From Acidobacteriota bacterium (GTDB taxonomy: Bacteria > Acidobacteriota > Terriglobia > Bryobacterales > UBA6623): a DNA stretch of 64,000 bases. The position numbers and the translations under genes were made by a program. A model generated the notes under the pieces. That model worked only from the letters and a program-made list of their open reading frames with translations, had not been told where the DNA came from and did no database searches. Positions 1-64,000 of the stretch are shown here, in pieces. Position 1 is the first letter of the stretch, and every line of letters begins with the position of its first letter. The stretch lies in NCBI GenBank assembly GCA_016125275.1, contig WGMB01000003.1, forward strand, positions 558,001 to 622,000, written 5' to 3'.

Positions 1-1234
1 GATCCTCTTCGGTCTCGTTGGGCAGGCCGATGATGAAGGTGTAGACGGGGAACCAATTGTTCTCGTTGAGAATGTTGGTGCCCTCGACCACGATCTCCTG
101 CCAGTCGCGGATGTCGAACGGCAACGACTTGCCCGACATCGTCAACGCGCCCAGCCGCGGCGAGCCGGTCTCGATGCCGATCAGCGGCGCCAGGAACTTC
201 TTGTCCTTGTGGCTCGAATTGCGGTTGCGCAGCGCGGACTTGTCCAGCAGGATTCCCGACATCTCCTTGATCAGATGCGGGTTCACCACCGCCGGAGCGA
301 TCGTGGCGTGCGACAGCGGCAAGTACTCGACGCCCGGCTCGCGAGCGATCGACTCATAGAAATTGACGATGGCGTGCGGGTTGGGGACGTAGAACGGAGC
401 CGCCGCACCGTAGATGAAGACATCCTCGGAGACCGGGAAGATGATCTTGCCGCCGTTGCGCGTGTTGGCGCGAACGCCCTCGAGAACCTCTTCCGGCGGC
501 ACCGAGATGCGCGTCTCGAGCGTCGGCGAGCAGAAGGCGCACTGGCGTCCGCAGCCGCGCGTCATCTCCACCACGCCGTAGGTCGAGCGCCGGTGCGGCG
601 TCACGAGCTGATCGGGCGAGGGTTCGGGCGCCTCGATGGACTTGGGCAGCTCCTCGCCGGCTTCCGCCTTCTGGAACAGCTCCAGCGTCACGCTCTCAGC
701 GCGGCCGATGATCACGCAGTCAACGCCCAGCCGGTCTTGGTTGCCGGTCTTGACGATCTGCCAGGAGCCCGCTCCGCCGACGATGACCTTCGGCCGGTGC
801 CGCCGAATCGCCGGGTGGAAGTAGATGCGCTCGCTCTCGGCCGAATTGACCGGCCGCGCTGTCGAGCCGAAGATGTTCGAGTAGACGCCGGTCGAGAACG
901 CCGTCCCGATCGGGTTGTGGGCGCCCACGCCCACGGCGACGGTCTTGGGCCCGACGAACTTGTCCAGATCGTCGGGGTAGCAGACCGCCACGTTGTCCGC
1001 GCCGTACTCGCGGATCAGGATCTCTTCGGTCACGCGCACGCCGTAGGGCATCACCTTGGCTGTGCCGTCGGGATACCACTCCTTGGCGAGGTTGTTCTTG
1101 TACATGAAGCGCGGCACGAAGCGGGCCGGCGCGGAAGCATAAATCATCTGCTTCCATGGGCTGAAGGCCTGCTCGGTCGACTCCGTGTCGGGGGCGGTAA
1201 GAACGAACTTGACTCCTTGAGGATCGTAGGCCAT
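1..1234 (-). CDS. B12-binding-type radical SAM protein (3' part missing)
   Basis: The frame opens with ATG at 1234 and is still open at the window edge (411 codons). A cluster CGRQCAFC, with cysteines at codons 228, 232 and 235, gives the CX3CX2C signature that binds the radical SAM 4Fe-4S cluster. The roughly 220 residues before it contain a glycine-rich stretch (KVIVGGAGSW) and look like the cobalamin-binding or Rossmann-like N-terminal half of B12-type radical SAM enzymes. After the cluster, IGIETGSPRLG and FIIGLPNETEED are typical of the SAM barrel. The family does methyl transfer, ring contraction or thioether chemistry; the substrate cannot be read here. It is divergent from the flavin oxidoreductase at 1474. 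The family call is firm, the reaction unknown. Confidence 0.88.
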   Translation of the reverse strand, partial: MAYDPQGVKFVLTAPDTESTEQAFSPWKQMIYASAPARFVPRFMYKNNLAKEWYPDGTAKVMPYGVRVTEEILIREYGADNVAVCYPDDLDKFVGPKTVAVGVGAHNPIGTAFSTGVYSNIFGSTARPVNSAESERIYFHPAIRRHRPKVIVGGAGSWQIVKTGNQDRLGVDCVIIGRAESVTLELFQKAEAGEELPKSIEAPEPSPDQLVTPHRRSTYGVVEMTRGCGRQCAFCSPTLETRISVPPEEVLEGVRANTRNGGKIIFPVSEDVFIYGAAAPFYVPNPHAIVNFYESIAREPGVEYLPLSHATIAPAVVNPHLIKEMSGILLDKSALRNRNSSHKDKKFLAPLIGIETGSPRLGALTMSGKSLPFDIRDWQEIVVEGTNILNENNWFPVYTFIIGLPNETEED

Positions 1235-1473
1235 TGCGCACTCCAAGCGGTCCCTGATTGTACAACGGCAAGGTCCGGCTTCTCAGCCCGATGCCGCGAA
1301 CTGCAAATGCGGTCAGCGGACGGCGAAATCGCCCGTCGGATGGCGACGGCGTCGCTCGCCGTCACTGCGGGAAGCCGCACGCAGGCCTGTGGCGGAAGCA
1401 TGGTTTTTCAAACTTTGTTTGCACACTATTCGTCATGTCGTGCATCTGAAGGGGAACAGGAGCAAAGATTCCC

Positions 1474-2568
1474 ATGAACGACGCACTCTTCCAGCCCCTT
1501 CGCATCGGCCCCTACGACCTGCCGCATCGCGTTTTGATGGCCCCGCTGACCCGTTCCCGAGCGCAGCAGCCCGGCGACGCCCCGTGGGATCTGAATGTGG
1601 AGTACTATCGGCAGCGTTCCTCGGCCTCGCTGATCCTGACCGAGGCCACCCAGGTCAGCCCGCGAGGCAAGGGCTACGCCAACACGCCCGGCATCTATTC
1701 GGACGAGCAGGTGGCGGGCTGGAAGCGCGTTACGGAAGTGGTCCACGCCAACGGCGGCCGCATCTTCGCGCAGCTCTGGCACGTGGGCCGCATCTCCCAT
1801 CCGGCGTTGCAGCCCGACGGCGAGCTGCCGGTCGCGCCGTCGTCGATCCGTCCCAACGGCCAGACTTACATCGAGATCGGCAAGGGCCGCGTGGACATCC
1901 CCACGCCGCGCGCTCTGGCGGCCGACGAGCTGCCCGGCATCGTGGAGGACTACCGCCGGGCGGCCCGCAACGCTCTGCGCGCAGGCTTCGACGGCGTTCA
2001 ACTGCATGGCGCCAACGGCTATCTGATTGACCAGTTCCTGCGCAACGGCTCCAACCAGCGCAACGACGAGTACGGCGGCTCGGTGGAGAATCGCATGCGC
2101 TTCCCGCTGGCCGTAGTGGACGCTTTGATCGAGGAGCTGGGTCCCGAACGAGTGGCCGTTCGGGTCTCGCCGGTCAGCGGCTACAACGACATGCAGGATT
2201 CGGACCCGGGGACGGTCTTCGCGGCCTTTGCCGCCGAGCTCAGCCGCCGGCGGATCGCTTTCCTCGAGATCGTTCGCATGGGCGCCGCGGGCGGACCGCT
2301 GAGCGCGGAGGAGGAAGCGGTCGTGCAGCGGGTGGAAGAGGCCTTTGACGGCGTGCTGGTCGCCAACGGCCACTTCGACGCCGACTCCGCCGCCGCCTTC
2401 GTGGCCGCCGGCCGCGCGGACGCCGTCAGCTTCGGCCGCATGTTCATCGCCAACCCGGATCTGCCCGAACGCATCCGCAACGGCGTCCGGGAGCTCAACG
2501 AGCCGCAGCCGAAGCAGTTCTACGGCGGCGGACCCGAGGGATACGTCGACTATCCGACGATCCACTGA
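1474..2568 (+). CDS. Old yellow enzyme family FMN oxidoreductase (ene-reductase)
   Basis: This 364-residue protein has the usual length of class I old yellow enzymes, which use NAD(P)H and FMN to reduce activated C=C bonds or nitro compounds. Visible family marks are MAPLTRSRA (Thr26, near the flavin), QLWHVGR (about 100-106), HGANGYLIDQFL with the substrate-binding pair His178/Asn181, the NDEYGGS segment and the C-terminal phosphate-binding FGRMFIANPDLP. AGGAG at 1458-1462 lies 11 bases before the ATG. The gene stands alone, divergent from the radical SAM gene and convergent with lepA. The physiological substrate is unknown; a role in xenobiotic or electrophile detoxification is inferred. 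Confidence 0.95.
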   Translation: MNDALFQPLRIGPYDLPHRVLMAPLTRSRAQQPGDAPWDLNVEYYRQRSSASLILTEATQVSPRGKGYANTPGIYSDEQVAGWKRVTEVVHANGGRIFAQLWHVGRISHPALQPDGELPVAPSSIRPNGQTYIEIGKGRVDIPTPRALAADELPGIVEDYRRAARNALRAGFDGVQLHGANGYLIDQFLRNGSNQRNDEYGGSVENRMRFPLAVVDALIEELGPERVAVRVSPVSGYNDMQDSDPGTVFAAFAAELSRRRIAFLEIVRMGAAGGPLSAEEEAVVQRVEEAFDGVLVANGHFDADSAAAFVAAGRADAVSFGRMFIANPDLPERIRNGVRELNEPQPKQFYGGGPEGYVDYPTIH

Positions 2569-2585
2569 TCAGAATCGATCCAGCG

Positions 2586-2623
2586 CCGTCGTGGCGCGCG
2601 CTCCCGGGCGTGCGCCGCGACGG
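2586..2623. terminator. Hairpin between convergent genes (bidirectional terminator candidate)
   Basis: The arms 2586-2600 and 2609-2623 pair at 13 of 15 positions around an 8-base loop. The hairpin fills the gap between the stop codons of the convergent old yellow enzyme gene and lepA. There is no clear U-tract on either side, so termination may be weak or factor-assisted. Confidence 0.5.
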
Positions 2624-2625
2624 TC

Positions 2626-4431
2626 CTACTCGTCGTCGCCCACGCTGAGCACGGCCAGAAAGGCCTCTTGCGGAATGTCCACGCGCCCCACCCGCTTCAT
2701 CCGCCGCTTGCCCTCTTTCTGCTTGTCCAGCAGCTTGCGCTTACGGGAGATGTCGCCGCCGTAGCACTTCGCCAGCACGTTCTTGCGGATGGCCGAGATA
2801 TTGTCGCGGGCCACGATCTTGTTGCCGATCGCCGCCTGCAGGGCCACTTCGAACATCTGCCGCGGAATCAGTTTCTTGAAGCGGCCGATCAGGATCTTGC
2901 CGCGGTCGTGGGCCTGCTCCTTGTGGGTGATGATCGACAGGGCGTCCACGGGCTCGCCGGCCACCAGGATGTCCAGCTTGACCATCGGTGAGGTCCAGTA
3001 GCCCGAGAAATGGTAGTCCACCGAGGCGTAGCCGCGCGAGACGGTCTTGAGCCGGTCGTAGAAATCGAGAACGATCTCGTTGAGCGGCACCTCGTAGGTC
3101 AGCATCACGCGATCGCCGCCCACGTACTCGAACTTCTTCTGCTGCCCGCGCTTCTCTTCGAGCAGGGCCAGAATGCCGCCCAGATACTCGTCCTGCGTCA
3201 GGACGGTCACCTCGTAGACCGGCTCTTCGATCTTGTTGATCTTCTGCGGCTCGGGCCAACGGCTCGGGTTGTCCACCTCGATCATCTTGCCGTCAGTCAG
3301 GTGCACCCGGTAGCGCACGCCCGGAGCCGTGGTGATCAGGTCGAGCCCAAACTCCCGCTCCAGCCGCTCCTGGACGATCTCCATGTGGAGCAGGCCCAAG
3401 AAGCCGCAACGGAAGCCGAAGCCCAGCGCGATGGAGCTTTCCGGCTCGAACAGGAACGACGAGTCGTTGAGCCGCAGCTTCTCGAGCGCGTCGCGCAGCT
3501 CGCCGTGCTGGTGGGCCTCCACCGGATACAGGCCGGCGAAGACCATCGGCTTGGTCTCCTCGAAGCCCGGCAGGGCGCCCGAGGGCGGATTCTCGGCGTC
3601 GCAGATCGTGTCGCCGACCTTGGCGTCGCTGACTTCCTTGATATTGCCGATGATCCAGCCCACTTCGCCGGCGACGAGCTCGTCGGTGGGGATGTGCTTG
3701 GGCGTGCGGTAGCCCAGGCCTTCCACCTCGAAGACCTTGCCCGCCGCATAGAGCTTCATCTTCATCCCCATGCGGATCGCGCCGTCGACGATGCGCGCCA
3801 GGATGATGACGCCGCGGTAAGCGTCGTACCAGGAGTCGAAGATCAGCGCCCGCAGCGGGGCGTCAGGCTCGCCCTTCGGAGGCGGAATGCGCTTGACGAT
3901 GGCTTCGAGCACATCGGGCACGCCGAGACCGGACTTGGCGCTGATCATCACGGCCTCGGAGGCGTCGAGCCCGATGGAAGACTCGATCTGCTCCTTGATG
4001 CGCTCCGGTTCGGCCGCCGGCAGGTCGATCTTATTGAGCACCGGCACGATCTCAAGATCGTGCTCGAGCGCCAGGTAGGTGTTGGCCAGCGTCTGGGCTT
4101 CCACGCCCTGGGCTGCGTCCACCACCAGCAGGGCCCCTTCGCAGGCGGCCAGGCTGCGCGAAACCTCGTAGGAGAAGTCCACGTGGCCGGGCGTGTCGAT
4201 CAGGTTGAGCTGGTAGGTCTCACCGTCCTTGGCTTGATAGAGCAGCCGGACGGTCTGCGCCTTGATGGTAATGCCGCGCTCCCGCTCCAGGTCCATGGAG
4301 TCGAGCACCTGCGCCTGCATCTCTCGTTCGGTGAGCGCGCCGGTGAGCTGGATCAGCCGATCGGCCAGGGTGGATTTCCCGTGGTCGATGTGGGCGATGA
4401 TCGAAAAATTGCGGATGTGAGCGAGGTCCAT
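2626..4431 (-). CDS. lepA: Elongation factor 4 (LepA), ribosome back-translocating GTPase
   Basis: This 601-residue protein has the standard LepA length and domain order: a GTPase domain starting [20 protein letters not shown] (G1), followed by [12 protein letters not shown] (switch I/G2), DTPGHVDF (G3) and NKIDLPAA (G4). These lead into EF-G-like domains and the LepA C-terminal region ending [16 protein letters not shown]. LepA acts on stalled or mistranslocated 70S ribosomes and in late 30S assembly. I place the start at ATG 4431 because the family begins about five residues before [13 protein letters not shown]; a frame extension of six residues to 4449 lies within a hairpin and is unlikely. 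It is not followed by lepB, unlike the gammaproteobacterial operon. Confidence 0.99.
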
Positions 4432-4437
4432 GCGGCA

Positions 4438-4457
4438 GGGCCCGCGCAAACGGGCCC
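4438..4457 (-). terminator. Hairpin immediately before the lepA start
   Basis: GGGCCCG (4438-4444) pairs perfectly with CGGGCCC (4451-4457) around a 6-base loop. On the minus strand it follows the stop of the small secreted gene and ends six bases before the lepA ATG, where a ribosome binding site would be expected. It could terminate the upstream gene or mask the lepA translation start; the sequence does not decide. Confidence 0.45.
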
Positions 4458-4519
4458 TTGTGCTCAGGCTAACAGGTTTCGCAAGACCGCTCGGCTCCGC
4501 CGCCTGCCGCCAAGGGCGC

Positions 4520-4927
4520 TCAGAGCGACCCGGGCGGTTGTCGGCGGGCGGCCTCCAGCAGCGCCTGAGGCTCGAACCAGTGGATGATCTCCGCGTCCAG
4601 GCGCAGGGACCCGTCAGGAATCTGCCAATCCGCCAATCCAGGCTCCTCGGCGTCGAGTCCGCCGGCCGCGAAAGCCTCCGGCGTCTCAGCGCAGGGAGCG
4701 GCCTCGCAAGGGCCGGACGGCGGGACGCTGAGCAATTCGGAGTTGCCGTGCAAGCCAGGAATCACCGGCTCGTCGGCCGGCTCCCCGGCTGTCGAAGCAG
4801 GCGCCCCGGAGGGCTGCGAAGATGTTGAGGGACTCGGGGCGGCGAGCACAAAGCTCGAACCCTCCGAGGGGGCGGCGCCCCCACAAACCAGGAAGGATGC
4901 GAGCAGCGCTCGCGAGATCCAGTTCAT
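4520..4927 (-). CDS. Small secreted protein of unknown function
   Basis: This 135-residue protein starts with a typical signal peptide ([17 protein letters not shown]), followed by a low-complexity Ser/Pro/Ala/Glu-rich linker (about 20-90) and a short acidic C-terminal part with a few aromatics. No known domain is recognisable. The start is well supported: GGAGG on the minus strand lies nine bases before the ATG, and a promoter-like pair sits at 4998-5026. It is divergent from the oligosaccharyltransferase-like gene, so the two may share control. Codon use matches the neighbours. It could be an exported envelope peptide; no function is assigned. Confidence 0.6.
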
Positions 4928-4988
4928 CGAGAAAATCCTCCGTGCTTCGGGCGCGGTTGAACGGTCTCGACGAGGACGACGGCTCGCC

Positions 4989-5026
4989 TTGACAGGTAGT
5001 ATATCGCAGACATACCACTCTGTCTT
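4989..5026. promoter_or_regulatory. Overlapping divergent promoter candidates
   Basis: On the plus strand a perfect TTGACA (4989-4994) faces the STT3-like gene, with only a weak -10 around 5011-5017. On the minus strand AAGACA (5026-5021) and TATACT (5003-4998) are separated by exactly 17 bases and face the small secreted gene. The two overlap, so the genes would compete for polymerase or share a regulator. The assignment rests on consensus match only. Confidence 0.4.
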
Positions 5027-5055
5027 TTCGGCCGAAACCGATAGAATCGACAGGA

Positions 5056-7233
5056 GTGCGATGGCTCACGGTCCTCGGGGCTTGCGCGTTCGCGTTCTGG
5101 TTGCGTTGCGCCTTTGGCTATTCGGTCGTTTTCCAGCCCGATGGGTTCGTGAACTTTCAGGACACCGACGCCTGGTATCACTACCGGGTCATCGAGAACC
5201 TGCTGGCCCACTTTCCCTGGCGCATCACCTTTGACCCCTACGCCGTCTACCCGGACGGCCAAAACCCTCGCTTCGCAGGCCTTTACGACTTGGGCGTCGG
5301 CTTCGTTGCGTGGGCCCTGGGCGCGGGGACGCCGAGCGCCGAGCTGGCCAAGGCGACGGCGGCTTGGTCGCCGGCGGCGATGGCGGCGCTGGTCCCAGCA
5401 GCGGTCTACTTGCTGGCGCGCACGCTCTTCGCTCCTGGGGCGGCGATTGCGGCGGCTTGGCTCATCGCCGTTCTCCCAGGGAATTGGCTGAAAGTCTCTC
5501 GACTCGGGTTCGCCGACCATCACGTGGCCGAAGTCCTGTTCTCCACGCTGGCTCTGTGGGCTCTGCTGCGGTCGTTCGAGCGCTCGCGGCTCGCCGCGGC
5601 CGGCGCCGGCCTGGCGTTGGGAGCCTATCTCGCCGCCTGGGCCCCCGGCGCCCTGCTGGCCGCCGTGATCGTCGCCTGGACCGCTCTGTACGCGCTGATC
5701 CGCCGCTTCGGCGACGAGGACGCCCGTCCGGTGGTCGAGCGCGTCCTCATCACCCTCGCCGTGGCTTGGCTGTTCTTCCTGCCCTTCGGCTGGCACCGCT
5801 GGTCTATCTACACGCATGTCGCGCTGGGAGGGGGAATCCTCGGGCTCGCAGGCCTGCAGGCCCTCGGCGACTTCCTGCGGCGCAAGGGCGCGCCGCCGTG
5901 GGCTTTGCCGGCCGTCCTCTCGGCGGGACTGGCCGCCGCCATCGCCGCCGCCGTCCTCCTCGATCCGCCATGGTTCGCCGCGTTCCGAAGCGAATTGGCG
6001 CGCTTTCAGCCGACCGACCGCCAACAAACCCTCGGCGAGCTCCGGCCCATCCTCTACTTCTACGGCCCCTTTCAGCTCCGAGCCGTATGGGAACAATTCG
6101 GCTTCAGTTGGCTGTTGGCCCTGCCGGCCTTCGTCGCGCTGCTGTGGCGCAGGCGCGGCGGGCTGAGCCCCGCGCGGTCGCTGTTTCTGTTCTGGACGGC
6201 TTTCTTTCTGGCGATGACCGTGAGCCAGATCCGCACCGCCTACTATCTGGCAGTCTGTTTCGCGGTCCTGGCGGGCGCGGCGGCCTGGAAGCTCTACCAG
6301 GCCTCACCGAGGCGCGTGCGGCCGCTGACCGCCTCGGCGCTGCTGCTCTTCCTCTACGGCGCCAATCTAGGCCCCGCGCTCGAGATCGTACGCTCGGACA
6401 GCGGCGTCTCCCCCGAGCTGCGCCAAGCGCTGGAGTGGCTGTCCCGGTCCACACCGGAACCCTTCGGCGACCCCAAAAAGCGCCTGGCCTTGTATGGCGA
6501 CGGCATGCGCGCCGGCGAGTTCGACTACCCGGATTCGGTCTACACGGTGCTGTGCTGGTGGGACCTCGGCCATCAGGTCAACGCGATCGCCGGCCGCATC
6601 CCCACAGCCAACGGCTTCCAGACCGGCGGGTTCCATTCGGCTCGGTTCTACCTGGCGACCTCCGAAGCCGAAGCCCTACCGATCGCCCGGGAGCTGCGCG
6701 CCCGCTACCTGCTGCTGGAGCCCGGCATCCCGGTGTGGTCCTTCGGTTCACTCACCCCGACCGGCTCCAAGTTCCTCGCTTTCCCCCTCTGGAGCCACGG
6801 CGAGAAGCGCCTGGAGCAGTACCTGGAGGTCTACGTCCGAAGAACCGACGACGGACGAGACGAGCCCGTGGTCGTCTTCTACCCAGACTACTACCGTTCA
6901 ATGATGGCCCGCCTGTATCTGTTCGACGGCCGCGCCGTGGAGCCCGTCGATTCGGTGTGGGCGCTGGCCTGGAAACCTGAAACCGGCCCCGACGGCGAGA
7001 TGAGGCGCCGGATCACCTCGCAGCGCCGATTCCGCACCTACGAGGAGGCTCACCGCTACATCGAAGTCCGCCCGGATCAGCCGCTCGTGCTTGCCGGCCT
7101 CGATCCGGCCCGCAGTTGCGTCCCGCTCGGGGCCCTGGAGAGCTTCCGAGAGGCCTACAGCACGAACCCCGGCCCCCTGGGCGGCGAGACCGGCCGGGTG
7201 ACCGCCGTGAAGGTCTTCGAGCGCCTTCGCTGA
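5056..7233 (+). CDS. STT3/AglB/PglB-like oligosaccharyltransferase, membrane protein
   Basis: This 725-residue polytopic protein carries the catalytic signature of oligosaccharyltransferases, which move a lipid-linked glycan onto asparagine in exported proteins. Seen in order: after the first membrane segment, DTDAWYHYR (Asp36/Asp38, the first acidic loop motif); GFADHHVAEV (Asp154, second acidic motif); TLGEL (Glu328, the TIXE-type glutamate of external loop 5); RTAYY (about 393-397); and WWDLG (501-505), matching the WWDYG motif of the soluble C-terminal domain. About 12 hydrophobic segments precede that domain. The start is GTG 5056, the only reasonable start after the in-frame stop at 4990; AGGAG directly abuts it, an unusual spacing. 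The gene is single and not next to glycan assembly genes. O-linked or other GT-C enzymes are less likely because WWDLG is present. Confidence 0.85.
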   Translation: MRWLTVLGACAFAFWLRCAFGYSVVFQPDGFVNFQDTDAWYHYRVIENLLAHFPWRITFDPYAVYPDGQNPRFAGLYDLGVGFVAWALGAGTPSAELAKATAAWSPAAMAALVPAAVYLLARTLFAPGAAIAAAWLIAVLPGNWLKVSRLGFADHHVAEVLFSTLALWALLRSFERSRLAAAGAGLALGAYLAAWAPGALLAAVIVAWTALYALIRRFGDEDARPVVERVLITLAVAWLFFLPFGWHRWSIYTHVALGGGILGLAGLQALGDFLRRKGAPPWALPAVLSAGLAAAIAAAVLLDPPWFAAFRSELARFQPTDRQQTLGELRPILYFYGPFQLRAVWEQFGFSWLLALPAFVALLWRRRGGLSPARSLFLFWTAFFLAMTVSQIRTAYYLAVCFAVLAGAAAWKLYQASPRRVRPLTASALLLFLYGANLGPALEIVRSDSGVSPELRQALEWLSRSTPEPFGDPKKRLALYGDGMRAGEFDYPDSVYTVLCWWDLGHQVNAIAGRIPTANGFQTGGFHSARFYLATSEAEALPIARELRARYLLLEPGIPVWSFGSLTPTGSKFLAFPLWSHGEKRLEQYLEVYVRRTDDGRDEPVVVFYPDYYRSMMARLYLFDGRAVEPVDSVWALAWKPETGPDGEMRRRITSQRRFRTYEEAHRYIEVRPDQPLVLAGLDPARSCVPLGALESFREAYSTNPGPLGGETGRVTAVKVFERLR

Positions 7234-7256
7234 GCCCCGCCAACGGTCCAAACCTG

Positions 7257-7286
7257 TTGTGGCCTCCCCGCCGGGGTTGGTATCAT
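7257..7286 (+). promoter_or_regulatory. Promoter candidate for the DUF1080 lipoprotein
   Basis: TTGTGG (7257-7262) and TATCAT (7281-7286) are 18 bases apart, and the second is preceded by TGG, an extended -10. The ATG follows 28 bases later. Confidence 0.45.
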
Positions 7287-7314
7287 CCGCGCTAAGAGGA
7301 CGGAGAACAAAAGC

Positions 7315-8010
7315 ATGCGCAAATGGACCTGCTGGGGGAGCGCGGCTGCGCTCCTGACCCTTTTGGCGGCCTGTGGCGGCGCCCCGGAGGCGGCTCACGA
7401 GGAGGCCCCGCCGCCCGCCGAGCCGGCCGCCACCGCCGAGTACCACCCCATCTTCAACGGGACTTCGCTGGACGGCTGGGAGCTGATCGGCAAGACCGGC
7501 GACGGCTACGTGGTAGAGGACGGCATGATCGTCTGCCCGCCCGAAGGCGGCGGCAACCTGTTCTATGACAAGGAGCTCACCGACTTCCAGGTGAAGTTCG
7601 AGTTCAAGCTCGACGAGGGCTCCAACAACGGGCTCTGCATTCGCTGCCCCAAGCAGGACAAGAGCTTGGCCTACGAGGGCATCGAGCTGCAGATCATCAA
7701 CAACAACGGCGAGCGCTACAAGGACATCGAGACCTGGCAGAAGCACGGTTCGCTCTACAACGTGTTCCCCGCCGAGACCGGCGCTCTCAAGCCCGTGGGC
7801 GAATGGAACGAGGAAGAGGTCACCGTGCAGGGCACCAAGGTCAAGGTGGTCGTCAACGGCAAGACCATCCTCGATGTCGACACCACTTCGGTCACCGACC
7901 CGGCCGTGCTCGAGAAGCACCCCGGCCTGAAGCGGACCTCCGGCTACATCGGCTTCTTGGGCCACCACGAGCCGATCGCCTTCCGCAACATCGAGCTCAA
8001 GGAGCTCTGA
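7315..8010 (+). CDS. DUF1080 (3-keto-disaccharide hydrolase fold) lipoprotein
   Basis: The 231-residue product has a lipoprotein signal with lipobox LAAC near residue 20, an Ala/Pro/Glu linker, then one DUF1080 domain. The domain opens with FNGTSLDGWE and contains DFQVKFEFKL, the SNNGLCIRC strand, IELQIINNNG and the closing GYIGFLGHHEPIAFRNI. DUF1080 is a concanavalin-like beta-sandwich common in Acidobacteriota, Planctomycetes and Bacteroidetes. Some members hydrolyse 3-keto-glycosides made by Gfo/Idh/MocA enzymes, two of which are encoded in this window. Anchoring in the envelope and glycan-related action are inferred. The unit is monocistronic, with its own promoter candidate and a strong hairpin after it. 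Confidence 0.92.
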   Translation: MRKWTCWGSAAALLTLLAACGGAPEAAHEEAPPPAEPAATAEYHPIFNGTSLDGWELIGKTGDGYVVEDGMIVCPPEGGGNLFYDKELTDFQVKFEFKLDEGSNNGLCIRCPKQDKSLAYEGIELQIINNNGERYKDIETWQKHGSLYNVFPAETGALKPVGEWNEEEVTVQGTKVKVVVNGKTILDVDTTSVTDPAVLEKHPGLKRTSGYIGFLGHHEPIAFRNIELKEL

Positions 8011-8034
8011 GAGCCGGCGGAAACAAAGACTGAG

Positions 8035-8059
8035 AGCCCCAGGCGACGAGCCTGGGGCT
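8035..8059. terminator. Terminator hairpin
   Basis: AGCCCCAGGC (8035-8044) and GCCTGGGGCT (8050-8059) form a perfect 10-bp stem with a 5-base loop, followed by TTC. It lies between the convergent DUF1080 and HAD phosphatase genes and can serve both strands. Confidence 0.8.
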
Positions 8060-8067
8060 TTCGTCGT

Positions 8068-8859
8068 TCAGCGCTCGCGCAGCAGGCTCGGCAGCTCCGC
8101 CACGGAGTCGATCACCGCGTCGGGCCGCACCGCGCCCTCCAGATCCTCGGGCCGAAACTTCCCCGTCCGCACCAAAGCTCCCCGCAGGCCCGCCGCCTGC
8201 GCGCCTCCCACGTCCGCCAGCACGTCGTCGCCGATCATCAGCAGCTCGTGCGGCGCCAGCCCCAGCCGAGCCGCGGCGACCTCGAAGAACGTCCTCGACG
8301 GCTTGCCCAGCGTAATCGCCTCCCGTCCGATCGCACACTCGAGCGCCGCCACGAACGGAGCCACGTCGAGCGAGATCCCGTCCGGAGCCCGCCAGTAGCG
8401 GGTGCGCCCCAGCGCGATCAGTGTGGCCTCGGGGTTGGAGTGCAGCAGGCGAAACGCCCGATTGAGCCGGGCGAAGTCCCAGGCCGAGCCCAAATCGCCG
8501 ATCACCACGAAGTCCGCGCCGGTCTCGGCGTCGTCGTCGACTACCGGCAGTCCGGCGAGATCCGCCCGGGCGGCTTCGCGCAGAAACAGCGCCGCCTTGC
8601 CCTCGGGCCGTTCGCTCAGCCACTGCCGCGTGGCCGCCAACGGCGTCCAGACCTGACCCGCCTCGGCCGGAATCCCAAAGCGCTCCAGCTTCCGCTGCAA
8701 TTCCAGCGCGGGCTTGGACGTCGTGTTGGTGACGAACAGATGAGGAATCGCCTGCCGACGCACCCAGGCCAGCGTCTCGGCGGCCCCGTCGATCGGCTCG
8801 TCGGCGTTGTAGATTACGCCATCGAGATCGAAGAGAAGACCGGCGGGACGAGGGCTCAC
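8068..8859 (-). CDS. HAD-superfamily IIA phosphatase (NagD/LHPP-like)
   Basis: The 263-residue protein shows all four HAD motifs: FDLDGVIYN with nucleophile Asp11 and Asp13, VTNTTSK (motif II), LGKPSRTFF with the motif III lysine, and MIGDDVLADVGGAQAAGLRG (motif IV acidic pair). The C2 cap between motifs II and III is typical of subclass IIA, which holds NagD nucleotide phosphatases and LHPP. The GTG at 8859 puts motif I ten residues in, as usual; a longer frame runs back through the preceding gene and is a shadow. The start lies five bases after the stop of the upstream gene, so the two are probably cotranscribed. The substrate is unknown. Confidence 0.9.
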   Translation of the reverse strand: MSPRPAGLLFDLDGVIYNADEPIDGAAETLAWVRRQAIPHLFVTNTTSKPALELQRKLERFGIPAEAGQVWTPLAATRQWLSERPEGKAALFLREAARADLAGLPVVDDDAETGADFVVIGDLGSAWDFARLNRAFRLLHSNPEATLIALGRTRYWRAPDGISLDVAPFVAALECAIGREAITLGKPSRTFFEVAAARLGLAPHELLMIGDDVLADVGGAQAAGLRGALVRTGKFRPEDLEGAVRPDAVIDSVAELPSLLRER

Positions 8860-8864
8860 AGGGC

Positions 8865-9737
8865 TTAGAGTACCCCGAGGATCCAGCCTTCCTCGCTTTC
8901 GACCTGCCGCCGCTCGTCCGGGGTCAGGTCCGCCGGGCCCTCGAATAGCTCCGACAGCCGCTCTTTCTGCCCCAGCTCCCGGAACCAGCGAGCCAGGGTC
9001 CGCACCTGCGCGGAGTCCTTCACCTCGCCCGGCCGAGCCTCGGCGATCCGCATCGACGGGTAGATCTCCGCGAAGATGGCGCCGGGGGAATACGGCGCCG
9101 TCAGGCCCGTCTCGAACGGCCACACCGCCGCGCGCCCGGCCAGCCGGGGGTCCGACAGCAAACTGGCCAACCGGGGGATGCCGAGCAGCGTCTGCGAGCC
9201 CACCGAGCCGGTTGTGTAGAGCTTCCAAACGGGGTGCGACCGCCGCAGCCGCTGCTCGCAGAGCCGCCGCTCGGCCAGCCCGGCGAGCGAAGCGTCGTTG
9301 CGGCGGCAGCCCAGGAACTCATTCTCGGCGCTGCGAGGGCAGCCCCAAAACGGCCCTCGGCCGCCGGTGAGCCGCTGATTGATCTCGGCGGCGGCCTGGA
9401 AGCGGTTGTTGGAGTTGGTGGCGCGGTCGTCGATCCGCCGGCACAGCTCATTCCACACCGCCCGCCAAGGAGAGCCGGCGAGACCCAGAGCTTCGGCGAA
9501 GCCCACCGGGTAGCCAAACCCGAAGTCCAGCCCCACCAGAATCCTTTGCCCCTGCTGGAGCGCTTCGAGCACCAGCGTCAGGATGCGGGCGCGCGCCTCG
9601 GCTCGCGTGGCCGGATTCTCCAGCAACGAGCCGGCCCGCGATTCCAGCCGCAGCCAAACGCTGTCGGGGCCGCGCTTGGGGATACCGGCGGCGCTCCAAT
9701 CGACGATGAGGTAGGAGTCAAACAACGGGCCGGTCAA
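8865..9737 (-). CDS. Conserved protein of unknown function (VDWSAAG family, possibly DUF429-like)
   Basis: About 290 residues. The N-terminus has a short strand with [12 protein letters not shown], followed by [13 protein letters not shown]-like and GFAEALGL segments. This spacing of acidic residues after beta strands recalls the RNase H-like fold of DUF429 proteins, but I cannot confirm the family. It has no signal peptide and so is probably cytoplasmic. Its start is uncertain: TTG at 9737 overlaps the TGA of the upstream DUF1552 gene (TTGA), and TTG at 9725 is the alternative. A longer frame to 9845 lies within the upstream gene and is disfavoured. It precedes the HAD phosphatase by five bases, suggesting a shared pathway. 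No function is assigned. Confidence 0.72.
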
Positions 9738-11044
9738 ACCAATCCGGTTAGCTTCTCGTGGAAGGTGGGGAAAGCGTCGATGCGCGCGCCCAAAGCCTCT
9801 TGCGCGAGCGTCGTGTAGAGGTCGCCCAGGGTTCCCGGCGTCCACGTGTGGCGACCGGTTTGCAGGCCGCCGGCGTGGCCGGCCAGGATGAGCGCCAGAT
9901 CGTTGTTCTTGTGCGGATTGGCTTCAGCGTGCTCGTGCGCAAACACCAGCAATGTGCGATCCAGCAGGTTGCCGTCGCCCTCGGGAGTAGCCTTGAGCCG
10001 GCCCACGAGGTATGCGAACTCCTCCACGTGCCAGCGGCAGATGTCCCGCAGAATGCGCATGCCCCGCGGCGTCTCCACCTCGCCATGCGTGTACTCGTGG
10101 TGGCGCTGCGCCGTGAGCCCCAGCCAGGGGAAACGCGTGAGCCCCTGGCACTTGGTGAGCATGTAGCTGGCCACCCGCGTCTGTCCCGAGGCGAAGGCGT
10201 GCACCAGCAGGTCGCTCTGCAGCTTAGCGATCCGCGGATAGTCGCGCAGGTCGCCGCCCTCCGCGGGTCTCTCGACGGGCCGCTGGTACTCCGGCGGCAG
10301 GCTCGCGATCGAGCGCTCCAGCTCCCGCACCGAGCTCAGGTACTCGTCCAGCCGCACCTTGTCCTGCGCGCTCAGCCCGGCCTCGAGCGCCGTCGCGTCG
10401 TCGGAGACCGCGTCCAACACGCTGCGCTTGCGATGGATCCAGCCTTCCTCGCGCTTACCGAAGAGCCGGTCGAACAGCTTGTGCGGAATCATCTCCGGCG
10501 GCAGCGGCCGGTCCCGGTCCGCCCAGCTCATATTGCGCTGGATGGACTCGCCGAAAGACTCCTGGCAGACGCCGATCTGCAGCGACCGAAAGCGCGTCTC
10601 GCCGCCCAGCTTGCCCGCCACCAACTGGTCGAACGACGGGCCGCCCGCGCCCCGGCCTGTGTAGACCTGGCCCGACAACAGCGCGCTCATCGAAGGGTAG
10701 TGGCTGTTGCCCGGCCCGGGCAGGCGAGCCGCCGCCGAATCCAGCCCGGTGATCACGTGGATGTCGTCGCGGAACCGCGCCAACGGCTGCAGACACGGCG
10801 TGATGCGGAAGTCCTCGCCCAGCTCCTGCGGCTTCCAGTATTTTTCGGGAATGCCGTTGCCGTTGAACCAGAACACCAGCCGCGTCTCCAGCGGCTTCTC
10901 GTCCAAGCGCCGCGAGGCCGCATAGGCCGAGCCGCTCGCGTTGAACATCGCCTCCAACGCCGGCAGCCCGACCCGAACGGCGGCTCCGGCGGCAGTGGCC
11001 CCTTGCAGGAAGCTCCTGCGTGACAAGGGTTTCGAGGCGCTCAT
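9734..11044 (-). CDS. DUF1552 Tat-exported protein
   Basis: The 436-residue product begins with a twin-arginine signal ([10 protein letters not shown], residues 7-16) and then has the DUF1552 pattern: [43 protein letters not shown] and a late [20 protein letters not shown] segment. DUF1552 proteins are periplasmic, of unknown activity, and distantly related to the DUF1501/sulfatase-like alkaline phosphatase fold. They normally follow a gene for a DUF1587/1592/1588/1585 cytochrome; that partner is absent here. The ATG at 11044 has a TATAAT 14 bases upstream and no clear Shine-Dalgarno sequence. It appears to lead an operon with the two genes downstream. Confidence 0.93.
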
Positions 11045-11058
11045 GGCGATCCGTGAAG

Positions 11059-11064
11059 ATTATA
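11059..11064 (-). promoter_or_regulatory. -10 element (TATAAT) before the DUF1552 gene
   Basis: A perfect TATAAT on the minus strand ends 14 bases before the ATG at 11044. The start of transcription would lie only a few bases before the coding sequence. Confidence 0.5.
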
Positions 11065-11145
11065 CCCCCCGAAATCCGACACGATCGAAACTTTCTTCCG
11101 AGACCGGGCTTGCCGTCGGCCGAGCCATGCTCCACAATCGCAGCC

Positions 11146-12273
11146 GTGCGGTTGTGGCTCGGTCTTCTCGCGGTTTCCGCCGTTCTGGCAGCGCCGCCCA
11201 CCCAACAGGACTTCGAAGCCTGGGCCCTGTCCCAAGGCGGACGGGTCGAGCGAAGCGCGGACGGCTCGATCGCCGGGGTGGACCTGTCGGGAACCTGGAT
11301 CACCGACGCGGACCTGAGTCGCATCGCCGCCCTGGGCCGGTTGGAGCGCCTGGACCTTTCCGAGACCGGCGTCAGCGACGTGGGCCTGGAGGCCCTGGCC
11401 CCGCTGCGGGGCGTGCGCGAGCTGAACCTCTACTTCGCCGAAGCGGTCTCCGAGTTCGGCCTGGCGAATCTCAAGGGTTGGACGTCGCTCCAGAAGCTCA
11501 ACCTGCGGGGAACGCAGGCCCGCAGCCGGGTCTTCGAGACTTTGGCGGAGCTCGGCGGCCTGCGGGAGCTGGACCTCTCTCACACCCGCGTCACCGACGA
11601 CGGCTTCGATCGTCTGGCGGAGCTGCAACGGCTCGAAACCCTGGCGATCGGCTCAAACCGGCTCGACGGCGGCTGTCTGGAGACTCTCAAGCTCCTGCCG
11701 AACCTCCGCCGGCTCGATCTGCGCGGCGTGCAGCGCGTCGACTCAGGCCTGTGGGGGCTGGCCCTGAACCGCCGCAACCTCGAACGCCTCAGCGAGCTGA
11801 AGCAGTTGCGCGAGCTGCTGTTGGGCGGCGCAACGATCACCGATGTGGGCGCGGACCGCCCGGGCCGCCAGGACGCCGAGCGCGCCGAGCTGCTGCATGT
11901 GGAGCTACTGGCGTCCCTGAAGCAGTTGCGCGAGCTGGACCTGAGCCGCCAGCCGGTCACCCTCGCCGGCATCGCCTTCCTGCGGGAGCTGCCGGCCCTG
12001 GAACGCCTGAACCTCGGCCAGTGCGCCCGGCTCGGCGACCCTCTGGCGGATCTGCTGGCCGCCCTGCCCCGCCTGCGCGAAGCCTACTTGGCGGGGACGG
12101 GTCTCAGCGACGCCGGCCTGCAACGGCTGGGCGCGCTGCGCCTGCAACGCCTGTCAGTAGGCGGCTCCGCCGTCACCGAAGCCGCCGTCGCAGCCTTTCG
12201 CGCCGGCCACCCGCAGGTCGAGCTGACCTGGTTCGGGTCGGACGGCTTCGGCGAAACCCGCGCCGCCCAATAG
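11146..12273 (+). CDS. Secreted leucine-rich repeat protein
   Basis: From GTG 11146 the 375-residue protein has a signal peptide (RLWLGLLAVSAVLAAPP) and then about a dozen leucine-rich repeats of 23-25 residues. The repeat pattern is LxxLxxLDLSxTxVTDxGL, similar to the ribonuclease-inhibitor or RCC-like bacterial LRR type. The first module (FEAWALSQGGRVERSADGSIAGVDLSGTWITDADL) is the usual cap of this family in Acidobacteriota and Planctomycetes. The repeat register breaks around residues 235-265, where a charged insert (GADRPGRQDAERAELL) separates two LKQLREL units. It is probably a periplasmic or surface binding protein; the ligand is unknown. It is convergent with the aminotransferase gene eight bases away. 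Confidence 0.82.
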   Translation: MRLWLGLLAVSAVLAAPPTQQDFEAWALSQGGRVERSADGSIAGVDLSGTWITDADLSRIAALGRLERLDLSETGVSDVGLEALAPLRGVRELNLYFAEAVSEFGLANLKGWTSLQKLNLRGTQARSRVFETLAELGGLRELDLSHTRVTDDGFDRLAELQRLETLAIGSNRLDGGCLETLKLLPNLRRLDLRGVQRVDSGLWGLALNRRNLERLSELKQLRELLLGGATITDVGADRPGRQDAERAELLHVELLASLKQLRELDLSRQPVTLAGIAFLRELPALERLNLGQCARLGDPLADLLAALPRLREAYLAGTGLSDAGLQRLGALRLQRLSVGGSAVTEAAVAAFRAGHPQVELTWFGSDGFGETRAAQ

Positions 12274-12280
12274 AGACCGC

Positions 12281-13456
12281 TTAGGCTTCGTTGTAGATCG
12301 TCTCGGCCGCTTCCACAGCGCCACGCTCGCCGCGATGACCCAAGGCGTGGAGCGATGTCTCCAGCGCGCTCAGCAACAACAATACGCTGTTGCGGCTCGA
12401 GGAAGCGCCCATCAGGCCCACCCGCAGCACCTTGCCCGCCAGCGGGCCGAATCCGCCCAGCACCTCGATGCCGTAGTCGTGCAGCAGCCGCTTGCGCAGT
12501 TCCACATCGCTGACGCCTTCGGGCAGCACCGGCGTGTTCAGCGTCCAGAGGCGATGCTCCGGAGCCACGTGCATCGTCATGCCCAGCGCCTCCACGCCGG
12601 CCACGAAGGCCCTGTGGTTGAGCTTGTGACGGTCGAAGCGCGCCTGCAGGCCCTCCACGTCGATCAGCCGCAGCGCCTCGCGCAGGGCGTAGAACATGTT
12701 GATCGGCGTGGTGTGGTGGTAGCGGTGCGAAGCGCCCCAGTACTCGTCGATCAGCTTCAGGTCCAAGTACCACGAAACGCTCTTGGTCTTGCGCGCGCGC
12801 AGCCGTTCCAGCGCCAAAGGGGAAAGCGACACCGGCGCCAGCCCGGGAGGCGCCGAGAGGCACTTCTGCGTGCCCGAATACGCGATGTCGATGCCGTTGG
12901 CGTCGAGGTCGATCGGCATGCCGCCCAGCGACGTCACACAGTCGGCGATCACCAGCGCGCCGACCTCGTGCGCCGCCGCGCAGATGGCCTTGGGCGATTG
13001 CAGCGCCCCGGTGGAAGTCTCCGCGTGCACGAAGGCGACGACTTCCGGCTTCTCGCGCTCGATGAAGGCGCGGGCCTCCTCGTCGCCGTAGACCTCTCCC
13101 CACGGCTTGACGAGCTTGACGACCTCGGCGCCCTGGCGCTCGGCCATGTCGATCAGACGGTCCGAGAAGTAGCCGTTGTTGAACACGGCGATCTTTGTGC
13201 CGCGCTCCACGAAGTTCACCACCGCCGCTTCCATGCCGGCCGTGCCCGTGCCCGAAAGCGCCAGCGTAAAGTCGTTGCTGGTGCCGAACGGGATGCGCAG
13301 CAACGCGGCCACGTCCTGCAACACGCCGAAGAAGGCCGGGTCGGTGTGGCCGACGATCGGCGCGGCCATCGCCAAGTAGACTTGCGGGTCGACCATCGAA
13401 GGGCCGGGACCGAGCAGCAGACGCGGAGGGGGTTGGAAGAAACGGTAGTCCGACAT
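12281..13456 (-). CDS. Class V PLP aminotransferase (serine/alanine-glyoxylate type)
   Basis: This 391-residue fold-type I enzyme has the standard landmarks: LLLGPGPSMVDPQV at the start, SGTGTAGMEA (68-77, phosphate cup), HAETSTG (144-150), the cofactor-binding Asp172 in ADCVTSLGG, and the PLP lysine Lys198 in YSGTQKCLSAPPGLAP. The C-terminal GGFGPLAGKVLRVGLMG is typical of the alanine-glyoxylate or serine-glyoxylate group. The enzyme makes glycine from glyoxylate, or hydroxypyruvate from serine, in the cytoplasm. Purine-catabolic ureidoglycine transaminases share these motifs and cannot be excluded. It is a single gene, with TATGCT at 13504-13509 on the minus strand as a possible -10 element. 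Confidence 0.93.
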   Translation of the reverse strand: MSDYRFFQPPPRLLLGPGPSMVDPQVYLAMAAPIVGHTDPAFFGVLQDVAALLRIPFGTSNDFTLALSGTGTAGMEAAVVNFVERGTKIAVFNNGYFSDRLIDMAERQGAEVVKLVKPWGEVYGDEEARAFIEREKPEVVAFVHAETSTGALQSPKAICAAAHEVGALVIADCVTSLGGMPIDLDANGIDIAYSGTQKCLSAPPGLAPVSLSPLALERLRARKTKSVSWYLDLKLIDEYWGASHRYHHTTPINMFYALREALRLIDVEGLQARFDRHKLNHRAFVAGVEALGMTMHVAPEHRLWTLNTPVLPEGVSDVELRKRLLHDYGIEVLGGFGPLAGKVLRVGLMGASSSRNSVLLLLSALETSLHALGHRGERGAVEAAETIYNEA

Positions 13457-13608
13457 GGGATTGCAGAGCGCCCGCAGGATTTCTGGGGCCGAAGGGCCAA
13501 CATAGCATAGGGCCGCCCACCGGCTCCCCTGCGCGCGCTGAACCTTTGCCTGTCTAGGGCCGATTGCTTATTGCAGGGACCCCCATGCCGCCGTACCGTC
13601 AGGAAAGC

Positions 13609-14523
13609 ATGTCGAAGCAGCTCCTTCGTTTGGCCGGTTTTCTGGCCGTTGCTTGGGTCGTCATTGTCCTCGCCCACTTCCCATGGGGCGTCGACGGGCC
13701 GCACACGCCCAGCAAGCTCATCGACGATGCGGAAGATTTCTACGAAGCGGCCTATCAGCCGCCCCCCGCGGGTGCGACTGAGAACGAGTACGTGGAGGTC
13801 GCGCGCAACGTAGCCCACCGGGCCGACGTCAAGCCGCGGCTCGAAAGCTTCTTGGCCGACCACGGCCTCCAGAACGCGAAGTCGCTCGAAATCGGCGCCG
13901 GCAGCGGGACCCTGCAGGACGTCGTGCCCGACTACACCGGGCTCGATATTGCGTCCAGCGCCGGGCGGTTCTTCCACAAGCCGTTCGTCCACGGTTCGGC
14001 GACCGACCTGCCCTTCGAGGATGGCTCTTTCGATCTAGCGTTCTCGATCTGGACCTATGAGCACGTGCCCAACCCGGGCCGCGCCTTCGCCGAGGCCCGC
14101 CGGGTCGTCCGGGACGGCGGCTGGCTGTACCTCGAGCCGGCCTGGAACAACCCAACCTGGGCCCCGAACGGCTGGCCGGTTCGGCACGACAGCACCCTGG
14201 GTCCGCTCGAGATGGCGATGAAGTACAGCCTGCTGATTCGCGAAATCTCGTACTTCAAGCAGGCATACCAGTATCCTGCGCGGGCGATTCGCACGCTCGC
14301 GGCAATGGGAGGCGAGACGACCCTGCACTTTCGCGAGGTGGATGCGAACTTCGACAACTACTGGATGCCGGACTCGGACGCCGTCAATTCGATCGACTGC
14401 TACGAGGCGGCGTTGTGGTTCCAGACTCGGGGAGACGACGTGACCATGCGCGGCGACCCTCCGAGCCTGCGCATGCCCTGCGGAGACGGGGCGGTCCTCG
14501 TTCAAGTCCACAAACAGAAATGA
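13609..14523 (+). CDS. SAM-dependent methyltransferase with N-terminal membrane anchor
   Basis: From ATG 13609 (304 residues) there is one hydrophobic segment (about 8-25), then a class I methyltransferase domain: LEIGAGSG (93-100, motif I), GLDIA (motif II acidic), DLPFEDGSFDLAFSIWTYEHVPNPGRAFAEARRV (Methyltransf_11 motifs, from about 138) and GGWLYLEP. I prefer 13609 over in-frame ATG 13585 and TTG 13564 because AGGAAAG lies just before it. The substrate is unknown; methylation of a membrane or envelope lipid or glycan is a reasonable guess from the anchor. It stands alone and ends with a strong hairpin. Confidence 0.88.
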   Translation: MSKQLLRLAGFLAVAWVVIVLAHFPWGVDGPHTPSKLIDDAEDFYEAAYQPPPAGATENEYVEVARNVAHRADVKPRLESFLADHGLQNAKSLEIGAGSGTLQDVVPDYTGLDIASSAGRFFHKPFVHGSATDLPFEDGSFDLAFSIWTYEHVPNPGRAFAEARRVVRDGGWLYLEPAWNNPTWAPNGWPVRHDSTLGPLEMAMKYSLLIREISYFKQAYQYPARAIRTLAAMGGETTLHFREVDANFDNYWMPDSDAVNSIDCYEAALWFQTRGDDVTMRGDPPSLRMPCGDGAVLVQVHKQK

Positions 14524-14526
14524 CAA

Positions 14527-14548
14527 GGGCGCTCCCACCGGAGCGCCC
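14527..14548. terminator. Terminator hairpin
   Basis: GGGCGCTCC (14527-14535) and GGAGCGCCC (14540-14548) form a perfect 9-bp stem with a 4-base loop, between the convergent methyltransferase and the DUF4412-like gene. No U-tract follows. Confidence 0.7.
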
Positions 14549-14571
14549 CATCGGAATCGCAGCCCTGCGGT

Positions 14572-15630
14572 CTACCGCAGCGACTTGAGCATCGGGCTCT
14601 CCGTCTGCTCGAAGCCTGCCGGAACCACGAACTTATCCGCCGGAGCCGCCGCCGTCGAAAAGCCCGACGACTCGGTCGTCATCTCCATCAGAACGCCGGC
14701 CTCCGAAGCCTTCATGGCCCCGCTGCCGGCCGGCTCGGGCTCCTTCGATTTCTTCTTCTTGCCGAAGCCGCCGAAACCGCCGCCGAGCGCGCTGCCCAGG
14801 CCCTTGAAGGCCTGCTTGGTCGACGACTCCTCGTTCGCCTCGGCCACCTTCGCCTGGTCCTGCTCCGAGATCGCTTCCAGGCCCGACGCCGATCCGCCCA
14901 TGCGCATCACCTGCTTCACGGTCATGCCTTCGAGCTTGGCCGACTCCTCCTGCAACTTGGCCATCGACTCGCCCATGCGGAAGCTCTGCTGCATCCCGGC
15001 CAGCATGCCGCTGGAAGGGTTCCAGGCCAGCTTCTCGGCCATGCGCTTGTGGAAGTCCTGGACCTCCTCGTAGCCCGGAACGTCCTTGCTGAGCCATAGG
15101 TTCGTGGCCACGTTCATGGCGCCGGACTGCCCTTTGGACTTGTCCTCCATGTTCGCGGAGATGATCATGATCATCTCCTTGGCGTTGTAGCCGCCGACGG
15201 TGGCGCTTCGCTTGGGGTCTTCGATGCGCACGTCGTAGCTCATCTCCACATTGGCCGCGTCGGGGTTCTTCTTGCGGGCTTTCTCCATCTCGGCCTGCGC
15301 CTTGGCCTGGGCCTGTTCCAGGGCCTGCTTCATCTGCTCGAAGGTGATGGTGGAGTACTTCTTGCCCTTGAAGTCGATGCTCGTAATGGTCTGGGCGTCA
15401 AGATCGATGATGGTGCCGCCGCGCTCGTCGATGCGGGCCATCTTGTCGCCCTTCAGGTAGATCTTGGACTCAACATTATTGAGCCCGCCGCCGGCCATTT
15501 TGCCGGCAAACTTCATCGCGCCGGCCATGGAGCCGCCGGTAATGCGCATTGTTTCTGTGTACGAAAAGTCGGCGCAAAGCATGGCCGCAGGGGCCAGCAA
15601 GAGCGCTGTGACGCGTAGGAATGATTGCAT
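14572..15630 (-). CDS. Secreted DUF4412-like protein
   Basis: The 352-residue product starts with a signal peptide (MQSFLRVTALLLAPAAMLCA). It then shows a lipoprotein-carrier-like beta pattern: FSYTETMRIT, KIYLKGDKMARID, TIIDLDAQTITSID and KGKKYSTITFEQM. This resembles DUF4412 proteins of the LolA/LppX-type half-barrel. A charged helical insert (KAKAQAEMEKARKK) follows, and later methionine-rich helices and a Gly/Lys-rich linker (GGFGGFGKKKKSKEPEP, around residue 290). The start at 15630 has GGAG ten bases upstream; the in-frame ATG at 15654 is the alternative. It is probably periplasmic. Function is unknown; a role in lipid or hydrophobic ligand handling is only suggested by the fold. Confidence 0.8.
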   Translation of the reverse strand: MQSFLRVTALLLAPAAMLCADFSYTETMRITGGSMAGAMKFAGKMAGGGLNNVESKIYLKGDKMARIDERGGTIIDLDAQTITSIDFKGKKYSTITFEQMKQALEQAQAKAQAEMEKARKKNPDAANVEMSYDVRIEDPKRSATVGGYNAKEMIMIISANMEDKSKGQSGAMNVATNLWLSKDVPGYEEVQDFHKRMAEKLAWNPSSGMLAGMQQSFRMGESMAKLQEESAKLEGMTVKQVMRMGGSASGLEAISEQDQAKVAEANEESSTKQAFKGLGSALGGGFGGFGKKKKSKEPEPAGSGAMKASEAGVLMEMTTESSGFSTAAAPADKFVVPAGFEQTESPMLKSLR

Positions 15631-15728
15631 AATGGGAATTCTCCGCCCTCCCATTTTGCCTTGATATCGACTTTTCGTCTAGAGGTTCTCGCGGACTGGA
15701 AGCTGGCCAAGCCGCCCGGGTTCCGGCA

Positions 15729-16043
15729 TCAACCGTCCGGCGATCGGGGGCTGCGGAGCCAATCGCGGGACCCGTGGCGGATGTGAAGTATATCCACCAC
15801 GTCGTCCTTGATTCGGTAGAGGACCCGGTATCCGCCAACCAAAATCTGACGGATCTCTTCGCCAAAGAACCGTGACTCCGGCGCCTGGGGACACATGGCG
15901 GGAAGGGTCTCCAGCGCGTCCACGGCGTCCAACAGTTGCTGATGCCATTTGGCGGCGGCTGCTGCCGATTGAAGCTCCAGCCACTGCACAGCGTCTTCCA
16001 GTTCCTCGACCGCGGCGGGCTGGAACCGGACCTTGTAGCCCAA
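15729..16043 (-). CDS. RelE/ParE-family toxin
   Basis: This 104-residue basic protein has the RelE/ParE pattern: VRFQPAAVEELEDAVQWLE at the start, a helical pair, then the beta-hairpin EIRQILVGGYRVLYRIKDDVVDILHIRHGSRDW. The HIRHGSRD end is close to the ParE subgroup. Toxins of this fold either cleave mRNA at the ribosome or poison gyrase. Its start lies 12 bases after the antitoxin stop, so the pair is cotranscribed in antitoxin-toxin order. The C-terminus is slightly extended (LRSPRSPDG). Base composition does not differ from the surroundings. Confidence 0.9.
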   Translation of the reverse strand: MGYKVRFQPAAVEELEDAVQWLELQSAAAAAKWHQQLLDAVDALETLPAMCPQAPESRFFGEEIRQILVGGYRVLYRIKDDVVDILHIRHGSRDWLRSPRSPDG

Positions 16044-16055
16044 TGTTTCGAGATC

Positions 16056-16331
16056 CTATCTTACGGCCAATCTCCGCCCGATCGCGGCCAAAACCTGGCG
16101 GGCGTCCCGGCCCTCTCCGCGGTCCGCCTGATCGAGCCCGCGTCGAATCCCCGCCACCGCTTCGGCCTCGTCGAGCCGCCGGAGCAGATCGTCAAACGTG
16201 GCCTGCGCGAGCACGACGGCGGATACATCGTCCGTCTGCAGGGATACCGGCCGGCCCGTTTCCGCAATCCGGCGCAGGGCTCCTTCCGTGTCAGCACGAA
16301 ACGCATCCAGAGAGATTCTTTGCATCGACAT
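16056..16331 (-). CDS. Phd/YefM-type antitoxin
   Basis: This 91-residue protein has an N-terminal Phd/YefM-like fold: RISLDAFRADTEGALRRIAETGRPVSLQTDDVSAVVLAQATFDDLL. An acidic C-terminal tail rich in Asp/Glu/Arg would wrap the toxin. Such antitoxins bind DNA as dimers and repress their own operon. An internal ATG at 16325 is an equally possible start. The family call rests on the pattern and the adjacent ParE-like toxin gene. Confidence 0.82.
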   Translation of the reverse strand: MSMQRISLDAFRADTEGALRRIAETGRPVSLQTDDVSAVVLAQATFDDLLRRLDEAEAVAGIRRGLDQADRGEGRDARQVLAAIGRRLAVR

Positions 16332-16376
16332 TCGATCCCGACTCTGCCGTGATCTTAAGCTCGCAATCGCGAAGCG

Positions 16377-17843
16377 TCAATCGTCCGAAGCCCGCTCGTA
16401 CCCCTTGTCGAAACCGTGCGCCGCCAGAAACTCCCGCGCCGCCTGCTTCTCGGCCTCGCTCAGCTCCCCGTTCCCGTCCGCGTCGAAGCGATCCAGCACC
16501 TTCTTGGCCGCCTTCTTCGGTCGATCGCCCGGGTCGCTGCGGCCGTCGAAGAACTTGCCGCCGGTCGTCAAATAGAAGTTCGCCGCCGACAGCGCCGCGT
16601 GCTCTTCCAGCGCCTCCAATAGTTTCGGCTCGTCGGCCGGATTCACGGCGATCGAGTCCAGGATGATGCTGCCCATCTCGTCCTCGCTGAACGGCCCCCA
16701 GCGGATGTCTTGCGGCGGGCTGTACGGGTTGGCCGGGTTGGTCGCACGATTGTCCCAGCGGATCACCGCATCCAAGCGCGTGCCGGCCGGCAACACCAAG
16801 GGATCACTCAGCTTGTAGAGCTCCTGCCAGGCGAAATCGTAGTTGTCGATCTTCAGAATCGTCAGGGACTTGCCGTCCGGCTGATGCGCGGTCAGCTCGA
16901 AAGCCTTGCCGATGTAATGCGCATGCGCGAACGTTGCGAAGGCCTTCACGTCCACGGGAATCGTGAACGACTCGCGCAGCGTGTACTTGTCGCTGCCCGC
17001 AGGAACCTCGATGCCGGACCATTCGCCGAAGTGCGCCGGCACTTGAATCTCCGTGGTCGTGCGCAGGTCGGCCTCGTCGGAGAAGAACAGCCCGATGTGC
17101 GAGAGCTCCCGCTCGACCTTGCCGGTGGGGTGGAAGTGCGCCTGGATCACCATCTTCATGCCCGGCTCCACCCGCACGCCTACGCCTTCGGGCAGCACCC
17201 GCGGGTCGGTCCCGATGGCCCACGTCAGCACCCGGTTGCGGTCGCCCGTCAGCCCGCCCAGGCCCTTGCCCTTCTTGCGCTCCAGCGCCTCACCGTCCAC
17301 CAGAAAGCCCAGGATGTGATGCACCACCGCGCGGGCGCCCGGCTGATACTCGATCGCCCGCACCCACTTGGCTTCGGTGAGCGGAATGTCCATCACGAAG
17401 TACTCGTAGAGGTCCTCGCCCTCGGCGGGAATCTCGAACTCCTTGTCCATCGCCAGCGTCAGGTCCGGCTCGCCCAGCTCCCAGCCTTCGGCGAACTCGG
17501 GCAAGGCCGGCAGCTTGTCCGGGTCGCCTTCGGGCATCCCGGCTTCCACCCAGCTCTTCAGCAGCGCGATCTGCTCGTCAGACAGCCGCCGCGCTCCGGC
17601 GAACTCCACGTCGCCCGGCTCAGCGTGCCACGGAGGCATGATGCGCGCCTCCGTCAGGGCCACCAGGAACGGTCCGCGCTTCTTGACCTCCTCGTAGTTG
17701 GTCAGCGGAAAGGGGCCGGCCTGTCCCGGCCGATGGCAGGACGTGCAGTTTTGGAAGACCAGCGGCGCCACGTCCTCAGTGAACGTCGGAGCAGCGGCGG
17801 AGGCTACGGCGGAGACCAGCAACAGCAGGATCACGGATCGCAT
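16377..17843 (-). CDS. Secreted cytochrome c / copper monooxygenase-like / EF-hand fusion protein
   Basis: The 488-residue product has a signal peptide (MRSVILLLLVSAVASA), then a heme-binding CTSCH (Cys33-His37) in a cytochrome c-like domain with a later MPPWHAEPG as a likely Met ligand. A long beta-rich region resembles the ascorbate-dependent type II copper monooxygenases, with VVHHILGF, QAHFHPTG and FAHAHYIGK as possible copper ligand groups. The C-terminus holds a canonical EF-hand loop, DADGNGELSEAE. The start 17843 fits the signal peptide; the frame extends to 17906 without support. The likely role is periplasmic oxidation with electron delivery by the heme; the substrate is unknown. 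It is divergent from the Gfo/Idh/MocA gene. Confidence 0.88.
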   Translation of the reverse strand: MRSVILLLLVSAVASAAAPTFTEDVAPLVFQNCTSCHRPGQAGPFPLTNYEEVKKRGPFLVALTEARIMPPWHAEPGDVEFAGARRLSDEQIALLKSWVEAGMPEGDPDKLPALPEFAEGWELGEPDLTLAMDKEFEIPAEGEDLYEYFVMDIPLTEAKWVRAIEYQPGARAVVHHILGFLVDGEALERKKGKGLGGLTGDRNRVLTWAIGTDPRVLPEGVGVRVEPGMKMVIQAHFHPTGKVERELSHIGLFFSDEADLRTTTEIQVPAHFGEWSGIEVPAGSDKYTLRESFTIPVDVKAFATFAHAHYIGKAFELTAHQPDGKSLTILKIDNYDFAWQELYKLSDPLVLPAGTRLDAVIRWDNRATNPANPYSPPQDIRWGPFSEDEMGSIILDSIAVNPADEPKLLEALEEHAALSAANFYLTTGGKFFDGRSDPGDRPKKAAKKVLDRFDADGNGELSEAEKQAAREFLAAHGFDKGYERASDD

Positions 17844-17929
17844 GGCGAGAAGGTTCCTTACCCACACCTTACGCGATACGACACGAAAACCCGACAAGTT
17901 CCCCAAGCGCTACGATGGGAAACCCAGCG

Positions 17930-19168
17930 ATGCTCGACCAACCCACGCTCCTCATCGGCGGCGGCATGATCGCCCACGATCAGATCCTGCCTACTCTCTA
18001 CCAGATGCAGCGCGAGGGCCGGCTCGGCCCCATCACCGTCTGCGCTCAGCACGGGCGCACCGTCAAGGCCTTGGCCGAAGCGCCCGCCCTGCAACGGGCC
18101 TTCCCGGACCGCTCGTTCCGTCCGCTGCCCGACTACACGGCCGGGGAAGGCGGCGACCGGCAGCCCGATCTCTACAAGCAGGCCTTGGCGGAGCTGCCGC
18201 CCCGCTCCACCGTGGTCGTCGCCACGCCGGACCAGACGCACTACCCGATCGTGATGGACGCCTTGCGCGCCGACCAGCACGTGGTCTGCGTGAAGCCCTT
18301 GGTGCTCGACATCGCGCACTCGCTCGAGATCGAGCAGGAAGCCCAGAAGCGCGGCCTCTTTGTCGGCGTGGAGTACCACAAGCGCTTCGACCCACGTTCG
18401 CTGCTGGCCCGCTCCCGAGCTAAGCAGGGCCTGTTCGGCGAGCTGCGCCTGGGCCACGCCGTGCTGATGGAGAAGTGGTACTACCGCCACTCGAACTTCC
18501 AGAACTGGTTCTCCTGCGACCAGACCGACTCGTTCGTCTACATCGGCTGCCACTACGTGGACCTGGTCCACTACCTCACCGGGCTGCTGCCGGTGGAAGT
18601 GAGCGTCTACGGCGTGAAGGACAAGTTCCCCAACGGCGTGGAGGGCTACCTGTGGACCGACGCCCGCGTGATCTGGTCCAACGGCGCCTGCCTGAACGTG
18701 CAGAACTCGTTGAGCTTCCCGGACCAGGCCGGCGGCCCCAACACCCAGGGCATGACGCTGTACTTCTCCGGCGGCGAGAAGGGCGCCTGGCTCGACCACT
18801 CGGACCAGTACCGCGGCCTCAAATACGCCTTCCTGGAGAACCCCGGCGGCGCGGGTTCCAACGCCTACGTCGAGCCCAGCCCGGACTACTTCATGTACCA
18901 GGACCTGGGCGGCCCGGGCCTCGTACCGTGGGGCTATGGCGTGCGCTCGGTGGACGCCTTGGTTTCCGAGATCCAGCGTATCGAGCGAGAGACGAGCAGC
19001 CTGGAAGAGCGCCGGCAAGCCCTGGCGGAGGTCGACGCCCGGGGCGTGCTGGCGACCCCGGCGAACAGCCGCTACAACGAGCTGGTGTGCCAGGCGGGAA
19101 GGCTGTCGATTCTGGCGGGCGGCAAGCCGGTTCGGATCGAGTACGATCCGCCCGCAGTCCACCCCTAG
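17930..19168 (+). CDS. Gfo/Idh/MocA-family oxidoreductase
   Basis: About 412 residues, with an N-terminal Rossmann fold (TLLIGGGMIAHDQILP) and the VVCVKPLVLDIAHSLEIEQEA segment. That segment is a variant of the EKP motif, with Val-Lys-Pro carrying the catalytic lysine. The YHKRFDP, QTDSFVYIGCHYVDLVHYLTGL and C-terminal beta-sheet regions follow. These NAD(P)-dependent enzymes oxidise or reduce sugars and cyclitols. ATG 17930 is preferred because TACGAT (17911-17916) looks like a -10 element just before it; ATG 17915, five residues longer, is possible. No signal peptide is seen, so it is cytoplasmic. The substrate is unknown. Confidence 0.93.
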   Translation: MLDQPTLLIGGGMIAHDQILPTLYQMQREGRLGPITVCAQHGRTVKALAEAPALQRAFPDRSFRPLPDYTAGEGGDRQPDLYKQALAELPPRSTVVVATPDQTHYPIVMDALRADQHVVCVKPLVLDIAHSLEIEQEAQKRGLFVGVEYHKRFDPRSLLARSRAKQGLFGELRLGHAVLMEKWYYRHSNFQNWFSCDQTDSFVYIGCHYVDLVHYLTGLLPVEVSVYGVKDKFPNGVEGYLWTDARVIWSNGACLNVQNSLSFPDQAGGPNTQGMTLYFSGGEKGAWLDHSDQYRGLKYAFLENPGGAGSNAYVEPSPDYFMYQDLGGPGLVPWGYGVRSVDALVSEIQRIERETSSLEERRQALAEVDARGVLATPANSRYNELVCQAGRLSILAGGKPVRIEYDPPAVHP

Positions 19169-19218
19169 TTGACGAATTCAACGAAATCTGTCAATCTGCC
19201 CTCGCGCCGGGAGATGGC

Positions 19219-19668
19219 ATGGACACTCAGACTCTCGCCATGTGTGCTTCAATGGTACACGTCAATATTGGGGGTCTTGATGACTTACCGAGGAGCGTGG
19301 CCAGTGCCATCGTTCACATCTATTACGAAGCGGCGTCGTTAGCTAAATTTCCGCTCATGCCCGGTGACACCGGTGGACTAATTAAAGAGATTGACACGTT
19401 CGCGGAAGTTATTACAGCAACAAGATCAATCCCAGGTTTCGTTGATGACTTGCGCAAGATGCGTGACGAAACCCAAGGCGGTCCCCTATTCGAATACGCG
19501 GTGCAGCTATTCTTGGACATTTACAAGTATCGGATTCCCAGGGCTCACGAAAAGTCTGGCCTGCGGCGCGCCATAGAGAGGAGATTCTCTCATCGTTCGC
19601 TTCCGGAGATTCCTGGGTTATTGGAAGTGATACAGGAGTCTCTGAGAACGGCATCCTCAAGCGAATAG
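19219..19668 (+). CDS. Orphan protein of unknown function, atypical composition
   Basis: This 149-residue protein begins MDTQTLAMCASMVHVNIGG. It is mostly predicted helical, with no signal peptide, membrane segment or recognised motif. GGGAGA lies six bases before the ATG at 19219, a good ribosome site. Codon use is clearly AT-richer than all neighbours (many ATT, TTA, GCA, ACA and AGA codons), and the gene is followed by hairpin repeats. These signs suggest a recently acquired or mobile-island gene. Because the composition is unusual it could also be a decayed fragment; the intact frame and ribosome site argue for a real gene. Confidence 0.55.
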   Translation: MDTQTLAMCASMVHVNIGGLDDLPRSVASAIVHIYYEAASLAKFPLMPGDTGGLIKEIDTFAEVITATRSIPGFVDDLRKMRDETQGGPLFEYAVQLFLDIYKYRIPRAHEKSGLRRAIERRFSHRSLPEIPGLLEVIQESLRTASSSE

Positions 19669-19712
19669 CTAGGCGGAAGCGAGAACCCTGGATGGCTGGC
19701 TCGTGGCTGATA

Positions 19713-19732
19713 GTCGGACAGGGTTGTCCGAC
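19713..19732. repeat. Palindromic hairpin element (first of a pair)
   Basis: GTCGGACA (19713-19720) pairs perfectly with TGTCCGAC (19725-19732) across a 4-base loop. It sits in the AT-richer stretch after the orphan gene and resembles extragenic palindromic repeats. A copy number cannot be judged from one window. Confidence 0.6.
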
Positions 19733-19754
19733 CTACTGAGGCTACATTCCTGGT

Positions 19755-19780
19755 GAAGACGGACATTCCTGACCGTCTTC
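19755..19780. repeat. Palindromic hairpin element (second of a pair)
   Basis: GAAGACGG (19755-19762) pairs perfectly with CCGTCTTC (19773-19780) across a 10-base loop. The word ACATTCCTG occurs both before it (19744-19752) and in its loop (19763-19771). It precedes the end of the GMC oxidoreductase gene by 11 bases and could also act as its terminator. Confidence 0.6.
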
Positions 19781-19791
19781 TTCGCCGAGCC

Positions 19792-21465
19792 TTACAGATC
19801 CCCGCGCTTGGCGGAATCCAAGATATATTCCGACGTCTCCAGCGCCAGCGCCATCATCGTCAGCGTGGGGTTCTGGCAAGGCGATGACGGGAACGTCGCC
19901 CCATCCGTCACGAAGATGTTCTTGACGTCGTGGGCCTGTCGGTAGCGGTTCACGACGGACTTCTTGGGGTCCGAGCCCATCCGCGCCGTGCCCAGCTCGT
20001 GCGTGGCGCCGCCCGGCCAGCGCGGGTCCTTCTGCTTGGTGACTTCGCTCGCGCCGGCGGCGTGCAGCATCTCCTCGGCCTGGTCGAGCATGTGGCGGTA
20101 CAGCTTCATCTCGTTGTCGCCCCAGGAGGCGTGGATGCGCAGCGCCGGAATGCCCCAGGCGTCTTTCACCTCGGGGTCCAGCGCCACAAAGTTGTCGTAC
20201 TGCGGCAGGCACTCCGCGTAGGCCGACAGCCCGAACCGCCAGCAATCCTCGCGCTCCCGCACGGCGTTCTTGAAGCCCTTGCCGAAGCCCTTGACGCCCG
20301 CAATCGAGCCCGTCGAGCCGTAGCTCGAGCTGTGTGAGCCCTGCAAGCCGTAGCCGCGCAGCATGCCGTCAGTCATCGGCCGATCCAGGTTCAGAAAGCG
20401 CGGCACGTAGATGCCGCCCGGACGCCGCGGCGGTCCCACCCACTTGCGCTCTTCCTTCACCGGAATCACGCCCGAGGCCGAGCCCGCAATGTGATCCATC
20501 AGGTAGTGGCCCAGCGCGCCCGACGAGTTGCAGAACCCCTCGCCGGAGTTCAGCAGCAGCCGCGTGGATTCGAGCGTCGAGCAGCAGACGATCACCACCT
20601 TGCCGCGCGCTTCCCGCGCCGCTCGCGTCGCGTGGTCGATGTAGGCCACGCCGTTGGCCTTGCCGGTGTTCTTGTCGGTAGTGATGTGCGAGCACACCGC
20701 GCCGGTCTGGATGGTGCAGTTGCCGGACTTCTCGGCGTCCACCAGCGTCGTCCAAAGACTCGAAAAATACGAGTGCGTGATGCAGCCCTGCTCGCACGGC
20801 CCGCAGTAGTGGCAAGCCGCGCGGCCGTTGTGCGCCTGCGTCACGATCGCCGGACGCGCCATGGTTACCGGCAAGCCCAGCTTGGACTCCACCGCCTTCT
20901 CGAAGTGCATCTCGCCGCAGTTCATCGCCATCGGCGGCAAAAAACTGCCGTCGGGAATCTGCGCCAAGCCTTCCTTCTTGCCGCTCACGCCCACGTAGCG
21001 CTCCACGCGGTCGTAGTACGGCGCCAGATCCTCGTAGGAGAGCGGCCAGTCTTCGCCGTAGCCGTCCACGCTGGCCGGCTTGAAGTCCCTCGGCCCCAGC
21101 CGCCAGCTCAGCCGGCCCCAAGTCAGCGTGCGGCCGCCGAGCTGCCGCCCGCGCGTCCACTGGAAGGGCATGCCCTCGGGCGTGGTGTAAGGGTTGAGGA
21201 TGTCGTCGACGAACCAGTGGTAGTTGGACTCGCGGCAGGCGTACTTCATCGCCTGGATCGGCCGGTTGCGGGCGATCTCCGGCGAGTCGCCGCGATACTT
21301 CAGCTCATAGGGCTGAACGTGCTCGGTAAAGTCCTTGTCGGTCACGCGGGGCCCGGCTTCGAGCAGCAGCGTCTGCATGCCGGCCTCGCTGAGGGTTTTG
21401 GCGACCCAGCCACCCGTCGCTCCCGACCCCACGATGATCGCGTCGTACACTGAATTGTCGGGCAT
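19792..21465 (-). CDS. GMC-family FAD-dependent oxidoreductase
   Basis: The 557-residue protein starts with a dinucleotide-binding fold (GSGATGGWVA, Gly13-Ala22) and E-binding LLLEAGPRV. It also has the cysteine-rich segment CHYCGPCEQGC, found in the acidobacterial/planctomycete GMC branch and in gluconate 2-dehydrogenase alpha-like proteins, and a C-terminal GMC domain with GGATHELGTARMG and VTDGATFPSSPCQNPTLTMMALALE. ATG 21465 is chosen because the FAD fold begins there; the frame runs further upstream without sense. The family oxidises sugar or alcohol hydroxyls. The usual small partner (gluconate dehydrogenase subunit 3) is not adjacent. No Tat signal is seen. Confidence 0.92.
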   Translation of the reverse strand: MPDNSVYDAIIVGSGATGGWVAKTLSEAGMQTLLLEAGPRVTDKDFTEHVQPYELKYRGDSPEIARNRPIQAMKYACRESNYHWFVDDILNPYTTPEGMPFQWTRGRQLGGRTLTWGRLSWRLGPRDFKPASVDGYGEDWPLSYEDLAPYYDRVERYVGVSGKKEGLAQIPDGSFLPPMAMNCGEMHFEKAVESKLGLPVTMARPAIVTQAHNGRAACHYCGPCEQGCITHSYFSSLWTTLVDAEKSGNCTIQTGAVCSHITTDKNTGKANGVAYIDHATRAAREARGKVVIVCCSTLESTRLLLNSGEGFCNSSGALGHYLMDHIAGSASGVIPVKEERKWVGPPRRPGGIYVPRFLNLDRPMTDGMLRGYGLQGSHSSSYGSTGSIAGVKGFGKGFKNAVREREDCWRFGLSAYAECLPQYDNFVALDPEVKDAWGIPALRIHASWGDNEMKLYRHMLDQAEEMLHAAGASEVTKQKDPRWPGGATHELGTARMGSDPKKSVVNRYRQAHDVKNIFVTDGATFPSSPCQNPTLTMMALALETSEYILDSAKRGDL

Positions 21466-21573
21466 ACTCGTAAACTCTGCGTAGCGTAGCATGCAGGCGT
21501 TGCGCGGACGGGTTGGAATCCCACGTTCGATGCGACCCCACGGACGAACCGGACGCAGCGCGGGAACGGCGCC

Positions 21574-22521
21574 ATGCTGAGGCCGGCCCCCACCTTGCGG
21601 CCCAACGCGTTGCCCGATGCGATCGCGTACGTCGCCGCCGACGTCGGGCTCGCCAATCGCCTGCGGGCGCTGGCCGGCTACGCCGCGATGAGCCGCTGCC
21701 TGCTGGATCGTCCGGTGCGGCTGCACTGGGTTCGGGACCGCGACTGCCCGGCTCAGTTCCAAGAGCTGTTTGCCGCCGCCGACGTCGAGTTGCTCTCCCC
21801 GGCGAAAGCGGCCGCCCTACCGCCGGCATCGATTTTCACGCGGGCCGACTGGTTCCAGCAGATCTGGTGCGATGAGCTCCAGGGTCTCGTCCCTCGGCCC
21901 CAATTCCTGGCCGCCGTCGCCCAGTTCTTGCAGAGCCTTCGGGTCCGCGACGAGGTCGCCCGCTCGGTGGAGGTCTTCAGCGACCGCCACGATCTCGAGA
22001 CCGTCATCGGATTGCACATCCGTCACACCGACAATCTGCTGGACTACGACTATTTCGCCCGAACCATCCCCGGCTTCCGGATGGAACACATTTCGCAAGT
22101 CGAAGGCTTCGAAGACCTGATCGAACGGTCGTCGGATCCCCGCTTCTTTCTGGCGACGGACAACGCGGATGTCGAGCGCAGGCTCGTGAAACGGTTCGGC
22201 GAGCGGATCGTGCGGTTTGGCAAGCGCTTCCGAGCGGCCGCCGGATTGATGCGCCGGTTCGCTCCCGCTGCGGTCTATAGGCCTTCGACGATGCAGGACG
22301 CACTGGCGGAGCTGTTGCTCCTGGGGCGCTGCGAGCAGGTCGTGGGAACGTACTTCAGCAGCTTCGGCGAGCTCGGCGCCATTTGGGGATTGCGGGATTT
22401 CTCGATCATGTTGGGCCGCTCGGTGGAGCTTTCGGGGTCCGCGGGGGAGATCCTGACCCAGTTGCGCCTGCTGGCGGTCGAAGATGATGCAGTGAGACAG
22501 CGGAGCTCAGCCTCATCGTGA
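21574..22521 (+). CDS. Fucosyltransferase-fold glycosyltransferase-like protein
   Basis: This 315-residue soluble protein carries the signature of the alpha-1,6 and O-fucosyltransferase group (GT23/GT65/NodZ-like): IGLHIRHTDN (HxRxxD-type, His148/Arg150/Asp153, which binds GDP-sugar), FFLATDNADVERRL and STMQDALAELLLLGRCEQVVGTYFSSFGELG. The two upstream GT-B-like strands are less clear. It starts at ATG 21574 and its last codons overlap the cydA start (GTGA at 22518-22521), so it is cotranscribed with cydAB, an odd neighbour for a respiratory operon. No signal peptide is seen. A role in glycan decoration is inferred from the motif only. Confidence 0.72.
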   Translation: MLRPAPTLRPNALPDAIAYVAADVGLANRLRALAGYAAMSRCLLDRPVRLHWVRDRDCPAQFQELFAAADVELLSPAKAAALPPASIFTRADWFQQIWCDELQGLVPRPQFLAAVAQFLQSLRVRDEVARSVEVFSDRHDLETVIGLHIRHTDNLLDYDYFARTIPGFRMEHISQVEGFEDLIERSSDPRFFLATDNADVERRLVKRFGERIVRFGKRFRAAAGLMRRFAPAAVYRPSTMQDALAELLLLGRCEQVVGTYFSSFGELGAIWGLRDFSIMLGRSVELSGSAGEILTQLRLLAVEDDAVRQRSSASS

Positions 22522-23834
22522 CGAACCTTCTCGCCGCCCGCCTCCAGATGGCTCTCACCCTGGGCTGGCACATCGTCACGGCCTGCCTCGGCGTCGGCAT
22601 GCCCGTGCTGCTGCTCTACGCCGAGTGGCGCGCGAACCGCGACGGCGGGGAGGCTTGGCGCGTGCTGGCCCGCCGCTGGGCCAAGGCCTTCGCGGTGGTT
22701 TTCGCCGTCGGAGCCGTCTCGGGCACCGTGCTTTCGTTCGAGATGGGCGTGCTCTGGCCCGAGCTGATGGGGGTATTCGGAGCGGTCATCGGCCTGCCGT
22801 TCACCCTGGAAGCCTTCGCGTTCTTCCTGGAAGCCATCTTCATCGGCATCTACCTCTACGGCTGGGATCGCTTGTCGCCCCGCGTGCACTGGTGGTCGGG
22901 CGTGCCGATCGCTCTGTCCGGCTTCGCTTCAGCTTGGTTCGTGGTCACGGCCAACGCCTGGATGAACGCGCCCCGCGGCTTCACGCTAGAAGGCGGCGTG
23001 GTGACGGACGTCGACCCGCTGGCCGCCATGTTCAACCCAGCCACGGGCGCGCAGACCAGCCACATGCTCGTCGCCGCCTACATGGTCACCGGCTTCGTGG
23101 TGGCTTCCTACTACGCTTGGGCGCGGCTGCGGGGAGAAGAGACCCCGTACCACCGACGGGCGATGGGCGTCGCCTTCGCCGTGGGCGCCGTGCTTGCCCC
23201 CGTGCAGGGCTTCGTGGGCGATTGGGCGGCAACGACGGTCGCGCGCACGCAACCGGTGAAGCTGGCGGCCATGGAGGGGCAGTTCGAAACCGAGACCGCC
23301 GCGCCGCTGCGCATCGGAGGCTTGCCCAACGAGGCCGAGCGGACCACCCGCTTCGCCCTCGAGATCCCGTCGATGCTCTCTGTGCTGGCCTATCATGACC
23401 CCCAGGCGGAGGTGAAGGGCCTCAACGACTTTCCCGAGCAGGACTGGCCGCCGGTCGCCGTCGCCCACCTCGCCTTCCAGATCATGGTCGGCCTCGGCAC
23501 GGGCTTGATCGCCCTGGCCGTCTGGGGCGCCTGGGCCCTCGGGCGGCGAGGCGAGCTGCCTCGGGGACGGGCCTTCTTGTGGTCGGTCGCGGCCGCCGGA
23601 CCGGCGAGCGTCATCGCGCTCGAAGCCGGCTGGGTGGTCACCGAAGTCGGCCGGCAACCCTGGATCGCCTACGGCGTGCTGCGCACGGCGGACGCCGTCA
23701 CGCAGGCGCCGGGCTTGGTCTGGCTGCTGCTGGCCGCCGTCGTGTTGTACGCGGCTCTGACGGCCGGCCTGCTCTCGGTCTTGCGGCTGCTGGCGCGCAA
23801 GCCGCTGCCGCCGGAGGCTCTGCGTGAGCATTGA
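22518..23834 (+). CDS. cydA: Cytochrome bd-type quinol oxidase subunit I
   Basis: The 438-residue protein has about nine membrane helices. LGWHIVTACLGVGM near the N-terminus includes His18, the expected heme b595 ligand. Met and His of TSHMLVAAYMVTGF and the GRQPWIAYGVLRTADAVTQAP motif are typical of bd and cyanide-insensitive oxidases. KLAAMEGQFETE begins a short Q-loop, so it is the short-loop type. The enzyme reduces O2 with quinol in the cytoplasmic membrane with high affinity. The GTG start overlaps the upstream glycosyltransferase-like stop, and the stop overlaps the cydB start by 11 bases. Confidence 0.96.
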   Translation: MTNLLAARLQMALTLGWHIVTACLGVGMPVLLLYAEWRANRDGGEAWRVLARRWAKAFAVVFAVGAVSGTVLSFEMGVLWPELMGVFGAVIGLPFTLEAFAFFLEAIFIGIYLYGWDRLSPRVHWWSGVPIALSGFASAWFVVTANAWMNAPRGFTLEGGVVTDVDPLAAMFNPATGAQTSHMLVAAYMVTGFVVASYYAWARLRGEETPYHRRAMGVAFAVGAVLAPVQGFVGDWAATTVARTQPVKLAAMEGQFETETAAPLRIGGLPNEAERTTRFALEIPSMLSVLAYHDPQAEVKGLNDFPEQDWPPVAVAHLAFQIMVGLGTGLIALAVWGAWALGRRGELPRGRAFLWSVAAAGPASVIALEAGWVVTEVGRQPWIAYGVLRTADAVTQAPGLVWLLLAAVVLYAALTAGLLSVLRLLARKPLPPEALREH

Positions 23835-24846
23835 AGCCTTGCTCGGCGTGGTCCTGCTGGTCGCCGCCACGCTCTACGCCGCTCTGGCTGGGGCGGACTT
23901 CGGGGCCGGCGTCTGGGAATTCAACTTGGCCTTTCGGCCTTCGGAGCGCGACCGCAAGCTGTTGCAGCACGCCATCGGCCCGGTCTGGGAAGCCAACCAT
24001 GTCTGGATGATCTTCGTGCTGGTGGTCCTGCACAGCGCGTTTCCGCCGGCCTTCGCAGCCGTCAGCCGGGCGCTGTTCCTGCCGCTGTTGCTGGCTCTGC
24101 TGGGCATCGTGTTGCGCGGAACCGGCTTCGCTTTACGCTACTACGGCGAAGGGGCCCGCCGGCAACAGGCGCTATGGGGCGTGGTGTTCGCCTTGGCGTC
24201 GGTGATCGCACCCTTCTTTCTCGGCGCCGCCGTGGGCGCCATCGCCGAAGGAGGCCTGCCGGTGACCTCCGACGGACGCTTCCACGGCGACTGGCTCACC
24301 GATTGGGTCTCGCCGCTTTCGATCTACCTGGGATTCTTCAACGTGGGCCTGTGCGCCTATCTGGCCGCCGTCTACCTATGCCGCGACGCCGAGCGCGAGG
24401 GCGGCGCGGAGTTGGCCGAGATCTGGCGGCGCCGGGCTTTGGCGACCGGCGCGGGCGTCGGGCTGCTGGCCGGCGTGGGGCTGGCCGTCGCGGCCTCCAC
24501 GGCGCCCCGACTGTGGGAGGGCGTGGTCGCCCGCGGCTGGCCGTTGGTCGGGCTCTCCGCGCTCACCGGCCTGCTGACGCTGACGGCGCTGTACCGGCGC
24601 AAGTACGCGCAGGCCGTGGTCGCCGCCGCCGCCACCGTGGCCTGCGTGATCGGCGGCTGGGGACTGGCGCAGTATCCCGCGCTGCTGCCTCCCGCCATTA
24701 CGCTCGCCTCGGCCAAGGCGCCGGACCGAGCCCTCCACGCCGTCGCTTGGGGCATCGGAGGCGGCGGCGTCCTGCTGGCCCCTTCGCTGGCTTGGCTGCT
24801 CTACCTGTTCAAGGGCCATCGCCCAGAGCCGGGCCCAGCGCGGTAG
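23824..24846 (+). CDS. cydB: Cytochrome bd-type quinol oxidase subunit II
   Basis: The 340-residue hydrophobic protein begins MSIEALLGVVLLVAATLYAA and has the CydB pattern GADFGAGVWE and WEANHVWMIFVLVVLHSAFPPAF. It pairs with CydA as the second bd subunit. GTG 23824 lies inside the end of cydA, so translation is probably coupled. No cydX or cydDC assembly genes are nearby. Confidence 0.95.
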   Translation: MSIEALLGVVLLVAATLYAALAGADFGAGVWEFNLAFRPSERDRKLLQHAIGPVWEANHVWMIFVLVVLHSAFPPAFAAVSRALFLPLLLALLGIVLRGTGFALRYYGEGARRQQALWGVVFALASVIAPFFLGAAVGAIAEGGLPVTSDGRFHGDWLTDWVSPLSIYLGFFNVGLCAYLAAVYLCRDAEREGGAELAEIWRRRALATGAGVGLLAGVGLAVAASTAPRLWEGVVARGWPLVGLSALTGLLTLTALYRRKYAQAVVAAAATVACVIGGWGLAQYPALLPPAITLASAKAPDRALHAVAWGIGGGGVLLAPSLAWLLYLFKGHRPEPGPAR

Positions 24847-24854
24847 GCCGGGCC

Positions 24855-25922
24855 TCAGGCGTCCGCGCTCACCGTGGCCGCCGGCTCCGCCACGGCGACG
24901 GCAGGTCCCATCTCCCGCGCCGCATCACGCTGCGGCTTGCGCTGCAAGGCCTTCCTCACCCGCCGGGAAAACTCATGCGAAGGCTTCTCGATGAGCTCAT
25001 AGAAGAGCGCCGCCACGCCCAGCGAGACCAGCAACGCCACAATCACTTGCGGCCAAGGGTGCAACGGCGGTTCCGGCAAGCGTTTGGCCAAGTTCAGCAC
25101 GCGGATGCCGATCACCAGATGCACCAGATAGAAGGAGTAGGAGATCGTCCCGATCCACAGCAGCGTCCGCGAACGAACCTCCGGCAGATACAGAATCGCC
25201 AGCCCCGAAACAGCCGAGGCCATCGCCCCGCCGACGCCGCGCACCAAGCCGTGCGACGCAATCGCCAAGCCCAGATAGATCCAAAACGAGACCGGCCCCA
25301 GCAGTTGGGCGCGCTTCAGAAAGCACAACAGGCCCGTAGCGAACAGAGCCGTCCATGAAAAGACGGATACCCCTCCCCCGACGATCGCCGGGCAGGCGAT
25401 CCAAGCCCACAGCGCGGCGTGGCGCACCAGCGCATTCCGGTGGTGCAGGAACGGGAACGAGAGCGTGATCAGCAGGTAGAACTGGAACTCGATCGCCAGC
25501 GTCCAGAAGACCGGCGTCACCCACGGCAGCCTCACCAGGTCGCACGCCAACAGCGCATGCGCCGCCAACTGCGCCGCCGACACGTCGAACGGCTTGCCTC
25601 GAAATCCCGGCGTGTGCGAGCCCAGATACCACAACGCGATCGCCAGAACGGCCGTGACCGCGTACGCCGGGTACAGGCGCACCATCCTGGCCGCCAGGAA
25701 CGACTTGCTGTCCGCGAGGCGGAAGTTCACCCGAGCCAGGGCCAGCGGGATCACGAACCCGCTCACCACGAAAAAGACATCAACGGCCAGCGGACCGTGC
25801 TGCAGAACCGTGGCGACCGCTCCGATGCGCGAGAAGTCGTGCTCCAGGTAGTGGTAGAAGCAGATGATCAGGGCCGCCAACGCCCGCAACACGTCGAGAT
25901 TGCCGAGTCTTTCGCGGTCCAT
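24855..25922 (-). CDS. Acyltransferase 3 family membrane protein (OafA/YrhL-like)
   Basis: The 355-residue polytopic protein begins RERLGNLDVLRALAALIICFYHY, whose His is the expected catalytic residue, and continues with VDVFFVVSGFVI and FLAARMVRLYPAY. About ten membrane helices are followed by a charged C-terminal tail of about 40 residues (KALQRKPQRDAA) with an Ala-rich end. Family members transfer acetyl or other acyl groups to sugars of envelope polysaccharides. It is convergent with cydB, eight bases away. The acceptor is unknown. Confidence 0.93.
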   Translation of the reverse strand: MDRERLGNLDVLRALAALIICFYHYLEHDFSRIGAVATVLQHGPLAVDVFFVVSGFVIPLALARVNFRLADSKSFLAARMVRLYPAYAVTAVLAIALWYLGSHTPGFRGKPFDVSAAQLAAHALLACDLVRLPWVTPVFWTLAIEFQFYLLITLSFPFLHHRNALVRHAALWAWIACPAIVGGGVSVFSWTALFATGLLCFLKRAQLLGPVSFWIYLGLAIASHGLVRGVGGAMASAVSGLAILYLPEVRSRTLLWIGTISYSFYLVHLVIGIRVLNLAKRLPEPPLHPWPQVIVALLVSLGVAALFYELIEKPSHEFSRRVRKALQRKPQRDAAREMGPAVAVAEPAATVSADA

Positions 25923-25994
25923 TCCAGTAGGTCCTGTGCACAGACGACAGCTCCGCCAGAGCCGTCTGCTCCTGCGTCAGTCGCTACTTCCGCC

Positions 25995-26018
25995 CGGCCG
26001 GGGGGAACGTCCCGGCCG
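25995..26018. repeat. GC-rich hairpin in intergenic region
   Basis: CGGCCGGG (25995-26002) pairs perfectly with CCCGGCCG (26011-26018) around an 8-base loop. It lies in the 245-bp gap between the acyltransferase and msrA genes. A second, shorter hairpin follows at 26057-26071 (CCGCC/GGCGG). No gene is seen in this gap. Confidence 0.5.
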
Positions 26019-26167
26019 CAGCGCATTACTGCGGGTCGAATCAAGGTGGTAGGGCTCCGCCTCCCAGGCGGACAATCCCAGTATGCGCAAAGCGACGGCG
26101 CCCGTCTAGAGGTCCTGCGCGGGCGGCCGACCGGCCGGGTTCTCAGCGGCGAGTGAAGGCGGGAAGC

Positions 26168-26824
26168 CTACTTGCCCTTCCGCACGCAGCCCGGGTACAT
26201 CTTCTTGAGTTTCTGCACCTTCGGGTCCGAAACATGCACGATGTAGGGGTTGGAGCGGTTCCGGCCGGCGTAGTCCTGGTGGTAGCCCTCGGCCGTGTAG
26301 AACTTCTCCAGCGGCACGACCTGGGTGACGATCGGGTTCGCAAAGACGTGCGCTGCGTCGAGCTGCTTGATGTAGGCCTCGGCGACCTTCTTCTGCTCCT
26401 CGTCGGCGTAGAAGATGGCGCTGCGGTACTGCGGTCCGCGATCCGCGCCCTGGCGATTGAGCGTCGTGGGGTCGTGGGCCACGCTGAAGAAGATCTTCAG
26501 AATCTCCTCGTAGGATGTCTTCTGCGGGTCGTAGGTGATGAGGATGGCCTCGGCGTGGCCGGTGCGACCGGTGGAGACGATGTCGTACTGGGCCGTCTCC
26601 TCGGTTCCGCCGGCGTAGCCCGACACCACGTCGTCAACGCCTTCCATGATTTCGAACACCGCTTCGGTGCACCAGAAGCAGCCTCCGGCGAGCACGACGG
26701 TCTGTTGGCCCGTCCGTGGGGCCTCCGTGAGGGCGGGTTCGGGAAAGTCAGCGGCGTTCATAGCAATGGCTCCCAGCAAAAGGACTCCCAAGACGAATGG
26801 CGCGCTCGCGGATGGGCGTGGCAT
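26168..26824 (-). CDS. msrA: Peptide methionine sulfoxide reductase A, exported
   Basis: The 218-residue protein has a signal peptide (about 1-25) and the MsrA core: VVLAGGCFWCTEAVFE with catalytic Cys49, then VSGYAGGTEE, YDPQKTSYEEIL, GPQYRSAIFY and EGYHQDY. A C-terminal Cys (near 214) probably resolves the disulfide. It reduces methionine-S-sulfoxide in proteins. Export points to repair of periplasmic or envelope proteins, where a thiol donor is needed. A TATACT on the minus strand (26835-26840) lies ten bases before the ATG. Confidence 0.97.
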   Translation of the reverse strand: MPRPSASAPFVLGVLLLGAIAMNAADFPEPALTEAPRTGQQTVVLAGGCFWCTEAVFEIMEGVDDVVSGYAGGTEETAQYDIVSTGRTGHAEAILITYDPQKTSYEEILKIFFSVAHDPTTLNRQGADRGPQYRSAIFYADEEQKKVAEAYIKQLDAAHVFANPIVTQVVPLEKFYTAEGYHQDYAGRNRSNPYIVHVSDPKVQKLKKMYPGCVRKGK

Positions 26825-26834
26825 GGCGGCTCTC

Positions 26835-26840
26835 AGTATA
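26835..26840 (-). promoter_or_regulatory. -10-like element before msrA
   Basis: TATACT on the minus strand ends ten bases before the msrA ATG; a transcript start within a few bases of the ATG is predicted. Confidence 0.45.
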
Positions 26841-26867
26841 CGGATTGGCCCCGATCTGCGGTTTGCC

Positions 26868-28208
26868 TTAGGGGTAGGTCGGCAGCGTCGGCGCGCCCTG
26901 GGTCACCTCGGCCTCCCAGGCTTCCCATTGGGCGCGCATGGCTTCCAGCTTGTCGGCGTGCTCGGCGGAGAGATCGTGCTGCTCGGCTTGGTCTTCGGCC
27001 AGGTGGAACAGGTGTTCCTGTTCCTTGGGGTCCTTGAGGTACTTCCAGCCGCCTTCCACGACTGCGCGCTGCACCGGCCCCTTGGGGTTCTGGTAGCGGA
27101 AGAAGATCGGCCGCTCCGGCAGCACGCCCGTCCCTTCCAACACAGGCAGCAGACTCACGCCGTCCACGGGACGGTCCGGCCGCGGCGCGTTGGCAATGTC
27201 GAGCGCGGTGGCGAACAGGTCCATCGCGATCGCCGGCGTATCCACGGTGGCGCCGGACAGGAAGTGGCCCGGATACCGCGCGATCAACGTGGAGCGGACG
27301 CCGCCCTCCCACAGCTCGGTCTTGAAGCCTGAGAACGGCGCGTTGCGGGCCACTACGGGCAACCCTCCGTTGTCGCTCATGAAGAAGATGGCGCTCTGGT
27401 CATACAGGCCCACCTTCTTGAGATGGGCGATGACCTCGCCGATCTGCGCGTCGAGCGATTCCACCATCTCGACGAACTTCGCCCGGGTCCGGTTGGTCTG
27501 GCGCGTGAGCTCCTGGTTGCCGGCCGACTCGCGGTCATTGGGCCCCTGGTAGGGGTCGTGCGGCGCGTTGAAGGGCAGATAGAGCAGAAAGGGCCGCTGC
27601 AGATGCCGGTCGATGAAGGCCTTGGCCTCGCCCGCGATCAGCTCCGTCATGTAGCGCTCGTCGGTAATCGGCTCCTCGCCGCTCCACAGGTCGGGATTGC
27701 CGAGCCGGTCGGTGTGGGCGAAGTAGTCGATGTTGCCGGCGACGAAGCCCGTGAAGGCCTCGAAGCCGAAACGCGTCGGAAAGTTCTCCTTGGGATAACC
27801 CAAGTGCCACTTGCCGAAGATGCCGGCCACGTAGCCCGCCTCTTCCAGATAGCTGGGCAGCAGCCGAATCTTGGGATCGAGGCCCACTTCGCGCTCGGAG
27901 ACATAGATCACACGGTCCACGCCCGTGCGCTGTTGGTACATGCCGCTGAGCAGCGCGGCCCGCGTGGGGCTGCAAACCGGCGCGTTGGAGTAGGCGTGGG
28001 TAAAGCGGACGCCTTCGGCGGCCAGCAGGTCGAGATTCGGCGTATGGATGTCCGGCGCGCCGGTCACGCCCAGGTCGCCGTAGCCCAGATCATCGGCCAG
28101 AATGATCACGATATTCGGGGCCCGGCCGGCGGCTTGCTCCCGCGCGGGGGGTTCGCCGCCGCAGGCAAACAGGGTCAGGGCGACGACAATTGCTGGGAGC
28201 CAACGCAT
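26868..28208 (-). CDS. Sulfatase (arylsulfatase family) lipoprotein
   Basis: The 446-residue protein has a lipoprotein signal with lipobox LFAC (Cys16). It then has the sulfatase active site: the metal-binding Asp39/Asp40 pair in ILADDLGYGDLG and VCSPTRAALLSGM, whose Cys79 would be converted to formylglycine (Cys-type, CSPTR). GKWHLGYP and SDNGG supply further ligands. It hydrolyses sulfate esters, probably of polysaccharides, in the envelope. No formylglycine-generating enzyme is seen in the window. The start lies eight bases after the DMT transporter stop; a TATAAT on the minus strand overlaps that stop, seven bases before the ATG. It may therefore have its own leaderless promoter. Confidence 0.95.
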   Translation of the reverse strand: MRWLPAIVVALTLFACGGEPPAREQAAGRAPNIVIILADDLGYGDLGVTGAPDIHTPNLDLLAAEGVRFTHAYSNAPVCSPTRAALLSGMYQQRTGVDRVIYVSEREVGLDPKIRLLPSYLEEAGYVAGIFGKWHLGYPKENFPTRFGFEAFTGFVAGNIDYFAHTDRLGNPDLWSGEEPITDERYMTELIAGEAKAFIDRHLQRPFLLYLPFNAPHDPYQGPNDRESAGNQELTRQTNRTRAKFVEMVESLDAQIGEVIAHLKKVGLYDQSAIFFMSDNGGLPVVARNAPFSGFKTELWEGGVRSTLIARYPGHFLSGATVDTPAIAMDLFATALDIANAPRPDRPVDGVSLLPVLEGTGVLPERPIFFRYQNPKGPVQRAVVEGGWKYLKDPKEQEHLFHLAEDQAEQHDLSAEHADKLEAMRAQWEAWEAEVTQGAPTLPTYP

Positions 28209-28215
28209 AGGCAAG

Positions 28216-28221
28216 ATTATA
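28216..28221 (-). promoter_or_regulatory. -10 element (TATAAT) before the sulfatase gene
   Basis: A perfect TATAAT on the minus strand overlaps the stop codon of the upstream gene and ends seven bases before the ATG at 28208. Transcription would start at the first codon. Confidence 0.5.
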
Positions 28222-29122
28222 CGGGGCCGCCGCCGATGGGCTGGCGCGGCGGCCGGCGGACCTCCTGCCAAGCCAGGCCCGCGAAGATCAGCGCGGCGCC
28301 CAGCAGCGTGTTCGGACCGATCGTCTCGCCCGCGATGAAGACGCCGGCGGCCGTCCCCGCGATCGGTTGCAGAAACAGGCTCAACGCCAGCTTCTGCACC
28401 GGCGCCGTCCGCAGCAGCCAGTACCACACCGAGTAGCCGAAGACCGACGCGCCGGCTCCCAGGTACACGATCGAGATCCACGCCCTGGGGCTGACTTGGG
28501 CCCACGCCACCTCATCCCACACGCCGAAGTAGACCGCGCAGCCCGCGATGAACCCGGCCGTCTTGAGCAGCCCCATCGTCACCACCGGGTCGTAGCTCTT
28601 GGCCAGCCGCGCCCCGGCGATGGTCACCGACACCTCGCACAACATCGCCCAAAAGTACAACCCGTTGCCCAACAGCCGGTCGGAGGCCGTCGCCGAGCCC
28701 GCCTCTCCCAAACCCGACAGGACCAGAACGCCCGTCAAGCTCAGCAGCCCCGCCGCAATCGTCCGCCCGCCCAGCTTCTCGCCCAGCAGCAGCGCCGCGA
28801 ACAGCACCGTCACCAGCGGCTCCATCGCCACCAGAATCGAGATATCCAGCGCCTGCGTATGGCGCAGGCTGGCCACCTGCAAGCTGGGCGAGACGGTGAA
28901 GTTGACGGCGCCCAGGGCGATCATCCACAGCCAGTCCCGGCGGGGATACCGCGGGATGCCGCGGCGCACGAAGATCGGCAGGAAGACCAGTGAGGCGACG
29001 CCGTAGCGCAAAATGACGACCGCGCCCACCGGCATCTCCGCGCCGGCGAACTTCATCGCCACGTAGCTGCCCGCCCAGATCGACTGCGCGGCGGCCAACC
29101 ACAGCCAGATGCGGACGTTCAA
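28217..29122 (-). CDS. EamA/DMT-superfamily transporter
   Basis: About 301 residues with ten hydrophobic helices and two EamA repeats (first about 10-140, second about 155-290). Signature segments are AGSYVAMKFAGAEMP, ILRYGVASLVFLPIF, VASLRHTQALDISILVAMEPLVTVLFAALLLGE and FLQPIAGTAAGVFIAGE. The family exports or imports small metabolites; the substrate is unknown. The start is the TTG at 29122, just after GTAGG; the frame extends far upstream without membrane helices and is rejected there. It is divergent from an enolase-superfamily gene and followed by the sulfatase gene. Confidence 0.88.
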   Translation of the reverse strand: MNVRIWLWLAAAQSIWAGSYVAMKFAGAEMPVGAVVILRYGVASLVFLPIFVRRGIPRYPRRDWLWMIALGAVNFTVSPSLQVASLRHTQALDISILVAMEPLVTVLFAALLLGEKLGGRTIAAGLLSLTGVLVLSGLGEAGSATASDRLLGNGLYFWAMLCEVSVTIAGARLAKSYDPVVTMGLLKTAGFIAGCAVYFGVWDEVAWAQVSPRAWISIVYLGAGASVFGYSVWYWLLRTAPVQKLALSLFLQPIAGTAAGVFIAGETIGPNTLLGAALIFAGLAWQEVRRPPRQPIGGGPV

Positions 29123-29163
29123 ACCTACAGTTTGCCCCAGGAGTGCGGCGGCGCGCGATCCGC

Positions 29164-29169
29164 TACAAT
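29164..29169 (+). promoter_or_regulatory. -10-like element before the first enolase-superfamily gene
   Basis: TACAAT (29164-29169) ends 22 bases before the ATG at 29192, in the divergent gap with the DMT transporter. Confidence 0.35.
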
Positions 29170-29191
29170 CTGCCCCGGAAGCCTCCTCGCC

Positions 29192-30328
29192 ATGCCCGCG
29201 ACCCGCAGCCTCGCCAAACGTCTTCGCCTCGCCGCCCTGGCCGCCGCGCCGCCGCCGCAAGCGCCCGCCCGCCGTCCCGACCTGGCGATTCGCGGCCTCG
29301 ACGCCTGGGCGGTCGCCGAGCCCGAGGGCGGACGCGCCTACGTGGTCGTGAAGGTCTCCACCGACGGCGGCCCGGACGGCTGGGGCGAGACCCGCGCCGC
29401 GCCCGACGCCGAGACCGCCGTGGCGGCTTTCCGGCAGGCCGAGGCCACGCTGCGCGGGCGGGACGCCCTGGCCGCCGAAGCCACTCGTCGTCTGCTGGCC
29501 GGTGAGCCGGCCGGCGTACGCGCCGCCGTGGACATGGCCCTGCTCGACATCCAGGGTAAAGTCGCCAAGGCGCCGGGCTACGACCTGCTCTCCGGACGCA
29601 CCCGCGACAAAGCCCGGGCCCTGGCGATCCTCGAGCGCGACGAGGACCTCGATCTGGCGCGCCGCATGGGCTTTCGGGCCTTCTCCGCCCCGGTGGAGAT
29701 CCCCGCCGGTCCCACCCGCGGCCGAGCCTTTTACGAGCAAACCTTCGAGCGCCTGCAAGGCCTCCGCCGGGCCGGCGAGGATCTCGTGCTGGACTGCCGC
29801 GGCGAGACCACGGCCGCCGAGGGCGCCGCCCTGGCCGCGCGTTTCGAGCAGTTCCACCTGCTGTGGATCGACGAGCCGGCCGGTGAGATCAACGAGGAGG
29901 CCCTGCGGAAGATCAGCGACCAGTCGACCACGCCGGTTGGCTGGGGCCGCTCGATCGTCGACAACGCCGAGTTCCAGGACCTGCTGCGGCTGCAAGCCAT
30001 CGACGTGTTTCGGCTCGACGTGGCCGTGCACGGGGTGCGCTACGCCCGGCGGGCGGCGGCGCTGGCCGAAGCCCACTACACCGCCATAGCGCCGTTCTCG
30101 CGCGGCGGCCCCATCGCCACGGCCGCCGCCCTGCAGGTGGCGGCCTCCACCCCGAACTTCTTCGCCCTCGACGTTCCTTTCGCCCGAAGCGAACGCGATC
30201 GCAAGATGCGAACCGAGATTGCGGGCGACGGGCTGGAGCGTCCGCGGGAGGGCTTTCTGGCGCTGCCGGAAGGGCCGGGGCTGGGCGTAGAGGTGGACGA
30301 AGGGGCCTTGCGCCGCTACGCCCTGTAG
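29192..30328 (+). CDS. Enolase-superfamily (MR/MLE-like) protein with changed active-site residues
   Basis: The 378-residue protein follows the mandelate racemase/muconate lactonizing enzyme layout: an alpha/beta cap (about 30-130), a VDMALLDIQGKVA segment and a TIM barrel. The first metal ligand (LDCRGE) and the second (WIDEP) are present. The third site reads VGWGRS instead of the usual GE motif (Glu to Arg), the barrel lysine motif reads AFSAP instead of a KxK type, and the late APHN-type histidine is absent. It may be catalytically inactive or use a different chemistry. It is 17 bases upstream of a normal-looking paralogue. Confidence 0.8.
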   Translation: MPATRSLAKRLRLAALAAAPPPQAPARRPDLAIRGLDAWAVAEPEGGRAYVVVKVSTDGGPDGWGETRAAPDAETAVAAFRQAEATLRGRDALAAEATRRLLAGEPAGVRAAVDMALLDIQGKVAKAPGYDLLSGRTRDKARALAILERDEDLDLARRMGFRAFSAPVEIPAGPTRGRAFYEQTFERLQGLRRAGEDLVLDCRGETTAAEGAALAARFEQFHLLWIDEPAGEINEEALRKISDQSTTPVGWGRSIVDNAEFQDLLRLQAIDVFRLDVAVHGVRYARRAAALAEAHYTAIAPFSRGGPIATAAALQVAASTPNFFALDVPFARSERDRKMRTEIAGDGLERPREGFLALPEGPGLGVEVDEGALRRYAL

Positions 30329-30345
30329 CGAAAGGAGCGATGGCG

Positions 30346-31641
30346 ATGAATCGACGACACTTTTTCGGCGGCGCCCTGCTGGCCTCCGCCTCCGCGGCCA
30401 TCGGACGCGGCGCCGACTCCTGCGGCTGCGCTCCCGCTCCGGCCGCGGCTCTGCCGCAAGCCTCGCCCGGCAAGCTGCGCATCACCGGCTTCAAGACCTT
30501 CGGTGTGACGTGGGAGGACGACTCCGACCGCCCCTATGTCTTCGTCAAGCTCGAAACCAACGAGGGCGTGGTCGGCTGGGGCGAGGCGACGCTCGAAGGC
30601 AAGGCCGGCGCGGTCATGCAGACGATCGACGACCTCCAGCAGTTCTTCGTCGGCGCAGACCCCTTGCGCGTGGAGCACATCTGGCAGGACATGTACATCC
30701 ACGCTTTCTACCGCGCCGGACCGATCTTGGGCTCGGCCATCGCCGGCATCGACCAGGCGCTGTGGGACCTGCGCGGCAAGATCCTCGGCCAGCCCGTCTA
30801 CCGGCTGCTGGGCGGGCCGGTCGAGCCCAAGGGCGTGCGCGGCTACTATCACACCCAGGCCAACACCCGCGAGCAGTTGGAGCAGGTGCGCGAGCAGGCC
30901 GACGAGCTCGGCGTCACGGCCTTCAAGAGCGGCATCCCCGGCTATTACGAATGGATCGAGACCAACGAGGCCATCTCGGCCGCCGTGGGACGCATGCAGA
31001 TGCTGCGCGAAGGCCTGGGGGACGACATCGACATCGGCGTCGACTTCCACGCCAAGACCAGTCCGGCGGTGGCGTCGATCCTGTGCAAGGAAGTCGAGCC
31101 GCTCAAGCTGATGTTCATCGAAGAGCCCTGCCCTCCGGAAAACTACCGCGCCATGTCGAAAATCGCCCGCCGTACCACCACGCCCATCGCCACCGGCGAG
31201 CGGCTGGTGGGCCACTACTCGGTGCAACAACTGCTCGAGGACGGCGCGGTCGACATCCTGCAATGCGACATCAACCACGTGGGCGGCATCACCGCACTGT
31301 GGAAGGTGGCGGCCATGGCCGAGGCCTCCGGCTGCATGCTCGCGCCGCACGCCTGCGAAGGCCCCATCGGCGGCATGGCCACCCTGCACGTGGACGCCTC
31401 CGCGCCCAACTTCATCGTGCAGGAGATCTGCTCCGGCGTCGAGCCGACCTTCAAGGAGAAGCTCTGGGAGGAGTGGCTGGGCTTCCCGGCCATGCGCATG
31501 GTCGACGGCTACTTCCCCCTGCCGGACAAGCCCGGCCTGGGCTTCGAGATGAACGAAGCCGCCCTGGCCAAGAAGCCCTTCCGCGGAACCAAGCCGATGG
31601 CCCGCGTCTTCCATGAAGACGGCAGCGTCGCGGCCTGGTAG
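30346..31641 (+). CDS. Enolase-superfamily dehydratase (galactonate dehydratase-like), Tat-type signal
   Basis: About 431 residues. The start has MNRRHFFGGALLASAS, a twin-arginine-like signal. The MR/MLE domain shows FKSGIPG (barrel lysine), VDFHAK (first metal ligand), MFIEEP (second) and ATGERL (third), all intact, then APHACEGPIG. The closest group is D-galactonate/altronate-type acid sugar dehydratases. ATG 30346 is chosen over 30340 because AAAGGAG then lies eight bases away. The gene follows the altered paralogue in one operon. Export of an enolase-superfamily enzyme is uncommon but typical of this lineage. The exact acid sugar is unknown. Confidence 0.88.
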   Translation: MNRRHFFGGALLASASAAIGRGADSCGCAPAPAAALPQASPGKLRITGFKTFGVTWEDDSDRPYVFVKLETNEGVVGWGEATLEGKAGAVMQTIDDLQQFFVGADPLRVEHIWQDMYIHAFYRAGPILGSAIAGIDQALWDLRGKILGQPVYRLLGGPVEPKGVRGYYHTQANTREQLEQVREQADELGVTAFKSGIPGYYEWIETNEAISAAVGRMQMLREGLGDDIDIGVDFHAKTSPAVASILCKEVEPLKLMFIEEPCPPENYRAMSKIARRTTTPIATGERLVGHYSVQQLLEDGAVDILQCDINHVGGITALWKVAAMAEASGCMLAPHACEGPIGGMATLHVDASAPNFIVQEICSGVEPTFKEKLWEEWLGFPAMRMVDGYFPLPDKPGLGFEMNEAALAKKPFRGTKPMARVFHEDGSVAAW

Positions 31642-31656
31642 CTCGCCTACTCCGGC

Positions 31657-33102
31657 TCAGTAGACCGGGCGGGGCATCTCCGAAGCGTCCCAGCCGCCGC
31701 CCAGCGCCTTGATCAGAGCCACGCTCGCCAGAATCCGGCGGCGGCGGATGTCGATCATGCGCCGCTCGCTCACGAGCTCGACCGTCTGGGCGGAGAGCAC
31801 TTGCAAGTAGGTGTCCACGCCGCCTTGGTAGCGGTTGGTGGCCAGTTGCAGGGATTCGCGCGCCGCGGCCACGGCTTCGGCTTGCTGCCGCTCTTCGGTC
31901 TCCAGCACCCGCAGCGTCGCGAGGTTGTCTTCCACCTCTTGGAAGGCCGTCAGCACCGTCTGGCGGTACTCGGCCACGGTCACGTCGTACTCGGCGACCG
32001 CGCCCTCCTCCACGGCATCGCGGCGCCCTCCGTCGAACAGAGGGACCGCCGCGGTGGTTCCGAGCGACCACAGCCGGCTGGGCCAGGTGAACCAGTTGAG
32101 CAGGGACGTGCCCGTCATGCCGATGCCGCCGCTGAGGCTGACCGTCGGATAGAACGCCGTGCGGGCGATGCCGATGCGCTGGTTGGCGGCGGAGGTCCTG
32201 CGTTCGGTGGCGGCGATGTCGGGCCGCCGCTCCAGCAACTCGGACGGCACGCCCACCGGAATCGCCGGAGGCTCCGGCAGCTTGCCGTCTCCCGCGGCCA
32301 CGGCGAGATCGGCCGGGGGTCTGCCGGTCAGCACGGCCACGGCGTGCTCGTGCTGGGCTCGGGCGACTTCCAGGTCCGTCAGCTCGGCGCGCGCGGACTC
32401 GAGCTGCGCCTTGGCCTGGCTCACATCCGCCTTGGGAGCCACGCCGCCCTCGAAGCGGTGGGTGGTGGTTACGAGCATCTCCTGGAACGCCGCCAGGGTC
32501 TCGGTCAGCAGGGCGCTCTGCGCCTCCGCCGCCCGCAGCTCGAAGTAGCTCAGGGCCAGCTCGGCTTGCAGGCCCAGGCGAGCCGTCTGCATCTCCGCCG
32601 TGGAGGCCTGCACCTCGTCGCGGCGGGCCTCGATGGTCTTGCGCACCCGGCCCCAGAAATCGACCTCGTAGGTGAAGTCGATCGGAAAGGTGAGGTTCGG
32701 CGAGTCCGAGGGCCTGGAAGTCGGGAAGCCCGGCCGATGCCCCGAGTACCGCAGGCCCCCGACACCGGGCGACGGCACGAACGTCGGATACCTGCTCGAG
32801 CGGCTCACCAGGATGGCCGACCGCGCCTGCCGCAAGCGCGCCTCGGCTGCCTGCAGCGTCTGGTTGCCCGTCGCCACCTGCTCTTCGAGCTCGTTGAGCC
32901 GTTCGTCGTCGAAGACCTCCCACCAGCCCGAGCGCTCAAGGTGGTCGCCGGGTTGGGCTTCTTTCCAGCCCTGAGCGGTCTCAAAGGAGGGCGGCGCCGG
33001 CTCCTTGTAGGCCGCGGGCGTCGCCACCGGCGGCTGCACGTACGGCGGCCCGACGGCGCAGCCGCTCAGCAAGGCCAAACCGATGCAGACAAACCGTCTC
33101 AA
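31657..33102 (-). CDS. Outer-membrane efflux lipoprotein (TolC/NodT family)
   Basis: The 481-residue protein has lipobox LLSGC (Cys15) and then two OEP repeats: GNQTLQAAEARLRQARSAILVSRSSRYP in the first half and GIARTAFYPTVSLSGGIG in the second. It forms the outer-membrane channel of a tripartite RND pump. The start is TTG 33102, overlapping the stop of the adaptor gene (TTGA), so translation is probably coupled. It is the third gene of the operon transcribed from 37447. Confidence 0.95.
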   Translation of the reverse strand: MRRFVCIGLALLSGCAVGPPYVQPPVATPAAYKEPAPPSFETAQGWKEAQPGDHLERSGWWEVFDDERLNELEEQVATGNQTLQAAEARLRQARSAILVSRSSRYPTFVPSPGVGGLRYSGHRPGFPTSRPSDSPNLTFPIDFTYEVDFWGRVRKTIEARRDEVQASTAEMQTARLGLQAELALSYFELRAAEAQSALLTETLAAFQEMLVTTTHRFEGGVAPKADVSQAKAQLESARAELTDLEVARAQHEHAVAVLTGRPPADLAVAAGDGKLPEPPAIPVGVPSELLERRPDIAATERRTSAANQRIGIARTAFYPTVSLSGGIGMTGTSLLNWFTWPSRLWSLGTTAAVPLFDGGRRDAVEEGAVAEYDVTVAEYRQTVLTAFQEVEDNLATLRVLETEERQQAEAVAAARESLQLATNRYQGGVDTYLQVLSAQTVELVSERRMIDIRRRRILASVALIKALGGGWDASEMPRPVY

Positions 33103-34286
33103 CGGCCGGCCTCCGCGCCTTCTCCCACGCGCACGGCCATGCCGCTGACGAGCGAATCGGAAGGATCGGCGATCACCTGGTCTCCCAGCTCCAGGCCGGA
33201 CGTGACCTCCACGGTCCGCCCGTAGTCGCGCCCGATCGTGATCGGCTTCAGCTCGGCCTTGCCGCCCTCCACCACCGCCACCCGCAACCCCTCGGAGCGA
33301 AACATCAACGCCGTGGCGGGGATCGTCAGCGCGCTGGCCTGGCCCGACAGCGTCAGGTGCAGCGTGGCGTAGGAGCCGGGCAGCAGTCGGCCGTCCTTGT
33401 TGTCCACATCGAACTCCGTACGTAGCGTGCGCGCCACCGGGTCAATGGCGTTCGAGGTGCGTACCAGCCGTCCGTGGAACCGGCTGCCTGGAAACTCCTG
33501 CAAGGTGATCTCGGCGCTCACGCCGGGCCTCGCCGAGCCCGCGTAGGCTTGCGGCACGTTCACATAGACCCGCAGGCGATCCATCGACGACAGATGGAAC
33601 AGCTCCGTGTTGTCGCCGGCGGCCACCAGCGCGCCGATGTCCGTGTTGCGCGCGGTGATGAAGCCCGAAAACGGCGCGACGATGCGCTGGAACGACTGGA
33701 GGTCCTCCAGGCGCTTGACGTTCGACGCCGCGGCGTCGAAGCGAGCGATCTGCACCTGCCAGGCCGCCGCCTTCTCGTCGGTCTCCTGCCTCGAAACCGA
33801 GTTCGTCTCCAGCAGCGACTTCCAGCGCTCGGCGGTCGATTTCGCCAGCTTGAGGCTGGCTTCGGCGGTCGCCATCTCGGCCCGCGCCTGCTGGAGCTGC
33901 TTGTCCACCTCCGGCGCCTCGATCTCCGCCAGCAGGTCTCCCTCCTCGACGCGCGACCCGATGTCGAAATACCAAGCCCTCAGGTAACCGTTGGTGCGGG
34001 CGAAGATCGGCGTGTCGCGATAGGGCTGCAGGATGGCCGGCAACGAGATCTCCTCGACCGGCGAGCCCAGCTCCGGCGTGACGACGTTGACGGTCAGCTC
34101 GGCGGCTTCGTCGGTGGCTCGGCGCAGTGATTCGGCGGCGGCGACGCGTTCATCGATTCCCGCCGAGACCTTGTAGCCGATGACCCCGGCCAGAACGACG
34201 GCCAGGATCGCCGCGGCGAGCAGCGGGCCTCGGCTCCGCCGCCGCGCGGACGCGCCCGTGGTTTGGTGTGCAGTCGCGGCGTTCAA
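33099..34286 (-). CDS. RND efflux adaptor (membrane fusion protein, HlyD/AcrA family)
   Basis: About 395 residues. One N-terminal membrane anchor (PLLAAAILAVVLAGVIG) is followed by the lipoyl/barrel-sandwich half-motif (PIFARTNGYLRAWYFDIGSRVEEGDLLAEIEAPEVDKQLQQAR), a helical hairpin and the beta-barrel IVAPFSGFITARNTDIGALV. It connects the inner-membrane pump to the outer-membrane channel. TTG 34286 has an excellent GAGGAGG Shine-Dalgarno sequence six bases upstream and overlaps the pump stop as TTGA. The frame open to 34739 is a shadow of the pump gene. Confidence 0.94.
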   Translation of the reverse strand: MNAATAHQTTGASARRRSRGPLLAAAILAVVLAGVIGYKVSAGIDERVAAAESLRRATDEAAELTVNVVTPELGSPVEEISLPAILQPYRDTPIFARTNGYLRAWYFDIGSRVEEGDLLAEIEAPEVDKQLQQARAEMATAEASLKLAKSTAERWKSLLETNSVSRQETDEKAAAWQVQIARFDAAASNVKRLEDLQSFQRIVAPFSGFITARNTDIGALVAAGDNTELFHLSSMDRLRVYVNVPQAYAGSARPGVSAEITLQEFPGSRFHGRLVRTSNAIDPVARTLRTEFDVDNKDGRLLPGSYATLHLTLSGQASALTIPATALMFRSEGLRVAVVEGGKAELKPITIGRDYGRTVEVTSGLELGDQVIADPSDSLVSGMAVRVGEGAEAGR

Positions 34287-37200
34287 GCGACCTCCTCTTC
34301 TCCGGCGGTCGCCGGCTTTGCTCTCTGACGGCCGTGCAGCAGCGCAAACACGGCCGGGACGAACAACAGGGTCGCCACGGTGGCGCAGGCCAAACCGCCG
34401 ATCACGGCACGGCCCAGCGGCGCGTTCTGCTCGCCGCCCTCGCCCGCGCCCAGCGCCATGGGAATCATGCCGATGAGCATCGCCAGAGCCGTCATCAGCA
34501 CCGGCCGGAAGCGCGTGTAGCCGGCCTCGGCCGCCGCTCGGATGGCGTCGCCGTGCTCCTGCAGCCGCTCCTTGGCGAACGAGACCACCAGAATGCTGTT
34601 GGCCGTCGCGACGCCCATGCACATGATCGCGCCCATCAAGGCCGGCACGCTCAACCGCGTGTCGGTCAGGAACAAGCCGAGCTCGATGCCGGCCAGCGCC
34701 GCCGGCAGCGCCATCACGATGATGAACGGGTCCAGCCACGACTGGAAGTTCACCACGATCAGCAGGTACACCAGCACGATCGCGCCCAACAGTCCGGCCG
34801 CCAGCCCGGCGTAGCTCTCGCGCATGGTCGCCAACTGGCCCATCACCGAGATCGTGCTGCCGCGGGGCAGCGAGGCGCGGTGCTTCTCCACGATGCTCTC
34901 CACGTCCCGGCCCACCGCGGCCAGGTCCCTGTCCTGCACCGAGGCGTAGAGGTTGAGCGTGCGGCGGATGTTGTAGTGGGTGACCACCGCCATCTCCGCG
35001 CCCCTATGGATGTTCGCGTAGCCGGCCAGCACCTCTTGGTGCGACTGCTGGGGCGCGCCGACGGGAATGTTGCGCAGCGAATCGAGCGAGTCCATCTCAT
35101 ACTGCGGCGCCTGCGTCACCAGGTTGTAGTTCACGCCGTTGACGGGGTTGAGGTAGTAGCTCGGCGCGGTCTGGTAGCTGCCGCTGAGCGCCACGAGCAT
35201 GCTGGTGGCGATGTCGAACTGCGTCAGCCCGGCCTGCAAAGCCTTCACCCGGTCCACGTCCACCCGCAGCTTGGGGTAGTCGAATCGCTGGTGCATGCGC
35301 GCGTCCACCAGCCCCGGCACGTGCCGCAAGTCGGCCAAAATCTCGTTGGCCACCACGCGGTTCTCCTCGATGCTCTTGCCCTCGATCTGCACGTTGATCG
35401 GCGCCGGCGTGCCGAAGTTCAGGATCTGCGTCACCATGTCGCCCGGCAGGAAGTAGAAGGTCGCCGAGGGGAACTCGCGCGGCAGGACCTTGCGCAGCTC
35501 GCGCACATAGTCCTCAGTCGGCCGATGGTCCGGCTTCAAGGACACGATGATGTCCGCGTCCGCCGGACCGATGATGCCCGAGCTGTTGTAGGTGAGGTTG
35601 ATCGAGCTGTAGGGGATGCCGATGTTGTCGACGATGCCCTCGATCTCCTCCGGCGGCACCACGCGGCGGATCGAGCCCTCCACCAGGTCGCACAAACGAG
35701 CCGTCTCCTCGATGCGCGTCCCCGTGCGGGCGCGCACGTGCAGCGTGAACTGGCCGGCGTCGGAGGTCGGGAAGAAGTCCTGCCCCAGCCAAGGATTCAG
35801 CAGCACCGCCGACGAGCAGACCAGCAACGCCAGCGGAACGTAGACCCAGCGGACGCGGATCAGCAGCTCCAGCGCATCCCGGTACGCCGCGCGGACGGCC
35901 TCGAAGCCCGCCTCGAACGTCCGGTGGAACAGCGTGAACGGGTTCAGCGAGCCGGCTTCCGGCCGGCCCTTCGCCTTGAGCAGGAACATCGCCAACGTCG
36001 GCACGAGCGTCCGCGAGAGAATGTAGCTGGCGAGCATCGCGAAAATCACGGCCATCGCCAGCGGCACGAAGAGCTGTCCCGCCACGCCGCCCAGGAAGAA
36101 CATGGGCAGGAAGACGATGCAGATGCACAGCGTGGAGACCAGGGCAGGCACCGAAATCTGGGCCGCGCCCTGCAGGATGCTCTCCCGCAGGTTGTGCCCT
36201 TCCTCGAGAAAGCGCTCGATGTTCTCGATGGTGACCGTGGCGTCGTCCACCAGAATGCCGACGGCCAGCGCCAGCCCGCCCAACGTCATGATGTTGATCG
36301 TCTCGCCCAGAAAGCCCAGGACGATCACTGACGACAGCACCGACAGCGGAATCGAGATGGCGATGATCAGCGTGCTGCGCCAACTGCCCAAGAACAGCAG
36401 GATCATCAGGCCCGTCAGCGCCGCCGCGATCACGCCCTCGTGGACCACGCTGTCGATGGCGGCCTGCACGAACACCGACTGGTCGGCGAAGGGCTGCATC
36501 CGGAGCTGGGGCGGAAGCGTTTCCGCTACCACCGGCAGCATCTTGCGGATGCCCTCCACCACTGAGATGGTCGAGGCGTTACCGGACTTGAGCACCGTCA
36601 TCAAAGAGCCGCGGCGGCCGTCCTGGCGCACGGCGTTGGTCTGCGGCGCGAAGCCGTCGGCCACGTGCGCCACGTCGCGCATCAGAATCGGCGTCCCATT
36701 GGCGACGCGGACCGGCAAGTTGTTGAGCTCTTCGATGCTTTGGGCGCTGGCGTTAAGGCCGATCGAGTACTCCAGGTCGCCGATCTTGGCCGTGCCCGAC
36801 GGCAGCACCAGGTTCTGCTGCGCCAGCGCGCTCACGACATCGGCCGCCGAGACGCCCTTCGCCTGCATCCACCCGGCGTTCAGATTCACGCGGACCTGCC
36901 GCTGCCTGCCGCCGTAGGGGTACGGCACGGCGGCGCCGGGCACGGTGATCAGCCGAATGCGGACGAAGTTCAGCCCGAGGTCGTTGAGCTCCGTCTCGGT
37001 GAGTCCTTCGCCGGAAAGCCCGATCTGCAAAATCGGAACGGTCGCAGCGTTGTAGTTGATGACGAGCGGCGGCGTGATCCCGGGCGGCAGCCGCTTGACG
37101 ACGTTCTGCGAGATCGCGCCGATCTGGGCGTTGGCTTTGTCCGTGCTCGCGCCGGGCTGCAGGAAGACCTTGACGATGGCATACCCGTTGATCGTGGTGG

Positions 37201-37447
37201 ACTCGATGTGCTCGATGTCGTCCACCAGTGTGGTCAGCCCCCGCTCGAAGGGGGTGGTGATGCGACCCTCGATCTCTTCCGGGTTCAGACCGGCGTACTG
37301 CCAGTCAATCGCGATTACCGGGATGTCGATGTTGGGAAAGATGTCCGTCGGCGTGCGCTGAATGACGATGGGGCTGATCAGCAGGATCGCCAGCGCCAGC
37401 ACCAGGAACGTATGCGGTCGGTCCAGGGCGGCGCGGATGATCCACAT
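34283..37447 (-). CDS. RND efflux pump, AcrB/HAE1-type inner-membrane transporter
   Basis: The 1054-residue protein has the RND length and 12-helix plan. It starts MWIIRAALDRPHTFLVLALA and has TDIFPNIDIPVIAIDWQYAG, the porter repeats, GGLALAVGILVDDATVTIENIER (TM4, Asp pair for proton relay) and MGAIMCMGVATANSILVVSFAKE. It exports drugs, detergents or small toxic molecules using the proton gradient. This is the first gene of the operon with adaptor and channel following. A TAATAT preceded by TGA (37465-37457, minus strand) lies nine bases before the ATG and is overlapped by a perfect palindrome, so control by the divergent regulator is likely. The substrate is unknown. Confidence 0.96.
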   Translation of the reverse strand: MWIIRAALDRPHTFLVLALAILLISPIVIQRTPTDIFPNIDIPVIAIDWQYAGLNPEEIEGRITTPFERGLTTLVDDIEHIESTTINGYAIVKVFLQPGASTDKANAQIGAISQNVVKRLPPGITPPLVINYNAATVPILQIGLSGEGLTETELNDLGLNFVRIRLITVPGAAVPYPYGGRQRQVRVNLNAGWMQAKGVSAADVVSALAQQNLVLPSGTAKIGDLEYSIGLNASAQSIEELNNLPVRVANGTPILMRDVAHVADGFAPQTNAVRQDGRRGSLMTVLKSGNASTISVVEGIRKMLPVVAETLPPQLRMQPFADQSVFVQAAIDSVVHEGVIAAALTGLMILLFLGSWRSTLIIAISIPLSVLSSVIVLGFLGETINIMTLGGLALAVGILVDDATVTIENIERFLEEGHNLRESILQGAAQISVPALVSTLCICIVFLPMFFLGGVAGQLFVPLAMAVIFAMLASYILSRTLVPTLAMFLLKAKGRPEAGSLNPFTLFHRTFEAGFEAVRAAYRDALELLIRVRWVYVPLALLVCSSAVLLNPWLGQDFFPTSDAGQFTLHVRARTGTRIEETARLCDLVEGSIRRVVPPEEIEGIVDNIGIPYSSINLTYNSSGIIGPADADIIVSLKPDHRPTEDYVRELRKVLPREFPSATFYFLPGDMVTQILNFGTPAPINVQIEGKSIEENRVVANEILADLRHVPGLVDARMHQRFDYPKLRVDVDRVKALQAGLTQFDIATSMLVALSGSYQTAPSYYLNPVNGVNYNLVTQAPQYEMDSLDSLRNIPVGAPQQSHQEVLAGYANIHRGAEMAVVTHYNIRRTLNLYASVQDRDLAAVGRDVESIVEKHRASLPRGSTISVMGQLATMRESYAGLAAGLLGAIVLVYLLIVVNFQSWLDPFIIVMALPAALAGIELGLFLTDTRLSVPALMGAIMCMGVATANSILVVSFAKERLQEHGDAIRAAAEAGYTRFRPVLMTALAMLIGMIPMALGAGEGGEQNAPLGRAVIGGLACATVATLLFVPAVFALLHGRQRAKPATAGEEEVA

Positions 37448-37460
37448 CGAAGACCCATAT

Positions 37461-37475
37461 TATCAATAATTGATA
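37461..37475. promoter_or_regulatory. Perfect palindrome, operator candidate for the efflux operon and its regulator
   Basis: TATCAAT A ATTGATA is a perfect 7+1+7 inverted repeat between the divergent RND operon (ATG 37447) and the FCD regulator (GTG 37535). It overlaps the extended -10 element of the RND operon and stands out in a GC-rich region. It fits the size and symmetry of sites bound by GntR/FCD dimers; which protein binds is inferred from position. Confidence 0.65.
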
Positions 37476-37509
37476 GTCAGCGCCCGCGTACGCCGTCTTC
37501 GAGTGTGCT

Positions 37510-37515
37510 TATAAT
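37510..37515 (+). promoter_or_regulatory. -10 element (TATAAT) of the FCD regulator
   Basis: A perfect TATAAT ends 19 bases before the GTG start at 37535 and is followed by AGGAG (37522-37526). No good -35 match is seen, so activation or an alternative -35 is possible. Confidence 0.55.
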
Positions 37516-37534
37516 TGGGCCCAGGAGTTTTGGG

Positions 37535-38236
37535 GTGACATCCACGGCGATTCCCCGTGATTCGATGGCCGATCGGGTCAAGCGGGAGGTGGTGCGGCGT
37601 ATTCTCAGCGGCGAGTTGGAGCCCGGCGAGCGCCTGGTGGAGTTGCAGTTGGCCAAGGAGCTGCAAACCAGCCAAGGGCCCGTGCGCGAAGCTCTGCGCG
37701 AGCTCGAAGCCCTTGAGCTCGTGCTCAAGATCCCCTACAAGGGCAGCTACGTGCGCGACATCTCCGACGAGGAGATCCGCGAGGCCTACGACATCCGCGC
37801 TCTGCTCGAGGAGCACGCCGGCAAGCTCGCCGCCTGCCGCCTGGCGCGCAACGTGGACGCCTTGCGCGAGAAAGCCTGCGCCATCCGCCAGGCCGCCCAC
37901 GCCGGCGACATCGAGAGCTACGCCCGCCACGACATCGAGTTCCACCGGATGATCGTCGACGCCTCCGGCAATCGGACCCTGCGCCGCACCTGGGACTCGC
38001 TCACCTTGGCCGTGCGCGTCCGCGTCTGGCTGCTGCAAGGCGCGGTGGATATGGCCGCGACCGAGCTCGACCACTGGCCGATCCTCAACGCCCTCGAAGC
38101 CGGCGACGGCGCCCTGGCGGGCCGGCTCCTGCGCCGCCACATCCGCCGCATCGTCGAAATGCAGAAATCCGCCTCCCGGCTGCGGCGCGTGGAAGCCGTC
38201 GCGGCGCCGGCGGATGAGCCCGTCGCGCTCACCTGA
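37535..38236 (+). CDS. GntR-family regulator, FCD subfamily
   Basis: The 233-residue protein has an N-terminal winged helix-turn-helix (RVKREVVRRILSGELEPGERLVELQLAKELQTSQGPVREALRELEALELV, about 12-60). An all-helical FCD ligand-binding domain follows, with EAYDIRALLEEHAGKLAA, ARHDIEFHRMIVDASGN and a late HIRRIVEM. FCD proteins bind small acids or metal-bound metabolites. GTG 37535 is preferred over ATG 37565 because AGGAG lies eight bases before it. It is divergent from the RND operon with a palindrome between them, and probably represses the pump and itself until an effector binds. Confidence 0.93.
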   Translation: MTSTAIPRDSMADRVKREVVRRILSGELEPGERLVELQLAKELQTSQGPVREALRELEALELVLKIPYKGSYVRDISDEEIREAYDIRALLEEHAGKLAACRLARNVDALREKACAIRQAAHAGDIESYARHDIEFHRMIVDASGNRTLRRTWDSLTLAVRVRVWLLQGAVDMAATELDHWPILNALEAGDGALAGRLLRRHIRRIVEMQKSASRLRRVEAVAAPADEPVALT

Positions 38237-38298
38237 GCGAGCTCGCCGCCCCCTGCGGACCGTCTCCGCACAGCGGACCCGGCGCGCTGGGCAGTTGC

Positions 38299-38304
38299 TA
38301 TACT
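38299..38304 (+). promoter_or_regulatory. Extended -10 element before the sugar dehydrogenase gene
   Basis: TATACT (38299-38304) is preceded by TGC, an extended -10. The coding start is 126 bases further, so the transcript would have a long leader with no clear fold visible. Confidence 0.4.
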
Positions 38305-38430
38305 GCTGCTTTCTTCCATGCCCAACCACCTCTTCCATCGCAAGGCGTCGAGCGTAGAACCCTCACCGCCGTCGAGGATGGCGGAGCGCAACCTCTAAGC
38401 GCTCTCGAGTTCGGCCTTCGGGAAGAGACC

Positions 38431-39669
38431 ATGAGGACAATCACCATGACGAAGTTGGCGAGAGCATCGCTGTTGCTCACTCTTGCGTGCGCTCCCATCT
38501 GGGCCCAGGTCAACATGGGCGACCAGCAGGCCGAGGCCACGCTGCCGTTCAATCTGACCACCACCGACGATTTCGAGCTGCCCTGGCGCATCGCCTTCCT
38601 GCCCGACGGCCGCATGCTGGTCACCGAGAAGATCGGGCCCATCTGGCTGGTTTCGGCCGAGGGCCGCAAGATCGCGCCGCTGGGCGGCACTCCGCCGGTC
38701 TACTGGCAGGGCCAGAACGGCATGCTCGGCATCTACCTGTCGCCGCACTACGCCACCGACCAGAAGGTCTACGTCACCTACATCGAGCCGGGCGAGTACG
38801 GCGGAAGCCAGGTTCTGGCGGTCGCCAAGCTCGACGCCGGCCGCGTCCCCCGGCTGGAGGCCTTTGAGGTGATTTGGCGCCAGATGCCCCGCGGCAAGGG
38901 CGGTCAGGCCGGCGGACAGATCGCCTTCGCGCCCGACGGTAATTCCCTGTTCCTATCGGTGGGCGACCGCCAGCGCATGACGCCGGCGCAGGACCCCAAC
39001 CAGCCCGTCGGCAAGATCCTGCATCTCACGCTGGACGGCAAGCCCGCCGCCGACAATCCCAACTTCGGCAAGACCGGCGCCGACACCATCGAGCTCATTG
39101 ACCCGCCGCGGGACACCGAGCTCGCCAAGACCGCTCCCGTCGTCAGTACCTACAAATTTCCCGGCCCCAACATGACCCCGGCCGAAACCTGGGCCAGCGG
39201 CTTCCGGGCGCCCTACGGCCTGGCGTTCTCGCCCACCGGCGAGCTCTGGGAGGTCGAGCACGGCCCGCGCGGCGGCGACGAGCTCAACCTCATCGAGAAG
39301 GGCAAGAACTACGGCTGGCCGGTCGTCTCCTACGGCGCCAACTACAACAAGGTGCCGATCCCCAGCCACGACGCCCAGCCCAAGTTCACCGGCCCGGTCA
39401 TCTACTGGAACCCCGTCATCGCGCCGGGCGACCTGATGTTCTACCAGGGCAAGAAGGCCTTCCCGCAGTGGGACGGCGACGGCTTCGTCAGCGGCCTGGG
39501 CAGCCACACGCTCACGCGGCTCGTCTTCGACGGCAAGGGCGGCGCCAAGGCGGCCGAGCGCTGGGACCTGGGCAAGCGCATCCGCGACGTGACGGAGGCT
39601 CCGGACGGGACGCTTTGGCTGCTCGAGGACGCCAACCCCGGCGCCCTGATCCACGTGACGCCGAAGTGA
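38431..39669 (+). CDS. PQQ-type sugar (glucose/sorbosone) dehydrogenase, secreted
   Basis: The 412-residue protein has a signal peptide (MTKLARASLLLTLACAPIWA after an alternative first start) and the six-bladed GSDH propeller: FLPDGRMLVTEKIGPIWLV, GQIAFAPDGNSLFLSVGDRQ, RAPYGLAFSPTGELWEVEHGPRGGDELNLIEKGKNYGWP and HTLTRLVFDGKG. Such proteins oxidise aldose sugars with PQQ in the periplasm, though some close homologues do not bind PQQ. ATG 38446 is an alternative start (five residues shorter). The stop overlaps the start of the five-heme cytochrome gene (GTGA at 39666-39669), so the two are translated together. Confidence 0.92.
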   Translation: MRTITMTKLARASLLLTLACAPIWAQVNMGDQQAEATLPFNLTTTDDFELPWRIAFLPDGRMLVTEKIGPIWLVSAEGRKIAPLGGTPPVYWQGQNGMLGIYLSPHYATDQKVYVTYIEPGEYGGSQVLAVAKLDAGRVPRLEAFEVIWRQMPRGKGGQAGGQIAFAPDGNSLFLSVGDRQRMTPAQDPNQPVGKILHLTLDGKPAADNPNFGKTGADTIELIDPPRDTELAKTAPVVSTYKFPGPNMTPAETWASGFRAPYGLAFSPTGELWEVEHGPRGGDELNLIEKGKNYGWPVVSYGANYNKVPIPSHDAQPKFTGPVIYWNPVIAPGDLMFYQGKKAFPQWDGDGFVSGLGSHTLTRLVFDGKGGAKAAERWDLGKRIRDVTEAPDGTLWLLEDANPGALIHVTPK

Positions 39670-40154
39670 CCTCGCCGGCTCAGACGGTGATCCTGGGGGT
39701 CGCCGGAACTCTGCTGCTGGCCGCGTCGATGAGCGGCCAGCAGCAACCCATCCCCTACAGCCACAAGACGCACTTGGCGCTGGGCCTCCAGTGCGCCAAC
39801 TGCCACGCCAACGCCGACCCGGGCGAGTTCATGGGCTTCCCTGCGGAAGGCTTCTGCATGAGCTGCCACCAGGCGATCAAGACCGACAGCCCGCACATCC
39901 AGAAGCTGGCCGCCGCCGCCGAACAGAAGCAGCCCATCCCCTGGCAGCGCCTTTACGAGCTCCCCGGCTTCGTCTACTTCAGCCACCGCGTCCACACCCA
40001 AGCCGATGTCGCCTGCGAAACCTGCCACGGCCCAGTCCGCGAACGCGACGTGATGACCGCGGAAGTGGAGCACAGCATGAAGTCGTGCATGGCGTGCCAC
40101 GAGCAGCGCCAAGCCCCCAACGAGTGCGGAACCTGCCACGAAGAGCAGTTCTAG
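39666..40154 (+). CDS. Five-heme c-type cytochrome, secreted
   Basis: From GTG 39666 the 162-residue protein has a short hydrophobic leader (VILGVAGTLLLAASM) and then five CXXCH heme sites: CANCH, CMSCH, CETCH, CMACH and CGTCH. Extra histidines in SHKTHL, SHRVHTQ and VEHSM suit bis-His hemes of the cytochrome c3/c7 class. It probably takes electrons from the upstream sugar dehydrogenase, with which it shares overlapping stop and start codons. The leader is weakly polar, so export by Sec is likely but not certain. Confidence 0.9.
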   Translation: MTSPAQTVILGVAGTLLLAASMSGQQQPIPYSHKTHLALGLQCANCHANADPGEFMGFPAEGFCMSCHQAIKTDSPHIQKLAAAAEQKQPIPWQRLYELPGFVYFSHRVHTQADVACETCHGPVRERDVMTAEVEHSMKSCMACHEQRQAPNECGTCHEEQF

Positions 40155-40218
40155 CCCGCCGCCCGGCAGGCCCTGAGTCACTACGCGAGGCTATCCGCGT
40201 CTTCCGTGTTCTCGCTCG

Positions 40219-42675
40219 TCACTCCTCGCGGAGCGCGTCCATCGGCGCGATGCGTGTCGCCCGAAGGGTGGGGAAAGCCGCCGCAACCAACGCTCCGACA
40301 GCCAAAGCCGCCCCGGCCGCCATGGTGACCGCAGGTTCGCCCGGCTGGACGCCATAGAGCTGGTGAGCGAGCAGGCTCGTCAGAAGTCGCGATCCCACCG
40401 CACCGGCCATCAAACCGGCCGCGACAACCAACGAAGTCCGCCCCAGTACCAGGCGAACGATATCCGGGGCCCTGGCCCCCAACGCTTTGCGCAGCCCTAT
40501 ATCCCGGGTTTGCCGGGATACCGAGTACGAGACGACTCCGAACACGCCCACGAGCGCCAACGCTAGCGCCGCGGCGGTGAACAGCCCAACGATGGCCGTA
40601 CGATACTTTGGCCCCGAAAGCCTCTCCTCCAGCACCTGCTCCATCGTTCGGATCTCGCCGAGCGGAGCATCTGGATCAATCTTGGATAACTCTCGGCGGA
40701 CGGCCGGAGCAACGGCCATCGGCTCACCTTCGGTTCGTATCAGCAGCGTCATCCCGAAAGTGCCGAATAATCCCTGCGTCACGGGCCTGTAGACAGTGGG
40801 CTGGGCCCCTTCGCCGGGTCCGCGGTACCGCACGTCGCCGACCACGCCGACGACCGTGGCCCAAGGTTCGGTCTGCTCCGGGTCGAAGTTGACCCGCTTT
40901 CCCAGCGGGTTCTCTCCTGGCCAATACTCGAGGGCCGCCGCTTGGTTGACGAGGATGACGGGATCGCCGGAGACCTGATCCGACCGGTCGAACGAGCGTC
41001 CGGCCAGCACCGGAATGCCAAGCGACTCAAAGAAGCGCCCGGTCACTCCGCCGAAACGCACCAAATGCATCTCTCCGGAATTCCTGGGCGATTCGCCTTC
41101 CAGCACGAGCCGCATGTTGGTATCCACGTTCCCCATCGGCAGCGGCACCGCAGCGGACGCTTCTTCCACGCCCGGAAGGGCCCGAATGCGATCCACGACA
41201 TCCAAGTAGAACTGCCCGCGCACGTCTTCGGCATACTTGTAGAGCGGAATCGGCAGGCGAGCTGTGAGCACGCGTCTTGCGTGGTATCCCGGGTCCACAT
41301 TGCGCAGATGGAAGAAGCTCTCGGCGAGAAGGCTCGACGTGATCAGCAGCGCTACCGAGCAGCCGATCGCCACCGCAACGAGAGCATCCTGCAGAATTCG
41401 TCCGCTGCGATCAGTTCCGGTTCCGGCAGTCGCCCGCTGCAAACCTTGCTGCAAGTCCAGGCGAGCGCTCCGCAGTGCGGGCGTGAGCCCAAAGCCTAGG
41501 GCCGTCGCCACGGATGTCGCCAAGACGCAAGACAGGGTCAGCGAATCCAGGGACATGCCGTCTAGTCCGCCTTGCCGCAAAGTAGGAGGGGCCATGGCGA
41601 CAACCGCAGGTAGCGCCACATAAGCAAGCGCCACACCGGCCGCACCGCCCGCGACCGCGAGCACGAAGCTCTCGGCGAGCAACTGTCGGATGAGCCGACG
41701 ACGGCTGGCGCCCAGCGCCAACCGGACCGCAAACTCCCTCTCTCGGCGGTTCGACCGCGCCAACATCATCAGAGCGACGTTCGCACAGGCGATCAGCAAG
41801 AGGGCCGCAGACGCCGCCCAAAACATCGCGAGCGTCTCCGCATCTCGGCCCAAAACTCTGTCGTAGTACGGCGTGATCCGAGTTCGCCAGCCCAACCGGT
41901 CTGGCTGCTGCCCTTCGGCGACAGCCGCAGCAATCTGCTCGAGCTCCGCTCGCGCCTGCTCGCGCCCGACGCCTTGGCGCAAGCGCGCGTACACTGTTCT
42001 GGCGTCGTTCTTGGCATCTCGATCGAGGTACCGCCCAGGGGCGTCTTCGGACCGGACCAATGGAATCCAGTAGTCGTGAAACGCCGAAATCGGTCCGTGA
42101 CTGTACAATCCGTCCGGCATCACGCCTACCACCGTGAAGACTGTGTCGTTCAGACGGATGGCTTGGCCGATCACGGCCGGGTCCGATTGGTAGCGGCGCT
42201 GCCACAGCCTTTGGCTGATCATCACAACCGGAGCAGAGGTCGGCTGCTCGTCGAACGCGGCAAATCGGCGGCCAGCCGCAGGCTCGACGCCGAGCAGAGG
42301 CAAAAGGCTAGCCGAGATCCGGCTGCCGAACAACGGCTCTGGATCTTTGACGCCGGTTAGGTTCGCAGTCGTAAAGCTCGTCGCTGCGAGACCGCTCAGA
42401 GACGAAGCCCGTTCCTCCCAAGCAACGTAGGTGACCGCATGCACGTCATGTCGGTCGTCGTTCGGCCCAATCTGCTCGACGACTTCCAGACGAAGGGCAT
42501 CGCGGTAGCCGAAGATTCGCAGCGATGTTGCTTCCGCGTAGCTGACGATCACCGTCGTCGCGCCGATTCCCAGGGCCAGCGCCAGAATCGCTGGCAGGGA
42601 AAACCCAGGCGAAGACCACAACGTCCTCAGCGCAAACCGGAAGTCCTTGCTCAGACCTGTCAACTCTCCAGCCAC
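40219..42675 (-). CDS. ADOP-type ABC transporter permease (MacB/FtsX duplicated)
   Basis: The 818-residue protein has two MacB periplasmic and FtsX permease halves in one chain. It starts with DFRFALRTLWSSPGFSLPAILALALGIGATT, followed by the first PCD region, helices around 275-400, then a second PCD region (AVPLPMGNVDTNMRLVLEGE) and a last helix set with VGVFGVVSYSVSRQTRDIGLRKALGA. This architecture is the acidobacterial duplicated orphan permease type; no ATPase gene is adjacent, as expected. It likely moves or senses envelope substrates; the true role is unknown. The start is GTG 42675 with GAGGA directly abutting it, an uncertain site. Confidence 0.93.
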   Translation of the reverse strand: MAGELTGLSKDFRFALRTLWSSPGFSLPAILALALGIGATTVIVSYAEATSLRIFGYRDALRLEVVEQIGPNDDRHDVHAVTYVAWEERASSLSGLAATSFTTANLTGVKDPEPLFGSRISASLLPLLGVEPAAGRRFAAFDEQPTSAPVVMISQRLWQRRYQSDPAVIGQAIRLNDTVFTVVGVMPDGLYSHGPISAFHDYWIPLVRSEDAPGRYLDRDAKNDARTVYARLRQGVGREQARAELEQIAAAVAEGQQPDRLGWRTRITPYYDRVLGRDAETLAMFWAASAALLLIACANVALMMLARSNRREREFAVRLALGASRRRLIRQLLAESFVLAVAGGAAGVALAYVALPAVVAMAPPTLRQGGLDGMSLDSLTLSCVLATSVATALGFGLTPALRSARLDLQQGLQRATAGTGTDRSGRILQDALVAVAIGCSVALLITSSLLAESFFHLRNVDPGYHARRVLTARLPIPLYKYAEDVRGQFYLDVVDRIRALPGVEEASAAVPLPMGNVDTNMRLVLEGESPRNSGEMHLVRFGGVTGRFFESLGIPVLAGRSFDRSDQVSGDPVILVNQAAALEYWPGENPLGKRVNFDPEQTEPWATVVGVVGDVRYRGPGEGAQPTVYRPVTQGLFGTFGMTLLIRTEGEPMAVAPAVRRELSKIDPDAPLGEIRTMEQVLEERLSGPKYRTAIVGLFTAAALALALVGVFGVVSYSVSRQTRDIGLRKALGARAPDIVRLVLGRTSLVVAAGLMAGAVGSRLLTSLLAHQLYGVQPGEPAVTMAAGAALAVGALVAAAFPTLRATRIAPMDALREE

Positions 42676-43381
42676 TCCTCGCCACCGGGCCCAATCGCCA
42701 CAGCGATTTGGAGGAAATTGTAACCGACACCTTCGTCTCGGCCGCTTAGCGATCGTACGTCATCGCCCAACAGGCGGTCGGACCAAAGCAACGGCCCCGA
42801 TCCAGCCGCGCCTCTCCATCGAATCCGCCTAGGGGCGCTCGCACCAACCCTTCACATCCCACCGGCGCGACACGAGCCCCGCCGCCGGCCTTGCCACGGC
42901 GCGTTCCCCTCGCGCCCGTCATTCCCCCGTCTTTCAACCCTCTTTTCCCCGTATTCTGCGCAACTTTCCCCCGAGCACACGTCGGTATCACTCCGATCGT
43001 TCCGTCCGCCGAGAGTCGAGTTCTGGACCGCTACACGACCAAAATCCATCGCAGGTTCGCCTAGACTCGATCGCGCAATCCGTACGAGGGCTCCTACAAC
43101 CCTGAGCTCGCACCGAGCTGAAAGGATACGGAAAGGAAACGGCGAAAGCCGCACAACGCCGTGATCGTGATACACTTCCCCATCGAGGATTGACCCTCTT
43201 TTCTGCGCGGCCGCGAAGTCGCGTTCACCGACTTTTCCGCACTGTTGATCGGAATCGAGGTCTCTTTGACGACGGCGATCGTAGCCAAATACCCGGGTCG
43301 GCGGTCAAGAAAGACGATCCGCTTCAGCCGTTGCGACCGGACCAACTCGTCCAATCCCCATCATGGGGCGGAGCCACTCCA
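42676..43381. other. Intergenic region of about 700 bases
   Basis: No convincing gene is seen between the ADOP permease and the AT3-SGNH acyltransferase. The only recognisable signal is TACACT (43171-43176) preceded by TGA, an extended -10 pointing to the acyltransferase gene. The stretch before it is GC-moderate and contains no hairpin of note. An N-terminal extension of the acyltransferase to TTG 43190 would cover part of it. Confidence 0.5.
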
Positions 43382-45397
43382 TTGATCCGTCCGAACATTC
43401 GAGGGTACAGAGAGGACATCGACGGACTCAGAGCGCTGGCCGTTCTGCCCGTCGTACTTTTCCACCTGGGCGCCCCCGCCTTCAGCGGCGGATTCGTCGG
43501 CGTCGACATCTTCTTCGTGATCTCCGGATTTCTCATCACGGGAATCGTGTGGCGCGAGATCGAGCAAAGTCGATTCAGCCTCGTCAATTTCTACGAGCGT
43601 CGCGCGCGCCGCATCTTGCCGGCCTTGTTCGCCGTGATCGCGTGCTGCTTTCTCGTTGCCCTCAGCCTGTTTACGCCGGAGGAGATGGAAACCTTCGCCG
43701 AATCCGCCGTCGGCGCAGTGCTGTTCATCGAGAACATCGTTCTCTACTTCCAGTCCGGCTACTTCGACGCCGCCGCGGAAACAAAACCGCTCCTGCACCT
43801 CTGGTCCCTGGCAGTCGAGGAGCAGTTCTACATCTTCCTCCCCATCGCTCTGATGTTGCTGGCTCGATATCTGAACCGCAGGCAAGTCGTTACCCTGCTG
43901 GCTCTGGCGTGCGTCGGGTCCCTGGCCCTGTCGTCGTTTCTCACGCATCGGAGTCCCGCGTTCAACTTCTACATGTCGCCGCTGCGGGCATGGGAGTTGC
44001 TTCTGGGCTCATTGTTGGCGGTCGCAGACCTCCCCAAAGCTCGGCGCGGACCCGCGGCGCACGCGATTTCGCTTGCCGGCTTGCTGGCGATCCTGATCTC
44101 CGTCTTCGCCTATTCTGCGGAAACGCCATTTCCGGGATACACCGCCCTGCCTCCTGCCCTCGGGGCCGCCGCCATCCTCTGGGCAGGCAGGGAGGGATAT
44201 GCCGGCCGCATGCTGTCCTGGGGGCCGTTGGTCTTCATCGGAATGATTTCCTACTCGCTCTACATGTGGCACTGGCCCCTCATCGTGTTCTTCCGATTGG
44301 TGGTGCTCCGTAGCGTCGAGTTCCAAGATCAGGTGCTGTTGTTCGTCGTCTCGATTGGGTTGGCGGTGCTGTCTTGGCGCTTCATCGAGCAGCCGTTCCG
44401 AGAGAAGACCGCGGTCTGGAAGAGCCGCCGCGCCGTTTTCGCCAGCTCCCTAGCCGGCATCGTGCTCTTGTCGGCAGCCTCGGCTGTACCGTTGCTGTCG
44501 GACGGACTGCCTAGCCGGCTTACGCCGGAGGCGCTGAGTCTGGCCGGCGTGTCCTATGAGAAGGAGGTGAGCGATAGACAGTGTCAACCTGACATCGTTC
44601 TCGCCAAATTGAGAGGCCGCGACCGCGGTCTTTGCCAACTCGGAGCGGAGGCGGCTAGTGACGATCAGCCCAAGGTTCTGGTTTGGGGCGACTCGCATGT
44701 GGGAGCGTGGTATCCCCTTCTCGACCGGGCGTTCAAGGCGTCGGGCGTGTCGGCACTAGGCATTTCGACGGCCGGCTGTCCGATCGCGTTTGGACTCGAA
44801 CGCGCTGAAGTCGACAAAGATGGCTGCTTGGAAATGACAACGGTGGTGAGGGACTACATCGCGCGCGCCAAGATCGAACGCGTTTTGGTCGTAGGATCTT
44901 GGTTCGGCGCTTTGACAACCAAGAACACCGTTTTCGACGGACTCGAGAGCGTCGACGACGCGACTCGACTCAGGAATATAGTCGGCGCTATCTCTCTGAC
45001 AGGAAACACCTTAGAGGAGATGGGCGTCGCCTCAGGCTTTCTGGTCACCGCGCCCGGGGCCAAGTACTCCGTCCCGGAAGCGCTCTTCCGCCAACATCGC
45101 GTGAAGACGGACTTCGAAATCCGCCGGAGTCATGCCGAATACCTCGAAGCGATGAGTCCGTTGATCGATGCCGCGGAGGCCAACTTCGACCACGTCTTGC
45201 GCATCGATCGGGAAGTCTGCAGCGAGGGATACTGCGCCGTTCGCGCCGACGGGCGGCCGCTGTACTTTGACTCGAATCACCCCTCGCTCTACATGAACGA
45301 GTACGCGTATGGCTTCTTAGCGCCGCAGATCAACGAGTTTCTCACCAGCGGCCCGCCCGAGGAACGGATGCTGGGACAGTCGGAAGACCGTTTGTAG
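43382..45397 (+). CDS. AT3-SGNH acyltransferase, membrane protein
   Basis: From TTG 43382 (671 residues) it has the acyltransferase 3 membrane part: YREDIDGLRALAVLPVVLFHLG with the expected His, GGFVGVDIFFVISGFLI and YERRARRILPALF. About ten helices lead to a C-terminal SGNH domain (KVLVWGDSHVGAWYPLLDRAF, with block I Ser, and DSNHPSLYMNEYA with the DxxH-like block V). This fusion O-acetylates surface polysaccharides or peptidoglycan, as OafA does. The alternative start, TTG 43190, adds 64 residues without similarity to the family; 43382 is preferred. The acceptor glycan is unknown. Confidence 0.9.
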   Translation: MIRPNIRGYREDIDGLRALAVLPVVLFHLGAPAFSGGFVGVDIFFVISGFLITGIVWREIEQSRFSLVNFYERRARRILPALFAVIACCFLVALSLFTPEEMETFAESAVGAVLFIENIVLYFQSGYFDAAAETKPLLHLWSLAVEEQFYIFLPIALMLLARYLNRRQVVTLLALACVGSLALSSFLTHRSPAFNFYMSPLRAWELLLGSLLAVADLPKARRGPAAHAISLAGLLAILISVFAYSAETPFPGYTALPPALGAAAILWAGREGYAGRMLSWGPLVFIGMISYSLYMWHWPLIVFFRLVVLRSVEFQDQVLLFVVSIGLAVLSWRFIEQPFREKTAVWKSRRAVFASSLAGIVLLSAASAVPLLSDGLPSRLTPEALSLAGVSYEKEVSDRQCQPDIVLAKLRGRDRGLCQLGAEAASDDQPKVLVWGDSHVGAWYPLLDRAFKASGVSALGISTAGCPIAFGLERAEVDKDGCLEMTTVVRDYIARAKIERVLVVGSWFGALTTKNTVFDGLESVDDATRLRNIVGAISLTGNTLEEMGVASGFLVTAPGAKYSVPEALFRQHRVKTDFEIRRSHAEYLEAMSPLIDAAEANFDHVLRIDREVCSEGYCAVRADGRPLYFDSNHPSLYMNEYAYGFLAPQINEFLTSGPPEERMLGQSEDRL

Positions 45398-45452
45398 TCG
45401 AGTGGCGGGCCTCCTCGGGACAGGCAGACCAGCGCCCCCGCCAAAACCAAAA

Positions 45453-45475
45453 GGGCCCCGGCCGAGCCGGGACCC
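45453..45475 (-). terminator. Rho-independent terminator of the glycine-zipper lipoprotein
   Basis: Arms 45453-45462 and 45466-45475 match at nine of ten positions with a 3-base loop. On the minus strand the hairpin is followed by CCCTTTTGGTTTT, a good U-rich tail. It lies 25 bases beyond the stop of the minus-strand gene and may also serve the plus-strand acyltransferase. Confidence 0.7.
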
Positions 45476-45500
45476 TCTTCAACAAGCTCCAATCCTACCC

Positions 45501-46154
45501 TCAGCTCACCCGCAGCGGGGCCGAGAGCTGGAAGCCCATCACCGTTTCGGCGGGGATGCGGACCGTGTCGCCACGGGTCAGCACCTGCGTCGCCGCGCCG
45601 CCGGCCGCACCGATGGCCGCGCCGGTGGCCGCGCCGCTGCCGCCGCCGAAGATCGCGCCGACGACCGCACCCAAGGCCGCGCCGCCGCCGACCATCTCAG
45701 CCGTACGCCGGTTGGCGCCCAAACCCGAAGGCCCGCCTTCCTCGCGGCCCACGCTGCTCGCCATCTGGCGCTGTCCGTTCACCGTGATGGAGCGCAGCGC
45801 CAGCTCGATCTTCCGGGTGCCCACGGCGCCGCCGCCGCTGGCGTCCACCACCGTCAGCTCAGCGGGCGAGCCCTGCCGAATCACGGTCCGGCCGGACGCA
45901 TCCACCACCGTTTGAGCCACTTCGGCGCGATAGACGCCGCCGGCCTGCTTCGTGTCGATCGTCTCGTCCACGCGCAGCGCCAATTGCGTTCCGGCCGGAA
46001 TCATTCCGTTCTGGACGGTCACCGTGGCCGTCGACGACGCCGGCGTCGTCGGCCGGTTCTGTTGCGTCCGGGTAATCTGTTCGGTCGGGCAGCCGGTGGC
46101 GAGAAAAGCCGCCAGCATGAAGGACATCAGTATCGAGTGTTTTGCTTTCATCAT
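45501..46154 (-). CDS. Glycine-zipper outer-membrane-type lipoprotein
   Basis: The 217-residue protein has lipobox LATGC (Cys about 21 from ATG 46154), a Thr/Ser/Pro linker, a beta-rich middle (TVTVQNGMIPAGTQLALRVDETIDT) and a Gly-zipper near the C-terminus (GGGAALGAVVGAIFGGGSGAATGAAIGAAGGAATQ). The ending TRGDTVRIPAETVMGFQL recalls a family of small acidobacterial lipoproteins with a YMGG-like zipper. GAGGTGAAC precedes the ATG; an in-frame upstream extension to 46208 is not supported. It probably sits in the outer membrane; function is unknown. Confidence 0.8.
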   Translation of the reverse strand: MMKAKHSILMSFMLAAFLATGCPTEQITRTQQNRPTTPASSTATVTVQNGMIPAGTQLALRVDETIDTKQAGGVYRAEVAQTVVDASGRTVIRQGSPAELTVVDASGGGAVGTRKIELALRSITVNGQRQMASSVGREEGGPSGLGANRRTAEMVGGGAALGAVVGAIFGGGSGAATGAAIGAAGGAATQVLTRGDTVRIPAETVMGFQLSAPLRVS

Positions 46155-46247
46155 GTTCACCTCGCCTCCACCGGGTAGAGACCTGGGCCCGCCAAGGTGT
46201 TGCACCACCGGCGCCCAAAGCCCTCCCGGCGAGGTAAGCTACTGCTG

Positions 46248-47240
46248 ATGCATCGCCGAACCTTTCTCAGCGCCTCCGCGGCCGCGCTCGCCGCCGGCGT
46301 CGCCTGCTCCTCCCAGCCGGAAGCGCAACCCGAGCCCGCGCCCCAGGCCGAAGCCGCCATCCCGATCCTCGACACGCATGTTCACCTCTACGACCCCACC
46401 CGTCCCGGCGGCGTCCCTTGGCCCCCGGAGACCAACACGCTCATCTACAAGAAGACCCTGCCGGACCGCCTGCGCCAGGAGAGCGCGGGGCTCGGCGTGG
46501 TGGGCGCCATCGAGGTCGAATGCAGCCCCCTGCTCGAGGACAACCAGTGGGTGCTCGACGTCATCGAAAAAGACACGCTGATGGTCGGCACGATCGGCGA
46601 CCTGGAGCCCGATCACCCCGAGTTCGCGGCGCAGCTCGACCGTTTTGGCGCCAACCCGCTCTTTCTCGGCATCCGCTACGGGTACCTCTGGGGTCGGGAC
46701 CTGCGGGAGGCCCTCGGCCGTCCGGCATTCGTCGAAGGCGTCAAGCTGCTGGCGTCGCGCGGCATGACGCTCGACACCGCCAACCCCAGCGTACGAGCGC
46801 TCGAGGACGTGGTGGTCCTCACTGACAAGGTTCCGGACCTGCGGGTCGTGCTCGATCACCTGCCGAAGCTGCAGGAGCCGGAAGCCGGGCCCGAGCGAGC
46901 CGCCTATGAGACGGCCATGCGCGCCCTCGGCCAGCGGCCCAACGTCTACGCCAAGGTCTCCTCGGTGCTGCGCAAGGTCGGCGACGCGGTGCCTGACGAC
47001 TTGGAGCTGTACCGGCCGAAGCTCGACGAGATGTGGGGCGTCTTCGGCGAGGACCGCGTGGTGTATGGCAGCGACTGGCCGAACTCCGAGCCGCTGGGAC
47101 CCTATCCGAAGATTCTCAGCATCGTGCAGCGCTACGCCTCCGAGAAGAGCCGAGAGGCGCAGGAGAAGTACTTCTGGCGCAACTCGGTCAAAGCCTATCG
47201 CTGGAAGAAGCGCGCCGACGACCAGCCGCAAGGCGCCTGA
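46248..47240 (+). CDS. Amidohydrolase 2 family metal-dependent hydrolase, exported
   Basis: About 330 residues. A twin-arginine-like signal with a possible lipobox (RRTFLSASAAALAAGVAC) is followed by the metal-binding ILDTHVHLYDP (HxH). Other TIM-barrel marks are GIRYG, VVLDHLPKL and VVYGSDWPNSEP (late Asp). These enzymes hydrolyse or decarboxylate small rings and lactones. The substrate cannot be read. It is 8 bases past a GC-rich region and upstream of the cox cluster but separated by 150 bases, so it is probably independent. Confidence 0.9.
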   Translation: MHRRTFLSASAAALAAGVACSSQPEAQPEPAPQAEAAIPILDTHVHLYDPTRPGGVPWPPETNTLIYKKTLPDRLRQESAGLGVVGAIEVECSPLLEDNQWVLDVIEKDTLMVGTIGDLEPDHPEFAAQLDRFGANPLFLGIRYGYLWGRDLREALGRPAFVEGVKLLASRGMTLDTANPSVRALEDVVVLTDKVPDLRVVLDHLPKLQEPEAGPERAAYETAMRALGQRPNVYAKVSSVLRKVGDAVPDDLELYRPKLDEMWGVFGEDRVVYGSDWPNSEPLGPYPKILSIVQRYASEKSREAQEKYFWRNSVKAYRWKKRADDQPQGA

Positions 47241-47323
47241 CCCAGGGCCGCGGCCGCCCCCTCGGCGGCGTGCGAATCGTCGCAGGCGGCGGTCTCAAAG
47301 CCGCCGCCCCGCGCGCCGGGTTG

Positions 47324-47332
47324 TGATACAGT
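47324..47332 (+). promoter_or_regulatory. Extended -10 element of the cox cluster
   Basis: TACAGT (47327-47332) is preceded by TGA, giving TGA-TACAGT. The coxS start is 57 bases downstream. No good -35 element is seen. Confidence 0.45.
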
Positions 47333-47389
47333 CTGCTGCGAAAACCGGCGCCGAGACGAGCCCGCGTCCCGACGCCTGGAGGCGCGGCG

Positions 47390-47859
<470 letters not shown>

Positions 47860-47863
<4 letters not shown>

Positions 47864-50211
47864 CCACCCGCATGTTCGGCTCCGCCATCCGCCGGCGCGA
47901 AGACCCGCGCCTGATCACCGGCAGCGCTCTCTACACCGACGACATGACGCTGCCCGGCATGCTGCACGCCGCCATGCTGCGCAGCCCCTACGCCCACGCC
48001 CGCATCCGCTCCATTGACGCCTCTGCGGCGCTCGAGGCCGAAGGCGTGGTGGCCGTCTACACCAGCGCCGACGCCGAGGGCGAGCTCAACCCCGTTCCCT
48101 GCGCCTGGCTGCTGCCCAACTCCGGGCTGGTCGTCGCCGACTACCCCAGCCTCGCCAAAGACACCGTGCGCTACGTGGGCGACATCGTGGCCGTCGTCGT
48201 GGCCGAGACGCGCTATCAGGCTTACGACGCGCTCGACCTGATCGACGTGGACTACGACCCTCTGCCGGCCGTGACCAGCCCCGAGCAGGCCGCCCAGCCC
48301 GACGCCCCACAGCTCCACGAGAACGTCCCCGGCAACCAAGCCTTCCACTGGACGCTGACGGGCGGCGACGTGGAAGCCGCCTTCGCCAACGCCGACGTCG
48401 TGCTGCACGAGCACATCGTCCAGCAGCGCTTGATCCCCAACGCCATGGAGACCCGCGCGACGCTGGCGCATTACATCCAGGCGTCGGGCGAGCTCACGGT
48501 CTGGAACACCACCCAGAATCCCCACATCCTGCGCTTCGTCAGCTCGGCCGTCACGGGCGTTCCCGAAGACCGTCTGCGGGTGATCGCTCCCGAGGTCGGC
48601 GGAGGCTTCGGCAGCAAGATCGCAGCTTACCCGGCGGACTTCATCACCATGCTGTGCTCCAAAAAGCTCGGCCGCCCGGTGAAGTGGGCCGAGACGCGCA
48701 GCGAGAACTACCAGGCGACCACGCACGGTCGCGACCACGTGCAGGAGGTGGAGCTGGCCGCGACCAAGGACGGCAAGATCACCGGCCTGCGGGCGAAGGT
48801 CTGGTCCGGCATGGGCGCCTACCTATCGCTGGCGGCGCCGGGCATTCCCACCATCCTGCACGGGCTCATGCTCTCCGGCGTCTACGACATTCCGGCCATC
48901 CAAGAGGACGTCTACGGCATTCACACCAACACCACGCCGGTGGAGGCCTACCGCGGCGCCGGACGCCCGGAGGCCACCTTCATGCTGGAGTGCTTGGTCG
49001 ATCGGCTGGCCAAGGAGCTCGGGCTCGATCCGGCCGAGGTCCGCCGGCGCAACTTCATTCCGGCCTTCGACAACGGCCACCCCGTCGTCACCGGGCTCAC
49101 CTACGACAGCGGCAACTACCAGGGCGCGCTCGACAAGCTGCTCGACAAGGCCGGCTACCAAGACCTGCGCCGCCAGCAGGCCGAGGCGCGCGAGAACGGG
49201 CGCTACCTGGGCCTGGGCCTGGCGACTTACGTCGAGATCTGCGGCCTGGGTCCGTCGCAGGTGGCCGGAGCCATCGGCTTCCAGGGAGGCCTGTGGGAGA
49301 GCGCCATCGTCCGCTTCCATCCCAGCGGCAAGGTGCACGTCTTCATCGGCGCTTCGCCGCACGGCCAAGGCGAGGAGACCACCTTCGCCCAGATCATCTC
49401 GAGCGAGCTCGGCGTCAGCCCCGACGACGTGAAAGTGGTCCACGGCGACACCGACAACACGCCGATGGGCTGGGGCACCTACGGCAGCCGCACCACGGCC
49501 GTCGGCGGGGCCGCGCTGGCCGTAACCGCCCGCAAGATCCGCGATAAGGCCAAGATCATCGCCGCCCACCTGCTGGAAGCGGCCGTGGAGGACATGGACT
49601 ACGAAGACGGCAAGTTCTTCGTCAAAGGCTCCCCCGACCAGGCCAAGACGATCCAGGAAGTGGCCCTGATGGCCAACGTCGCCTGGAACATGCCTGCCGG
49701 CGTCGAGGCCGGGCTGGAGGCCTCCACCTTCTACGATCCGCCGAACTTCGTCTACCCCTTCGGCGCGCACTTGGCCGTGGTGGAGGTTGATCCGGAGACG
49801 GGTCAGGTGGACCTCCAGCGCTATGTCTGCGTGGACGACTGCGGGCCGCAGATCAACCCGATGATCGTGGAAGGCCAAGTCCACGGCGGCGTGGTACAGG
49901 GCGTGGGCCAGGCCCTGTGGGAGGGCGCCGTGTACGACGAGGACGGCCAGTTGCTCACCGGCGCCATGCTGGACTACGCCATTCCGCGGGCGGACCGGCT
50001 GCCGAACATCGAGGTGCATTCGACCGTCACGCCGTCGCCGCACCATCCGCTGGGAGTCAAGGGCATCGGCGAGGCCGGCACGATCGCCTCGACGGTGGCG
50101 GTCTACAACGCCGTCATGGATGCGGTGGCGCCCCTCGGCGTGCAGCGCATCGCCATGCCGTTCACGCCGGAGAGAGTCTGGCGCGCGATCCAGGACGCCA
50201 AGGAGGCCTGA
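47860..50211 (+). CDS. coxL: Molybdenum hydroxylase large subunit (form II CoxL-like)
   Basis: The 783-residue protein is the molybdopterin-binding subunit. Family marks are [35 protein letters not shown] and the active-site loop AYRGAGR (363-369), which is the form II signature. Form I CO dehydrogenases have AYXCSFR in this place. It therefore belongs to a related hydroxylase; CO oxidation has been claimed for some form II enzymes but is not assured. The enzyme hydroxylates or oxidises its substrate at a Mo(MCD) center. ATG 47860 overlaps the coxS stop. Confidence 0.95.
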
Positions 50212-50214
50212 GCC

Positions 50215-51081
50215 ATGTTTCCCGCAAAGTTCGACTACGTCCGGGCCGATTCGGCCGCCGATGTCGGCCGCCTGCTCGCCGAGCACGACGACGCCAAGCT
50301 GCTGGCCGGCGGCCACAGCCTCATCCCCATCCTCAAGCTGCGCCTGGCGGCGCCCGCTACGCTCATCGACATCGGCCGCATCCCCGAGCTCAAGGGCGTC
50401 TCGGTCGAGGGCGGCGCGTTGCGGATCGGCGCCTTGACCACCCACGCCGAGCTGGCCTCCTCCGACGACATCCGGCGGCAAGCTCCGGCTCTGGCCGAGG
50501 CCGCCGCGCAGATCGGCGACCCGGCGGTGCGCAACCGCGGCACGATCGGCGGCAACGTCGCCCACGCCGACCCCGCCTCGGACCTGCCGGCGGTCCTCAC
50601 GGCCCTCGGCGCGACCTTCCACATGACCGGCCCGGACGGCTCGCGGGCCGTGCCGGCGGAGAGCTTCTTCGAGGGCATGATGATGACGGCGCTTCAAGAC
50701 AACGAGCTGCTGACGGCCGTCGAGGTCCCCTGCCAAGCGGAGGGCCAAGCCTCCGCCTACTCCAAGTTGCCGCATCCGGCTTCGCGCTACGCCGTCATCG
50801 GCGCCGCCGTCCGGCTGACCGTCGCGGAGGGCCGTTGCACCGAGGCCCGGGTCGTTCTCGGCGGCCTCACTCCCATCCCTACCCGGGCCCTGGCCGTGGA
50901 ACAGGCGCTGACCGGCAAGCCGCTCGACGACCGGACCCTCCAGGCCGCCTCCGCCGCCACGGCCGACGGTCTGGGCGACGACCTGCTCGGCGACATCTAC
51001 GCCTCCGCCGAGTACCGCAAGGCGGTGGCGCACGTCTATGTCCGCCGCGCCCTGGCCGCCGCCGCGGGGCGGCTGGCCTGA
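50215..51081 (+). CDS. coxM: Molybdenum hydroxylase medium (FAD) subunit
   Basis: The 288-residue protein has the FAD-binding fold of this class: KLLAGGHSLIPILKLRL (about 28-44) and NRGTIGGNVAHADPASDLPAVL, plus the C-terminal CO dehydrogenase flavoprotein domain. It takes electrons from CoxS and gives them to quinone or another acceptor. It lies three bases after the coxL stop, with GGAGG inside the upstream gene end. Confidence 0.95.
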   Translation: MFPAKFDYVRADSAADVGRLLAEHDDAKLLAGGHSLIPILKLRLAAPATLIDIGRIPELKGVSVEGGALRIGALTTHAELASSDDIRRQAPALAEAAAQIGDPAVRNRGTIGGNVAHADPASDLPAVLTALGATFHMTGPDGSRAVPAESFFEGMMMTALQDNELLTAVEVPCQAEGQASAYSKLPHPASRYAVIGAAVRLTVAEGRCTEARVVLGGLTPIPTRALAVEQALTGKPLDDRTLQAASAATADGLGDDLLGDIYASAEYRKAVAHVYVRRALAAAAGRLA

Positions 51082-51134
51082 GGCCGTCCGCCGGCGGCAG
51101 CGCTGTCGCCGGCGGGCCTCGCAACCGTTCGCTC

Positions 51135-52043
51135 ATGACCTTTCCGACAATTGACGCCCTGCAGGGCGCTCTCTCCGGCCGGCGCTACATCGCCGACCGT
51201 GGATTGGCCACGTCGATCTTCCTGGCGCTCGCGCTGCGACGCCCCCTGCTGCTCGAAGGCGAGGCCGGCGTCGGCAAGACCGAGGTCGCCAAGGTCCTGG
51301 CCGCCGTGTTGGAGACGGACCTGATCCGCCTGCAGTGCTACGAGGGCCTGGACGTCGCCCACGCCGTCTACGAGTGGAATTACCCTCGCCAACTGCTGGA
51401 GATTCGGCTGTTGCAGGCCGAAGGCGCTCTGGACCGCCGGGCCGCCGAACGCGAGCTCTTCAGCCGAGAGTTCCTCATCCGACGCCCTCTGCTCGCCGCC
51501 CTGGAGCACGGAGGTCCGCCGCCGGTGCTGCTGATCGACGAGCTCGACCGCGCCGACGAGGAGTTCGAAGGCTACCTCCTGGAGCTGCTCTCCGACTTCC
51601 AGATCACGATTCCCGAGCTGGGAACAATCCAGGCCGCCGAGCCTCCCATCGTCGTCCTCACGTCCAACCGCACGCGCGAGCTGCACGACGCCCTCAAGCG
51701 GCGCTGCCTGTTCCACTGGATCGACTACCCCGACCCCGCCAAGGAGCTCGAGATCCTTCGCGCCAAGGCCCCCGAGGCGCCGCAGCGGCTGGCCGAGCAA
51801 GTCGCGGCCTTCGTCGCCGAGCTGCGCCGCGCCGAGCTGTACAAGAAGACCGGCGTCTCCGAATCGCTCGATTGGATCGCCGCCCTGGTGGCGCTGGACC
51901 GCCAGGAGCTCGACGCCGAAACCGTCGACGAGACGCTCGGCCTGATCCTCAAGAACCAGGAGGACGTGGAGGCCATCCGCGGCGAGCGCGCCCGAGGGAT
52001 TCTTCACCGAGCCCTGGCCGGCGGAGCGCACTCGGCCGGATGA
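51135..52043 (+). CDS. coxD: MoxR-type AAA+ ATPase (CoxD-like)
   Basis: The 302-residue protein has the Walker A GEAGVGKT (42-49), Walker B LLIDELDRADEEFE and sensor-1-like VLTSNRTREL. CoxD-type MoxR proteins help mature the molybdenum site of CoxL. The stop overlaps the coxE start (ATGA at 52040-52043). ATG 51135 is chosen because the AAA+ domain begins soon after; the frame is open much further upstream as a shadow of coxLM. Confidence 0.92.
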   Translation: MTFPTIDALQGALSGRRYIADRGLATSIFLALALRRPLLLEGEAGVGKTEVAKVLAAVLETDLIRLQCYEGLDVAHAVYEWNYPRQLLEIRLLQAEGALDRRAAERELFSREFLIRRPLLAALEHGGPPPVLLIDELDRADEEFEGYLLELLSDFQITIPELGTIQAAEPPIVVLTSNRTRELHDALKRRCLFHWIDYPDPAKELEILRAKAPEAPQRLAEQVAAFVAELRRAELYKKTGVSESLDWIAALVALDRQELDAETVDETLGLILKNQEDVEAIRGERARGILHRALAGGAHSAG

Positions 52044-53224
52044 GCCGCCTGCTGCCCAACCTCGTCCGCTTCGGCCGTCTGCTACACGACCTCGGGCTCG
52101 ACATCCAGGCCGGACGGATGCTCGACGTCGCCCGGGCCCTGCCGCTCATCGACATCGGCCGCCGCCAGGACTTCTACTACACCTTGCGAACCCTGCTCAT
52201 CCACCGAGCGGACGATCTGGCGCTTTTCGACCAAGCCTTCCGCGCCTTCTGGCGTCCGCCGCGCGGCGAGCGCACCCGCCGCGACCTGCGCGCCCTGGGC
52301 GAGCAGCGCCGCTACGGCCGCCCTCGGGTCGAGCAGGAGTCGCTGCGCGCCGACGCCGAGAGCCCCGAGGCGGCCTCGGCGCCCGCCCCCTCGCCGGAGA
52401 AAGTCGAGCTGCGCACCTACAGCGGGCGCGAGTCCCTACGCCAGAAGGACTTCGGGAAGCTGACAGCCGAGGAGCTTGAGCAAGCCCGCGCTCTGCTGGC
52501 GCAGTTTCGCTGGGAGCCGGGCTTCCGCCGAACCCTTCGCTGGCGCGGCGGCGGCGGCCGCCGGCCGGACCTGCGTCAGATCGTGCGCGACGCCTCGCGC
52601 GGCGCCCCGGAGACCCTCGCCTTGCCCGGCCGGGAACGCCGCCGCAAGCCGCGCCCGATCGTGCTGCTGTGCGACGTGAGCGGCTCCATGGAGCGCTACT
52701 CCCGAATGCTGCTGCAACTGATGGTCTCCATCACCGAGGGCTTCCAGCGCGTGGAGGCCTTCGTCTTCGCCACCCGGCTCACTCGCATCACCCTGCCGCT
52801 GCGGGCGGCCCGGCGAGCGCGGGCGGCAAGTCCGTTCGCCGGCCGCCTGGCCGCGCTGGCGCCGGACTGGTCCGGCGGCACCCGCATCGGCGAAGCTCTG
52901 CGGGCCTTCCACCTGCACTGGGCCCGCCGAGTCTCCAGCCGCGGCCCCGTCGTGCTGCTGATCTCCGACGGCTGGGACCGCGGCGACCCCGCGGCGCTGA
53001 GCCGCGAGATGGCTCGGCTGCAGCGCGGCTGTCACCGGCTGATCTGGCTCAACCCCTTGCTGGGCTCGCCCGAGTATCAGCCGCTCACGCGCGGCATGCA
53101 GGCGGCGCTGCCCTTCGTGGACGACTTCCTGCCGGTCCACAACCTCGCCAGCCTGGAAGATCTGGCCCAGCGCTTGAACAGCCTGCCGGACCGCCGCCGC
53201 AGCCGGCGGGCCCGGACGCCTTAG
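52040..53224 (+). CDS. coxE: VWA domain protein (CoxE-like)
   Basis: The 394-residue protein has an N-terminal helical part and a C-terminal von Willebrand factor A domain with the MIDAS motif DVSGSM (Asp212, Ser214, Ser216) and LISDGWDRGD. CoxE-type proteins pair with MoxR/CoxD AAA+ proteins in the maturation of the molybdenum enzyme. The ATGA overlap with coxD fits translational coupling. Confidence 0.92.
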   Translation: MSRLLPNLVRFGRLLHDLGLDIQAGRMLDVARALPLIDIGRRQDFYYTLRTLLIHRADDLALFDQAFRAFWRPPRGERTRRDLRALGEQRRYGRPRVEQESLRADAESPEAASAPAPSPEKVELRTYSGRESLRQKDFGKLTAEELEQARALLAQFRWEPGFRRTLRWRGGGGRRPDLRQIVRDASRGAPETLALPGRERRRKPRPIVLLCDVSGSMERYSRMLLQLMVSITEGFQRVEAFVFATRLTRITLPLRAARRARAASPFAGRLAALAPDWSGGTRIGEALRAFHLHWARRVSSRGPVVLLISDGWDRGDPAALSREMARLQRGCHRLIWLNPLLGSPEYQPLTRGMQAALPFVDDFLPVHNLASLEDLAQRLNSLPDRRRSRRARTP

Positions 53225-53251
53225 CGCCGGCCGTGTGCTAGGCTGTGGCCG

Positions 53252-53707
53252 GTGGATCTGAACGGCTCGTACAGCTTCAACGCCCCGCCGGAGCGCGTCT
53301 TCGACTTGATGGTCGACCCCAAGATCGTGGCCGCCTGCCTGCCCGGCTGCGAACAGCTCGAGGCCCTGGGCGAGAATCGCTACCGGGCCGTGCTGTCCAT
53401 GGGAATCGCCGCCATCACCGGCCGCTACGAAGGCGTGGTGGAGTTGCAGGATCTCGAGCGCCCCGTCTCCTACAAAATGCTGGTGGAGGGCAAGGGCAAG
53501 CCCGGCTTTGTGAAGGGCGGGGGCGAGGTGCGGCTCAGCGCCACCGAGTCCGGCACGAAGGTCGAATTCTCGGGCAAGGCCCAGGTCGGCGGCGCCATCG
53601 CCCGCGTCGGCCAACGGCTGATGGGGGCCGCCTCCAAGGTGATGACCGACAAGTTCTTCGCCTGCCTGGAGTCCAAGCTGGCCGAGCAGGAACCCAGCGG
53701 CGGCTAG
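53252..53707 (+). CDS. coxG: CoxG-like SRPBCC protein (CO dehydrogenase subunit G)
   Basis: The 151-residue protein is a single SRPBCC/START-like domain: MDLNGSYSFNAPPERVFDLMVDP, ACLPGCEQLE and GKAQVGGAIARVGQRLM, ending SKLAEQEPSGG. CoxG recruits the hydroxylase to the membrane in some organisms; this homologue lacks an obvious long hydrophobic tail. GTG 53252 lies only seven bases after a TGC-TAGGCT element, so it may also have a leaderless transcript. Its TAG shares CTAG with the TAG of the convergent DUF1501 gene. Confidence 0.93.
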   Translation: MDLNGSYSFNAPPERVFDLMVDPKIVAACLPGCEQLEALGENRYRAVLSMGIAAITGRYEGVVELQDLERPVSYKMLVEGKGKPGFVKGGGEVRLSATESGTKVEFSGKAQVGGAIARVGQRLMGAASKVMTDKFFACLESKLAEQEPSGG

Positions 53708-55155
53708 CTGAACAGCTCGGGCGCGATGCGGCCCTCCACATCGGTCAACCGGAAGTTCCGGCCGCTGTGGTAGTAGGTCAGCCGCTCGTGGTCCATCCCC
53801 AGCGCGTACAGGATGTTCGCGTGCAGATCGTGGATGTGCATGCGGTTCTCCTCGGAGTAGTAGCCGAACTCGTCGGTGGCCCCGTAGGCCATGCCGCCGC
53901 GCACGCCGCCGCCGGCCATCCACATGGTGTAGCCGTAAGGGTTGTGGTCGCGGCCGTCGCCGCCCTGGGAGACCGGCGTGCGCCCGAACTCCCCGCCCCA
54001 CACCACCAGCGTGTCCTCGAGCAGGCCGTGCGACTCGAGATCCGCCAGCAGGCCCGCGATCGGCTTGTCCACCATCGCCGCCGTGCGCGTGTGCAGCCGA
54101 ATCAGCTCGGTGTGAGCGTCCCAGCCGACCTCATTGCCCGGGCCGTACTCGTGGTTGATCTGGATGAACCGCACGCCGCGCTGCGCCAGCCGCCGGGCCA
54201 TCAGGCACTGCCAGCCGAAGTCGCGCGTCACGTCCTCGTCCATGCCGTAGAGCTTCTTCGTCGCCGCGCTCTCCTTGCTGATGTCGAACGCTTCCGGCGC
54301 CTCGGTCTGCATCCGGAAGGCCAGCTCGAAGGCCTGGATGCGGGCCTCGAGCTGCGGGTTGTCGCGATGCTTCTCGAGCGACGCCCGGTTCATCTTCTGA
54401 ATCATGTCGAGCTCGTAGCGCTGCTGCTCGGCCGTCAGCCGAGTGTTGTGCAGATGCTCGATGGGATTCTTCATCAGCTCGTCGACGCTCACCCCGCCGT
54501 GGCCCACCGGCGTGCCTTGGTACACCCCCGGCAGAAACGCCGAGTTCCAGTTCTTGGCGCCGCCGTGCGAAAGGCCCGGCTTGAGCGTGAGAAAAGCCGG
54601 CAGATTCTGGTTCTCCGTCCCCAGGCCGTAGATCACCCAAGACCCCGTGCTGGGCCGCGTGAAGGTGTTCGAGCCGGTATTGAGCTGCAGCACGGCCCCG
54701 CCGTGAGCCACGCTGTCGCCCACCATGGAGCGGATCACGCACAGCTTGTCGATGTGCTGCGCCACGTTCGGAAAGAGCTCCGACACCGGCAGGCCGCACT
54801 GGCCGCGCGGCTTGAACTCCCACGGAGAGCGCAGCAAGCCGCCCATCTGCCCTTCAGCAAACGTCAACGGCCGGTCGAACGGCAGCGGCTTGCCGTGATC
54901 CTTTGTCAGGCGCGGCTTGGGATCGAACGTGTCCAAGTGCGACGGCCCGCCGTGCATGAACAGGAAAATCACCCGCTTGGCGCGCGGCTTGAAGTGCGGC
55001 TGCTTGGGCGCCAGCGGAGACTCGCCGCCGGTCGCGCGCAACGCGCCCTGCTCGGCCAACAGCGACGTCAACCCCATCCAGCCGAAGCCCGAGGCGGTGC
55101 GCCGCAGCATCTCGCGGCGGGAAGGGGGCCTGTTATTGGATGTAGAGGAAGTCAT
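53704..55155 (-). CDS. DUF1501 protein, Tat-type signal
   Basis: About 483 residues. A twin-arginine-like signal (SRREMLRRTASGFGWMG) precedes the DUF1501 domain: VIFLFMHGGPSHLDTFDPKP, CVIRSMVGDSVAHGG, LVVWGGEFGRTP and HIHDLHANILYALGMDHERLTYYHSGR. DUF1501 proteins are secreted and of unknown activity, structurally close to the alkaline phosphatase/sulfatase superfamily. The gene starts within the last bases of the DUF1549 gene and is translationally linked to it. ATG 55155 is chosen; ATG 55164 is an alternative. Confidence 0.95.
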   Translation of the reverse strand: MTSSTSNNRPPSRREMLRRTASGFGWMGLTSLLAEQGALRATGGESPLAPKQPHFKPRAKRVIFLFMHGGPSHLDTFDPKPRLTKDHGKPLPFDRPLTFAEGQMGGLLRSPWEFKPRGQCGLPVSELFPNVAQHIDKLCVIRSMVGDSVAHGGAVLQLNTGSNTFTRPSTGSWVIYGLGTENQNLPAFLTLKPGLSHGGAKNWNSAFLPGVYQGTPVGHGGVSVDELMKNPIEHLHNTRLTAEQQRYELDMIQKMNRASLEKHRDNPQLEARIQAFELAFRMQTEAPEAFDISKESAATKKLYGMDEDVTRDFGWQCLMARRLAQRGVRFIQINHEYGPGNEVGWDAHTELIRLHTRTAAMVDKPIAGLLADLESHGLLEDTLVVWGGEFGRTPVSQGGDGRDHNPYGYTMWMAGGGVRGGMAYGATDEFGYYSEENRMHIHDLHANILYALGMDHERLTYYHSGRNFRLTDVEGRIAPELFS

Positions 55156-57865
55156 TGGAGGCAATCAGGGTCCTGCACAAGCTGGTCCAGGCTTGCTCGG
55201 CCGGCGCATCGGGGTAGCCGGCCAAGTAGCTGGAGGCCAAGTCGAGCCAAGCCGCGTCGGCCGGGCGGTTGAGCACGAGCAGATGAGCCCGCCGCAAGCG
55301 CGCGTTCTCATCCAGGGACGGGTCCGCCAGCAGCATCGTCGCCAGGGCCCCGGCGCGCTCCGCGATGAAGTCGCTGTTGAGCATATACAGGGCCTGCGGC
55401 GCCACGTTCGTCGAGCTGCGCTGCGGGTTGCTGGTCACGGCGTCGCCAAAGTCGAACAGGCTGAACAGCGTCGGCAGGTTCGACCGTCGCAGCGACACGT
55501 AGATCGTCCGGCGCTTGGTATCGTCCGGATGGAGGCTCTTGCGGGCGTCGCTGAACTCCTTGTCGGTGCCCTCGCCCGAGCTCAGCGCGCCGAACAGCGT
55601 GCGGTCCAGCGAGCCGTCCAGCGACAGCAGCCCGTCGCGCATCTCCTCGACCGTCAGCCGTCGCGAAGGGAACCGCGCCAGCAGCCGGTTCTCGGGGTCC
55701 TTCTCCACCTGCTCCGCCGTCGCAACCGAGCTTCGTCGATAGGCTCCGGAGAGCATGATGCGGCGGTGCATGCTCTTGACCGACCAGCCGGAGGCGATGA
55801 GCTCCGCGGCCAGGGCGTCGAGCAGCTCGGGGTGCGTGGGCGGCTCGCCGATGCGGCCGAAGTTGTTGGGAGTCCGCACGATCCCTTCGCCGAAGTGGCC
55901 CAGCCAAATGCGGTTGACCATCACGCGCGCCGTCATGGGATTGTCCGGCGAGGCCAGCCAGTTGGCGAGCTCCAGACGGCCGCTGCCGTCCTGGATCGCA
56001 GTCTGCCGCTCGCCGGCCAGCACCACGGGGAAGCGCTTGGGGACCAGGTCGCCCTCCTGCCGCGGGTCGCCGCGCAAGAAGACGTGTTGCTCGACCGGCT
56101 TGCCCTCGTTGACCGCATTGGCCAGCGGCGGCTTCGGCGCGGTCTCCTCGAGCTGTTTCTGCTCGGCTTGCAGCGTCTCGAGCTGTTGCTTGGCCTCTGC
56201 GGTCAGGTGCTCGTCGCGATTTTCGGTCGGCAAGGCGTAGGGCCCCTTGCCGCCGGAAACTTCGCTGAAGAAGCGGTCGTCGCCGGCAAAGAACTTCGGT
56301 TTGGCCGGCGGCTCCTCGCCGCGCTCCTTGGCGGCGGCCGCTTCGGCCTCCCACTTCGCATTGGCCTCGTCGCGCTCGGCGGCCGTCGCCAGGAACCTTT
56401 GCTGGTACTCCGCCGCAGCGCTCGCCCGCGCCTCCGGGGTCTTGGCCGCGTACCAGGCCTCGAGCTGCGGCCGGCGCTCCCAGGTGGGCTTCAGGTAGCT
56501 CACCCAACGATCCAGCACCTCCGGCTCCAGCCCGAGCGCAGCGGCGGTCTCGGCGGCGTCGGCGCCTTCCTCATATATGCGGTAGGCGGCCTGCATCGAC
56601 TCCGCCAGGCGCTCCATGCGGGCGTCCCGGTAGCGCTTGCCGGCCTTGCCCAGCACCGCGTTCACCTCGCCCTTCTTGGCCTCGATCGCCGCCAGAGCGT
56701 CCTCATAGGCCTTCTCCTCGGCGATCGGGACCAACGGTCGGTCATACAAGGTGGAAACCACCGGCGAGCCTTCGACCTTGCCCCAGTTCTTGGTGCTGGC
56801 GAAGATCGACGCCATTGCGTAGTAATCCTTCGTCGACAGCGGGTCGAACTTGTGGTCGTGGCAGCGGGCGCAGGCCAGCGTCAGCCCCAGAAAGGCCTTC
56901 GAGGTGACCTCGATCTGCTCGTCGACCGAGTCGTAGAACATCTTCAGCTTGTCGATCTCCGCGATCAGCTTCGGCCCCAGCGCCAGAAAGCCCGTCGCCA
57001 CAATGCCCTCCACGTTCACGCCCTCGGCCGGATCCTCCGGCGGCAGCAGGTCGCCGGCGATCTGCTCGCGCACGAACCGGTCGTAGGGCTTGTCGGAATT
57101 GAACGCCCGGATCACGTAGTCGCGGTAGCGCCAGGCGTGGGGATAGCGGTGATCCTCGTCCGCGCCCGTGGAATCGGCGTAGCGCGCCACGTCGAGCCAA
57201 TGCCGCCCCCAGCGCTCGCCATAGGCCGGCGAGGCGAGCAGGCGGTCGATCACGCGCTCGAAGGCGTCCGGCCGTTCGTCGGCCTCGAAGGCCTCGATCT
57301 CGTCCGGCGTCGGCGGCAGACCGGTGAGGTCGAAGGTCGCCCGGCGCAGCAGGGTCAGCTTGTCGGCCGGTCCGGCGGCGACGACGCCCTCGGCCGCCAT
57401 GCGCTCGTTCAACCAGTGGTCGATCGAGCTCGACGGCAGATCCTTGCGCAGCGGCTGGAAGGCCCAGTGGGGAGCGTCCTGGCGCGCCGCCTTCTCCGCG
57501 GGCCATTCTGCGCCTCCGGCGACCCACTGCTCCAGCGCGGCGATCTCCGCCGGCTGCAGCTTGCCCATCGGAGGCATCTTCAGCCCGTCGCCGTAGTGCA
57601 CCACGCGCAGCAGCAAGCTCTCGGCAGGCTGCTCGGCGTTGATCAGCGGACCGCGCCCTCCGCCGGCCAGGAAACCTTCGCGGGTGCTGAGGTTCAGGCC
57701 CCCCATCTGCTGCTTCTCGCCATGGCAGATGTGGCACTTGGCGGCCAGCAGCGGGCGGACCTGTTTCTCGAACTCGTCGGAGGCTCCCAGAGGGGCGCAA
57801 ACCAGCGCTGCGGCCAAGATCGGCAGGCAGCGCCACGCCCATTCTCGATTCCCGCTCAGAACCAT
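55133..57865 (-). CDS. Planctomycete-type cytochrome c with DUF1549 and DUF1553 domains
   Basis: The 910-residue secreted protein has a signal peptide, a PSCyt1 heme site (KCHICHG, near residue 44), the DUF1549 domain (SSIDHWLNERMAAEG ... GERWGRHWLDVARYADSTG), a second heme site (ACARCHDHKFDPL) and the C-terminal DUF1553 domain (ANWLASPDNPMTARVMVNRIWLGHFGEGIVRTPNNFG). This pair with DUF1501 is a frequent two-gene unit in Planctomycetes, Verrucomicrobia and Acidobacteriota, linked to degradation of complex sulfated or other polysaccharides. A TACACT (57873-57878) lies seven bases before the ATG. Confidence 0.95.
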   Translation of the reverse strand: MVLSGNREWAWRCLPILAAALVCAPLGASDEFEKQVRPLLAAKCHICHGEKQQMGGLNLSTREGFLAGGGRGPLINAEQPAESLLLRVVHYGDGLKMPPMGKLQPAEIAALEQWVAGGAEWPAEKAARQDAPHWAFQPLRKDLPSSSIDHWLNERMAAEGVVAAGPADKLTLLRRATFDLTGLPPTPDEIEAFEADERPDAFERVIDRLLASPAYGERWGRHWLDVARYADSTGADEDHRYPHAWRYRDYVIRAFNSDKPYDRFVREQIAGDLLPPEDPAEGVNVEGIVATGFLALGPKLIAEIDKLKMFYDSVDEQIEVTSKAFLGLTLACARCHDHKFDPLSTKDYYAMASIFASTKNWGKVEGSPVVSTLYDRPLVPIAEEKAYEDALAAIEAKKGEVNAVLGKAGKRYRDARMERLAESMQAAYRIYEEGADAAETAAALGLEPEVLDRWVSYLKPTWERRPQLEAWYAAKTPEARASAAAEYQQRFLATAAERDEANAKWEAEAAAAKERGEEPPAKPKFFAGDDRFFSEVSGGKGPYALPTENRDEHLTAEAKQQLETLQAEQKQLEETAPKPPLANAVNEGKPVEQHVFLRGDPRQEGDLVPKRFPVVLAGERQTAIQDGSGRLELANWLASPDNPMTARVMVNRIWLGHFGEGIVRTPNNFGRIGEPPTHPELLDALAAELIASGWSVKSMHRRIMLSGAYRRSSVATAEQVEKDPENRLLARFPSRRLTVEEMRDGLLSLDGSLDRTLFGALSSGEGTDKEFSDARKSLHPDDTKRRTIYVSLRRSNLPTLFSLFDFGDAVTSNPQRSSTNVAPQALYMLNSDFIAERAGALATMLLADPSLDENARLRRAHLLVLNRPADAAWLDLASSYLAGYPDAPAEQAWTSLCRTLIASNDFLYIQ

Positions 57866-57872
57866 GTTTCAC

Positions 57873-57878
57873 AGTGTA
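57873..57878 (-). promoter_or_regulatory. -10-like element before the DUF1549 gene
   Basis: TACACT on the minus strand ends seven bases before the ATG at 57865, which predicts a leaderless transcript. Confidence 0.45.
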
Positions 57879-57916
57879 GGCCAACCGGCGGATTCGGCGG
57901 CATATCCGCGTTGCTG

Positions 57917-57925
57917 TGCTACGAT
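57917..57925 (+). promoter_or_regulatory. Extended -10 element before the YtxH gene
   Basis: TACGAT (57920-57925) is preceded by TGC. The YtxH-like gene starts 52 bases later. Confidence 0.35.
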
Positions 57926-57977
57926 CTACCCGTGTGCGCTACTCCCGGGCGCGAATGTTTCGGAGAGATTGATCGCC

Positions 57978-58322
57978 ATGGCTGACACCAAACTCCCTTA
58001 CTTTCTACTGGGGCTGGGCGCCGGCGCAGCCCTGGGAATTCTGTACGCCCCCGCTGCCGGAGAGGAGACCCGCGAGGATCTTCGTCGGCGCGCCGGCGAA
58101 GGCCGCGAGTATGTGCGCCGCCGCACCGACGAGGGCCGCGACTACGTGCGGCGGCGGGGCGGCGAGCTGCGCCAGCAGGCCGACGAGATCCTCAACCGCA
58201 GCCGCGATACGGTGAGCTCGCAGCGCGACCAGTTGGCCGCCGCTCTCGAAGCCGGCCGCAGGGCCTACCGCGAGGCGACCGAGCAGCCCCTCCAAGACTC
58301 CCCCGCCCCCGAAGAGGCCTAG
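57978..58322 (+). CDS. YtxH-like small membrane protein
   Basis: The 114-residue protein has a short hydrophobic N-terminus with a glycine zipper (FLLGLGAGAALGILYAPAAG) and a GEETREDLR-type motif, as in YtxH. A long charged helix follows. The helix contains a repeated unit (EGREYVRRRTDEGRDYVRRR) and ends in a Pro/Glu-rich tail. It probably sits in the membrane as a stress or envelope protein. Function is unknown. It is followed 34 bases later by another anchored coiled-coil protein. Confidence 0.8.
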   Translation: MADTKLPYFLLGLGAGAALGILYAPAAGEETREDLRRRAGEGREYVRRRTDEGRDYVRRRGGELRQQADEILNRSRDTVSSQRDQLAAALEAGRRAYREATEQPLQDSPAPEEA

Positions 58323-58356
58323 GGCCGGCGCGGGCGAGCGGCGACAACGTCTCAAC

Positions 58357-58878
58357 ATGGACCAGAACCAAGTCGACCTTCTGCTGAAGATCATGACCGC
58401 CTTCACGGGCGTCGCAGCCGTCGCGCTGCTGCTGATGCTGGGCATGCTGTTCGGCATGTTCCGCGCCATGAAGGAGCTCAAGGACCGCACCTCGGTCTTC
58501 TTGGATCGCTGGGAGCCCATGGCCGACTCGGCGCAAAAGGCCCTGCAGGAATTGCGCGAGAAATCCGGCCCGATCTTCGACGACGTCAAGGCCCTCACCG
58601 AGAAAGGTCACGTCCAGATGGAGAAGATCGACGGCATCCTCACCGACCTGCAAGCCAGCAGCCGCCTGCAGCTCGAACGCGTCGACCAGAGCGTCCAGAA
58701 GAATATCGACCGTATCGAGGAGACCGTCGACGCGGTCCAGAAAACGATCCTGCAGCCGGTGCGGCAAATTCGCGCGGTCGCCGCCGGCATCGACGCGGCG
58801 CTCAAACAGTTGGCGGGCTTCCGCCGCCGCCGTCCCACCGTCGATCAAGCCACGCTCGACGAAGAGATGTTCATCTGA
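58357..58878 (+). CDS. Membrane-anchored coiled-coil protein
   Basis: The 173-residue protein has one membrane helix (AFTGVAAVALLLMLGMLFGM, about 15-34) and a long amphipathic helix, resembling DUF948-type proteins. An extended coiled-coil (ERVDQSVQKNIDRIEETVDAVQK) and a basic Arg-rich segment (FRRRRP) follow. Its location behind ytxH suggests an envelope unit. No enzymatic motif is seen. Confidence 0.72.
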   Translation: MDQNQVDLLLKIMTAFTGVAAVALLLMLGMLFGMFRAMKELKDRTSVFLDRWEPMADSAQKALQELREKSGPIFDDVKALTEKGHVQMEKIDGILTDLQASSRLQLERVDQSVQKNIDRIEETVDAVQKTILQPVRQIRAVAAGIDAALKQLAGFRRRRPTVDQATLDEEMFI

Positions 58879-58941
58879 CGGCCCGCCATCGCCCGCCGCG
58901 GGTCCCCCACCAATCCCAATAGAAGGTTCAAAGAGGCGCAA

Positions 58942-60060
58942 ATGTCGGTTCGAGTCGCCCTGTTCGGCACCAAGTTCATGGGCAAGGCCCATTCCCAGGC
59001 GTACCGCAACGTCAACATGTACTTCTCCGACGCTCCCGAGGTCGAGATGGCCGTGCTGGTCGGTCGCGATCCCCGGGAGACCGAGGAGGCCCGCAAGACC
59101 TTCGGCTGGCAAGAAGCCTCCACCGACTGGAAAGCCGTCATGCAGCGCGACGACGTGGATGTGGTCGACATCTCCACGCCCGGCCACATGCACGCCGAGA
59201 TGGCCGTCGAAGCCGCCCGCAACGGCAAGCACATCATCTGCGAGAAGCCTCTGGCCAACACCCTGCCCGAAGCCGAGCGGATGCTGATCGCCGCCGAAAA
59301 CGCCGGGGTGAAGCACTTTCTCATGCACAACTATCGCCGTTGCCCGGCCGTGGCGATGGCCAAGCGCATGATCGACGACGGCCGGCTGGGCCGCGTCTTC
59401 CACTTCCGCGCGCGCTATCTGCAGGACTGGGCGATGTCGCCGGAGCTGCCGCGGCTGTGGCGGTTCGATAAGGAAGCCTCCGGGTCGGGCGCCCTCGGCG
59501 ACCTCGGCGCCCACATCATCGACCTGGGCCGCTACCTCTGCGGAGAGATCTCCGAGGTCTGCGCCGCCACCGAAACCTTCATCACCGAGCGGCCCGCGCT
59601 CGACGGCGAAGGCAAGAAGCCGGTCACCGTCGATGACGCCGTGGTCATGTGCGTGCGCTTCGCCGAAGGCGCCATCGGTACGCTCGAAGCCACCCGCTTC
59701 GCCGCCGGACGCAAGAACCACAACACCTTCGAGATCAACGGCAGCAAGGGTTCGGTGGTCTTCGACCTGGAGAACCTCAACAACCTGCAGTACTACTCGA
59801 CCGACGACGACATCGACGCGCAGGGCTTCCGCACCATCATCTGCTGCGCTTCCACCCATCCCTACGGCGGCCACTGGTGGCCCGACGGCCACATCATCGG
59901 CTACGAGCACACCTTCACGCACAGCGTCTACGACTTCCTCAAGGGCATGGAATCCGGCCACCGCGTCCGTCCGGACTTCGAGGACGGCGTGCTGAACCAG
60001 AAGGTGCTCGACGCCACCGAAAAGGCCGCCGAGACCCGCGCCTGGGTCAAGACCGACTGA
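58942..60060 (+). CDS. Gfo/Idh/MocA-family oxidoreductase
   Basis: The 372-residue protein has an N-terminal Rossmann fold (VALFGTKFMGKAHSQAYRN, note GTKFMG rather than the typical GxGxxG). It then has the EKP motif (IICEKPLANTLPEAERM), the NYRRCPAVAMAKRMI segment and a C-terminal sheet with ALGDLGAHIIDLGRYLCGE. It is a cytoplasmic NAD(P)-dependent sugar or cyclitol oxidoreductase. AGAGG precedes the ATG. It is the second such enzyme in the window, and some members supply 3-keto sugars for DUF1080 proteins. Confidence 0.95.
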   Translation: MSVRVALFGTKFMGKAHSQAYRNVNMYFSDAPEVEMAVLVGRDPRETEEARKTFGWQEASTDWKAVMQRDDVDVVDISTPGHMHAEMAVEAARNGKHIICEKPLANTLPEAERMLIAAENAGVKHFLMHNYRRCPAVAMAKRMIDDGRLGRVFHFRARYLQDWAMSPELPRLWRFDKEASGSGALGDLGAHIIDLGRYLCGEISEVCAATETFITERPALDGEGKKPVTVDDAVVMCVRFAEGAIGTLEATRFAAGRKNHNTFEINGSKGSVVFDLENLNNLQYYSTDDDIDAQGFRTIICCASTHPYGGHWWPDGHIIGYEHTFTHSVYDFLKGMESGHRVRPDFEDGVLNQKVLDATEKAAETRAWVKTD

Positions 60061-60077
60061 GGCGGGAGTCCCGACTC

Positions 60078-60866
60078 GTGGTCGACCTGCAGGCGCACGC
60101 GCTGCCCGGCGCCGACCGGGGAGCCCCGGACGACGCGGCGGCGCTGGCGATGTGCCGCTACGCCGCCGAACGAGGCACGCGCGAGCTCGTCGTCGCCCCG
60201 ACCACCGACCTGTCGCAACCCTGGGACCCCGCCGAGGCCGATTCGGCCATCGAGCGGTTACAAGCGGCTCTGGGCGAGACCATCCACCTGCATCGCGGCT
60301 GCGAGGTCAAGCTCAACGAGGCCAACTTGGCCGCCGTCTCCTCCGACCCGGGCCGCTACACCATCAACGGCCGCCAGTACCTGCTGCTCGACGCCTCCGA
60401 CGACAAGGTGATGCGCAGCTCGATGGCGGACCTCATCGACCGCCTGCGCGAAGCCGGGGCCGTCCCCGTCATCACAGCGCCCGAGCGCAGCCCGCGATTG
60501 CGCGGCAGCCCGGCCCGCTTGCAGCGCTGGTTCAAGCACGGCGCGCTGTTCCAGGTCTGCGGAGCGTCTCTTACGGGCCTGTTCGGCGAACGCGTGCAGC
60601 GCGAGGCGATCGCGCTGGTGGACTCCAACCTGGCGCGCTTCGTCGCCAGCGACGGCGTCGATCTCGCCGACCGCCCGCCGGACCTGCTCGAAACCTGGGA
60701 ATTCCTGGTCTACCGCTGGAGCGAGGCCAAGGCCCAAGAGCTGCTGATCGACAATCCCTGGGCGGCGCTGTGGGGCGAGCGCATCGAAGCGCCGCACAGC
60801 CGCGTCCGGCGGCGATCCTCCTGGAGCAGCCGTCTGTTCGGCCGCCGCAGCCGCTCCCGCCACTAA
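60078..60866 (+). CDS. Degenerate CpsB/CapC-like PHP-domain protein
   Basis: From GTG 60078 the 262-residue protein has the overall layout of CpsB/YwqE tyrosine phosphatases, which use a PHP metal cluster to control capsule synthesis: DLQAHALPGADRGAPDDAAALAMCRYAAERG at the start, then VVAPTT, CEVKLNEANL, ITAPER and ASDGVDLADRPP. The expected metal ligands are altered: the DIHSH start is DLQAH (first His to Gln), TPH is PTT, HPER is APER and SDAH is SDGV. Four ligands are therefore missing, so metal-dependent phosphatase activity is unlikely. It may be a regulatory protein of the adjacent polysaccharide locus. The basic C-terminus (RRRSSWSSRLFGRRSRSRH) is unusual. Confidence 0.78.
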   Translation: MVDLQAHALPGADRGAPDDAAALAMCRYAAERGTRELVVAPTTDLSQPWDPAEADSAIERLQAALGETIHLHRGCEVKLNEANLAAVSSDPGRYTINGRQYLLLDASDDKVMRSSMADLIDRLREAGAVPVITAPERSPRLRGSPARLQRWFKHGALFQVCGASLTGLFGERVQREAIALVDSNLARFVASDGVDLADRPPDLLETWEFLVYRWSEAKAQELLIDNPWAALWGERIEAPHSRVRRRSSWSSRLFGRRSRSRH

Positions 60867-60950
60867 GGCGCAGCCGCCCTTGCTGGCTGGGCGCCCCCGG
60901 CCCGGCTCCCTAATGCCATCCGCCCGAGCGGCCGATCGTCTGCTTGAATC

Positions 60951-62108
60951 GTGGACGCATCCCGCACTCGAGCCCCCCGTCGTTCCATCCATATCTTCGG
61001 CTCCCTGGCGACAGGAGGCGCGGAGACTTGGTTCCTGCGCCTGCTCGCCTCGCGGCCGCCGGGCTGCCGCTGGAGCGCTGACGTCTGCCTGCTCGATCCG
61101 CAGCCGGGCCCCTATGTGGAGCGGGCGCGCGAGCTGGGCGCGGAAATCCTGGAATGCCCCTTCCGGCCGGCGGCGACCTTCCCCTGGCGGCTGCACAAGC
61201 TGTTGCGCGGGCAACGCTATGACGTCGTGCACAGCCATGTGCTGCTGTTCGGCGGCGTGATCGCCGCGGCGGCGGCCGCGGCCGGCGTCCCGGTGCGCGT
61301 GGCGCACGCTCACAACTCCCGCGACGGCCGCGGCGGCTCCGCCGGCCGCTTCCTGTACCGCGCCGGCATGCGCGCCGCGATGCGGCGCTTCGCCAACCTG
61401 GGCCTGGCCTGCTCGCGGGGAGCCGCCAAAATGCTCGGCCTGCGCGACGTCAAGCTGCTGCCCTATGGCCTCGACCTGAATCCCTGCGAAACCCTCCGGG
61501 GCTCGCTGAAGGCGGAGCTCGGCTGGACCGAGGACGCCTTCGTGCTCGGAGCCGTCGGACGCCTCCATCCGCAGAAGAATCACGCGTTTCTGCTCGAAGC
61601 CTTCGCCGAAGCCCGCCAATGGGAGCCTCGGCTGCGGCTGGCGATCGTCGGCGAGGGAGAGCTGCGGCCTGCCCTCGAAGAAAGGATCGCCGACCTGGGT
61701 CTCGACGGGCTGGTACGGTTGACCGGCCGGCGCGGCGACGTCGCTGAGCTGCTGCACGGGCTCTTTGACGCCTTCGTCATGCCTTCGCTCTACGAGGGCC
61801 TGCCGGTGGCCTTGCTCGAGGGGCAGGCCGCCGGGCTGCCCTGCTTGGTCTCCGACCGCATCAGCCGGGAAGCCTTCGCCATCCCTGAGTTGATCGGTTC
61901 CGCCGCCCTCGACGCCGGCTGGGCGCGGCGGCTGGCGGACTTGCCCGGTCGCCGGCGCCTGGCCTCCAAGGCGGCCCGCGAGCTGCTGCGCGACGCCGGG
62001 TTCGCCATCGATGACGCTTGGCGGCGGCTGACCGCTTACTACGACGGCGTTTTGGAGCAGGCCGAATCCGCCGATGAGGACGCGGCCGATTGGGCGGAGG
62101 CGGCGTGA
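60951..62108 (+). CDS. GT4-family glycosyltransferase
   Basis: The 385-residue protein has the GT-B layout: SIHIFGSLATGGAETWFLRLL at the start, DVVHSHVLLFGG, GAVGRLHPQKNHAFLLEAF and the nucleotide-sugar-binding MPSLYEGLPVALLEGQAAGLPCLVSD. It transfers a sugar from a nucleotide donor to a lipid-linked or growing polysaccharide in the cytoplasm. The stop overlaps the start of the next gene (GTGA), a membrane polymerase, in a polysaccharide assembly unit. The start is GTG 60951 with no obvious ribosome site. Confidence 0.95.
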   Translation: MDASRTRAPRRSIHIFGSLATGGAETWFLRLLASRPPGCRWSADVCLLDPQPGPYVERARELGAEILECPFRPAATFPWRLHKLLRGQRYDVVHSHVLLFGGVIAAAAAAAGVPVRVAHAHNSRDGRGGSAGRFLYRAGMRAAMRRFANLGLACSRGAAKMLGLRDVKLLPYGLDLNPCETLRGSLKAELGWTEDAFVLGAVGRLHPQKNHAFLLEAFAEARQWEPRLRLAIVGEGELRPALEERIADLGLDGLVRLTGRRGDVAELLHGLFDAFVMPSLYEGLPVALLEGQAAGLPCLVSDRISREAFAIPELIGSAALDAGWARRLADLPGRRRLASKAARELLRDAGFAIDDAWRRLTAYYDGVLEQAESADEDAADWAEAA

Positions 62109-63595
62109 GACTTCCCCAGCCTTCCGTGAGACGGGTCGCTCAGGCCGCCGGCAGGACGGGTCCCGCCGCGGCGGGGCTGCTGCTGCAGGTCGCCCTGCTG
62201 GCCTTGGCTTGGTCCTCCGGCGACGATCGCACCGCCGCCTTGGCCGGCGTGGCCTCGTTCGCCTGCGCCATCGCCGTGGGTCTGGCGGGGCTGCGGATGC
62301 CGCTGCTGTCGCCCTCGATGCTCTATCTCTACGCGCTGGGGCTGTTCCACTTCGGCATGGCCGGGCCGTGGGCGATGGGAGCGCAGGCCTCTCGCCTGCC
62401 GCTGTGGTTCGTCACCTGGGACCTGGCGCCGGCGCTGACGCTGGCAATCCTGGCGATCGCCTGCTACCAGCTCGGCTTCACCCTGGCGGCGCTGCGGCGC
62501 GCCCCGTCCGCGCCGCAGCAAGCCGCCGCGCCGCGCCACAACACGGTCATGTACCTGTGCGGCGCCGCTACCACCCTGGTCGGGCTGGCGGCGCTCTTGC
62601 TCGGTGCTTGGCAAATCGGCTTCTCCCGCCTGCTCAGCGCCTCGTACTTCGAGTCCTACCAGCTCACCAATACCTATGACCCGCGCCTGCTGGTCTCGAG
62701 CCTGCAGATCGTGCCGATGGGCCTGTACTTGACCGCCGCCTCCGCGCCGCTGCGCCGCTTGCGGCTGGTGCTGGCGGCCGGGCTGCTGTGGACGGGCTTC
62801 ATCTTTCTGGCCGGCTACCGCGGCTTCGCTCTGGCGCCGCTGGCCGTGCTGCTGGCTCTCACCGAGCGACGCGGCGCCGGCGTGCCCCGCCGCTGGCTGG
62901 CCGTCGGCGCGGCGGTGTTGCTGCTGGCGGTGCCGGCGGCGCGCGTGGCGCGAGAGAAGTCCTTGGGCGAGCGCACCCTGCTGGACCTGACCACGACCTC
63001 GAGCCCGTTGGCGGCCGTCGGTGAGATGGGCGGCAGCATTCGGCCGCTGGTTCATACCCTGGTGCTGCTCGAAACCGAGGACCTGCGCTGGGGCTACACC
63101 TACTGGCAAGCCGCTCAGATGCTCGTTCCCAACCTCGCCCTGGAGTGGCAGGGCGGCGGCTACATGCCGATCGAAGACCTGCCGCCGAGCCGCTGGGTCA
63201 CCCGCATCGTCGAACCCTGGATCTACCAGCGCAACGGCGGATTGGGCTTCTCGGCGGTCGCCGAGCCCTACATGAACTTCGGGACCCCCGGCGTCATCGT
63301 CTACTTCGTGGCGCTCGGCTTCTTCCTGGTCCGCTTCGGCGTCGCGGCCGGCGAAAGCCCCGCCGAGTTGGCGATCTGGGCGATGCTGCTCGGCCCTCTG
63401 ATCTGGACCGCGCGCAATTCCTTCACGGTCTTCCTGCGTCCCGCCGTCTGGGGCGTGGGCTTGGTCTTGCTGACCCGTTGGCTCTCCCGCTTGGCCGCCT
63501 CGAGGCGTAGCGGGACGGCCGGGCGGCAAGCGCGTTTCGATACCGCTTGGAGCGGACCCAACCGTCCGCTTGGCGCCGAGGAGGGCGCATTATGA
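62105..63595 (+). CDS. O-antigen/oligosaccharide repeat-unit polymerase-like membrane protein (Wzy-like)
   Basis: The 496-residue protein has about 12 membrane helices with a large periplasmic loop near residue 315-390. That loop contains RWGYTYWQAAQMLVPNLALEW and GGLGFSAVAEPYMNFG, which resemble the oligosaccharide polymerase (O-antigen polysaccharide polymerase Wzy) family. It would join repeat units on the outside of the inner membrane. GTG 62105 overlaps the glycosyltransferase stop and its own stop overlaps the aminotransferase start (ATGA), so it is translationally coupled on both sides. Confidence 0.82.
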   Translation: MRLPQPSVRRVAQAAGRTGPAAAGLLLQVALLALAWSSGDDRTAALAGVASFACAIAVGLAGLRMPLLSPSMLYLYALGLFHFGMAGPWAMGAQASRLPLWFVTWDLAPALTLAILAIACYQLGFTLAALRRAPSAPQQAAAPRHNTVMYLCGAATTLVGLAALLLGAWQIGFSRLLSASYFESYQLTNTYDPRLLVSSLQIVPMGLYLTAASAPLRRLRLVLAAGLLWTGFIFLAGYRGFALAPLAVLLALTERRGAGVPRRWLAVGAAVLLLAVPAARVAREKSLGERTLLDLTTTSSPLAAVGEMGGSIRPLVHTLVLLETEDLRWGYTYWQAAQMLVPNLALEWQGGGYMPIEDLPPSRWVTRIVEPWIYQRNGGLGFSAVAEPYMNFGTPGVIVYFVALGFFLVRFGVAAGESPAELAIWAMLLGPLIWTARNSFTVFLRPAVWGVGLVLLTRWLSRLAASRRSGTAGRQARFDTAWSGPNRPLGAEEGAL

Positions 63596-64000
63596 GCTCA
63601 CCATCCACTGTCGTCCCGATCGCCAGGCCGACGCTGCCTCCTGTCGAGGAGCTGCAGCAACGGCTGGCGCATATTCTTTCCGGGACCGAGCTGACCAATG
63701 GCGCCGAAGTGGCTCGCTTCGAGGGCGAAGCCGCCGAGGTCTTGGAGGCCCCGCACTGCGTGGCGGTCTCCAGTTGCACCGCCGGCCTGATGCTGGTCGA
63801 ACGCTGCCTGAGCCTGCGCGGAGCGGCCGTCACGCCCAGCTTCACCTTCTTCGCCACGGCGCACAGCCTGCTGTGGAACGGCTTGCGACCGGTCCTGGCC
63901 GACTGCGACCCGACCACCTTCCAGATCGACCCGAACAGCGTTCGCCGAGTGATGACGCGGGGATGTTCGGCGATCGTCGGCGTGCATCTGTTCGGTTGCC
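63592..64000 (+). CDS. DegT/DnrJ/EryC1/StrS sugar aminotransferase (5' part only)
   Basis: The frame from ATG 63592 is open to the window end (136 residues). It has the N-terminal marks of the family: PVEELQQRLAHILSGTELTNGAEVARFE, AVSSCTAGLMLVERCL, VTPSFTFFATAHSLLW and PVLADCDPTTFQIDP. These PLP enzymes make amino sugars for surface polysaccharides. The PLP lysine lies beyond the edge. It overlaps the upstream polymerase gene by ATGA. Confidence 0.92.
   Translation, partial: MSSPSTVVPIARPTLPPVEELQQRLAHILSGTELTNGAEVARFEGEAAEVLEAPHCVAVSSCTAGLMLVERCLSLRGAAVTPSFTFFATAHSLLWNGLRPVLADCDPTTFQIDPNSVRRVMTRGCSAIVGVHLFGC

Follow-up and report, generated by a model that had tools for sequence, protein, structure and literature searches.

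A gene in the window (the whole 64,000-nucleotide stretch of DNA analysed) encodes a protein that is of the archaeal AglB type by sequence and fold. We consider it probable that this protein belongs to a bacterial N-glycosylation system together with a PglK-like flippase and an ALG1-like enzyme; we infer catalysis, the sequon, the glycan, a shared donor and the ALG1 identity. The product would be a single-subunit oligosaccharyltransferase of the inner membrane. On the outward side of the cytoplasmic membrane, it would transfer an oligosaccharide from a polyprenol carrier to exported proteins, at the asparagine of Asn-X-Ser/Thr sequons. A WecA-like phosphoglycosyltransferase, an ALG1-like enzyme and one or two GT4 enzymes would most likely make its donor in the cytoplasm, and a PglK-like ABC transporter would then flip the lipid-linked glycan. 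This donor would most likely serve all three paralogs of this genome. The initial annotation had proposed that the lineage can glycosylate exported proteins, and this is borne out as probable because the predicted oligosaccharyltransferase belongs to the STT3 superfamily and has all its catalytic positions filled.

The reading frame that had been annotated here is real, with 725 unbroken codons from a GTG start, internal stops absent, and the STT3 catalytic set (Table 1). Its start codon is uncertain, because an AGGA directly abuts the GTG and is too near for a usual ribosome site. A simple hydropathy scan of the product gave seven merged segments, which are not used for a helix count. In Pfam, the product matched STT3 (E 2.3e-22, residues 22-274) and AglB_core (E 9.2e-13, residues 456-555). 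In NCBIfam, TIGR04154, the archaeal STT3 of the archaeosortase system, matched residues 5-723 with 432.4 bits (E 3.9e-129), a score that does not reach the curated cut-off of 450. The two paralogs scored 387.1 and 362.2, and the protein of genome G238 scored 521.7, over the cut-off. The best match in the PDB was Archaeoglobus fulgidus AglB (E 7e-43), followed by human STT3A (E 5.5e-6), and a profile of 11 relatives matched the same two at E 2.5e-130 and 2.4e-27. PglB chains of the PDB gave no match at E <= 1, either to the single protein with phmmer or to the profile of 11 relatives.

Fold comparison points the same way. An AlphaFold model built from 12 rows had a mean pLDDT of 68.6 and a pTM of 0.62. 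Foldseek placed A. fulgidus AglB first (E 8.9e-24), followed by eukaryotic STT3, with PglB at rank 17 and DPY19 at rank 20. Alignment with VIA-align gave a Z of 41.8 for AglB (rmsd 5.0, 543 aligned), 36.8 for yeast STT3, 28.4 for PglB and 25.3 for DPY19. A GT-C fold with a C-terminal globular domain was found over residues 4-725, and AglB was the best match in both programs; the model thus supports the STT3/AglB fold family for the product. A structural comparison with PglB and AglB had been suggested initially. Its outcome is clear for the fold, which is nearest to AglB, but pLDDT falls below 50 at residues 316-339 and 438-525 and in a few shorter stretches, so that Glu328 and the WWDLG motif lie in low-confidence regions. 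The description of the enzyme as bacterial-type is unsupported, given the TIGR04154 match, the AglB match at E 7e-43, and the Z of 41.8 against 28.4 for PglB.

Table 1. Features of the window gene and its paralogs (positions without a contig or locus name are those of the window).
Feature	Position	Strand	Basis or relation
AglB/STT3-type oligosaccharyltransferase gene	5056..7233	+	frame, family searches, fold comparison
Asp38 codon, first external loop	5167..5169	+	aligned with AglB Asp47, metal ligand
Asp154-His155-His156, second external loop	5515..5523	+	aligned with AglB Asp161-His162-His163
TLGE (325-328), the TIXE motif	6028..6039	+	Glu328 aligned with AglB Glu360
WWDLG (501-505), the WWDYG sequon-binding motif with Leu for Tyr	6556..6570	+	alignments
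Degenerate DK-type motif: Glu555 for Asp, insert, Lys572 kept	6718..6771	+	alignment columns
This copy	window 5056..7233, contig C14 (1.87 Mb, 7.55-Mb assembly)	+	AglB search
Paralog 2	C15:5262-7367 (gene L031:5112-7427)		39% identical to the 5056-7233 copy
Paralog 3	C6:12546-14642		37% identical to the 5056-7233 copy

The motifs DTD (36-38), DHH (154-156), TLGE with Glu328 (325-328) and WWDLG (501-505) lie where the initial annotation had placed them. Its choice of Asp36 as the first-loop residue was wrong: the alignment with A. fulgidus AglB pairs Asp47 with Asp38, and nearly all aligned relatives have Gly, Glu, Ser or some other residue at position 36, Asp being found also in L041. In A. 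fulgidus AglB, the metal ligands are Asp47, Asp161 and His163, and Glu360 of the TIXE motif participates via water (passages of PMC8342417); the roles of the catalytic positions are described in parts of PMC8342417 and PMC7226087. Asp38, Asp154 and His156 align with these ligands, and the TIXE/SVSE glutamate of the fifth external loop is present as Glu328. Two alignments, of 12 and 11 sequences, show no variation at D38, D154, H155, H156, E328, W501, W502, D503 and G505; the WWD of WWDYG is thus present, with its glycine also kept. The Tyr position holds Leu here, and Gln and Ile in the two paralogs. Next to the Ser/Thr pocket, where a DK or MI motif is expected, Glu555 and Lys572 align with D and K, with an insert between them. 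The motif set is not a product of chance, because relatives with the same motifs were found in independent genomes. By homology with A. fulgidus AglB and PglB, Asp38, Asp154 and His156 would hold a divalent metal, Glu328 and Asp38 would act on the acceptor asparagine, and WWD would read the Ser or Thr at +2.

As DPY19, a C-mannosyltransferase (Z 25.3), ArnT and PMT share the GT-C/STT3 fold, the product could in principle be a glycosyltransferase of this fold with an acceptor other than asparagine, serving C-mannosylation, an O-linked acceptor or a cell-wall glycan. Function may also have drifted among AglB-like proteins, since six genomes of the phylum have such proteins without WWD. We nevertheless judge a non-asparagine acceptor to be unlikely: WWD, DHH and Glu328 are complete and invariant in the protein's own group, AglB outranks DPY19 by fold and is also what the sequence matches, and the flippase is kept in seven genomes, with genes for a lipid-linked glycan also kept in five. 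Transfer to asparagine is the reaction that we favor, and we turn to the genes that may supply its lipid-linked donor.

The gene of an ABC transporter (L031:7430-9202) begins two bases after that of paralog 2. Its product matched Campylobacter jejuni WlaB/PglK (6hrc) over residues 27-564 at E 9.1e-60, and the PDB rows above WlaB were mostly eukaryotic ABC exporters matched in parts. We call it only PglK-like because it scored 222.6 bits with the NCBIfam PglK model NF050066, whose cut-off is 1000; with MsbA it scored 257.1 (cut-off 602). At E <= 1e-100, a search of 297 phylum genomes gave this flippase in exactly the seven whose AglB carries WWD (Fisher p 2.7e-14). A looser limit of E <= 1e-65 added G028 and G183 of family f25 (1.1e-82 and 2.3e-84), two genomes with no AglB match, to give 9 of 297 (p 9.6e-13), and none of the six genomes with AglB lacking WWD was among these nine. 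Counted by family, p was 0.6 to 1.1e-6, assuming 80 or 70 families. These p values are guides, as the genomes are related (four come from one genus) and the best four candidates per genome were scored. The match in G107 spans one TAG, and the called frame at this place is 590 codons long. Another flippase-like gene of the own genome (C12:467315-469090, 38%) has no AglB gene among the genes listed in the surrounding 20 kb. The distance between AglB and flippase genes is about 19 kb in G213 and about 67 kb in G167, and the two lie on separate contigs in G285, G107 and G246.

These positions bear on the earlier view that the window gene is isolated from glycan-assembly genes. It holds in that no such gene adjoins it and likely donor genes lie elsewhere, but the paralog on C15 is two bases from a flippase. 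The own genome has three AglB-type genes, which group together at 89/91 in a 27-row tree, under the support limit set. One may ask whether flippase-adjacent paralog 2 is the working enzyme and the window gene a redundant or decaying copy, which would either be inactive or serve as a minor isoform for particular acceptors. The divergence of the other copies (39 and 37% identical to it), a flippase gene beside paralog 2 only in the stretches read, and the Tyr to Leu change and degenerate DK motif of this copy would agree with that. However, its 725-codon frame is intact and all catalytic positions are kept despite an end branch of 0.96 changes per column, and the other two copies also deviate at the Tyr and DK positions, making this reading improbable. 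A functional oligosaccharyltransferase remains the better reading of this copy.

Likely donor genes were sought around the flippase. In G285, G167, G213 and G107, which all belong to one genus, a single cluster around the flippase contains a WecA-like gene, an ALG1-like gene and one or two GT4-type genes; with G238 included, flippase, WecA-like and ALG1-like genes are clustered in five genomes. The WecA and ABC parts of G238 share a single 984-codon frame, L039:606-3560 (+), followed by the ALG1-like gene and, about 4 kb beyond it, by AglB, the frame and AglB being about 5 kb apart. In G246, a WecA-like gene adjoins the flippase gene and the ALG1-like gene is divided between two contig ends. 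The ALG1-like gene of the own genome (C14:184302-185513) lies about 378 kb from the window gene on the same contig. Four Bac_transf and two Glycos_transf_4 matches were found in this genome, and one of the Glycos_transf_4 proteins, encoded at C15:154254, shares 42.6% identity over 235 residues with the clustered WecA-like enzyme. The presence of these two families is little informative because they are common in control genomes (Bac_transf in 9 of 14, Glycos_transf_4 in 12 of 14).

An ALG1-like gene was detected at E <= 1e-12 in 13 of 297 genomes, namely all seven with WWD-type AglB and six of family f47 (loci L135, L136, L137, L138, L125 and L129). It thus co-occurs with WWD-type AglB in 7 of 7 genomes and is found in 6 of the 290 others; the best six candidates per genome were scored, so that absences are soft. 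The six f47 genomes had neither a WWD-type AglB nor a PglK-like flippase in the phylum searches. A strict link among ALG1, AglB and flippase is therefore disfavored.

Ten rows from the 13 positive genomes were aligned, G088, G159 and G246 being left out. Exact strings in these rows were GDLGRSPRMQYHA in 4, NPP..PTL in 9, DWHN in 9, YDRP in 10, TSWT.DEDF in 7 and SSSGLDLPMK in 5, and rows without an exact string had near variants instead. The own copy has GDLGRSPRMTHHA, NPPSLPTL, DWHN, YDRP, TSWTADENI and SSSGIDLPMK. We take these strings to be motifs of eukaryotic ALG1, which attaches the first mannose. On the basis of these putative motifs, the clustered glycosyltransferase looks like ALG1. 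The ALG1-like proteins had no PDB match at E <= 0.001, and in Pfam and NCBIfam none was named ALG1, general glycosyltransferase models being at most what they matched. ALG1 constitutes CAZy family GT33 (part of PMC3797821). According to passages of Lombard 2016 (PMC4973528), that study could not establish its closest prokaryotic relatives, and it is possibly a eukaryotic innovation. Some Acidobacteriota may have complete N-glycosylation: an ALG1-family enzyme would lengthen a diphosphate-linked sugar made by WecA, as happens in eukaryotes, and a PglK-like flippase and an AglB-type transferase would follow. The ALG1-family enzymes of these bacteria would then represent the prokaryotic relatives that Lombard 2016 had been unable to identify; we put this forward tentatively, as a possibility that is rather doubtful at present. 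Among the literature matches listed (titles, term counts and abstract starts, with subscription journals mostly outside), there was no report of Acidobacteria with this transferase or with ALG1. PMC8993221 lacked Alg1 as a whole word, and the first 300,000 characters of PMC7203096 lacked Alg1, STT3 and oligosaccharyl.

Another neighbor of AglB is an Asparaginase_2 gene, which is divergent to it in G285, G107 and G314 (3 of 9 genomes of the genus, surveyed in nine stretches, one of only 3 kb). The best PDB match of the G285 protein was N4-(beta-N-acetylglucosaminyl)-L-asparaginase (E 4.9e-53), and isoaspartyl peptidase matched at 1.7e-24. Glycosylasparaginases cut the bond formed by an N-linking transferase. 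Such a glycosylasparaginase-like neighbor agrees with N-glycosylation and proves nothing. Gene calls in the fetched stretches came from a simple script using longest frames and third-position GC, so that some frames are wrong; the genes that bear the argument were checked by family search, PDB search or tblastn.

The distribution of the AglB type in the phylum is patchy: 7 of 297 genomes have it, as does 1 of the 18 that make up the own family. A match at E <= 1e-10 was obtained in 13 of 297 genomes, the own included, the best three candidates per genome being scored and absences again being soft. By motif reading, seven are of the WWD type (G000, which is the own genome, G107, G167, G213, G238, G246 and G285) and six lack WWD (G092, G165, G176, G192, G208 and G278). 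The proteins lacking WWD (L041, L042, L043, L044, L045 and L046) retain the Asp, D(H/Q)H and Glu positions. All nine genomes of the genus to which G285 belongs have an AglB match, that of G318 being interrupted by a contig end. AglB of G315 appears only as two-end fragments in a short frame, L089:9306-10049 (+), with another fragment on a second contig, unlike the other members of this genus, which match AglB over most of its length. A scan of the contigs of named genomes gave 12 loci, 10 archaeal and 2 from Dehalococcoidia, a scan from which records near the own genome may be missing.

Phylogenetic placement was examined with the 27-row tree, in which the two Dehalococcoidia rows stand for other bacterial phyla and PglB and eukaryotes are left out. 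For the L037 row, a longer frame was trimmed by 473 codons to a start codon, and the aligned transferase and ALG1-like rows have their first codon written as Met. The WWD-type rows of the phylum form one group (99/98), joined with the Dehalococcoidia rows at 90/93, and the rows without WWD form a separate group (100/99). The STT3 phylogeny that the initial annotation had called for is thereby answered in part: the WWD group of the phylum is single, but the tree is without PglB or eukaryotic rows. Passages of Lombard 2016 (PMC4973528) place bacterial homologues inside a euryarchaeal clade, with at least two transfers from archaea inferred. Transfer direction is beyond the reach of the present tree, which is too narrow.

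Archaeal affinities (10 of the 12 named loci) and a match in only the own genome among 18 of its family raise the question of whether the window gene sits on a contaminating contig foreign to this bacterium. We regard this as extremely unlikely, since the contig is 1.87 Mb long, it also carries the ALG1-like gene, and the putative lepA adjoining the window gene shares 82% identity with its counterpart in a genome of this family; moreover, contigs of 284 and 230 kb carry the other two copies, and all three copies group with other members of the phylum (99/98). The window gene is best seen as native to this genome. Among plasmid sequences, a TonB-type protein from contig C14 found its best near-full-length matches in Granulicella and Acidisarcina, so that the genome probably belongs to the phylum Acidobacteriota. 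Of nine window genes compared with nine stretches from relatives, which represent 9 of the family's 17 other genomes, only the adjoining gene, which we take by eye to be lepA, matched, and so the insertion site is uninformative about the arrival of the transferase gene.

Several observations concern the surroundings of these genes. A 3-keto-disaccharide hydrolase (PF06439) gene follows the AglB gene at window positions 7315-8010, and the protein after paralog 3 (L033:14698-15447) looks similar to it by eye. The right end of the window (60951-63595) holds genes for a glycosyltransferase and an O-antigen polymerase (Wzy), which may begin a polysaccharide cluster. A link to exosortase was tried because TIGR04154 is named after archaeosortase. 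It was not clear, with exosortase in 8 of 13 AglB-positive genomes and 95 of 284 others (Fisher p 0.069), and in 4 of 7 genomes with the WWD type (p 0.24). The own genome has one exosortase match, and the gene (L133:15053-17368, equal to G000:C14:195053-197368) immediately follows a Bac_transf gene and is separated from the ALG1-like gene by about 11 kb.

Compared with A. fulgidus AglB (3waj, 5gmy and 7e9s) and TIGR04154, the product is alike in fold, domain order and catalytic positions. By contrast, it is bacterial, its C-terminus is shorter (positions 741-831 of TIGR04154 are unmatched), it has WWDLG for WWDYG, a degenerate DK motif and a sub-cut-off score, and its bacterial relatives carry PglK-like flippase and WecA-like initiation genes. 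With Campylobacter PglB and PglK, the same reaction is expected and a PglK-like flippase accompanies the transferase in both systems, whereas sequence gave no match to PglB at E <= 1 and the fold Z is 28.4 against 41.8 for AglB. The eukaryotic dolichol pathway (ALG7, ALG1 and STT3) offers a further parallel, as relatives have a WecA-type initiator, presumably of the family of ALG7, clustered with an ALG1-like enzyme that has putative ALG1 motifs; the flippase here differs in being of the ABC type. PglB homologues are described mostly in epsilonproteobacteria, with fewer in deltaproteobacteria and Aquificae (part of PMC4894442). What is new is the combination of enzymes and its co-occurrence in the sampled phylum. 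If the proposed pathway is true, another phylum would possess a second, archaeal-type version of N-glycosylation, with a pathway of mixed origin. It would also provide a testable candidate for the origin of ALG1, a question that an earlier phylogenetic analysis (PMC4973528) leaves open, and transferases with different sequon or glycan preferences would be useful for glycoprotein production.
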